A stretch of 35,023 nt of DNA from Syntrophomonadaceae bacterium. Lineage in GTDB: Bacteria > Bacillota > Syntrophomonadia > Syntrophomonadales > Syntrophomonadaceae. The notes under the pieces were generated by a model. The model saw only the letters and a list, made by a program, of their open reading frames with translations. It had not been told where the DNA came from and searched no databases. Numbering within the stretch: the stretch's first letter is position 1; each line of letters starts with the position of its first letter. Below are positions 1 to 35,023 of the stretch, one piece after another. Made by a program: the position numbers and the translations under genes. The stretch is taken from positions 1 to 35,023 of the forward strand of contig JAAYBS010000017.1 of assembly GCA_012718855.1 (NCBI GenBank), in the 5' to 3' direction.

Positions 1-83
1 TGGTGTCGGAGGGGGGACTTGAACCCCCACCCTCGCGGATACGCCCCTCAAACGTACGTGTCTGCCCGTTCCACCACTCCGAC
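1..83 (-). tRNA. tRNA-Leu (anticodon GAG)
   Basis: Read on the minus strand this folds as a class II tRNA. The 7-bp acceptor stem GTCGGAG/CTCCGAC is followed by discriminator A and an encoded CCA. The anticodon stem TACGT/GCGTA encloses loop TTGAGGG, giving anticodon GAG, which reads CTC/CTT leucine codons. A long variable arm and a GGGGG-TTCAAGT-CCCCC T-arm follow. The gene ends exactly at the left window edge, so a neighbouring tRNA beyond the edge cannot be excluded. Confidence 0.96.
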
Positions 84-136
84 GTAAATACTGTTTTCAG
101 GTTAGAAATACTATAGTGCTTCCAAACCCATGCGTA

Positions 137-166
137 ATTATACAACAGCATTTGAGGCGGTGTCAA
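137..166 (-). promoter_or_regulatory. SigmaA promoter of tRNA-Leu(GAG)
   Basis: On the minus strand a perfect TTGACA (166-161) is separated by 18 bp from a perfect TATAAT (142-137). Transcription would begin near 130, leaving a leader of about 47 nt before the tRNA. Confidence 0.8.
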
Positions 167-200
167 TTGTGAGCGGCTTTACGGTCCCATTTCAATTGAG

Positions 201-1844
201 TTATTTCCCGGATTTAGGCTTAGGATTTTCGGCTGTATTATCCAGGGATGGTTTTATTAACTCCAGCTTATACCAGTCTATCATTTCCATACTATTAACC
301 TGCAGATTTTTAACCTGTTGGCCGGCAATTTTGGCAGCTCGTTTTTGAAATAGCCAGATAGCTGGCGCATCATCGACTATCATTGCTTCCGCTTTAGCCA
401 GCAGTTCAATACGTTTTTGGCTGTTCCCGGTCTGGAGGCGGGATTCATCAAGAATTTTATCCACCTGGGGATTTTGATAACCTGAATAATTGGTAATACC
501 CAATTGAGAGCTATGATAGAGGCTATATAAAAAGCTGTCTGCGTCCGGATAGTCAGCCTGCCATCCTATTCTAAATAAACCCAGACTATTTTTAGCCAAC
601 TGTTTTTTGTAATAATCCCATTCCATTTCCTGCAGCTCAACTTCAATTCCAATCTCCTGCAGTTGTTGGGCAATCATTTCAGCTACCATCTGATGTCCTT
701 CGTCTTCGTTATAGTAAAGGGCAAGTGGTTTTAGCCCTTCCCCGTCCGGGAATCCGGCATCAGCCAGCAGGTCTCTGGCTTTTTGCTGATCAAAACTGTA
801 TCCTCGCATTTGTTGGTTGTATCCAGGCAGTCCGGCAGGTATGGCTCCTTTTGCCGGTCGATAGCTTCCTTCCAGGACTTTCTCTATAATGGCATGACGA
901 TCAATAGCATAATTTAAGGCGCGCCGTAATTGGTAGTTATTATTCCAGGGTTGTTTATACAGATTAAATCCAATCGAATAGGTTTCCAGCAACATCCTTT
1001 CTATATAGCCATCCTGGTATTGCGGATCTTTTTTCAGGTTTTTTATTTCCTTTAACGGTACTTTATCCAGATAATCCAGCTTTCCTTCTTTAAATTGGTT
1101 GAAGGCTTCATCTTCATCAGGAAGAATTTTTATCGCCAAAGCGGTAATCCTTGGTTTACCTCGATGATAGTCATCGTTGCGCAGCATGGTAATATTGCAG
1201 TTATCCTTATTATCACTAATCCGGTAGGGGCCGGTACCGGCCAGAGGTGAAGTTTGCTGTTCAGTATCATATACCCAGAATATCGGATTAGTAAGCATAT
1301 AGATGAAGGCAGAATTCGGTTGGGAAAATTTTATCCTGACCGTGTTATTGTCTGCTATAATTCCGGAAATATCAGCCGTTTTACCTTCCAGTCTATCCCG
1401 GCTGCCAGAAATAGATAGGAATAGACAGACATTGGCCCAATCACGGGCAGTAGAAAAGTTTCTTTCCCATGAAGCTTTAACATCTTTGGCAGTGAGCTGC
1501 TTTCCATTATGAAATTTAATTCCCTTTTTTAAATTAAGGGTCAGAGTTTTACTATCAGATGAATACTGCCAGTTTTTCAGCAACAAGGGTTTAAGGCTAT
1601 GGCTTTCTTCATCATAATAAACCAGACTCTCATACATAGCTGAAGCAATCAGGGTTTCCTCATGATTATCAAGCAATGCCGGTTCCAAAGAATCAATTTT
1701 ACCGACCAAACCGATGTTAATCGCCCGGGAGTCAAGACTGGCTGCATATTCCAACTGATTATGCTGATATATTGCAACTGTTGATATAAATGCAATTACC
1801 AATATAATTGCCGCAAATACTATTCGTCGGGATGTTATTAACAA
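201..1844 (-). CDS. ABC transporter substrate-binding protein, family 5 (oligopeptide/dipeptide type)
   Basis: The 547-aa product matches the SBP_bac_5 family (OppA/DppA-like), which captures peptides or other solutes outside the membrane. Family features are the early LVYYDEESHSLKPLL block, the KFHNGKQLTAKDVKASWER block and the RRALNYAIDR block around residue 325. The start is TTG at 1844, with AGGGGG about 8 nt upstream. The N-terminus is a single hydrophobic helix (about residues 8-26) with no lipobox cysteine, so it looks like a membrane anchor rather than a lipoprotein signal. No permease or ATPase gene is adjacent, so the transporter partner must be elsewhere. The next gene upstream encodes a lytic transglycosylase, so a wall-peptide role is possible but is only inference. 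Confidence 0.88.
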   Translation of the reverse strand: MLITSRRIVFAAIILVIAFISTVAIYQHNQLEYAASLDSRAINIGLVGKIDSLEPALLDNHEETLIASAMYESLVYYDEESHSLKPLLLKNWQYSSDSKTLTLNLKKGIKFHNGKQLTAKDVKASWERNFSTARDWANVCLFLSISGSRDRLEGKTADISGIIADNNTVRIKFSQPNSAFIYMLTNPIFWVYDTEQQTSPLAGTGPYRISDNKDNCNITMLRNDDYHRGKPRITALAIKILPDEDEAFNQFKEGKLDYLDKVPLKEIKNLKKDPQYQDGYIERMLLETYSIGFNLYKQPWNNNYQLRRALNYAIDRHAIIEKVLEGSYRPAKGAIPAGLPGYNQQMRGYSFDQQKARDLLADAGFPDGEGLKPLALYYNEDEGHQMVAEMIAQQLQEIGIEVELQEMEWDYYKKQLAKNSLGLFRIGWQADYPDADSFLYSLYHSSQLGITNYSGYQNPQVDKILDESRLQTGNSQKRIELLAKAEAMIVDDAPAIWLFQKRAAKIAGQQVKNLQVNSMEMIDWYKLELIKPSLDNTAENPKPKSGK

Positions 1845-1951
1845 AAAAAATGCCCCCTTTCTACACGTATTGTTCTGGGGACATTATATTAGTTTGTCTA
1901 TTAATATATTCCGGTTATTGTATATATTTTCCAAATATCCAATGATGCAAC

Positions 1952-2515
1952 TTAATCGTAAATCGCCTGATAGGCTTCATAATTTTTCAACACATTAGCG
2001 ACATATTCTCTGGTTTCCTTAAATGGTATCTGTTCAAGGCTTTCCCGACTTCCATCCCATACATTCTGTTCCAGCCATTTGTTGACGGTTCCTCTTCCGG
2101 CGTTGTACGCTGCAATTACCACAGGGGTTTCCCCATTAAATTCCTGTTCCAGATCAGCCAGATACCAGCAGGCAAACTTGATATTGGTTTCAGGATCATG
2201 CAGCTGTTCGATATTAAAATCGGCAATATCATGCTTACTGGCAATCCACTCAGCCGTTTCGGGCATTATCTGCATCAACCCTTTAGCACCTGCCGAAGAT
2301 TGTGCACCAGTCTGGTATTTGCTTTCGGCCCGCATTATGGCAAATACCAGCCAGGGGTCAATCTGAGTTTCAGCGGCAGCAGTAAGAACTTCCTCCTGGT
2401 GTGGTTGGGGATAAAATATAGTAATCCATTGGGGGAAAGTCAAAACCGCCACTAAAAAAAGGAGTATACCTGACCATAAAATAATCGATAAGCGGTTTCT
2501 TGCTTTGAGTCTCAT
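1952..2515 (-). CDS. Membrane-anchored lytic transglycosylase (SLT domain)
   Basis: This is a soluble-lytic-transglycosylase-like enzyme that would cleave peptidoglycan glycan strands outside the membrane. An N-terminal hydrophobic helix (about residues 10-30) anchors it. The SLT domain follows, with the catalytic Glu in the IMRAES motif, then GLMQIMPET and VIAAYNAGRGTV. The track starts at 2521, but the GGGGG ribosome-binding site lies against that ATG. The second ATG at 2515 has correct spacing and gives 187 aa. It follows coaE by about 40 nt on the same strand, an order common in Firmicutes, and is probably co-transcribed with polA-mutM-ytaF-coaE. Confidence 0.92.
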   Translation of the reverse strand: MRLKARNRLSIILWSGILLFLVAVLTFPQWITIFYPQPHQEEVLTAAAETQIDPWLVFAIMRAESKYQTGAQSSAGAKGLMQIMPETAEWIASKHDIADFNIEQLHDPETNIKFACWYLADLEQEFNGETPVVIAAYNAGRGTVNKWLEQNVWDGSRESLEQIPFKETREYVANVLKNYEAYQAIYD

Positions 2516-2558
2516 ACCCATACCCCCAACTATAATAGCAGCAATTAATACATATATA

Positions 2559-3161
2559 TTATATTTGCCCCAGAATAGTTTTGTAATATCTGGTGGCGGT
2601 CTCTATTGTTTCCTCCATTGAATGACGGTTGTCGATAACGACATTGGCACGCTTGGCTTTTTCATCTAAATTCATCTGCGCATCAATTCGTTTAATAGCA
2701 TCCTCACGCCCGAGGCTATCTCTCTTTATCAATCGCTCAATCTGGATTTCTTCATCTACCCAGATTACCCATACCTCATCACATATTCTTTCCATATGAG
2801 TTTCGTAAAGCAAAGGAACCTCAATAAAAACTACCGCATCCGGCTGATCTGCTTTTATGGTCTGCAGTATTTGTTTAAAATGTTCCATTACACGAGGGTG
2901 GGTTATCTGGTTAAGCTCCTGTAAAAGTTGCAGGTCGTCAAAGACAATGCCCCCGAGTTTATCCCGGTTGATTGTATGGTCTTCATGCAGTATTTCCGCT
3001 CCGAACAAGTCCACTATATCTTCCCAGGCAGGCTTGCCCGGTTCAACAATAGAGTGGGCAACTTCATCGGCATCGATTACAATGGCCCCCAGCTCCCGTA
3101 ACGCCCTGGAAACTGTGCTTTTGCCGCTTGCAATCCCACCAGTCAAACCGATGATTCTCAT
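2559..3161 (-). CDS. coaE: Dephospho-CoA kinase
   Basis: CoaE phosphorylates the 3'-OH of dephospho-CoA with ATP, the last step of coenzyme A synthesis. The P-loop GLTGGIASGKST is at the N-terminus, followed by DADEVAH (substrate-binding Asp) and the lid region RLIKRD. About 200 aa is the normal family length. The track begins one codon earlier at a TTG; the ATG at 3161 is the likelier start. It sits 15 nt after ytaF, in the order polA-mutM-ytaF-coaE known from Bacillus. CoA supply is notable in a genome so rich in acyl-CoA enzymes, but coaE is a housekeeping gene. Confidence 0.96.
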   Translation of the reverse strand: MRIIGLTGGIASGKSTVSRALRELGAIVIDADEVAHSIVEPGKPAWEDIVDLFGAEILHEDHTINRDKLGGIVFDDLQLLQELNQITHPRVMEHFKQILQTIKADQPDAVVFIEVPLLYETHMERICDEVWVIWVDEEIQIERLIKRDSLGREDAIKRIDAQMNLDEKAKRANVVIDNRHSMEETIETATRYYKTILGQI

Positions 3162-3176
3162 CAATTATCACCGACT

Positions 3177-3806
3177 TTACATAATTTCTAATAGCCCAAT
3201 TAAAATAAATATACACCCTGATAATAAGGTTGAAACACCTTTCAACCTGTTACCCGGACAAATTCCGCCCAGATACATTCCGCTATATATTAATATAAAT
3301 TTTAACATACCTACGCACAAGGCTGTAAACAAAATGTTAAAACCAGCCATAGCCATACCTGCACCTGCACCTAAAGCATCCATGGCCAGTGCCAGGCCTA
3401 AAAATACGGCTTCTTTAATACTTATCTCTCCGGATAAATCCATATCAGCGCTGGCTGGTTCCTTGAGAATCTGTACTATGACCCCCAGAGGTTTTACATT
3501 AAAACTAAGCAGTTCCTCATCATCGCTGAGACTCCCAATATGATCACGCAGTGCCCCCAGCAAGAAATATCCACCTATAATCATAAGCAACACTGCTCCA
3601 ATTTTCTGTGCCCAATCGGATGGAATAACAGCTGACAAACCCCGTCCACAGTACATAGATATTGTTACTGCCAGAGCGGATGACAACGCAATCAGCAGAA
3701 GTGGCAACAGTGGAATTCGAATCTTTTTAACCCCATAAGCCAGACCGGCAATTAATCCATCCGCACTTACGGCCAGGGCAAATAATGGTACTGCCAACCA
3801 CTCCAC
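3177..3806 (-). CDS. ytaF: Sporulation membrane protein YtaF (MntP-like family)
   Basis: A 209-aa polytopic membrane protein with about six hydrophobic helices. It carries the paired family motifs ALAVSADGLIAGLAYG near the N-terminus and LALAMDALGAGAGMAMAG in the second half, which define the YtaF/MntP superfamily (acidic residues within membrane helices). MntP is a manganese exporter, but the position between mutM and coaE points to YtaF, a sporulation-associated protein of unclear function. The start is GTG (GTG GAG TGG), seven bases after GGGGTG. A stem-loop lies in the gap between this gene and mutM. Confidence 0.9.
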   Translation of the reverse strand: MEWLAVPLFALAVSADGLIAGLAYGVKKIRIPLLPLLLIALSSALAVTISMYCGRGLSAVIPSDWAQKIGAVLLMIIGGYFLLGALRDHIGSLSDDEELLSFNVKPLGVIVQILKEPASADMDLSGEISIKEAVFLGLALAMDALGAGAGMAMAGFNILFTALCVGMLKFILIYSGMYLGGICPGNRLKGVSTLLSGCIFILIGLLEIM

Positions 3807-3816
3807 CTGAAGACAC

Positions 3817-3857
3817 CCCTATCCACGCAGTTATATACCAATACTATATGGATAGGG
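3817..3857. repeat. Inverted repeat between mutM and ytaF
   Basis: CCCTATCCA and TGGATAGGG form a perfect 9-bp stem around a 23-nt AT-rich loop that can pair further. No T-run follows on either strand, so it looks more like an RNA processing or stability element than a terminator. Confidence 0.6.
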
Positions 3858-3884
3858 AATATAAAGTGTTACCGATATTAGCCC

Positions 3885-4691
3885 TTACAGCTGGCAATGT
3901 TCACAGTAATGACTGCTGCGTCCTCCAATACGATCACAGCAGATTAATTTACCACATACGGGACACGGCAGGTTTTTACGGCCATAGACCTGTAAATTAT
4001 TTTGGTTATTGCCGGTCTCATTATTTCCATCCCGATAATCACGAAAAGTAGTACCCCGTTGCTCAATGCCCATTTGCAAAACATCTTTTATGGACCTTGA
4101 TAAGCGGATAATTTCTTCGTTGCTCAACGTACCTGCCGGTCGTGAAGGAAGAATTCCCGCCTGAAATAAAGCTTCATCTGCATAGATATTGCCGATTCCG
4201 GCAATCAGGCTTTGATTAAGCAACAAGCTCTTAATGGCAATTTTACGATTTTTTATGACCTCAGCCAAATACACGGCATTAAAATCTTCCCCTAAAGGTT
4301 CTTTTCCCATACGTCTGAAAAATGATGCTAAATCCTTAACCAGCCATAATCCGCCGAACCTGCGTGCGTCCTGATAAAGTAATTTGCGCTGGTTATCCAG
4401 CACTATTTCCGCATGTATATGCGGTTCTTGCAGCTGCTCCTGAACGCCAAGCATAAAAAAACGGCCGCTCATACCTAAATGAACAACGAGGTTTCTTTGG
4501 CTGGTTGCAGATAAAATCAAATACTTGCCCCGCCGTTCGATAGACTTGATTTTTTTACCGCATAATTCTTCCGGCTTAAAATCCTGGCGCCTGAGAACTG
4601 CCGGATGATTTATTTTTATGACCATAAATTTTGCTCCGATATTGGTTAACAGGGAGCGTTTTACGGTTTCAACTTCGGGTAACTCTGGCAT
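3885..4691 (-). CDS. mutM: Formamidopyrimidine-DNA glycosylase (8-oxoguanine repair)
   Basis: MutM/Fpg removes 8-oxoguanine and formamidopyrimidines and nicks the abasic site. The mature enzyme needs N-terminal Pro, so the start is the ATG of MPELPEVETV at 4691 (268 aa), not the track start 18 bases upstream. GGAGGAG precedes it at good spacing. Visible residues are Pro2 and Glu3, the beta-hairpin Lys in RRGKYL (about residue 56), the helix-two-turn-helix NQSLIAGIGNIYADEALF, and a C-terminal zinc finger CPVC...CEHC containing the DNA-binding Arg of GGRSSHYC. All catalytic elements are intact. It lies 29 nt after polA, the usual Firmicute pairing of repair polymerase and glycosylase. Confidence 0.97.
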   Translation of the reverse strand: MPELPEVETVKRSLLTNIGAKFMVIKINHPAVLRRQDFKPEELCGKKIKSIERRGKYLILSATSQRNLVVHLGMSGRFFMLGVQEQLQEPHIHAEIVLDNQRKLLYQDARRFGGLWLVKDLASFFRRMGKEPLGEDFNAVYLAEVIKNRKIAIKSLLLNQSLIAGIGNIYADEALFQAGILPSRPAGTLSNEEIIRLSRSIKDVLQMGIEQRGTTFRDYRDGNNETGNNQNNLQVYGRKNLPCPVCGKLICCDRIGGRSSHYCEHCQL

Positions 4692-4720
4692 ATATATTTC
4701 TCCTCCCAACGGTTCCAGTG

Positions 4721-7327
4721 TTAAATCTCCTGCATATCATACCAATTGCTCCCCACTTTTAAACATACTTCCAGGGGAACCTTGAGAGTACAAGCATTCT
4801 CCATTTTATCTTTTAAAATTCCCATTACCAAATCCAATTCTTCCCGGGGAACTTCCAATACCAGATCATCATGCACCTGCAAAAGCATGCGGCTCCGCAG
4901 GTTACGGGCCTGCAGTTCATTATATATATCAATCATGGCCAACTTTATAATATCAGCGGAACTTCCTTGAATAGGGGTATTAAGTGCCATACGCCGGGCA
5001 AAAGATTGTACCATTTTATTGCGTGCATTTAAGTCCGGTAAATAGCGCCGTCTTTTCAATATGGTTTCTACATAGCCGTTGCGCATACCAAACTCCACAA
5101 TGTCCTCCATGTATTGCTTGACACCGGGATAACTGGCTAAATAGTTATCAATATACTGACGGGCCTCCTTACGGCTGACTCCGGTATCACGGGAAAGTCC
5201 AAAATCACTGATTCCATAAATAATACCGAAATTAACTGCTTTGGCCCGCCTGCGTAAATCCTCATTAACTTCTTCAAGAGATACATGAAATATTTCTGAG
5301 GCTGTACGGGCATGAATATCAATCCCCTGATGAAAGGTCTCAATCAAAGTATTATCGCCGCTGATATGTGCCAAAGCCCGCAAATCAATCTGGGAATAAT
5401 CAGCTGACAGGAGGTACCAATCATCTGCCGGCGCTGTAAACGCTTTGCGAATCCGGCGGCCCTCCTCCATCTTCACCGGGATATTCTGCAGATTAGGCTC
5501 CACGCTGGATAATCTGCCGGTGGCCGTCTGGGCCTGTTTAAAAATTGTATGTACACGACCGGTATCAGGGTGAATTAAATCCTGAAGAGCATCTGCATAA
5601 GTTGATTTTAATTTAGTCAACTGGCGATAAGTCAATATATATGTGATTATCGGGTGGTCATCACATAATTCCTCCAAAACTTCCGCTCCGGTAGCATAAC
5701 CGGTTTTGGTCTTTTTTATTACCCTCAGACCCAGGTCTTCAAATAATACTTTACCCAATTGTTTGGGAGAGTTAATGTTAAAACTTTGTCCGGCCAACCC
5801 AAAGATATTTTCCTCACTATGTTTAATACCGGCAGATAATTCTTCTGCAATAGTGACCAGGGTATCACGTTGCACTCTTACCCCGCAAAACTCCATGTTG
5901 GCCAATACTGTGGATAAAGGCATCTCCACCTCATCCAGTAAATGAGTCTGGTCAGGCGAGATAGAGTTAATTAAATGCGTATATAATTCGGGCAGTTTAC
6001 TGACCAATAAGGCATGATTGGCAGGAGTGGCATTAATATTCAGATGCTTTTGCATGGTTTCATGCAACAATTCCCCTTCAAAGGCCGGGTCTTTAATATA
6101 GGCAGCTAGCAGTGTATCGCCCTTTATTCCATGCAGTTCAATACCATATCGTTTTAATATTACCTGGGCAAACTTGGCATTATGAAATATTTTGGGTGTA
6201 TTAGCCGACTCCAATAACGGACGCAAAATATCCAACTGTCCGGCTGAATTCTCCTGCAAAGCCGCGCGGTATACAGTTTGACCATTATATAGATAAATTT
6301 CCTGTAATTTTGCCCACATGGGATGATGATAATCTGCCTCAATGACAACTGCCAAATCCTGTTCGGCCGACAGTGAATCAACTATACCAGCTATCTGTTC
6401 AGCACTATTTATATCAACTACTGGTAAAATCACTTCTTCGGCCTGCTGTTCCAATGTTTCACTTTCCTGCAGGGAGGCTAAAAAACTATTAAACTCCAAT
6501 CGGCGGTACAATTCTTTTAATTGGGCATAATCAGGTTCTTTGACACGGAAATCTTCCAGATCACAGTTTAATTCCATATCTCTTACAATGCGTGATAAAT
6601 CGCGGCTTAAATAAGCCTGGGCTTCATTTTCCGATAACCGCTCCACTAACTTCTTCCCGGTAATCTGGTCAATATTTTCATACAGGTTTTCCAGGCTTCC
6701 GTACTCACCAATTAACTTTATAGCCGTCTTTTCACCTATACCGGGAACTCCGGGAATATTATCCGAAGCATCCCCCATCAGAGCTTTGATTTCTATTAAT
6801 CGGTCCGGGGTTACCCCATAGCGGTTTGCAACTGCCTGGGGATCATAAGTTTCCATTTCGGTGATACCTTTTTTAGTCATCATAACGGTTACCTGTTCCG
6901 ATACTAATTGCAAGGTATCCTTATCTCCGGTCAAAATTATAGTCGGGATATCATTCTCTTCAGTTTGGCGACTGATTGTACCTATAATATCATCAGCTTC
7001 ATAACCCTGTTCTTCCAGAAAATCTACATTCATGGCAGTTAGAATTTCCCGCAGGAAGGTAAACTGATCTATTAGTTCATCCGGGGCAGACAAGCGATTG
7101 GCTTTATATTCATTAAACAGGGAATTTCGAAATGTCTGTTTATCCTTATCAAAGGCCACCAGTAAATGGGTAGGCTGTTGTTCAGCCTTTACCCGGTTAA
7201 ACATAGTAAGAAAACCATAAATACCGTTGGTATATATTCCTTCACGCGTATGCAGTAATGGCAGCGCATAAAAAGCACGGTATAACAGGCTGTTGCCATC
7301 TATCAGTAAAAATTTGGATTGGGTCAC
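4721..7327 (-). CDS. polA: DNA polymerase I
   Basis: 868-aa PolA for Okazaki fragment maturation and repair synthesis. The 5'-nuclease domain opens with FLLIDGNSLLYRAFYAL and contains GLMGDASDNIPGVPGIG-type metal and H3TH motifs. The central 3'-5' exonuclease-like domain looks degenerate: the expected DxE is IEAD and the NxxxD region is NAKFA, so proofreading is probably absent. The C-terminal polymerase has motif A DYSQIDLRALAH, motif B RRAKAVNFGIIYG and motif C QVHDDLVLEV. The start is GTG at 7327 with AAAGGTGG upstream. The track start at 7375 falls inside the terminator of the upstream gene. Motifs A and C each carry Asp where E. coli has Glu. Confidence 0.97.
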   Translation of the reverse strand: MTQSKFLLIDGNSLLYRAFYALPLLHTREGIYTNGIYGFLTMFNRVKAEQQPTHLLVAFDKDKQTFRNSLFNEYKANRLSAPDELIDQFTFLREILTAMNVDFLEEQGYEADDIIGTISRQTEENDIPTIILTGDKDTLQLVSEQVTVMMTKKGITEMETYDPQAVANRYGVTPDRLIEIKALMGDASDNIPGVPGIGEKTAIKLIGEYGSLENLYENIDQITGKKLVERLSENEAQAYLSRDLSRIVRDMELNCDLEDFRVKEPDYAQLKELYRRLEFNSFLASLQESETLEQQAEEVILPVVDINSAEQIAGIVDSLSAEQDLAVVIEADYHHPMWAKLQEIYLYNGQTVYRAALQENSAGQLDILRPLLESANTPKIFHNAKFAQVILKRYGIELHGIKGDTLLAAYIKDPAFEGELLHETMQKHLNINATPANHALLVSKLPELYTHLINSISPDQTHLLDEVEMPLSTVLANMEFCGVRVQRDTLVTIAEELSAGIKHSEENIFGLAGQSFNINSPKQLGKVLFEDLGLRVIKKTKTGYATGAEVLEELCDDHPIITYILTYRQLTKLKSTYADALQDLIHPDTGRVHTIFKQAQTATGRLSSVEPNLQNIPVKMEEGRRIRKAFTAPADDWYLLSADYSQIDLRALAHISGDNTLIETFHQGIDIHARTASEIFHVSLEEVNEDLRRRAKAVNFGIIYGISDFGLSRDTGVSRKEARQYIDNYLASYPGVKQYMEDIVEFGMRNGYVETILKRRRYLPDLNARNKMVQSFARRMALNTPIQGSSADIIKLAMIDIYNELQARNLRSRMLLQVHDDLVLEVPREELDLVMGILKDKMENACTLKVPLEVCLKVGSNWYDMQEI

Positions 7328-7374
7328 CAGAAGTTCCACCTTTCCTGCATATAATTTCTTCCTATAAAAATTCA

Positions 7375-7401
7375 ATGGACAGGATACTATTCCCTGCCCA
7401 T
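7375..7401 (-). terminator. Rho-independent terminator after the anti-sigma gene
   Basis: On the minus strand ATGGGCAGG pairs with CCTGTCCAT (9 bp, one G-T) around a 9-nt loop, followed by TGAATTTTTA. It lies 36 nt beyond the anti-sigma stop and separates that unit from polA. Confidence 0.75.
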
Positions 7402-7436
7402 TTTAATTATGTGCTATTTAATTATGCTTTAAGCTT

Positions 7437-8471
7437 TTAAGGATTTACTTCCTGAACCAGTTGTACCCTAATGGTTGCCATCTGTAATTCCTTTTCCAGC
7501 TTTACTTTTTTATCCTGCCACACTTGTAATTCAGTCTGTAATTTAATTCTGTTCGCCTCATCACTGCTATCCAGTTCACTAATTTGATTCTCCAACATTT
7601 GAATATGGTTAACAGCTTCACTGTATTGTTCCGTATAAACTACCTGATCACCTACCGGCATACCGGTTTGGCCAACAATCTCCAATTGTTTTAAGATTGC
7701 TCCCACCTGTTCGGAACTTACCTTAAAACTTACTTCACGAGTTATACCGTTTAACGCCTGAACCTCATTGCCAGCCTGCGTTACTCTGGCCTGGGCTCCA
7801 TTGGCTTCAGCAATTTGGACTACCTTGGTAACTGAGTCATTTAAATTATCAACTTTGATAGTTGACTTGAATACATCTGCCAGTTTTGGTTCAACCTGTA
7901 CCTTTTCTGGAATGACCTCTGTCGCTGGTTGCTCAGTAGAAGCAGGTCCCAAATTCTGTACTTTTCCCGGACTGGTGGCAGTAGTACCCTTATCAGCTAT
8001 TTGCTCTGGAGACTGAATATCCTTGTCCTGATGTCCCCACAGCTGAATTCTCTGAATAATATCATCTACCGCAACCGTAGTAGTTTTTTTCTGATTATTT
8101 TCTTTGTCCTGCCATAAATCTGCTACCATACCCATGGGCAATAAACTACTGGCATAAACACCCACAGTCAACGCCAAACCAGCCACACCTGCAGCAATCC
8201 ATGCCTGTTTGCGTGGCCTTTTCAGTTCCGGGTTTCTAAAAATAAGCGGCTGCTCATTCATAAGCCGACGATGAAAATCAGCTGAAAAATGTTCCGGTAA
8301 CTGAGGACTCTCCAGATTTCCCATCAGGGCAACCATACGCTGTAATTGTTTAAGTTCCCGTTTGCATTCCGGACACACCACAAGATGAGCCTCAACCATA
8401 CGAGTCTCTTTTTCGTTGGTCATCTGATCCATATATGGAGATAACAGCTCTCGCATTTGTTCACATCTCAT
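7437..8471 (-). CDS. Membrane anti-sigma factor with zf-HC2 domain and DUF4349-like extracellular domain
   Basis: The 344-aa product is the probable partner of the ECF sigma factor encoded 33 nt upstream. Residues 1-45 form a zinc-binding anti-sigma (ZAS/zf-HC2) domain with the HxxxCxxC motif HLVVCPEC. A single membrane helix follows near residues 90-112 (AWIAAGVAGLALTVGVYA). The remainder would be extracytoplasmic: a Pro/Thr-rich linker and then a DUF4349-like domain (FKSTIKVDNLNDSV onward) ending in a coiled coil. The layout suggests signal reception outside and sigma sequestration inside. The DUF4349 assignment comes from sequence character only. The ribosome-binding site GAGGAGG is well placed. 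Confidence 0.85.
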   Translation of the reverse strand: MRCEQMRELLSPYMDQMTNEKETRMVEAHLVVCPECKRELKQLQRMVALMGNLESPQLPEHFSADFHRRLMNEQPLIFRNPELKRPRKQAWIAAGVAGLALTVGVYASSLLPMGMVADLWQDKENNQKKTTTVAVDDIIQRIQLWGHQDKDIQSPEQIADKGTTATSPGKVQNLGPASTEQPATEVIPEKVQVEPKLADVFKSTIKVDNLNDSVTKVVQIAEANGAQARVTQAGNEVQALNGITREVSFKVSSEQVGAILKQLEIVGQTGMPVGDQVVYTEQYSEAVNHIQMLENQISELDSSDEANRIKLQTELQVWQDKKVKLEKELQMATIRVQLVQEVNP

Positions 8472-8504
8472 GGTTCTATCCTCCTCGCTTATTAGACGAG
8501 GTGT

Positions 8505-9092
8505 TCAAGGCAAAAGTTCCCTGTCTATCAACTTTTTTCTCAGGACAGTTCGTGCCCGACTCAACCTGGATTTTACCGTACCTATGGAACAATCCAGGAC
8601 CTCTGCAATCTCCTCGTAACTAAGTTCCATCAAGTCACGCAGTACAATTGCATTTTTATGTTCGGGTTTCATTTCATCGAGAATGTCCTGTATGTATAAA
8701 GAGAACTCCTTTTGTTCATATAATATGTCTACCGTAGGAGATGTGTCCGCTATCTCTTTTTCCACTTCATCGCCATCCTGAGTTGCTAACGGTTCATCCA
8801 GCGATAAAGTTAAAACCCTTCGTTTCCTTTTTCGCAGCTCATCCAGGCATACATTGGTGGCTACCCGGTATAACCAGGTACCAAAACTGGAATCGCCTTT
8901 AAAAGAACGTAAAGAACGAAAGGCTTTAATAAATGCCTCCTGGGTCATATCATAAGCATCTTCCTCATTACCCATGTACCGATACGCCAGAGCGTAAATC
9001 TTGTTCTGATATTGGGCGACCAGTTCCTCAAAAGCCGCAGTATCCCCTAGAAGGCTTTTTTTAACCAGTTGCTCTTCATATGTCATCCTCAT
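8505..9092 (-). CDS. ECF RNA polymerase sigma factor (SigW/RpoE type)
   Basis: A 195-aa ECF sigma factor. Region 2 spans about residues 20-90, with the core-binding segment AYRYMGNEEDAYDMTQEAFIKA and the -10 recognition part FGTWLYRVATNVCLDELRKRKRR. An acidic linker (EVEKEIADTSP) follows. Region 4 carries the HTH ELSYEEIAEVLDCSIGTVKSRLSRAR, which reads the -35. The immediate downstream gene encodes a zf-HC2 anti-sigma factor, so activity is likely controlled by sequestration. Two ATGs lie six bases apart after AAGGAG; either could be used. No clear ECF-type autoregulatory promoter (AAC...CGT) was seen upstream. Confidence 0.94.
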   Translation of the reverse strand: MRMTYEEQLVKKSLLGDTAAFEELVAQYQNKIYALAYRYMGNEEDAYDMTQEAFIKAFRSLRSFKGDSSFGTWLYRVATNVCLDELRKRKRRVLTLSLDEPLATQDGDEVEKEIADTSPTVDILYEQKEFSLYIQDILDEMKPEHKNAIVLRDLMELSYEEIAEVLDCSIGTVKSRLSRARTVLRKKLIDRELLP

Positions 9093-9282
9093 ACTTCTCC
9101 TTATGTAAAGTATGGAAATTATGGCTTTTTAAAAGATCCCATCATTAACATATTTATAATACACTTCTTTCGGCATTTATTGAAGTATATACTTTATAAT
9201 GATCTTTCCTCTTTGTGACAGAAGGGGTAAATTTTCCTTCACCCGAGCTAATGGTGCACCTACCACCATATTAATACAAATA

Positions 9283-9309
9283 AATACAGGGCTTGCAAGG
9301 CCCTGTATT
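9283..9309. terminator. Terminator hairpin after the CoA-transferase operon
   Basis: A perfect 10-bp stem (AATACAGGGC/GCCCTGTATT) with a 7-nt loop lies 27 nt beyond the minus-strand CoA-transferase stop. T-rich sequence follows on the minus strand. It also lies upstream of the leftward ECF sigma gene and so insulates it. Confidence 0.8.
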
Positions 9310-9336
9310 ATCATATTTATAATTTTGATTTATATA

Positions 9337-10707
9337 TTAAAATGGAATCCGGTTGGTTCTGGACCAGAGTTTCATTTCTTTGGCCGCCTTTAACAATTCA
9401 TCACGGAAATCCGGATGGGCCAGTTCGATCAAACCTTCTGCCCTGCCCCAGGTAGATGTTGCCTTGAAGTTTTTTATTCCGTATTCAGTAACCAGATACT
9501 GGATTTGAGTACGGGGAACAGTTACCGCCGCCCCGGGTGTTAACAGCGGCTTTATACGCGAATGGATATTGCCCTCTTTGTCTTTGAAAGTCGAGCTGAA
9601 AGCCAGGATACCCTTGCCGCCTTTGGAATGAAAAGCTCCAATTACAAAATCCAGCTGTCCCCCGGTTCCCGATATCTGGCGAAGTCCAAATGATTCCGAA
9701 CAAACCTGGCTTAATAAGTCAACTTCCAGAATATTATTAATGGCAATCATATTATCCTGCAAAGCCACTTTGGCGGGGTCATTAGTATGAAGAACCGTAG
9801 TAGATGCACATCGAGGATTATCATTTAGAAAATCATAAGTTTCCTGCATACCCAGACAAAATGAATAGCTGCTCTTATTGATGTCATAAGCTTTTTTGGC
9901 GTTGGTTATTCTTCCTTTCTCATACATGGCTACAAAAGCATCGCAGAACATTTCGCTCTGTATTCCCAAATTCTTTAAATCCGAATCAGCTATCAAATGA
10001 CCGATAAGATTAGGAAGTGCTCCTATTCCCAGCTGCAAACAGGCTCCATCATGAATCTCTTCCAGAATATAGGCCGCAATTTTTCTTTCTTCCGGACTGG
10101 CCTCAGGAGACTTCGGGGTAGTAAATATTGGTGAATTTGAACCTTCTATAATATAATCAACTTCACTGATGTGAACATATTCATCATTACCGCCCAGACA
10201 TCTGGGCATATTCTCATTTACTTCAACTATGGCTATTTTAGCTCCCAGGGCCATACCACGATTATGAGAATTACCCAGTCCAAAATTAAAACAGCCATGC
10301 GCATCCATAGGGGTTACCTGTGCGCACCATACCTGCGGAGCTATACTTGAGTATTCTTCCAGGTTGTAAGCAAGCAGGGTTGCTTCATGATAATTAAAGG
10401 GGTTATGGGCTGCCAGTCCCATATCGGCAGCTTTACGGTCCAACAGAGTAAAATACCAGGAAAAGTATTGAAAGGTCTTCTGTTCAATATCATTTTTAAT
10501 TACTTCAGGAATAGGCAGTACTGAACCGGTTCCCCGGACAGCTACATTTTCTAAACCATCACCGGCACGTTTTCCCAGAGCCATATCAAAATCTACCGGT
10601 TTGGTCGCAAACATTCCATAATCAACTATCCCATTGGATTCAACCAACTTGGCCGCCTGTTCAGCAGTTATCAGTTTGTTTTTATACTCCTGCATATAAG
10701 TACTCAT
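9337..10707 (-). CDS. Acetyl-CoA hydrolase/transferase family CoA-transferase (4-hydroxybutyrate or butyrate CoA-transferase like)
   Basis: This 456-aa protein belongs to the acetyl-CoA hydrolase/transferase family, which moves CoA between acyl-CoA and a free acid through a glutamyl-CoA thioester. The N-terminal domain is followed by LGIGALPNLIGHLI and LGIQSEMFCDAF, where the Glu of SEM is the expected catalytic residue. SGTGGQLDFVIGA corresponds to the family's GGQxDFxxGA segment. The ribosome-binding site GGAGGG is well spaced from the ATG. It follows the CaiB-type gene by 74 nt with no terminator, so the two form one operon read from a sigma-54 promoter. Candidate donors and acceptors are acetyl-CoA and a short fatty acid; the real substrate cannot be read from sequence. 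Confidence 0.9.
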   Translation of the reverse strand: MSTYMQEYKNKLITAEQAAKLVESNGIVDYGMFATKPVDFDMALGKRAGDGLENVAVRGTGSVLPIPEVIKNDIEQKTFQYFSWYFTLLDRKAADMGLAAHNPFNYHEATLLAYNLEEYSSIAPQVWCAQVTPMDAHGCFNFGLGNSHNRGMALGAKIAIVEVNENMPRCLGGNDEYVHISEVDYIIEGSNSPIFTTPKSPEASPEERKIAAYILEEIHDGACLQLGIGALPNLIGHLIADSDLKNLGIQSEMFCDAFVAMYEKGRITNAKKAYDINKSSYSFCLGMQETYDFLNDNPRCASTTVLHTNDPAKVALQDNMIAINNILEVDLLSQVCSESFGLRQISGTGGQLDFVIGAFHSKGGKGILAFSSTFKDKEGNIHSRIKPLLTPGAAVTVPRTQIQYLVTEYGIKNFKATSTWGRAEGLIELAHPDFRDELLKAAKEMKLWSRTNRIPF

Positions 10708-10781
10708 TAAAATCCCTCCAATTATCTAATTAAGTAAAGTAAATCCATACCATTCTTAGGCACCCGTGAGGTTATAAATCA

Positions 10782-11957
10782 TCATATTACTCCCGTACTT
10801 TTGAACCTTTCCAGGTTTGATAAGTCATATCCCAGTTCCATCAATATTTCATCAGTATGCTGACCAAACAGGGGTGGGGGCAACTGAATTTTTACAGGAC
10901 TCCGGCTAAATTTTACCGGTATACCTAAAAGCTTTATCACTCCTTCCACCGGATGATCTATTTCCTGAACCATTTGGCGATGATCAATCTGTTTATTTTT
11001 AAGTGCCTGTTCCAAATTATTAACCGGCGTTACACAAATATTTAGAGGCTCAAGAATATCCATCCATTCCTGCAGGCTCTTCTGAAGTGTTAGTGATTCA
11101 ATCTTTTGAATCATCTTCTCCTGAACATCAGGTGGTCCGAATTGAGTTTCAATAAATTCATCACAACCTATGGTTTTACAAAAAGAACTCCAGAACTTGA
11201 ACTCCAATAATCCGATGGCCAGATAACCTTTGTCAGCAGTTGGGTAAACATTATACCAGGCACTCACACCCATAAGGGGTTCATTACATCGTTCGGCAAA
11301 ATAATTATTGGTGAACAACTCTCCGGCAGTAAGCGTTTGGAAACTCAGGGCAGCTTCCTGAATGGAAACATCTATATACTGCCCGCAACCACTTTGTTCC
11401 CGTTCCCATAACGCAGCCAGCAGAGCAAAAGCGGTCCATAAAGATGCTGCCATATCAGCAATGGGAACTCCCGAAATAACCGGCTCACTATTTTTCCTTC
11501 CCACACCCTTAAGTATTCCGCTTATACCCTGCAGGTTTATATCATGAGCTGGGAAGGAACTATACGGTCCGGTTTGCCCATAAGCAGAAATAGAGGCCAT
11601 TATAATTCGGGGATTTCTTTCCTGTAATTGTGGATAATCCAGTCCAATCTTTTTTAATACTCCTGGTCGATACTGCTCAATGACTATATCAGCCGTATCT
11701 ACCAAACGCATAAATACTTCACGGCCTGAATCAGTCCAGATATCCAGTTTAATACTTTTCTTATTGCGATTCAGAGCCAGAAAATAACCGCTCTCCGACT
11801 TGCCCAGTGGTGGATACCAGCGAATAAAATCTCCCCCTCTGGGGTTTTCGATTTTGATAACCTCGGCTCCAAGATCACCAAGAGCCATTGTGCAATAGGG
11901 ACCGGATTGCAGCCTGGTAAGGTCAATTATTCGAATGTCCTTTAATAAACCTGCCAT
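10782..11957 (-). CDS. CaiB/BaiF (family III) CoA-transferase
   Basis: A 391-aa family III CoA-transferase, like formyl-CoA, carnitine or benzylsuccinate CoA-transferases. The N-terminus has the hallmark IRIIDLTRLQSGPYCTMALGDLGAEVIKIE. The catalytic Asp is expected in VPIADMAASLW (about residue 168), and QYIDVSIQEAAL follows. Full family length and no damage. The family usually acts on one specific acid with retention of bound CoA. It is the first gene after a -24/-12 promoter at 12140-12157 and is co-transcribed with an unrelated CoA-transferase. A divergent PAS-type sigma-54 activator lies upstream. Substrate unknown. Confidence 0.92.
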   Translation of the reverse strand: MAGLLKDIRIIDLTRLQSGPYCTMALGDLGAEVIKIENPRGGDFIRWYPPLGKSESGYFLALNRNKKSIKLDIWTDSGREVFMRLVDTADIVIEQYRPGVLKKIGLDYPQLQERNPRIIMASISAYGQTGPYSSFPAHDINLQGISGILKGVGRKNSEPVISGVPIADMAASLWTAFALLAALWEREQSGCGQYIDVSIQEAALSFQTLTAGELFTNNYFAERCNEPLMGVSAWYNVYPTADKGYLAIGLLEFKFWSSFCKTIGCDEFIETQFGPPDVQEKMIQKIESLTLQKSLQEWMDILEPLNICVTPVNNLEQALKNKQIDHRQMVQEIDHPVEGVIKLLGIPVKFSRSPVKIQLPPPLFGQHTDEILMELGYDLSNLERFKSTGVI

Positions 11958-12139
11958 TTTATTCCTCCATAACCCATTACCAATTGCTCAATTGTTTCAA
12001 ACCAGACACATCATTAGACCTTCCAGCTTAGTTTCCGAACCTGACTCTCAACTACTTATCCGGGAATAATTCCAGTAGAATAATTCATTAAAGTAATTAT
12101 CTCCCTCCTTTGGGTCAATAATGACCTTATGTAATGTAT

Positions 12140-12157
12140 ATGCAAAATATTAGCCAA
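12140..12157 (-). promoter_or_regulatory. Sigma-54 (-24/-12) promoter of the CoA-transferase operon
   Basis: On the minus strand the sequence reads TTGGCTAATATTTTGCAT. TGGC and TTGCA are separated so that exactly 10 bases lie between the invariant GG and GC, as in the sigma-54 consensus TGGCAC-N5-TTGCA. Transcription would start near 12130, about 170 nt before the CaiB-type start codon. The divergent gene encodes a sigma-54 activator, which supports the call. Confidence 0.78.
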
Positions 12158-12253
12158 CTGAGGGATTAGCATATTACCCTTATTCTTTACCGCTTCGGTT
12201 TATATTGCTGTTTCATTTCCGAAACATCCTTGGTCCGGCAACCTATTCGAACA

Positions 12254-12266
12254 TACCAATTTGGTA
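12254..12266. promoter_or_regulatory. Short palindrome between promoter and inverted repeat
   Basis: TACCAATTTGGTA is a perfect 13-base odd palindrome in the divergent regulatory region. It may be a second protein-binding site, but the evidence is only symmetry and position. Confidence 0.35.
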
Positions 12267-12275
12267 CCTTTTGAG

Positions 12276-12320
12276 AAGTTGTTGCAAATACGTTACACTG
12301 TTACATATTTGCAACAACTT
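12276..12320. promoter_or_regulatory. 15-bp inverted repeat, candidate activator binding site
   Basis: AAGTTGTTGCAAATA (12276-12290) and its exact complement TATTTGCAACAACTT (12306-12320) flank a 15-nt spacer. The centre lies about 168 bp upstream of the predicted sigma-54 transcription start, a normal distance for an enhancer site. It also lies just upstream of the -10 region of the activator gene itself, so it could serve both activation and autoregulation. No T-run follows, which argues against a terminator. Confidence 0.7.
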
Positions 12321-12350
12321 GTTTGATTATTCGGAATATATTTGCTATTC

Positions 12351-12356
12351 TATAAT
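12351..12356 (+). promoter_or_regulatory. Candidate -10 box of the sigma-54 activator gene
   Basis: A perfect TATAAT lies 25 bp before the ATG. No good -35 is found at 17 bp, so transcription may be weak or depend on a protein bound at the neighbouring inverted repeat. Confidence 0.4.
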
Positions 12357-12380
12357 TAGTTTTAAAGGGGGCCTTTTTTT

Positions 12381-13817
12381 ATGGATAGTATTAAAAATAC
12401 TGATGTTTTTAATATGGAAGAGTCAGAAATGCTAAAACAAATTTTTAATCTTCCCTATGAAGGGGCGATCTTTGTTGACCACCAAGGCATCATACGTTTA
12501 GTAAATGATACCCTTTGCACTTATCTGGATTTAACTCAGGAGCAATTGATTGGACATCACATTGATGAATTTGAATTTGATCCCTATTTAATGAATGTGA
12601 TAAATACCGGCCGACCGGACCTTTTGGCCTTTTATCCCCATAATAAAGTACTGGCCACCCGCCAGCCGGTTATTGCTGATAATATAATTATTGGTGTAGT
12701 TGCCCGATATGAAGCATTTGACTTAACTTGTGTAAAAAAGAATCTCATAGACTTTGACGATTATATAAACATTATTTCCCGCATTAATACTCAGGATATA
12801 ATGCAAAATGTTGCCAAATTTATGCATGAATTAAAGTCCTATCAGGATGAATTCAACCTTGAACCGGTTGCCGGGGCAGGCAAGGAAATTATTAAAGGAA
12901 TGAGCCCAATTATTAAAGCTTTGCGGGAGACCATATTATGGATCGGCAGTTCTCCGTCCTCAGTACTCATTAGCGGAGAAAGCGGTACCGGCAAAGAATT
13001 ATTTGCCCAATCAATTCATTATAGCGGTGCGCGTGCTGAAAAGCCTTTCGTTAAGGTAAACTGTGCCGCCATACCTGAACCGCTTTTGGAATCAGAACTG
13101 TTTGGTTATGTTGAAGGAGCATTCACCGGAGCCCGCAAAGGAGGGAAAATCGGTAAGTTTGAACAAGCCAACGGCGGAACCATATTTCTTGATGAAATTG
13201 GCGATATGCCTCTATCGATGCAGGCTAAATTGTTAAGAGTTCTCCAGGAAAGAGAAATTGAGCGTATAGGTGATGATCATACCATCCCTGTGGATGTACG
13301 AGTCATTTCAGCTACCAACAAAGACTTGAAATGGATGATCAACCAGGGCACTTTCCGGCCTGATCTCTATTATCGGCTAAATGTTGTCAACCTTTATATT
13401 CCGCCTTTGCGGGAAAGAACTGAAGACATCCCCATTTTAGTCCATTATTATCTGGAGCAGCTTAATACCAAGCTGGGCTTAAAGATTCAATCCATAGAGG
13501 ATGATGCCATGCGGGCCCTGCTTCAATACAACTGGCCAGGGAATACCAGAGAATTAATTAATGTACTGGAAACTTCTATGAATTTTTGTCGTCACGCGAC
13601 TCTTACCAGTGACACTCTGCCTTTATTTCTTCACCGGCAATCGGTTGATGAAATTCCTGTAGATTATGATCTGAAATCAGGAAAAGAGGTGGCAGAAAAA
13701 GAACGGATCAGTACGGCATTAAAAAGGAGTTACGGTAATCGCCAGCAGGCTGCTGCCATATTAGGTATTTCCCGTACCACACTTTACCGATTGATGAAAA
13801 AGCACCAAATAGAATAA
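12381..13817 (+). CDS. PAS-domain sigma-54-dependent transcriptional activator (Fis-type HTH)
   Basis: A 478-aa enhancer-binding protein without a receiver domain, so the signal is probably sensed by its own N-terminus. A PAS-like domain spans about residues 20-110 (IFVDHQGIIRLVNDTLCTYL). The AAA+ domain (about 165-400) has Walker A GESGTGKE, the sigma-54 loop GAFTGA, Walker B GGTIFLDEIGD and an intact arginine-finger region (FRPDLYYRLNVV). The C-terminal Fis HTH is NRQQAAAILGISRTTLYRLM. GGGGG precedes the ATG. It is divergent from the CoA-transferase operon, which has a -24/-12 promoter, so that operon is the likely target. The ligand could be an acyl-CoA or fatty acid, but this is not shown by sequence. 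Confidence 0.95.
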   Translation: MDSIKNTDVFNMEESEMLKQIFNLPYEGAIFVDHQGIIRLVNDTLCTYLDLTQEQLIGHHIDEFEFDPYLMNVINTGRPDLLAFYPHNKVLATRQPVIADNIIIGVVARYEAFDLTCVKKNLIDFDDYINIISRINTQDIMQNVAKFMHELKSYQDEFNLEPVAGAGKEIIKGMSPIIKALRETILWIGSSPSSVLISGESGTGKELFAQSIHYSGARAEKPFVKVNCAAIPEPLLESELFGYVEGAFTGARKGGKIGKFEQANGGTIFLDEIGDMPLSMQAKLLRVLQEREIERIGDDHTIPVDVRVISATNKDLKWMINQGTFRPDLYYRLNVVNLYIPPLRERTEDIPILVHYYLEQLNTKLGLKIQSIEDDAMRALLQYNWPGNTRELINVLETSMNFCRHATLTSDTLPLFLHRQSVDEIPVDYDLKSGKEVAEKERISTALKRSYGNRQQAAAILGISRTTLYRLMKKHQIE

Positions 13818-13828
13818 TAGCTCTTTGC

Positions 13829-13857
13829 TTGACAACTATATGACCTCGCCTTATAAT
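13829..13857 (+). promoter_or_regulatory. Consensus sigmaA promoter of tRNA-Leu(CAA)
   Basis: A perfect TTGACA (13829-13834) and a perfect TATAAT (13852-13857) are separated by the ideal 17 bp. Transcription would start about 20 nt before the tRNA. Confidence 0.9.
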
Positions 13858-13884
13858 TAATTCTGCTGAAATAATAGTTTACAG

Positions 13885-13969
13885 GCCAGAGTGTCGGAAT
13901 TGGCAGACGAGCGCGACTCAAAATCGTGTGCCGTGAGGCGTGTGGGTTCGAGTCCCACCTCTGGCACCA
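13885..13969 (+). tRNA. tRNA-Leu (anticodon CAA)
   Basis: A class II tRNA with acceptor stem GCCAGAG/CTCTGGC, discriminator A and encoded CCA. The anticodon stem CGCGA/TCGTG encloses CTCAAAA, giving anticodon CAA, which reads TTG leucine codons. A long variable arm precedes a GTGGGTTCGAGTCCCAC T-arm. The overlapping ORF in the track (13891-14100) is the usual artefact of translating a Leu tRNA. Confidence 0.97.
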
Positions 13970-13979
13970 TAGGTATTAG

Positions 13980-14003
13980 AGAGGATTACAGTCCTCTTTT
14001 TTT
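13980..14003 (+). terminator. Terminator after tRNA-Leu(CAA)
   Basis: AGAGGA and TCCTCT form a 6-bp stem with a 6-nt loop followed by a run of T, 10 nt after the tRNA CCA. Confidence 0.8.
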
Positions 14004-14025
14004 ATTAAAATACCCCTTTATTCTC

Positions 14026-14041
14026 CAACATCTAGGTGTTG
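14026..14041. repeat. Near-perfect 16-nt palindrome in a gene-free stretch
   Basis: CAACATCTAGGTGTTG is self-complementary apart from one T-G pair. The stretch between the tRNA terminator and the GntR promoter (about 14004-14170) holds no recognisable gene. Confidence 0.35.
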
Positions 14042-14173
14042 AGCCTCGCCCCCTATTTTCCCTATTTTATCAATCCTTAATTTTTCTTATTACATTATGA
14101 TACGTCCACTCCTTATATCCATACGAAACAGTAGTTATCCATTTTTCAATTGCCATACTGTTACAGTTTATAC

Positions 14174-14202
14174 TTGACGATTCGTTTGCTTATGTGTATT
14201 AT
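14174..14202 (+). promoter_or_regulatory. SigmaA promoter of the GntR-ABC operon
   Basis: TTGACG (14174-14179), exactly 17 bp, then TATTAT (14197-14202). It lies about 60 nt before the proposed GntR start. Confidence 0.78.
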
Positions 14203-14227
14203 GTGTACTATGAGTAGTAATACACAT
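14192..14227. promoter_or_regulatory. Palindromic operator over the GntR promoter
   Basis: ATGTGTATTA and TAATACACAT are exact inverted repeats, and between them lies a second symmetry TACTA-TGAG-TAGTA. The block covers the -10 box and the start of transcription, where binding would block initiation. Autorepression by the GntR/YtrA-type protein encoded just downstream is the natural reading. Confidence 0.65.
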
Positions 14228-14261
14228 GGGTAGGCAACTGGAAATTTAGGGGGTGATTTAA

Positions 14262-14618
14262 ATTATCAGTGTTGATTTAAAAAATCCTAAACCAATTTAT
14301 GAACAGGTACGCGATGGGATAAAGAATTTGATTATCCGCGGTGTGCTGGAGCCAGATGAGAAAATTCCTTCGGTACGGGAAATGGCACAGAATCTGGCGA
14401 TAAACCCCAATACTATTCAAAAAGCTTATCGCGATCTGGAGGTTCAGGGGTTTGTCTATCAGGTCCCCGGCAAGGGTACTTTTGTTGAGTCTCGAACGCC
14501 CGGCCAAAACCGGGAGAAGATAGAACAATTAATGATGGAGATAAAGGACAGAATTCAGGAATTAGTCTATTTAGGGGTTAGCAAAGAGGAAATTAAACAG
14601 GTGCTCGAAGACCTGTAA
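14262..14618 (+). CDS. GntR-family (YtrA subfamily) transcriptional repressor, apparent ATT start
   Basis: A 118-aa winged-helix regulator of the short YtrA subfamily, which usually represses adjacent ABC transporter genes. The conserved family opening reads ISVDLKNPKPIYEQVRDGIK, then IPSVREMAQNLAINPNTIQKAYRDLE forms the HTH and GFVYQVPGKGTFV the wing. This opening is coded in frame upstream of the track start (TTG, 14328), yet there is no ATG, GTG or TTG between it and an in-frame TAA. The only sensible initiator is ATT at 14262, six bases after AGGGGGTG. Starting at the TTG would delete the first helix. It heads an operon with an ABC ATPase 27 nt downstream. Confidence 0.85.
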   Translation: MISVDLKNPKPIYEQVRDGIKNLIIRGVLEPDEKIPSVREMAQNLAINPNTIQKAYRDLEVQGFVYQVPGKGTFVESRTPGQNREKIEQLMMEIKDRIQELVYLGVSKEEIKQVLEDL

Positions 14619-14645
14619 TTTCGAATAGAGGAGGTTAGATAAAAA

Positions 14646-15539
14646 ATGATAAAAGTGCGTGGCCTAAGTAAGTCATTTGGGGACTTTCAGGCTTTACGGG
14701 ATGTAAATATTACTGTACCCAAATCCTCAGTCTATGGAATAGTAGGGCCAAATGGTTCGGGCAAGACTACCCTGATCAAGCATATTGTAGGCATATTAAT
14801 TCCTGACCGGGGTTCAGTAACAATTGGTGATATACCCGTTTATGATAACCCAATATTAAAAGAGTCCATCGCATACATACCTGATGATATTTACTTTTTC
14901 CCCCAGGCTGATTTAACTGAAATGATAAATTTTTACCGACAGGTGTATCCGAGCTTTAATGATGAGCGTTTGCAAAAGCTGATTCCGATTTTTCCTCTGG
15001 ATCATCATAGCCCGTTGCGTCGCTTTTCCCGCGGAATGAAAAAACATGCTGCTTTTATGCTGGCTTTGTGTATCATGCCCAAGGTTCTGGTCTTGGATGA
15101 ACCCATGGATGGACTGGATCCTGTAGCCCGCCGCAAAGTTTGGAGCCTTATTTTTCAGGATGTTTCCGAACGGCATACTACCGTGTTTATCTCTTCCCAT
15201 AATCTAAGGGAATTGGAGGATGTTTGCGATTGTGTTGGGATTATGCATAAGGGTGAAGTAGTATTGGAGCGTAATCTTGATGAATTGCAAAATAATATTT
15301 TCAAGCTGCAGTTGGCATTTCGCCAGGAAGTTCCGGATTTAAGCAACCTGACAGTATTGTCACAAAATCAGGTAGGCAGTGTGGTTCATCTGGTAGTCCG
15401 CGGGGAGAAAGAGCAGATTATCAGCCAGGCAGCTCAGTTGGATTCCATGATGATAGATGTGTTGCCGCTTTCGTTGGAAGAAATATTTATTCATGAGTTG
15501 GGGGGGATGGATTATGGCATCAGCAGCACCAATATTTAG
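14646..15539 (+). CDS. ABC transporter ATP-binding protein (YtrB-like)
   Basis: A 297-aa ABC ATPase. Walker A is GPNGSGKTT, the signature is the variant FSRGMKK (common in this subgroup, in place of LSGGQ), Walker B is VLVLDEPMDGLD, and the H-loop is SSHN. The ribosome-binding site GAGGAGG precedes the ATG at 14646. The C-terminal part after about residue 215 is the regulatory-like extension seen in YtrB/BcrA-type ATPases. The last 26 bases overlap the start of the permease gene, indicating translational coupling. The transported substrate is unknown; YtrA-type systems often respond to cell-wall-active compounds, but that is family knowledge only. Confidence 0.94.
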   Translation: MIKVRGLSKSFGDFQALRDVNITVPKSSVYGIVGPNGSGKTTLIKHIVGILIPDRGSVTIGDIPVYDNPILKESIAYIPDDIYFFPQADLTEMINFYRQVYPSFNDERLQKLIPIFPLDHHSPLRRFSRGMKKHAAFMLALCIMPKVLVLDEPMDGLDPVARRKVWSLIFQDVSERHTTVFISSHNLRELEDVCDCVGIMHKGEVVLERNLDELQNNIFKLQLAFRQEVPDLSNLTVLSQNQVGSVVHLVVRGEKEQIISQAAQLDSMMIDVLPLSLEEIFIHELGGMDYGISSTNI

Positions 15540-17562
15540 CCGGGCCCTTTTCAGGAAAAACCTGCAACGTTTTTGGCCTATATTTACTTCCTATATATTT
15601 ATTGTTTTGTTAATTGGTTTTAATTTAACTTATAATCGCAGATTGGCCCCGGAACTATTTACACCGCTTACACCGCAATTATTTATGGATAGGGTTTATA
15701 GCCTATCCGGTATTCTGGCCCTTGTAGTAGCATTATTCAGTATAGTAGCAGCTACAGCAGTATTTTCCTATCTGTTTAATAATTCAGCAGCGGGAATGAT
15801 GAACTCCTTGCCTTATACCCGCCGTACCATGTATTTCAGTAATTATCTGTCAGGATTGTTTATGGTTATTCTGCCCTTGTTAGTATTCTTTCTGATCCTG
15901 ACGGGAATCGGAATAGTCCATAACTGTTTGGATTTCACGGCTCTGCTGGGATGGTTGTTCATATTTGTATCCCTAAGCTTGTTGCTGTTTTCTCTGGCAG
16001 TATTTATGGCCATGCTCACCGGCAACATGATTGCCCATATCGCCTTTTATGGTATTGCCAACATCATAATATTCGGCCTGCTGATGGTTATAGATGCCTT
16101 TCTCAGCCAGTACTTATATGGTTTTACCAGCTTGTTCACCCATAGTAATTCATATATTAATGCCCTGATGAACAAGTTAACTCCGGTAATATATACTTCC
16201 GAGCTCAGTGGCACTTATACCCAGCTCAATTGGTGGGTATGGATTGCTTATTTGCTGTTCGGCATGGTTTTGATCGGGGCAGCTTTACAGATGTATAACC
16301 GGCGTAAAATGGAAAAATCCGGAGATATAATCACTATTTCCGGACTGGAGCCAATTTTTAAATACGGAGTAACTATTTGTACCAGTTTGACCCTGGGAGA
16401 AATTATATTGCATGGATTTATCAATCCCTCTTCCGGATTATTGGTTTCCTGGTTGGTATTCATCCTGGCAGGTATGCTGGGATATTATGTTGCCGAAGCA
16501 TTATTGCGAAAATCGTTTAAGGTATTGGATAGCTATAAAGGCTTTGTCGTCTATGCACTAATAATGAGCCTGGTTATTTTATCGGCCTGGTATGACTGGT
16601 ATGGATATGCTACCCGCATCCCGGATGTAAATCAGGTTGAGGTCGTAGCTTTCAGTAGTAATTATGCTTATTACCATGAAAACATTTTACAGGCTGACCA
16701 CGGTCCGGTTTATTTTGATAACCTGCCCAATCTGCCTGAATCATTGGCTTTAACTTACGGAACCCCTATTAGTCCGGAAAAAGACCCCCAGACTAATGAA
16801 TATTTGTATCCGGCCATGGCTAATCTAACCCCGGAGGAAACCCGTCTGTTATGGTCAGCGAGCCGTGGGGTTTTCTCCCAGGCTGATAGTAAAGACCAGA
16901 TTGTGGCCTTACATCAGTATATAATTGATAATATTGATGTGGTCAGAGAAAAGTACCGGACAACTATGTTTATTGATGATAATAACCGGCAGTATAATAT
17001 AACTTTCGATTACCGTTTGAAAAATGGTAAAATAATGACCTGCAGATTTCCGGTTTACTTAGCCACTAATGCTCCGGAAGCATGGGAAACCCAAATGTTA
17101 GAACAGATGGCTTCTATAGCCGGGTGTGATGAAGAGCGCCAGAAGATGATAGCCGCGCTGGATATGTCTGCTAATCAGGTTAACCGGATAGTACTTGATA
17201 GTCTGGTTTCAAATGAAGCTCTGCTTGAAAATGAATCTGATGCTATAACACCCCGGCGGTATAATGAGGCTATTGAAATACACAGCCAGGACAGAGAAGA
17301 ATTGTTGACCGCTTTAACGTGGGATTTCCGGGATATGACGAATGAGCAAATCCTTAATTCACCAGGGAAGTTTATTGCCTCTATGGAGATATCATTTGAA
17401 AGACCGCAATTACCGGTGAATAATAAGTATCGCGATGCGAAGGGTTATTGGTACGATATTGGAGTTTATCACACTCATACTATAAAGTTTCTCCGCGATA
17501 AAGGATATATTGATGAAGATATTTACCAGTATGCATTGCGAAATGTGGCAGAGAAACGATAG
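15514..17562 (+). CDS. ABC transporter permease with large C-terminal soluble domain (DUF6449-like)
   Basis: A 682-aa partner of the upstream ATPase. The first 380 or so residues contain eight to nine hydrophobic helices, starting with FWPIFTSYIFIVLLIGF and including the conserved SLPYTRRTMYFSNYLSGL loop. The last 300 residues lack membrane segments and are rich in charged and aromatic residues, so they probably lie outside the cell. The track start at 15457 is too early. The ATG at 15514 (MASAAPIF) follows GGGGGGG and overlaps the ATPase gene by 26 nt. Its arrangement resembles Firmicute permeases annotated DUF6449 in ytr-type operons; I am less sure of the exact family name than of the permease role. 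Confidence 0.85.
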   Translation: MASAAPIFSRALFRKNLQRFWPIFTSYIFIVLLIGFNLTYNRRLAPELFTPLTPQLFMDRVYSLSGILALVVALFSIVAATAVFSYLFNNSAAGMMNSLPYTRRTMYFSNYLSGLFMVILPLLVFFLILTGIGIVHNCLDFTALLGWLFIFVSLSLLLFSLAVFMAMLTGNMIAHIAFYGIANIIIFGLLMVIDAFLSQYLYGFTSLFTHSNSYINALMNKLTPVIYTSELSGTYTQLNWWVWIAYLLFGMVLIGAALQMYNRRKMEKSGDIITISGLEPIFKYGVTICTSLTLGEIILHGFINPSSGLLVSWLVFILAGMLGYYVAEALLRKSFKVLDSYKGFVVYALIMSLVILSAWYDWYGYATRIPDVNQVEVVAFSSNYAYYHENILQADHGPVYFDNLPNLPESLALTYGTPISPEKDPQTNEYLYPAMANLTPEETRLLWSASRGVFSQADSKDQIVALHQYIIDNIDVVREKYRTTMFIDDNNRQYNITFDYRLKNGKIMTCRFPVYLATNAPEAWETQMLEQMASIAGCDEERQKMIAALDMSANQVNRIVLDSLVSNEALLENESDAITPRRYNEAIEIHSQDREELLTALTWDFRDMTNEQILNSPGKFIASMEISFERPQLPVNNKYRDAKGYWYDIGVYHTHTIKFLRDKGYIDEDIYQYALRNVAEKR

Positions 17563-17588
17563 CCGTCTGGTCTGATTAAGAGGTTTTT

Positions 17589-17628
17589 AAAAAACGAGTC
17601 AGAGCTAATAAATTCTGACTCGTTTTTT
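17589..17628 (+). terminator. Strong terminator of the GntR-ABC operon
   Basis: AAAAAACGAGTCAGA and TCTGACTCGTTTTTT are exact complements (15 bp) around a 10-nt loop. It begins 27 nt after the permease stop. The A/T flanks make it usable from both strands. Confidence 0.93.
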
Positions 17629-17681
17629 ATATGCTTTATTTACCCTGGAACAGTCCGGGATTACTGATAAAGTCCCATAAT

Positions 17682-17762
17682 TGTTATCCTGAGGAGCTGC
17701 AGGCGATGAAGAATCTCTTTTGGAAGTCCATAAGGCATCTTCCGCTATCGCTCATAATGACA
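17682..17762. repeat. Dispersed palindromic repeat, copy 1
   Basis: The segment runs from TGTTATCCTGAG to ATAATGACA and is an imperfect long palindrome. Its right arm, read in reverse, begins TGTCATTATGAGCGATAGCG, matching the arms of the second copy at 20905-20972. The left arm carries a small insertion relative to copy 2. It looks like a non-coding REP or MITE-like element in the gap between the permease and ligase genes. Confidence 0.7.
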
Positions 17763-17807
17763 CGATGAGGGCACTTTTTCAATAGTCTCGAACAGTTTTA
17801 ATTACAC

Positions 17808-17821
17808 GCTTTAGCTAAAGC
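17808..17821. repeat. Perfect 14-base palindrome
   Basis: GCTTTAGCTAAAGC is exactly self-complementary. It lies between the repeat element and the acyl-CoA ligase gene. Its role is unknown. The rest of the 17763-18000 stretch holds no gene. Confidence 0.4.
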
Positions 17822-18017
17822 TGGAATCCCAGGTAAAATTAAGAGTTATTGCAATATTATGATTGTTCTTAATTATCAGAATTTTACAAAAGGATTTGCT
17901 TTATTTTCACAGAATATACATAACAATTTCAACTTTAAGTAATTGTAGCTCCAATCGTTTACCCCTGTATGGCTAATCAAAAGTTCAAATCATCAAAAAT
18001 TGTAAGGAGGAATGTTC

Positions 18018-19688
18018 ATGGCAAGAGAATTGACTTATTCCGACAAACCCTGGCTGAGAAACTACGCCCCTTCAGTACCGGGATACCTGAAATACCAGGA
18101 AATCTGTCTCCCGGAAATGCTGGAAGCAACCGTACGCGATTATCCTGATAATACCGCACTTATCTGTCAGGACTACATGATGACCTATAAGGAATTAAAG
18201 GATCAGGTTGATCGACTGGCTGCCTGCCTGGTTGATATGGGTATTCAAAAAAATGATACTGTGGCGGTTTTGCTGCCCAACTGCATCCCCATTGTCATTG
18301 CTTATTATGCGATTCTCAAAGCAGGCGCCATAGCAGTCATGAACAATCCTGTTTATGCTGACCGCGAACTCGAATATCAGTTCAAAGACTCAAATTCCAA
18401 ACTGTTAATTTGTCTCGACACACTTGTCGGCCGTATGCTCAATATCAAACCTGATACCAACATTGAAAATATTATCTGGGCTTCTGTCAATGACTACGCC
18501 CTGCCCGGCACATCCGGTGACGAATGTATTATTCCAGAAGCACCGGACATTTACCATTTTAAATATTTAATCGATAAATATGACCCCATTCCCCCAACTG
18601 TTCAAATAGACTGGGAGGATACCGCTATCCTGCAATATACGGGTGGAACCACCGGCCTGGCAAAAGCAGCCGTATTAACCCAGCGTAATCTCAGCACCAT
18701 GCTTCAACGCTATGAAACATGGTTTCACGACGGTATCAAAGGTCAGGACACTAATATGGCTGCCTCTCCACTGTTTCATATTCTCGGTATGCAGGTAGCC
18801 ATGAACCTTTCCATATATATGGGCTGGCGCAATGTTCTTTTACCCAAGGCCACTCCGGAGGCGATGCTGGAAGCTATTCGCAAATATCGGGTTAATTATT
18901 CGCCACTGGTTCCTGCACACTATATCGGCATGCTTCAGCACCCTGATCTGGGCAAAACGGATTTAACTTGCTTTAAAGGACTTTTTTCCGGGGGCGCTTC
19001 GCTGCCTATTGATATTCTGAGACGTTTCGAAGCTGTCTCCAAAGCCGAAATTTGTGAGGGTTTTGGTATGTCAGAGACCTCCCCCCAGACGCATCTGAAT
19101 CCATATCGGGGAGGCGGACCACGCAAACCAGGAAGCATTGGCATTCCCTGGCCGGATACGGAAATCAGAATCGTTGATCTGGAGACCGGTGAAAACGATG
19201 TACCAATTGGGGAAGCGGGAGAAATGCTTTTCCGGGGACCGCAAGTCACCCGGGAATATTATAATAAGCCTGAAGAAACCGCGATTGCCATTACTCCGGA
19301 CGGATGGCTGCATTCCGGAGATATTGCTTATATGGATGAAGACGGGTATTTCTTTGTGGTTGATCGTAAAAAAGACCTCATTATTTCCAGCGGCTTCAAT
19401 ATTTATCCCCGTGAAGTAGAGGAAGTGTTCTACGAGCATCCCGCTGTCAATAAAGTGGCTGTAATTGGTCTGCCTGATCCCAAACGCGGTGAAAGTGTTG
19501 GTGTTTTCTTAACCCTGAAACCTGATCAAAGTGCTACTGTTGAAGATTTTATGGAATTCTGCCAGCCCAAACTGGCCAAGTATAAATGGCCGGCTCTGAT
19601 AGAAATAAGAGATTCGCTGCCGGAAAGTAATGTCGGTAAATTGCTGAAAAAAGAACTGCGCGATGAAGTTCTTCAGCGCTATAAATAG
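18018..19688 (+). CDS. AMP-forming acyl-CoA synthetase (fatty acid-CoA ligase)
   Basis: A 556-aa member of the ANL superfamily that activates a carboxylic acid with ATP and CoA through an acyl-adenylate. Motifs in order: A3 ILQYTGGTTGLAKAAVLT, A5 EGFGMSETSP, A7 GWLHSGDIAYMDEDGYFFVVDRKKD, the hinge and A8 part, then the A10 Lys in NVGKLLKKELRD. The gene has two close ATGs. AGGAGGA abuts the first, so the ATG at 18018 (MARELTYS) is preferred. It lies alone between a terminator and a downstream hairpin. Medium-chain or other fatty acids are likely substrates given the neighbouring beta-oxidation genes, but chain length cannot be read here. Confidence 0.93.
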   Translation: MARELTYSDKPWLRNYAPSVPGYLKYQEICLPEMLEATVRDYPDNTALICQDYMMTYKELKDQVDRLAACLVDMGIQKNDTVAVLLPNCIPIVIAYYAILKAGAIAVMNNPVYADRELEYQFKDSNSKLLICLDTLVGRMLNIKPDTNIENIIWASVNDYALPGTSGDECIIPEAPDIYHFKYLIDKYDPIPPTVQIDWEDTAILQYTGGTTGLAKAAVLTQRNLSTMLQRYETWFHDGIKGQDTNMAASPLFHILGMQVAMNLSIYMGWRNVLLPKATPEAMLEAIRKYRVNYSPLVPAHYIGMLQHPDLGKTDLTCFKGLFSGGASLPIDILRRFEAVSKAEICEGFGMSETSPQTHLNPYRGGGPRKPGSIGIPWPDTEIRIVDLETGENDVPIGEAGEMLFRGPQVTREYYNKPEETAIAITPDGWLHSGDIAYMDEDGYFFVVDRKKDLIISSGFNIYPREVEEVFYEHPAVNKVAVIGLPDPKRGESVGVFLTLKPDQSATVEDFMEFCQPKLAKYKWPALIEIRDSLPESNVGKLLKKELRDEVLQRYK

Positions 19689-19749
19689 TATTGATGATGC
19701 CTGGCAATATCAAACAAAGAAGCAGCCCATGAACTGATAAAATTATCAT

Positions 19750-19782
19750 GGATGGACTCCACCAGGGGTCCATCCTGTTTTA
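19750..19782 (+). terminator. Terminator of the acyl-CoA ligase gene
   Basis: GGATGGACTCC pairs with GGGGTCCATCC (11 bp, one T-G) around loop ACCA, followed by TGTTTTA. It lies about 60 nt after the stop. Confidence 0.87.
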
Positions 19783-19829
19783 TCCCCATCTTTAATTTCC
19801 ATGGCAATTTACCTTATGGTATATAAATA

Positions 19830-19901
19830 CTCCCCTTTTTGCAGCAATCAAAATTTTGTATTTCAACTTCTACTTTCAGGGGAGCATATTATAATTTTGA
19901 T
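19830..19901. repeat. Interleaved inverted repeats between convergent genes
   Basis: CTCCCC (19830) complements GGGGAG (19879), and ATCAAAATT (19847) complements AATTTTGAT (19893). The two pairs interlock in the order A-B-A'-B', so they cannot both form as simple nested stems. A T-run follows the last arm on the plus strand. Confidence 0.4.
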
Positions 19902-19912
19902 TTTTTATTATT

Positions 19913-20692
19913 CTATTTACCCTGGAAGTTGGGTTTGCGTTTTTCAAAGAAAGCTTTGGGCCCTTCCTTGAAGTCCTCGGTACAGAAAAGGAAGGAGGAT
20001 CCCAACTGTTCAAATTGCAGACCTACGCTAAGGCTGGTATCCTGGGCCAGATTAATGGCTTTTTTGGCTACTCCAACCGCCAACGGTGGTTTGTTGGCTA
20101 TTTTTTTAGCTAATTTCTTAGTAAATTCCATAAGTTCATCATCTGGTACAACAAAGTCAACCAGACCAATACGGAAAGCTTCTTCTGCACTGATAAAATC
20201 GCCGGTCATAATCAGCCTTTTAGCCTGACCAGCACCAACTGCGCGGGTAAGCCGTTGGGTGGCTCCCATATCCGGAGAGAAACCAAAGTTTATTTCCGGC
20301 AGGCTGTATGTAGCGCTTTGATTTGAAATGCGTATATCACAGGCTAAAATATTTTCAATGGAACCACCGATACAGGTACTGTGAACAGCGGCAATAATCG
20401 GTTGGGGTATCTTTTCCCAGCGGTTATAATATTCCTGCAGTTTTTGAATATAGCGGACTGCATATTGAGGAGTACCGCTTTCTAGAATTGATACATCAAT
20501 TCCGGCTGAAAAGATTTTCCCTTTGGCAGCTAATACTACTACGCGAATATCCATATCCAATAAAATCTGATCCTGTATCCAGTAGAACTCCTCCAGCGTA
20601 TCCAGCGTAAAACTGTTTAAAGCTTCCGGGCGATTGATATAGACATAAGCTATATGCCCATCTTTTTCAAATATTAGATCTTTTAATTCCAT
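19913..20692 (-). CDS. Crotonase-family enzyme, dienoyl-CoA isomerase-like
   Basis: A 259-aa enoyl-CoA hydratase/isomerase family protein. The oxyanion-hole segments are IFSAGIDVSIL and STCIGGSIENILACD. Both hydratase glutamates have counterparts (E of GGSIEN and E of SLPEINFG). The next loop is FSPDMGATQRL, where ordinary hydratases have PGAGGTQRL. The extra Asp there and the AGID pattern resemble delta3,5-delta2,4-dienoyl-CoA isomerase (ECH1). A role in handling unsaturated acyl-CoA is possible; an ordinary hydratase is the alternative. It is monocistronic, convergent with the ligase gene. The ribosome-binding site AAGGGTGG precedes the ATG. Confidence 0.87.
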   Translation of the reverse strand: MELKDLIFEKDGHIAYVYINRPEALNSFTLDTLEEFYWIQDQILLDMDIRVVVLAAKGKIFSAGIDVSILESGTPQYAVRYIQKLQEYYNRWEKIPQPIIAAVHSTCIGGSIENILACDIRISNQSATYSLPEINFGFSPDMGATQRLTRAVGAGQAKRLIMTGDFISAEEAFRIGLVDFVVPDDELMEFTKKLAKKIANKPPLAVGVAKKAINLAQDTSLSVGLQFEQLGSSFLFCTEDFKEGPKAFFEKRKPNFQGK

Positions 20693-20904
20693 ATACTATA
20701 CCACCCTTTTTTAATAGTCTTTACCTTATGCATTCGACAGATGAGTGAAATATCCTATCCTTAAATATATTTTTATAAAGTGATTTAAATTTATTCTCGA
20801 TTGGGGAATTTTGGCTGATTATAAATTAAGTCTGTAAGCACAATAACTATAAATGAGGATTTTGCAAAATTAACTTTACCTCTAATTTTCATGTTATTTT
20901 AGAA

Positions 20905-20972
20905 TGTCATCCTGAGCGATAGTGAAGGATCTACTGTACTTATGAGACTCTTCGCTATCGCTCAGAGTGACA
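20905..20972. repeat. Dispersed palindromic repeat, copy 2
   Basis: The 28-nt arms, starting TGTCATCCTGAGCGATAG and TGTCACTCTGAGCGATAG when both are read inward, match at 23 positions and would form a long hairpin. A diverged copy lies at 17682-17762. The element fills part of the 337-nt gap upstream of mop. The rest of that gap (20693-20904) shows no gene. Confidence 0.8.
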
Positions 20973-21029
20973 ATGCTGGGGATTTTTGAATTATGCAAAA
21001 CTCTCATAAATACAAAAGGAGGTGTTATG

Positions 21030-21254
21030 ATGAGAATTAGTCAGGCTAACAAGTTAGTAGGTAAAATAATGGATGTCAAGTCTGGTCAGGATTTAACTGA
21101 AGTAATTATTGATATTGGTGATCGTCCCGTTTATTCAACTATTACCAATGGTGCTGCAGAGGCCATGAATCTTCATAAAGGCGATGAGGTATTTGCGCTG
21201 TTCAATTCGGTTGATGTTACGATTATCAAGGATAGTAAACGGCATGAAGAATAA
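21030..21254 (+). CDS. mop: Molybdenum-pterin/molybdate-binding Mop-domain protein
   Basis: A 74-aa single-domain molbindin-type protein, expected to bind molybdate or tungstate oxyanions in a small oligomer and so to store or buffer the metal. The opening MRISQANKLVGKIMDV and the segment VIIDIGDRPVYSTITNGAAEAMNLHKGDEVFALFNSVDVTII are characteristic of the Mop/TOBE fold. AGGAGG lies seven bases before the ATG at 21030; the ATG at 21027 is an alternative, and the track start at 20967 runs through the repeat. Syntrophs use Mo- or W-dependent formate dehydrogenases, which gives a reason for such a protein, but no such genes are in this window. Confidence 0.88.
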   Translation: MRISQANKLVGKIMDVKSGQDLTEVIIDIGDRPVYSTITNGAAEAMNLHKGDEVFALFNSVDVTIIKDSKRHEE

Positions 21255-21364
21255 AGGTCATTTCCTCCATCAATAACCTAAGGTCATTTTTCAGAATAAA
21301 TTGTAAAATTATCCTGGATAATTTACAATATACTCACAAGCTATGGTTAATGGAGGAATTTATA

Positions 21365-21793
21365 ATGAAAAAGGAATATTATTTCTTTTTTATTTTTGTT
21401 ATCGCCAGTGCAACTTTGATTGGCTCTACTATAGCAGTCATAAGTAATATGGGTAATATTGTAAATCATCAAAGTGCCACCCTAAATGATATAGAAGTCA
21501 AATCAGATAAAAGTACCGATAATACAACGACTACTAATGTAAATGCGAATAAAGATACTGTAACTGAAACCAATTATGAATTAATGGTAGTTTCTGATCT
21601 GGAACAACAACAAATAGATGCAATGCTTAAACAGTTAGGAAAAACTGATGCCCAGGATAACAGTCAGTTTATTAGTGAATTTCAACAGCTTAATTCTTTA
21701 CCCGCAACTGGAACGTTGGACTCGAAAACACTTCATTTGATAATTACCCAGGTGACACTTAACCAGGCTTCACGTGCAGCTGGCCGGATTTAA
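21365..21793 (+). CDS. Small membrane-anchored protein with possible peptidoglycan-binding-like C-terminus
   Basis: A 142-aa protein whose function I do not recognise. The start is ATG at 21365 after GGAGG; the track begins five codons too early. Residues 5-29 are a hydrophobic signal-anchor. A Ser/Thr/Asp/Asn-rich linker (KSDKSTDNTTTTNVNANKD) follows. The last 60 residues end with FQQLNSLPATGTLDSKTLHLII, which resembles the second half of a PG_binding_1 repeat (FQ..LpvtGvlD..T). The first half is weak. It may attach to the cell wall. The terminator begins within the final codons. Confidence 0.65.
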   Translation: MKKEYYFFFIFVIASATLIGSTIAVISNMGNIVNHQSATLNDIEVKSDKSTDNTTTTNVNANKDTVTETNYELMVVSDLEQQQIDAMLKQLGKTDAQDNSQFISEFQQLNSLPATGTLDSKTLHLIITQVTLNQASRAAGRI

Positions 21794-21811
21794 TCCGGCC
21801 ATTTTAATTTT
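21781..21811 (+). terminator. Terminator overlapping the stop codon of the small secreted protein
   Basis: TGGCCGGAT and ATCCGGCCA form a perfect 9-bp stem with a 3-nt loop that contains part of the TAA stop, followed by TTTTAATTTT. Confidence 0.88.
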
Positions 21812-21960
21812 CTATTTTTTCTTTATCCCATTATATCGGCCTTTTCTTATAGATTGTTGTGTCAGAATGCATAATCTTATTGCACTTACCATATTTCTCT
21901 AATTTTTTCGTTTTAATTATGCTATTATGTTATTAATGAGTGTGAAATTATTAATTATAT

Positions 21961-22039
21961 CCTCATTTATAATTAATGAGGTGTTTTTCAGCGACTTTAT
22001 TTCATAATGATTAAATAGCCCGGGAAAATAATTCCCGGG
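21961..22039. repeat. Two hairpins in the gap before hbd
   Basis: CCTCATT/AATGAGG (21961-21981) is followed by TGTTTTT and could act as a second terminator. CCCGGGAA/TTCCCGGG (22019-22039) is a strong 8-bp hairpin with a 5-nt loop. The 433-nt gap between 21793 and 22227 holds these, a palindrome and ribosome-binding-like sequences, but no clear gene. Confidence 0.55.
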
Positions 22040-22086
22040 ATTAATTCCTGGTTATATAACTTTTCTCCGCCTTAAAATAGGTTTTA

Positions 22087-22103
22087 ATATGCATAGTGCA
22101 TAT
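22087..22103. promoter_or_regulatory. Palindromic operator candidate upstream of hbd
   Basis: ATATGCA-TAG-TGCATAT is a perfect 7+3+7 palindrome. Its right half coincides with the -35 position of a TATACA -10-like box at 22119-22124, which has no good -35 of its own. This fits a regulator site controlling the hbd-ech unit. Confidence 0.5.
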
Positions 22104-22226
22104 ACAAGCCTTTAAAGGTATACACTGGATAAGGGAGGTGATTGGGAAAGTAAAAACAATTCGTAATGATTTATTCTTATTGTTTTCTGTCTGTTTGGTC
22201 ACCAATAAAACAAGGAGGTCTAGTGT

Positions 22227-23081
22227 ATGGAAGTAAATAAGGTTGCTGTCCTGGGTGCTGGCACCATGGGGATGGGAATTGCCTGGGCAGTAGCAGGTGC
22301 AGGCAAGAAAGTGGTTTTGTATGATATTAAACAGGAAATCGTTGACAAAACCTTAGAAAGAATTGGCAAAGGTCTGGCAAGAGCCGAGGAAAAAGGTCAA
22401 GCACCTGCCGGGGCCAAAGATTTTGTTACCGGAAATATTACCGGAACATCTACTTTGCAGGATATTGCTGATGTTGACTTCGTTATTGAGACCGTAGTAG
22501 AAAACATGGAAATCAAGAAAATAGTTTATGGAGAACTATCCTCCATTCTAAAACCAGAAATTATCGTTGCAACGAACACTTCTTCTCTTTCCATTACCGA
22601 AATTGCAGCGGCTTATGCCCGCCCGGACAAAGTTGTGGGCATGCACTTCTTCAATCCGGCTATGGTAATGGCTCTGATCGAAGTTATTCCCGCTTTACAA
22701 ACTTCGGATGAAACTACAGAAGCAGTTATGGAACTTTCCAAAGCCATTGGCAAAAAGCCAATCAAGGTAAAGGAAGGTCCGGGCTTTGTTGTCAATAGAA
22801 TACTTATTCCCGGTATGAACGAAGCCGCCTTCATTGCTATGGAAGGTCTGGCCAGCTATGAAGATATTGATAAGGCAATGAAACTGGGTGCAGGATGGCC
22901 TATGGGTCCCTTTACTCTGTGCGATATGGTGGGAATTGATATCGGCCTGGAAGTATGTAATGTATTATATCGGGAAACTGGCGATCCCAAATATCGTCCG
23001 GCCGGCTTATTAAAACAGATGGTACGGGCTGGATGGCTGGGAAGAAAAACCGGTAAAGGTTTTTATGATTACAGCAAGTAA
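22227..23081 (+). CDS. hbd: 3-hydroxybutyryl-CoA dehydrogenase
   Basis: A 284-aa single-domain 3-hydroxyacyl-CoA dehydrogenase, the NAD(P)-dependent step that interconverts 3-hydroxybutyryl-CoA and acetoacetyl-CoA. The Rossmann motif [14 protein letters not shown] is at the N-terminus. [13 protein letters not shown] contains the conserved Ser, and [17 protein letters not shown] the catalytic His with Glu in the dyad. [10 protein letters not shown] leads into the C-terminal helical domain, which ends [13 protein letters not shown]. The length matches clostridial Hbd. AGGAGG is eight bases before the ATG. It forms an operon with the enoyl-CoA hydratase 38 nt downstream, so the pair carries out consecutive steps of butyrate oxidation. 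Confidence 0.96.
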
Positions 23082-23119
23082 CCTTAATTTGGTTACATAA
23101 GAAACAAGGGGGTTAATAA

Positions 23120-23914
23120 ATGTCTTATAGAGATAAACAATACGAAACATGTTTGGTATCGGTGGAAAATAATATTGGTACTATTCAACTTAATCGTCCA
23201 AAAGCTTTCAATGCTGTTAACATCAAGTTACTTGATGAATCCTACGAAATTATATCCGGCTTTAATGATGACCCGGAAGTAAGGGCTATTATTATGAGAG
23301 GTAATGAAAACGCCTTTGCTGCCGGCGCTGATTTAAAAGCTGTCAACAACTTTAACGCTTTTGAAGCCCGTAATTTCCTGGATAAAGTTCACAGAACTTT
23401 GTTTGCTCTCGAAGATAACCATAAACCTACGGTTGCAGCCGTTAACGGATTAGCTCTCGGTGGTGGTCTGGAAATGGTTCTGGCCGCCGATATCCGTGTT
23501 TTAGCTGATAATGCTACCCTGGGCTTACCGGAAATTAATATCGGTATATTCCCAGGAGCCGGCGGAACTCAGCGTTTTCCGCGCAGTGCTTCCATTTGTG
23601 TAGCTAAACAATACATTTTCACCGGTGACTTCTTTGATGCAGAAACTGCATACCGTATTGGACTGGCTAACATGGTGGTACCAGCTGCTGAAGTTGTTGA
23701 AACCGCTACCAAGATTGCGCGTAAATTAACCAAAAAGCCACCTCTGGCATTGAGAGAAGCAAAAGCATGCGTAAACAACTCAATGAATCTGGATATTAAG
23801 GCAGGATGCCGTGCAGAACAGATTGCCTGGTCAATGCTGTTCTCCTCCGAGGACCAAAAGGAAGGCATGGCGGCTTTCCTGGAAAACAGAAAAGCTGACT
23901 TTAAGGGAAGATAA
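23120..23914 (+). CDS. Enoyl-CoA hydratase (crotonase)
   Basis: A 264-aa crotonase-family enzyme, expected to hydrate crotonyl-CoA to 3-hydroxybutyryl-CoA. The oxyanion-hole segments are AFAAGADLKAV and LALGGGLEMVLAADIRV. The two catalytic glutamates are the E of GGLEM and the E of LGLPEINIGIFPGAGGTQRF, both in the canonical hydratase context, unlike the crotonase at 19913. AAGGGGG precedes the ATG. Second gene of the hbd operon. A crt symbol would be reasonable by function but the true substrate range is not known. Confidence 0.93.
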   Translation: MSYRDKQYETCLVSVENNIGTIQLNRPKAFNAVNIKLLDESYEIISGFNDDPEVRAIIMRGNENAFAAGADLKAVNNFNAFEARNFLDKVHRTLFALEDNHKPTVAAVNGLALGGGLEMVLAADIRVLADNATLGLPEINIGIFPGAGGTQRFPRSASICVAKQYIFTGDFFDAETAYRIGLANMVVPAAEVVETATKIARKLTKKPPLALREAKACVNNSMNLDIKAGCRAEQIAWSMLFSSEDQKEGMAAFLENRKADFKGR

Positions 23915-23960
23915 TCGTTTTTACTATTGGCTTATACCTGTGAGTGCATCTGTTCAGTAG

Positions 23961-24003
23961 GTGTGAATACCACTCAACCCTGCCACTGGCAGGATATTCT
24001 ACA
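23961..24003. repeat. Compound hairpin downstream of the hydratase gene
   Basis: CCTGCC-ACT-GGCAGG forms the core. Outer arms GTGTGAATA and TATTCTACAC pair with one bulge. No T-run follows. It lies between the hydratase stop and the terminator at 24060. Confidence 0.45.
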
Positions 24004-24059
24004 CTGCCATCACAGTTCAGCTGTACAAACAGGATTAGTAATGAATACACAAAAACACC

Positions 24060-24095
24060 GGGGACACGTATTAAACGTGTCCCCTTTATATTTTG
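24060..24095. terminator. Bidirectional terminator between the hbd operon and pyk
   Basis: GGGGACACGT and ACGTGTCCCC form a perfect 10-bp stem with loop ATTAA. TTTATATTTT follows on the plus strand, and a T-run (GGTGTTTTTG) follows on the minus strand. Confidence 0.87.
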
Positions 24096-24336
24096 TTTGA
24101 GCAGCTCGCCTTTATCTCCCTGCGCCAACCTTATTAGTGAAGCTAAAGCGGAACATATGGAGTACCCGGAGGGTGATACCTTAACCATACCCCCTGATTC
24201 AACCTGATTTGTGCTTATAACTATTAAATAATCGTCAGGTTAAGTCAGTCAAAATCCCCTTTCAGGGACAATGATGCTCCGCCAAAAGGCTTCGTAATTA
24301 ATATAACAGGTAAAGTCAGGTTCTAAAAATAAAAAA

Positions 24337-24378
24337 AATCTGTGAAAATCATATTAATAATCTGTGTTAATCTGTGTC
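24337..24378 (+). repeat. AATCTGTG short direct repeats
   Basis: AATCTGTG occurs three times at 24337, 24359 and 24369, the last two 10 nt apart. It lies in the gene-free stretch 24100-24406 next to pyk. Similar phrases flank mobile or repeat elements in other bacteria, but no element was found here. Confidence 0.45.
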
Positions 24379-24406
24379 TATTAAAGGATTTCCCCTCAGC
24401 CCTGCC

Positions 24407-26158
24407 TTACAACGCCCGGGCCAGGCCTTTGTAAACTCTGCCCCGCGGAGCATCTACCGTTACCAGCATGCCTTCCTGCAGCAGGTGGGTAGCATTTACT
24501 GCCCCAACAATAACTGGAATACGTGCATTTAATCCCATTATAGCTGCATCGGAAGTTAATCCCCCAGCTTCGGCAACCAGGGCAGCAATTCGTGGCAGAT
24601 AAGGAGTTAAACTGCTGTTGGCATCACCAATGGCTACAATATCGCCCGGCTCAATACGGGTGAGATCAGATTCGTCCCGTATGATACGGACAATTCCACT
24701 GGCAACACCACTGCCAATACCCATTCCCTGTACCAGGATTTCACCAACAATATGGACTTTCATCAGGCTGGTGGCTCCGGCTTTTCCGGTAGGAATCCCG
24801 GCCGTCAGGACTACTAGTTCTCCGTTGTTTATTAACCCGGCTTCCATTGCACAGCGAACAGATTCCTCGAATAATTCATCGGTTCCAACTGTTTCCGGAA
24901 TAAGAATCGGTTGAACACCCCATAATAGTGACAATTTATTTATAACCCTTTTATTGGTGGTGGTGGCTATAATATTAGTCTCGGGTCGGTACTTCGCTAT
25001 CATACGGGCAGTTTGCCCGGTCTGAGTAGCAGTAATAATTGCTGAGGCACCTAGATTAGCTGCCGTTGCGCAGGTAGCATAACTTATAGCATCGGTTACG
25101 GTCAGATTGGTACCCTGGCTTTTTTGGCGCAAAATTTCTTCATAATTTAATGATTGTTCAGCCCGATAAGCTACCCTGGCCATGGTTTCTACTACCCCGA
25201 CCGGATATTTCCCCGCCGCCGTCTCTCCGGATAACATAATAGCATCGGCTCCATCAAAGATGCCGTTGGCTACATCAGATACTTCAGCCCGGGTAGGCCG
25301 GGGGTTTACGATCATGGAATCCAGCATCTGAGTAGCAATTATGGCTGGTTTTCCTACTTTACTGCATTTTTTTAAGATCTCTTTTTGAATTAAGGGTACC
25401 TCTTCAGCTGCTATCTCGACTCCTAAATCGCCTCTGGCTACCATTATTCCATCAGCTATCTGAATAATATCTTCGAGATTATTAACCCCTTCCTGGCTTT
25501 CAATCTTGGCAATTACATCTATATCAGCATAGTTTTGTTCCAGGATACGTTTTATTTCAATTACATCGTCAGCAGTTCTTACAAAGGATGCAGCGATAAA
25601 ATCAACTTGCATTTCAATACCAAACAAAATATCCTCACGGTCTTTGTCACTCATAAAAGGCAGTTCAATTCTTACTCCGGGAACATTAACCCCTTTTCTT
25701 TCCCCCAGCTCTCCGCCGTTCATAACCCGACATATTATATCGGTATCAGTGGTTTCCTCAACTAATAGACTGATTAAGCCATCTGCCAGCAAAATGATAT
25801 TGTCTTTATGAACTTCACGCGGCAAATTGGCATAATTAATTTCCACCTGGGATTCATCACCTTTGATAGGACGATTGGTTAAAATAAATTGTTGTCCGCT
25901 TTTTAGCTGTACTTTCTTATTTTCCAATAATCCAGTGCGAATTTCCGGGCCTCTGGTGTCCAGCATAATAGCCAGCGGTAAACGCTTTTGTTGTCCTGCA
26001 TAACGCAGTTTTTCAATTCTCTGGCGATGTTCATCATGAGTACCATGCGAGAAGTTCAGGCGGGCCACATTCATACCAGCTTCCATCATCTGCATGATAA
26101 TATCCAAATCTTCGCTGGCCGGCCCGATAGTGCAAATAATTTTAGTTTTTCTCACCAC
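24407..26158 (-). CDS. pyk: Pyruvate kinase with C-terminal PEP-utilising-like domain
   Basis: A 583-aa bacillus-type pyruvate kinase. The catalytic barrel has TKIICTIGPAS, MLDTRGPEIRTG, the Lys of VIAKIESQEGV, MVARGDLGVEI and IVNPRPTRAEVSDVANGIFDGADAIMLSGETA, all intact. After about residue 475 comes the extra domain (GSGVASGIVRI...), related to the phosphohistidine swivel domain of PEP synthase and PPDK. Its motif is GGLTSDAAIMG where the family has GGLTSHAA, so the His is Asp. The start is one of two consecutive GTGs after GAGGTGG. It lies 13 nt after pfkA in the usual Firmicute pair. In a fatty-acid user flux through it may be small. Confidence 0.96.
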   Translation of the reverse strand: MVRKTKIICTIGPASEDLDIIMQMMEAGMNVARLNFSHGTHDEHRQRIEKLRYAGQQKRLPLAIMLDTRGPEIRTGLLENKKVQLKSGQQFILTNRPIKGDESQVEINYANLPREVHKDNIILLADGLISLLVEETTDTDIICRVMNGGELGERKGVNVPGVRIELPFMSDKDREDILFGIEMQVDFIAASFVRTADDVIEIKRILEQNYADIDVIAKIESQEGVNNLEDIIQIADGIMVARGDLGVEIAAEEVPLIQKEILKKCSKVGKPAIIATQMLDSMIVNPRPTRAEVSDVANGIFDGADAIMLSGETAAGKYPVGVVETMARVAYRAEQSLNYEEILRQKSQGTNLTVTDAISYATCATAANLGASAIITATQTGQTARMIAKYRPETNIIATTTNKRVINKLSLLWGVQPILIPETVGTDELFEESVRCAMEAGLINNGELVVLTAGIPTGKAGATSLMKVHIVGEILVQGMGIGSGVASGIVRIIRDESDLTRIEPGDIVAIGDANSSLTPYLPRIAALVAEAGGLTSDAAIMGLNARIPVIVGAVNATHLLQEGMLVTVDAPRGRVYKGLARAL

Positions 26159-26171
26159 AATTCCACCTCTA

Positions 26172-27128
26172 TTAAATTGATAACATTCGAGCTAAAGCGA
26201 ACATACTAATCTCGGGACTCTTTTTCCCATATATTACTTCTGCCAGAGGAATAGGATAAATTTGTCCCTGATTTTCTGCAATCATCATATTTTCCATATT
26301 TTTATTTATACACTCAACGGCTTCTTTTCCCATCCAGGAAGCCAGTATACGGTCTGCGGCCGTCGGAGTTCCACCTCGCTGCACATGTCCCAAAATGGTT
26401 ACGCGAGTATCCTGATTAGTAGCCTGCTGTAAATTGGCTTTTAGTTCCATTATAGGGTAAACACCCTCTGCCACTACAATAATGCTGTGCAGTTTACCAC
26501 GTTTCATGCCATTATTAATCTTGGTAACTATTTGTTCAAAATCAGGGGCTATTTCCGGTATCAGGATAGATTCGGCTCCTCCTGCCACCCCGGCAGCCAG
26601 AGCAATTTCTCCGCAATCTTTGCCCATTACTTCAATTATAAAAACCCGCCCATGACTGGTAGCTGTATCACGAATCCGGTTAATTGCTTCCAAAGCCGTA
26701 TTAACCGCAGTATCAAATCCAATCGAGCGGGTGAAAACTATATCGTTATCTATGGTAGCAGGAATGCCAATAGCCCTTATGCCCAGATGTGAAAAAGCAA
26801 AGGCACCGGTTAAAGTTCCTTTACCTCCTATCACTATTAGGTTTTCAATATCCTGCTGTTTAAGATTATTGAGAGCTCGTTGTCGACCTTCGTCAGTCAT
26901 AAATCCACGGGATCGGGAAGTTTGCAAAATGGTTCCTCCACGATGGATAATGTCAGCTACCGAACCGAGTGACATAGGGTGAATGTTACCATTGATTAAA
27001 CCTTCATAACCATGTTGAACACCAAACACTTCCATGCCGTAGTATATGGCTGATCTTACTACTGCCCGAATGGCAGCATTCATACCCGGAGCATCTCCGC
27101 CACTGGTAAGAACGGCCAATTTTTTCAA
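26172..27128 (-). CDS. pfkA: 6-phosphofructokinase with altered ATP-site motif
   Basis: A 318-aa PfkA-type enzyme (normally fructose 6-phosphate plus ATP to fructose 1,6-bisphosphate). Family segments: LTSGGDAPGMNAAIRAVVR, IHRGGTILQTSRS, PATIDND with the catalytic Asp127 equivalent, RDTATSHGR, EVMGKDCGE, TRVTILGHVQRGG. Unusual: the nucleotide-site motif GGDGS (Asp103 in E. coli, Mg-ATP binding) is GGKGT; the following loop NDIKGTDYTIG is one residue shorter (NDIVFTRSIG); and Arg171 is Lys. These may alter or abolish ATP use. The start is TTG, 10 bases after AAAGGGGG. The gene stands between mtrB and pyk. Confidence 0.93.
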   Translation of the reverse strand: MKKLAVLTSGGDAPGMNAAIRAVVRSAIYYGMEVFGVQHGYEGLINGNIHPMSLGSVADIIHRGGTILQTSRSRGFMTDEGRQRALNNLKQQDIENLIVIGGKGTLTGAFAFSHLGIRAIGIPATIDNDIVFTRSIGFDTAVNTALEAINRIRDTATSHGRVFIIEVMGKDCGEIALAAGVAGGAESILIPEIAPDFEQIVTKINNGMKRGKLHSIIVVAEGVYPIMELKANLQQATNQDTRVTILGHVQRGGTPTAADRILASWMGKEAVECINKNMENMMIAENQGQIYPIPLAEVIYGKKSPEISMFALARMLSI

Positions 27129-27208
27129 TCTATTGCAACCCCCTTTTAATACAGCCCGGCTGGATAGAAGGCAGTTCTTAAGTGGCCAGATACATGTCCG
27201 GCTTTAGG

Positions 27209-27454
27209 TTAAGAATTCCGGTTTATTGGGCTGTCACTGACTGCTACGCCAAATCGGTGAGTAATCTCTGCCTTACCGCGAATTTTCATAGCAGAAGTAT
27301 GTTCGGTAAATTGCAGGATCATTACCTCACCTTTATCCAGCTTTTCAGTATGGTGAAATTTGGTGTCTTTACCACGGGTAAGTCCGATGATAGTGACCCC
27401 ATTTTCCAAAGCTTTTATAATAATATAATCTTCTCCTGTGTTGACACCATTCAT
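27209..27454 (-). CDS. mtrB: Tryptophan RNA-binding attenuation protein (TRAP)
   Basis: An 81-aa protein clearly homologous to Bacillus MtrB/TRAP, an 11-subunit ring that binds (G/U)AG repeats in RNA when loaded with tryptophan and shuts down trp genes. The core [21 protein letters not shown] and [17 protein letters not shown] keeps the Lys-Lys-Arg RNA-contact residues and the Thr/Ser ligand-pocket residues. The C-terminal tail is slightly longer than in Bacillus. AGGAGG precedes the ATG. It lies between dnaE and pfkA, not beside folate or trp genes as in Bacillus, and no anti-TRAP gene is visible here. Confidence 0.95.
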
Positions 27455-27481
27455 GCATTTTCCTCCTTTTTTATTTAAAGC

Positions 27482-30400
27482 TTAACTATACCATACATTG
27501 TTTATTCCATAGATACTGATCAGGTCCTGCTTTAATCCTGTACTGGCCTTTACACGATAGTCATTCATAAGCAAGGGTTTGCTTCTGCCGGCAATATGTA
27601 AAAACACATCTAGTTCACCGGGATATTTTTTCAGTAACCTTAATAATAGCTGCTGGTTTTCACTATCATTCTTATCCTCAGTTATTCTTACCTGTACTTC
27701 ATTTAAGACTGTCGGCAGCTTATACATACGCCGTACCGCAATTTTAGGCTGTTCATCATGGGTATCAAAATACCCTTCTATAATAACAGCCTGGTCTTCT
27801 TCCAACTGATCAAGATTATTTTTGTAAGCCGTAGGGAAAACCAGCATTTCCATACGACCGGTTAAATCCTCCAGAAAAAATCGGGCATAAGTATCACCTT
27901 TCTTACTTATTTTACGGCTTAAATTAGTTATTACCCCTGCTACCCTGACATATATCTCATCATCTTTTGCATCTAAATCTGCCAGTTGATGAGAAGTAAC
28001 CAACGGTAATACTTCCCGATATTCATCCAGCGGATTGGCAGATACATAGAAACCTAATACTTCCTTTTCACGCGCCAGGCGCTCCCGGGCAGGCAGTTCA
28101 CCTTGTAAACGCGGTACCGGTTCTTCTATCATTTCCATAACATCACCAAATAAAGATGCCTGGTTACTGGAAGTTTCCTTCTGCACCTGGGAGGCCAAAT
28201 CCATACATTGATCCATAATCGATAAGTGCTGTTTCCGGGTTAAACCCAGGTTATCAAAACAACCTGCAATAATCAGGTTTTCCAGCATTCGTTTGTTAAT
28301 CTGGCCCAGGTCCATCCGTCGGCAAAAATCAAATAATGATACAAATTCTCCTTCTTTACGCACCTGCACAATGCTTTTAACTGCATTTTTACCTACATTT
28401 TTAATAGCCCCCAGCCCGAAACGAATGCCATCCCTGGCAGCAGTGAAGTTTTCAAAACTTTGATTGATATCGGGTGGCAGGATAGGAATACCCAGGCGCT
28501 GACATTCCCGAATATAAAAGACCACCTTATCCTGATTATCAATAACACTGGTTAGAAAGGCACACATATACTCTACCGGGTAATGGGCCTTTAACCAGGC
28601 AGTCTGATATGAAATTAAAGCATAGGCAGCTGAATGGCTTTTATTAAAACCGTAACCGGCAAAACTCTCCATAATATCAAACATACGGGTAGCTACCGGT
28701 TCATCTATATTATGACGCGCAGCTCCGGCAATGAATTTATCCCTTTGCCGGGCTAATTCCTCCGGTTTTTTCTTACCCATGGCCCGACGCAGACCATCCG
28801 CTTCCCCCATGGTAAAATCGGCCATCTGGCTGGCTATCTGCATAACCTGTTCCTGATACAAAACTACACCATAAGTCTCCTTTAAAATATTCTCCAATGC
28901 AGGGTGAATATATTTAATCTCCTGGCGACCATGCTTGCAATTTATAAAATCATCCACCATACCACTGCCCAGCGGCCCGGGACGATATAAAGCTATAACC
29001 GCGATTATCTCTTCAAAACGGTTCGGTTTAAGTTCACAAAGAATCCGGCGTAAACCGTTACTTTCCAGCTGAAATACCCCTACAGTATCCCCATTGGACA
29101 AGAGCTCATAAACGGCGGGATCATCCAGGGGAAGACCGTCAATATCAAGCATTACCCCCTGGGTCTTACTTATAATTTCCCGGGCATGATCAATAACGGT
29201 CAGGGTTCGCAATCCCAGGATATCCATTTTCAGCAGGCCGATATCTTCAACAGTTTCTTTGGCATACTGTGTAATTACATGACCTTCGGGAGTCTTTTGC
29301 AAAGGAAGAAAATAGCTGAGATCCTCCTGCCCGATTACTACCCCGGCAGCATGGATAGAAGCATGACGGGGCATTCCCTCAATAGCCCTGGCCGCATCAA
29401 TAATGCGGCGGGTATCATAATCATTTGCATAAGCCTGGGCCAGGTCAACCGACATTTCCAAAGCCCGTTCAATAGTTACCCCCAGTTCAGCAGGAATCAT
29501 CTTGGCTATACGATCAACCTCACCGTAGGGTACATCCAGCGCTCTGCCTACATCACGAATAGCTGCCCGGGCCGCCATAGTACCAAAAGTAATAATCTGA
29601 GCTACCCGGTCAGCCCCATATTTATCGATAATATATTCAATTACTTTATCCCGCTTCTGAAAACAAAAGTCGATATCTATATCCGGCATACTGACTCGTT
29701 CCGGATTTAAGAAACGTTCAAATAGCAGGCCGTAGTTCAAGGGATCTATGGTAGTAATTCCTAATACATAGGAAACCAGACTGCCGGCTGCAGATCCTCT
29801 GCCTGGACCTACCGGCACCCCATGGTTACGCGCCCAATTGACCAGATCCTGAACAATGAGAAAATAACCGGCAAAACCCATAGTCTTTATTACTCCCAGC
29901 TCATAGGTTAATCGGTCAGTTATCTCGGTGGTAAGGGTTTCATAGCGCTTTTGTGCCTGTAACCAAACTAATTCTTCCAGATAGGATTCGGGGGTGTAGC
30001 CGGAAGGTATATCAAAATTGGGCAAATACATGGTACCGAACTCAAAGTCCAGGTTACATTGTTCGGCAATCAGCAATGAATTAACCAGTACTTCCGGATG
30101 GTCAGGAAATAAGCTGCTCATTTCCTCAGCCGACTTCATATAAAATTCACTGCCGGGAAATCTCATCCGTTGCTCATTGGCAACAACTGACCCGGTTTGA
30201 ATACATAACAGTACATCGTGTACGGAAGCATCCTTACGGTTAATATAATGTAAATCATTGGTAGCCACCAGAGGAATTCCGGTTTCCTGACTGAGCTGTA
30301 CCATATGGGGAAATATCTGTTTTTGTTCACTCAAGCCATGATCCTGAACTTCCAGATAATAATTACCCTTACCAAACATCCGGTTATAGAACTGTGCAAT

Positions 30401-30871
30401 TTCCAGCGCGTCCTCATATTTACCCTGCAGCAGCAATTGAGGTATCTCTCCGGCTATACACCCCGACAAGGCTATTAAACCCTGGCTGTACTGTTCCAAT
30501 AACTCTCTGTCTACCCGAGGTTTATAATAAAAACCTTCCAGAAAAGCACGACTTACCAATTGTACTAAATTCCGATAACCCTGCTCATTTTGACATAGCA
30601 GAATTAAATGATAATACTGGTCATCTATCCGGGCTTCCTTATCCAGACGACTTCGAGGCGCTACATATACTTCACAGCCAATAATAGGCTTAATACCTTG
30701 CTTTTTAGCTTCCCGATAAAAATCAATTGCCCCATAAAGCACTCCATGGTCAGTTAGAGCAACCGCAGGCATTTCTAATTCTATCGCACGCGCGACCAGG
30801 TCTTTGATACGGCAGGCACCATCCAGCAAACTGTACTCAGAATGATTATGTAAATGAACAAATTGACTCAT
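27482..30871 (-). CDS. dnaE: DNA polymerase III alpha subunit (DnaE type)
   Basis: The 1129-aa replicative polymerase subunit. The N-terminal PHP domain (FVHLHNHSEYSLLDG, ALTDHGVLYG, IGCEVYVAP, NDLHYI) keeps the expected metal ligands, so the phosphoesterase site looks intact. The polymerase palm has GPGRGSAAGSLVSYVL, the catalytic pair in MPDIDIDFCF and the third Asp in LLKMDILGLRTL. Tandem HhH and an OB-fold (VRVAGVITNLSRKISKKGDTYARFFLEDLTGRMEMLVFP) follow. It has normal DnaE length and domain order and is not the PolC type. AAAGGGG precedes the ATG. mtrB, pfkA and pyk follow on the same strand; dnaE-pfkA-pyk order is common in Firmicutes. Confidence 0.97.
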   Translation of the reverse strand: MSQFVHLHNHSEYSLLDGACRIKDLVARAIELEMPAVALTDHGVLYGAIDFYREAKKQGIKPIIGCEVYVAPRSRLDKEARIDDQYYHLILLCQNEQGYRNLVQLVSRAFLEGFYYKPRVDRELLEQYSQGLIALSGCIAGEIPQLLLQGKYEDALEIAQFYNRMFGKGNYYLEVQDHGLSEQKQIFPHMVQLSQETGIPLVATNDLHYINRKDASVHDVLLCIQTGSVVANEQRMRFPGSEFYMKSAEEMSSLFPDHPEVLVNSLLIAEQCNLDFEFGTMYLPNFDIPSGYTPESYLEELVWLQAQKRYETLTTEITDRLTYELGVIKTMGFAGYFLIVQDLVNWARNHGVPVGPGRGSAAGSLVSYVLGITTIDPLNYGLLFERFLNPERVSMPDIDIDFCFQKRDKVIEYIIDKYGADRVAQIITFGTMAARAAIRDVGRALDVPYGEVDRIAKMIPAELGVTIERALEMSVDLAQAYANDYDTRRIIDAARAIEGMPRHASIHAAGVVIGQEDLSYFLPLQKTPEGHVITQYAKETVEDIGLLKMDILGLRTLTVIDHAREIISKTQGVMLDIDGLPLDDPAVYELLSNGDTVGVFQLESNGLRRILCELKPNRFEEIIAVIALYRPGPLGSGMVDDFINCKHGRQEIKYIHPALENILKETYGVVLYQEQVMQIASQMADFTMGEADGLRRAMGKKKPEELARQRDKFIAGAARHNIDEPVATRMFDIMESFAGYGFNKSHSAAYALISYQTAWLKAHYPVEYMCAFLTSVIDNQDKVVFYIRECQRLGIPILPPDINQSFENFTAARDGIRFGLGAIKNVGKNAVKSIVQVRKEGEFVSLFDFCRRMDLGQINKRMLENLIIAGCFDNLGLTRKQHLSIMDQCMDLASQVQKETSSNQASLFGDVMEMIEEPVPRLQGELPARERLAREKEVLGFYVSANPLDEYREVLPLVTSHQLADLDAKDDEIYVRVAGVITNLSRKISKKGDTYARFFLEDLTGRMEMLVFPTAYKNNLDQLEEDQAVIIEGYFDTHDEQPKIAVRRMYKLPTVLNEVQVRITEDKNDSENQQLLLRLLKKYPGELDVFLHIAGRSKPLLMNDYRVKASTGLKQDLISIYGINNVWYS

Positions 30872-30891
30872 ACTGTTTCCCCTTTAACGGT

Positions 30892-31365
30892 TTACTCAGG
30901 CAGTATTGATACCATGCAAATACTACCCTGAGTAATTTCCTGAAGTTCCTGGCAGGAAATCGGCAGTGCCGACCGGTCATTGCCGGCAGCTGCATAAACT
31001 ACCGGATAGCGCCGTAGACTTTCATCTAAAAATATGGGAATTGGTGACGGGAGCGCAAAAGGGCAGACTCCCCCAATCTGAAATCCGGTAACGCTCTCTA
31101 CTTCTTCCGGAGAAGCCATACGTACCCGCGAACCAACCAAATCCTTCACTGCCTTATTATCTATACGGACATCACCCGCTGAAACAATCATAAAATACTG
31201 GTCATTTTTAGCTTTAAACAACATGGATTTGGCAATCTGTCCCACTTCCGTACCCAGTGCCTGGGCAGCCAGATATGAGGTGCTGGTATCCTGTTCAAAC
31301 TCAATAATTTTCAGTTCCGGATTACGGGCTTGAATAAACTCCCTTACCCGTTCAATTTCATTCAT
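30892..31365 (-). CDS. YbaK/ProX-type aminoacyl-tRNA deacylase
   Basis: A 157-aa single-domain editing protein of the YbaK/EbsC/ProX family, which clears mischarged tRNAs in trans (Cys-tRNA-Pro or Ala-tRNA-Pro in studied members). Family motifs: the TSTSYLAAQALGTEVGQIAKSMLFK segment with the conserved catalytic Lys, then VRMASPEEVESVTGFQIGGVCPFALP. AGGAGAGG lies before the ATG. It ends 20 nt before dnaE on the same strand and may be co-transcribed with it. Which tRNA it edits cannot be told. Confidence 0.92.
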   Translation of the reverse strand: MNEIERVREFIQARNPELKIIEFEQDTSTSYLAAQALGTEVGQIAKSMLFKAKNDQYFMIVSAGDVRIDNKAVKDLVGSRVRMASPEEVESVTGFQIGGVCPFALPSPIPIFLDESLRRYPVVYAAAGNDRSALPISCQELQEITQGSICMVSILPE

Positions 31366-31429
31366 ATTCTTACCTCTCCTGTTTACTATTTGAACTCTAC
31401 CCTTGATTATAAACTAACTGACCAAAAAA

Positions 31430-31463
31430 CGATAAGCCCGACAAGCTTTTTATGACTTGCGGG
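31430..31463 (-). terminator. Terminator of the SASP gene
   Basis: On the minus strand AAGCCCGCAAG pairs with CTTGTCGGGCTT (one bulged base), followed by ATCGTTTTTTGG. It lies 33 nt after the SASP stop. Confidence 0.75.
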
Positions 31464-31495
31464 CTTTCTTCAGATTTGGTTATGTTCATATAATC

Positions 31496-31675
31496 TTAAG
31501 ACTTTCGTTTTTCCTTCAGGCGTTTACTCATAATTCCGCCTACCCTTCCGCAGGCAGCATTGCTCAAAGACTCCCAACCGTCACGTTCGATCTGCTCACC
31601 TAAACCCAGTTCCCAGGCTATCTCCATCTTAAGCCGGTCCATTTCCGTTTCAATCTTTTTTTTCTTCTTTGCCAT
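31496..31675 (-). CDS. Small acid-soluble spore protein, alpha/beta type
   Basis: A 59-aa ORF too short for the track. It begins MAKKKKKIETEMDRLKMEIA and continues WELGLGEQIERDGWESLSN, then GRVGGIMSKRLKEKRKS. The EIAWELGL segment corresponds to the germination-protease site of alpha/beta SASPs, and GW...L...GRVGG.M.KRL is the second conserved block. Such proteins coat spore DNA and protect it from UV and heat. GGAGG precedes the ATG and a terminator follows. The NAAC stretch replaces the usual SREN/REC region, so this is a divergent member. It indicates that the organism makes, or descends from makers of, endospores. Confidence 0.85.
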   Translation of the reverse strand: MAKKKKKIETEMDRLKMEIAWELGLGEQIERDGWESLSNAACGRVGGIMSKRLKEKRKS

Positions 31676-31751
31676 TAGAATTTACCTCCACCCGGCTTAG
31701 TAAATAAAACTGATTCTGTGATTATAGTTCCCGCCCCAAGGAATAATATAA

Positions 31752-32459
31752 CTACAAGAAGTTAACAAACCAGTATAAATTGTCCAATGTGCCCCGATAA
31801 TCTGGAATATATCCATGCCCCTTATCAATTAATAGATTTTCAACTAAAAAAGTTTTCATGCCGACTTGGTTAGCTGGTAAATCCTCCCCGATATCATTTC
31901 CTATCATTAAGCATTCATGCGGCTTTACCTCAATAATGTCCGCAATTTCCAAATAATACTCCGTATGTGGCTTACAGAAATGCATCACTTCATAAGAGGT
32001 TATTAAATCATAATCAAAATGCCCTACGCCGGCCCATTCAAGCCGATGTTGCAAAGCCAAATGAGGAAATACGGCATTAGTTGCAATAACTACTTTTAGG
32101 TTTTTTTGCATTATCAGCTGCATCATCTCGGGAATTCCGGGAAAGGGTCGGGTGTGTTGTTTTAAAAGCGGAAATTCATTTATGTAAAATCGATCAAAAA
32201 AATCAACAAACTCCTCGCGGGGATAAGGCCAATGAGTAAAAAAATCTTCTAAAAAGACTTCTTCATTTCTAAGTGCCGGGTTTTTATTATTAATCATCAC
32301 CTCAGTAGACTTAAAAACCTGTTTAACTAATTGTTCGCTATGTTCATATCCTTCCCGAACTGCCATTTCCATCATTTTTCTAAAATAATGAGGCAAAAAA
32401 TCATTCATATCTATATCCAGCAAGGTGCCATCCAGATCAAACAAAATTGCTTTAAACAC
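31752..32459 (-). CDS. HAD-superfamily hydrolase
   Basis: A 235-aa HAD phosphatase-like protein. Motif I is FDLDGTLLD right at the N-terminus, motif II is VIATN, the conserved Lys is in CKPHTEYY, and motif IV is MIGNDIGEDLP, so all catalytic elements are present. The start is GTG at 32459, eight bases after AAGGAGG; the track start at 32483 lies upstream of that ribosome-binding site. It follows the CMD-family gene by 38 nt and is probably in one operon with it. Phosphoglycolate phosphatase-like enzymes are the nearest type, but the substrate is unknown. Confidence 0.9.
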   Translation of the reverse strand: MFKAILFDLDGTLLDIDMNDFLPHYFRKMMEMAVREGYEHSEQLVKQVFKSTEVMINNKNPALRNEEVFLEDFFTHWPYPREEFVDFFDRFYINEFPLLKQHTRPFPGIPEMMQLIMQKNLKVVIATNAVFPHLALQHRLEWAGVGHFDYDLITSYEVMHFCKPHTEYYLEIADIIEVKPHECLMIGNDIGEDLPANQVGMKTFLVENLLIDKGHGYIPDYRGTLDNLYWFVNFL

Positions 32460-32497
32460 TATCAAGTCCTCCTTAGATGACAATCACATTATTGGTA

Positions 32498-32797
32498 TTA
32501 AGTCCAGGCATTAAGTGATGTTTTGATTACATCCATACTGCTGACGAAATAGGCTAATCGTATAGCCTCTTTGATCTCCTCTTCAGTTGCTCCTGCTTCA
32601 CGGGCTTGCCCGGCAAGTACTTTTACCCCTGCTTCTGCACCTTTTAATGTATCAAGAGCCAACAAGATTAAATAGCGGGTTTTCTCATCAAGAACTGTTG
32701 TTGATATTGCTTTTTGTAACCCCTCTTTTATCAAAGCATAATATTCGCTATCATAATCGTTCATTTTTTCAACAAACCACGGCAGCTTGCCATCCAT
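32498..32797 (-). CDS. Carboxymuconolactone decarboxylase-family protein lacking redox cysteines
   Basis: A 99-aa helical protein of the CMD/AhpD family. The characteristic part is KTRYLILLALDTLKGAEAGVKVLAGQAREAGATEEEIKEAIRLAYF. AhpD-type members have a CxxC-plus-His redox centre where this protein has AEAGVKVLAGQA, so a peroxide-reducing or disulfide role is unlikely. The real function is unknown; decarboxylase activity should not be assumed. GGGGGG upstream is the ribosome-binding site. Upstream gene of a probable two-gene operon with the HAD hydrolase. Confidence 0.82.
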   Translation of the reverse strand: MDGKLPWFVEKMNDYDSEYYALIKEGLQKAISTTVLDEKTRYLILLALDTLKGAEAGVKVLAGQAREAGATEEEIKEAIRLAYFVSSMDVIKTSLNAWT

Positions 32798-32830
32798 AAA
32801 CTACCAGCCCCCCTATAGGTATTATCTACT

Positions 32831-32859
32831 ATTATAGGCAACTGTTGGAGCAGGGGCAA
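32831..32859 (-). promoter_or_regulatory. Candidate sigmaA promoter of the CMD-HAD operon
   Basis: On the minus strand TTGCCC (32859-32854), 17 bp, then TATAAT (32836-32831), about 35 nt before the CMD start codon. Confidence 0.5.
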
Positions 32860-32973
32860 ATAATTAAATGCTATCATCAGTATTTAGAAATTTATTTTTC
32901 CATAAAGCAGGAAATTATGGTAATTTATAGAACTTACTTTATTGACACATTTTTACCTAAAGGAGGAGCAGGC

Positions 32974-34206
32974 ATGTTTTTTACTTTCCTTAACAAAGAA
33001 GAACCCCGTTTCCTGGACCAATCAGTTATGTTGGCCTACAAACCTGCTGAGGTTTTGTATTATTTTTATAATCGTCCCTTGTATATAACACTAAATGATT
33101 TTTATGCTATTGAACTGGAGTTGGCTTCCGGGAGTGAGCAGGCAGATAATGCACATTCATGGTTTAATCTGATTGAAGAACAATTGGAGGCAGTTGAAAG
33201 TCTAATCCCTTTTTCACAAAACGATTTTCTTGTAACCCTGGGGCCGTATTATTATCCGGTTACCAATTCCCGTTTTTATTTTATAAAAAATCGACCGGTT
33301 GACTCAGTATCCTTAACGGCCTCTGATTTATCAGTATTAGAAGAATTGGCCGTTTCACCACCAATTAATAACAAATTACAGCAATATGCCAAAACTCGTA
33401 AAGCACGCAAAGCTCTTAAAACTAATGATGAAATAATAACTGATATAGTAATGTGCATGCAGAGCCTTAAGGAAATAGAACAATTGAATCGTCATAGTAA
33501 CTATTTACGCAACGTTCTTTTACAAAGACAATACTTGATTGATCAAACTGAACTTTGCCCGGCAGAGCCTGATAATTCACCCTTAAAACCGATTCGAAAT
33601 GAAACTGTTAACAGCCTGGCAGATAATATCATCTCCTTTAGCCGCGTTAATCGCTGGAAAAAGCGGTCTGCCATTGATGAAGGCAGTCGTTTTAATCATG
33701 AAATGAAAGTATACATAATTCGTTATCGGGAATATGAAAAGGCGTGTGAGAGATATAAGATGGCTCTTGAGGATTGGAGTCTGACTTCTCAGGCCCTGCT
33801 GGATAATTGTCTTAATGAAATAAAAAAGGTTGAAGATATGTTGAAAGCTGCTAAAGGCAAAGAAGATATTTACCTTTCAATTTTAAACCGCTCACCTATT
33901 CATAACGATTATCAAAATCTGGATACATTGGCCATGTTCAAATATTTTCTGGAAACCGGCCGGGCATCTAATTTACAGGAATGCATGAATTTATTTGAAG
34001 AAGAAAAACATTGGAATGAGATTAAAGCCGGTCAGGACCGTATCGAAAACACCATATATTTTCTGCAAAATTGCTCTGAACCGGGGCGTTTGGCCAGTGA
34101 AGAACTGGATGCTATTGTTAAACAACAGCAGGGGGTTAATCAATCCAATCTCTCTGCTATTTATGAATCAAATCAGCAATCGGAACTGTCAAGCGTTGCT
34201 CGCTGA
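32974..34206 (+). CDS. Hypothetical protein, helical, unknown function
   Basis: A 410-aa protein that I do not recognise. The start is ATG at 32974 after AAAGGAGGAG; the track start at 32845 is 43 codons upstream without such a site. The first 130 residues are mixed and aromatic-rich (YYFYNRPLYITLNDFYAIELE, FLVTLGPYYYPVTNSRFYFI). From about residue 130 to 400 it is strongly helical and charged, with likely coiled coils (REYEKACERYKMALEDW, NEIKKVEDMLKAAKG). A C-terminal block YFLETGRASNLQECMNLFEEEKHWNE resembles a short motif in Firmicute phage-like or cytoskeletal hypotheticals. There is no signal peptide or membrane helix. Its end overlaps the convergent Lgt-like gene by 34 bp. Confidence 0.75.
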   Translation: MFFTFLNKEEPRFLDQSVMLAYKPAEVLYYFYNRPLYITLNDFYAIELELASGSEQADNAHSWFNLIEEQLEAVESLIPFSQNDFLVTLGPYYYPVTNSRFYFIKNRPVDSVSLTASDLSVLEELAVSPPINNKLQQYAKTRKARKALKTNDEIITDIVMCMQSLKEIEQLNRHSNYLRNVLLQRQYLIDQTELCPAEPDNSPLKPIRNETVNSLADNIISFSRVNRWKKRSAIDEGSRFNHEMKVYIIRYREYEKACERYKMALEDWSLTSQALLDNCLNEIKKVEDMLKAAKGKEDIYLSILNRSPIHNDYQNLDTLAMFKYFLETGRASNLQECMNLFEEEKHWNEIKAGQDRIENTIYFLQNCSEPGRLASEELDAIVKQQQGVNQSNLSAIYESNQQSELSSVAR

Positions 34207-35018
34207 GATCTAAAGCGTAATATCAGAAGGATTATTGATAGCGATATTATCATTAAATACAGCAATGGGTAAAACCATTCTGCTACGCTCAGGGTGCTGG
34301 CCGGTACTCTGAATAAACTATTTATCCAGCGGAACAGGGCAAATAACAGGGTAAATACTAGAAAGGGAACTCCGGATGGTACTTTTTTACGGGATAGGTA
34401 TATGACAATTATCGTTATAATCAGGGCTGCCAGAAGTTCATAAATTTGTGTGGGATGGATTCCCGGTGAATTGATTAAGGCCAATGGGAACAGGCTTTTC
34501 TTTTCTATTATACCGGGCAAATAATGCTTATAGGGTATGCTGCCCACCGGGAAATGAACTGCCCAGGGCAAACCAGTAATCCTGCCAAAACAGCAACCGT
34601 TTAAGTAACACCCTATACGCATCAATATTATCCCGATTCCCAGTCCGGGAGCTACACTATCTGCCAGAGGCCACGGGTCAAAGTGCAGCCACCGTGACAG
34701 AATAATCCCGGTTAGAGCAGCCAGTATTAACCCTCCCATCAGAGAAAACCCGGTTAAATGCAATGACCATAACTTAGCCGGGTTTTGCTGATAAATAAGC
34801 GGATTGGTGGCAAAGTGCAATAATCTGGCCCCTAGCGGTACTGCCAAAGCCATAGACATCAACACCAGAAGCGATTTTTTTAGTGGCAATTGTCTTTTTT
34901 TTATACCGGCATAACTTATTGCCAGAACTGCCGTACAAGCCAGCCAAAAAAACAACCGATAGCTGGATATGCCTATTGATAAATTAGACCAGAAAGTCAA
35001 TTCCAGGTAAGGATACAA
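34173..35018 (-). CDS. Lgt-like (prolipoprotein diacylglyceryl transferase family) membrane protein
   Basis: A membrane protein with about seven hydrophobic helices. The Lgt family segments are SLMGGLILAALTGI, then LGIGIILMRIGCYLNGCCFGRITGLPWAVHFP, and HPTQIYELLAALII near the middle. Classical Lgt has RIGNFINGE in the signature, while here it is RIGCYLNGCCFG. This variant marks a divergent Lgt-like branch, so activity on prolipoproteins is uncertain. The track start is a TTG only 5 bases from the window edge with no ribosome-binding site visible, so the true start may lie outside. The 3' end overlaps the convergent hypothetical gene. Confidence 0.8.
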   Translation of the reverse strand: MYPYLELTFWSNLSIGISSYRLFFWLACTAVLAISYAGIKKRQLPLKKSLLVLMSMALAVPLGARLLHFATNPLIYQQNPAKLWSLHLTGFSLMGGLILAALTGIILSRWLHFDPWPLADSVAPGLGIGIILMRIGCYLNGCCFGRITGLPWAVHFPVGSIPYKHYLPGIIEKKSLFPLALINSPGIHPTQIYELLAALIITIIVIYLSRKKVPSGVPFLVFTLLFALFRWINSLFRVPASTLSVAEWFYPLLYLMIISLSIILLILRFRSQRATLDSSDC

Positions 35019-35023
35019 ACAAA

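Follow-up and report, generated by a model that had tools for sequence, protein, structure and literature searches.

A 35,023-nt stretch of DNA from a Syntrophomonadaceae bacterium (the window) carries a ytrA-like gene whose reading frame continues 5′ of its first canonical start codon, which raises the question of where its translation begins. The initial annotation had proposed initiation at ATT. Indeed, the frame is open from an ATT codon, preceded directly and in frame by TAA, and runs uninterrupted up to a stop at 14616-14618. The sequence around this position reads TTTAGGGGGTGATTTAA, then ATT ATC AGT GTT GAT (coordinates are given in the feature table). When an ORF caller is limited to canonical starts it picks the TTG at codon 23, as had been anticipated, and the beginning of the GntR domain is lost; further canonical starts follow in frame at codon 28 (GTG) and codon 41 (ATG). 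The window is contig 180 of a draft genome (2.09 Mb, 231 contigs, 83% complete).

Features of the ytrA locus, in window coordinates
Feature	Position	Strand	Basis or remark
Predicted sigma-A promoter of ytrA (TTGACG, 17 nt, TATTAT)	14174-14202	+	10/12 matches
Putative YtrA-type operator, GTGTACTA-N7-TAATACAC, 23-bp palindrome	14203-14225	.	Directly downstream of the -10 box
Extended Shine-Dalgarno, AGGGGGTGAT	14248-14257	+	Complementary to the 16S 3′ end, GGATCACCTCCTTTCT
In-frame TAA abutting the ytrA start	14259-14261	+	Sequence
Probable ATT start codon of ytrA	14262-14264	+	ATT/ATC in 9/9 genomes at the aligned codon
ytrA-like GntR repressor (predicted), 118 aa	14262-14618	+	Open frame; Pfam GntR at residues 13-75
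TTG, ytrA codon 23, gene-finder choice	14328-14330	+	Starting here removes residues 1-22, including the beginning of the GntR domain
ABC transporter ATP-binding protein, next operon gene	14646-15539	+	ORF and family match
Probable membrane subunit of the same transporter	15457-17562	+	Position of the whole ORF, whose true start probably lies further in

The protein read from the ATT matches the N-terminal GntR winged-helix family (PF00392) with 62.4 bits, and the 43 residues that follow this domain are in keeping with the C-terminal part of YtrA proteins, which is short (about 40-50 residues). Its best solved relative is Lmo2241 (4ham), which aligns over residues 3-116. YtrA regulators are usually encoded in operons with ABC transporters and their operators are long palindromes (PMC4494728). 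The window gene shares the GntR domain, the short C-terminal part, the ABC transporter operon and a long palindrome with GT/AC far from its centre. The ORF of the probable membrane subunit gave no NCBIfam match. These sequence features mark the gene product as a GntR repressor of the YtrA subfamily, for which DNA binding and repression are predicted. The gene differs from other members in its start, since most of the homologues examined start with ATG and the window gene has ATT.

The unusual codon recurs in relatives. In nine genomes from five genera of the same family, the ytrA orthologue has ATT (five genomes: the window, G034, also sampled as L033, G073, G030 and G023) or ATC (four genomes: G019, G012, G062 and G061) at the aligned codon, and none has ATG, GTG or TTG. 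This settles whether orthologues carry ATG or ATT here, which the initial annotation had raised as a check. Orthologues were found in genera g12, g19, g21 and g23 at 65-73% identity; the ATT of G034/L033 comes from a cultured isolate, Syntrophomonas wolfei subsp. methylbutyratica JCM 14075, and the ninth copy (G073) is clipped by a contig end and was detected via its ribosome-binding site. Homologues outside this ATT/ATC (ATY) group mostly have ATG at the aligned codon and some have GTG or TTG, the latter also in the nearest outside row of the tree (G008). The ATY sequences cluster as one group (support 81/94) when 40 homologues are placed in a tree. Since they form a single clade, they count as one origin that was retained and not as nine independent events, and a single origin of the ATY start, kept since, would be the simplest account. 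Close orthologues were not found in G001 (same genus, 80% complete) or in G021 (single contig, genus g21), so that the operon looks patchily distributed, and a search of viral contigs for related loci returned none.

Conservation in these genomes switches on at the ATY codon. Among the nine leaders, pairwise identity in columns -3 to -1 was 0.58, 0.25 and 0.58, and in the three positions of codon 1 it was 1.0, 1.0 and 0.44. Codons 1 and 2 share the same pattern, with positions 1 and 2 invariant and position 3 variable. At codon -1 the window has a stop (TAA), and the other genomes encode Ile, Asn, Thr or Pro. Because the columns before codon 1 are unconserved and a coding pattern sets in from codon 1, the ytrA product most likely begins there.

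The ribosome-binding site is placed for the same codon. The initial annotation had described a Shine-Dalgarno of AGGGGGTG, which is present, but the match is longer and extends to AGGGGGTGAT; two genomes of the family, G012 and G021, were confirmed to have the complementary 16S 3′ end. All nine leaders contain GGTGAT, and in each of them 8 nt separate the GG[A/G]GG core from the ATY codon. Pairing with the anti-Shine-Dalgarno is stronger for the ATY genes than for their ATG homologues, with mean duplex energies of -19.4 and -15.8 kcal/mol, respectively (one-sided Mann-Whitney test; P = 0.0003, indicative only as the sequences are related). Together with the conserved ATT/ATC, the onset of conservation and the preceding TAA, the position of the Shine-Dalgarno supports the ATT as a start that looks real and maintained.

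In the relatives, translation could begin upstream. All eight of them have an open in-frame GTG at -9, and G061 has an additional ATG at -6. If the relatives start at this GTG, which lies in the Shine-Dalgarno and is the likely pick of annotation pipelines, their proteins would begin M-I-x-I-I-S, the ATY would be an internal Ile codon and the ATT of the window would be a late, poor substitute left by the mutation to TAA. The alternation of ATT and ATC at codon 1 is what an internal Ile codon would also be expected to display. In the window genome itself the in-frame TAA rules out the GTG as a start. For the relatives, the GTG is embedded in the extended Shine-Dalgarno and lacks a separate one: when a spacing of 4 nt or more between Shine-Dalgarno and start was required, pairing energies were -0.6 to -5.8 kcal/mol for the GTG compared with -15.9 to -18.2 kcal/mol for the ATY codon. 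Furthermore, codon -1 is variable whereas conservation starts at codon 1, and it is with codon 1, not with the GTG, that the ATG of homologues aligns. The window gene is also otherwise intact, with operator and operon conserved. We consider an upstream GTG start improbable.

Still less credible is a window protein of 96 aa that begins at the TTG, even though this is the first canonical in-frame start. Its Shine-Dalgarno is poor (-6.2 compared with -15.9 kcal/mol at the ATT), the TTG at codon 23 is unconserved, and initiation there would shorten the match to the GntR profile by ten positions at its beginning (12-64 instead of 2-64) and remove a stretch that is conserved in solved relatives, for example 4ham and 6sbs. 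An error that hides a real ATG, conceivable in a fragmented draft, or a pseudogene is refuted on comparative grounds as the source of the shared ATT/ATC, and chance is likewise excluded, since the codon is repeated in eight other assemblies, one of them from an isolate, and frame, operator, promoter and Shine-Dalgarno are all intact.

Upstream of the probable ATT start, the relatives have TTGACA, 17 nt and TATTAT arranged as in the predicted ytrA promoter of the window. Promoter-like matches comparable to it arise about twice per shuffled region, and its placement therefore rests on this conservation. The putative operator overlaps the predicted transcription start. Its pattern has one match in the window even when two mismatches are allowed (0.02 expected), it is the single site in the window genome, and of seven other genomes scanned, five have one site each, always upstream of ytrA. 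With one site only, placed over the predicted transcription start of its own gene, the repressor would need few copies.

Other leader elements were considered. RNA structure that masks the ytrA start was rejected, since the leader folds no better than shuffled sequences (z = -0.28), and an Rfam search returned nothing besides tRNA. A seven-codon upstream ORF (ATG 14226 to TAG 14247) was attributed to chance, as it has no Shine-Dalgarno and no same-frame counterpart in G034. Further upstream, region 13829-13999 contains a tRNA-Leu (CAA) gene at 13885-13969; a promoter that matches the consensus perfectly (TTGACA-17-TATAAT) stands before it and a terminator-like hairpin (13978-13999) after it.

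We think it very likely that ytrA encodes an autoregulated repressor with a single target, and that its translation is limited by a conserved near-cognate start, which the extended Shine-Dalgarno rescues. In this scheme, the AUU would be read with formyl-Met, and the strong pairing of AGGGGGUGAU would place it in the P site and partly offset the poor codon-anticodon match. The weak start would keep YtrA scarce, low abundance would suffice for a protein that acts on one operator at its own promoter, and scarcity could permit quick derepression of the downstream ABC transporter operon. We infer initiation at AUU, its low yield, autorepression and a physiological benefit; that the weak start lowers the repressor level would fit both reporter data from S. 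aureus (PMC13009471) and the autoregulated single-operator arrangement. A further idea, which we hold to be doubtful, is that the AUU/AUC start makes the YtrA level track initiation conditions (IF3 level or activity, nutrients), much as ccpN is reported to respond to growth medium, such that less near-cognate initiation would derepress the operon. If so, the repressor would sense the state of the translation machinery via its own start codon.

Candidate near-cognate starts also occur at other loci. In a family-wide scan for GGAGGTGAT-N3-6-ATY, 60 sites were read and the matches mostly fall within other genes. A second candidate lies in L132:415-927 (G019:C69:13399-13911), where GGAGGTGATTAACT and then ATT open a 171-aa ORF with no canonical start nearby and no Pfam match; its homologues have ATA (L180, G041) or ATG (L179, G075) at the aligned codon. 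On the minus strand of L166 (G062:C114), near 414, a gene resembling PAS/sigma-54 activators has GGAGGTGATCGCA followed by ATT, with an in-frame GTG within the Shine-Dalgarno, an ambiguity that it shares with ytrA of the relatives. In L134 (G034:C5:100130-100146), GGAGGTGATTTGCT followed by ATT opens a 103-aa frame without an upstream canonical start.

As a positive control for near-cognate starts in the family that carries ytrA, we read infC, which begins with ATT or ATC before AGY-AAR (Ser-Lys) in 29 of 29 genomes from the family, order and phylum. ATT and ATC exchange frequently in these genes, and their Shine-Dalgarnos are mostly of the GGAGGTGA type. Since infC is uniformly ATT/ATC, initiation at ATY codons is normal in these organisms. 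Like ytrA, infC has a long-conserved near-cognate start in which ATT and ATC alternate within one family; AUU, AUC and AUA starts are known for infC, and ATT and ATC are found here for ytrA. The infC gene is regulated through the discrimination of IF3 itself against near-cognate starts, whereas ytrA has no known link to IF3.

To our knowledge, only a handful of bacterial genes other than infC have a known conserved near-cognate start, because gene finders do not search for such codons. From its sequence, ytrA is a further case of a known type, a conserved near-cognate start with an extended Shine-Dalgarno, here on a repressor. Comparison makes the case clear, in a syntrophic lineage in which both ATT and ATC are used, and such regulators probably carry wrongly annotated N-termini throughout the family.

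In poor medium, S. aureus ccpN (AUA), cvfC1 (AUU) and citZ (AUA) are expressed at about 10% of the level given by AUG, and in rich medium ccpN reaches up to 30% (PMC13009471). Extended Shine-Dalgarnos accompany ccpN, cvfC1 and infC (PMC13009471). Both ccpN of S. aureus and B. subtilis (AUA) and staphylococcal cvfC1 (AUU) thus resemble ytrA in combining a conserved AUH start with a strong extended Shine-Dalgarno (PMC13009471), and ytrA would extend this rule to another Firmicutes class. As predicted for YtrA, CcpN is a transcriptional repressor, and ribosomes of the low-GC Gram-positive type are common to both systems. Unlike ytrA, ccpN and cvfC1 belong to other protein families and another lineage; ytrA, in turn, has either ATT or ATC and is predicted to control its own operon via one operator. 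In E. coli, the AUU start of pcnB limits expression (Binns and Masters 2002, as cited in PMC13009471), an effect shown for pcnB and proposed here for ytrA, although pcnB is an enterobacterial enzyme gene and not a repressor. The GTG start of E. coli lacI lowers the repressor level and benefits the cell in context (PMC11445065); this too is a weak start on a repressor gene, but GTG is a standard alternative start whereas the ytrA codon is ignored by ordinary gene finders. Together, ccpN and cvfC1 are the closest precedent for the ytrA start, and the GTG of LacI is a looser parallel.
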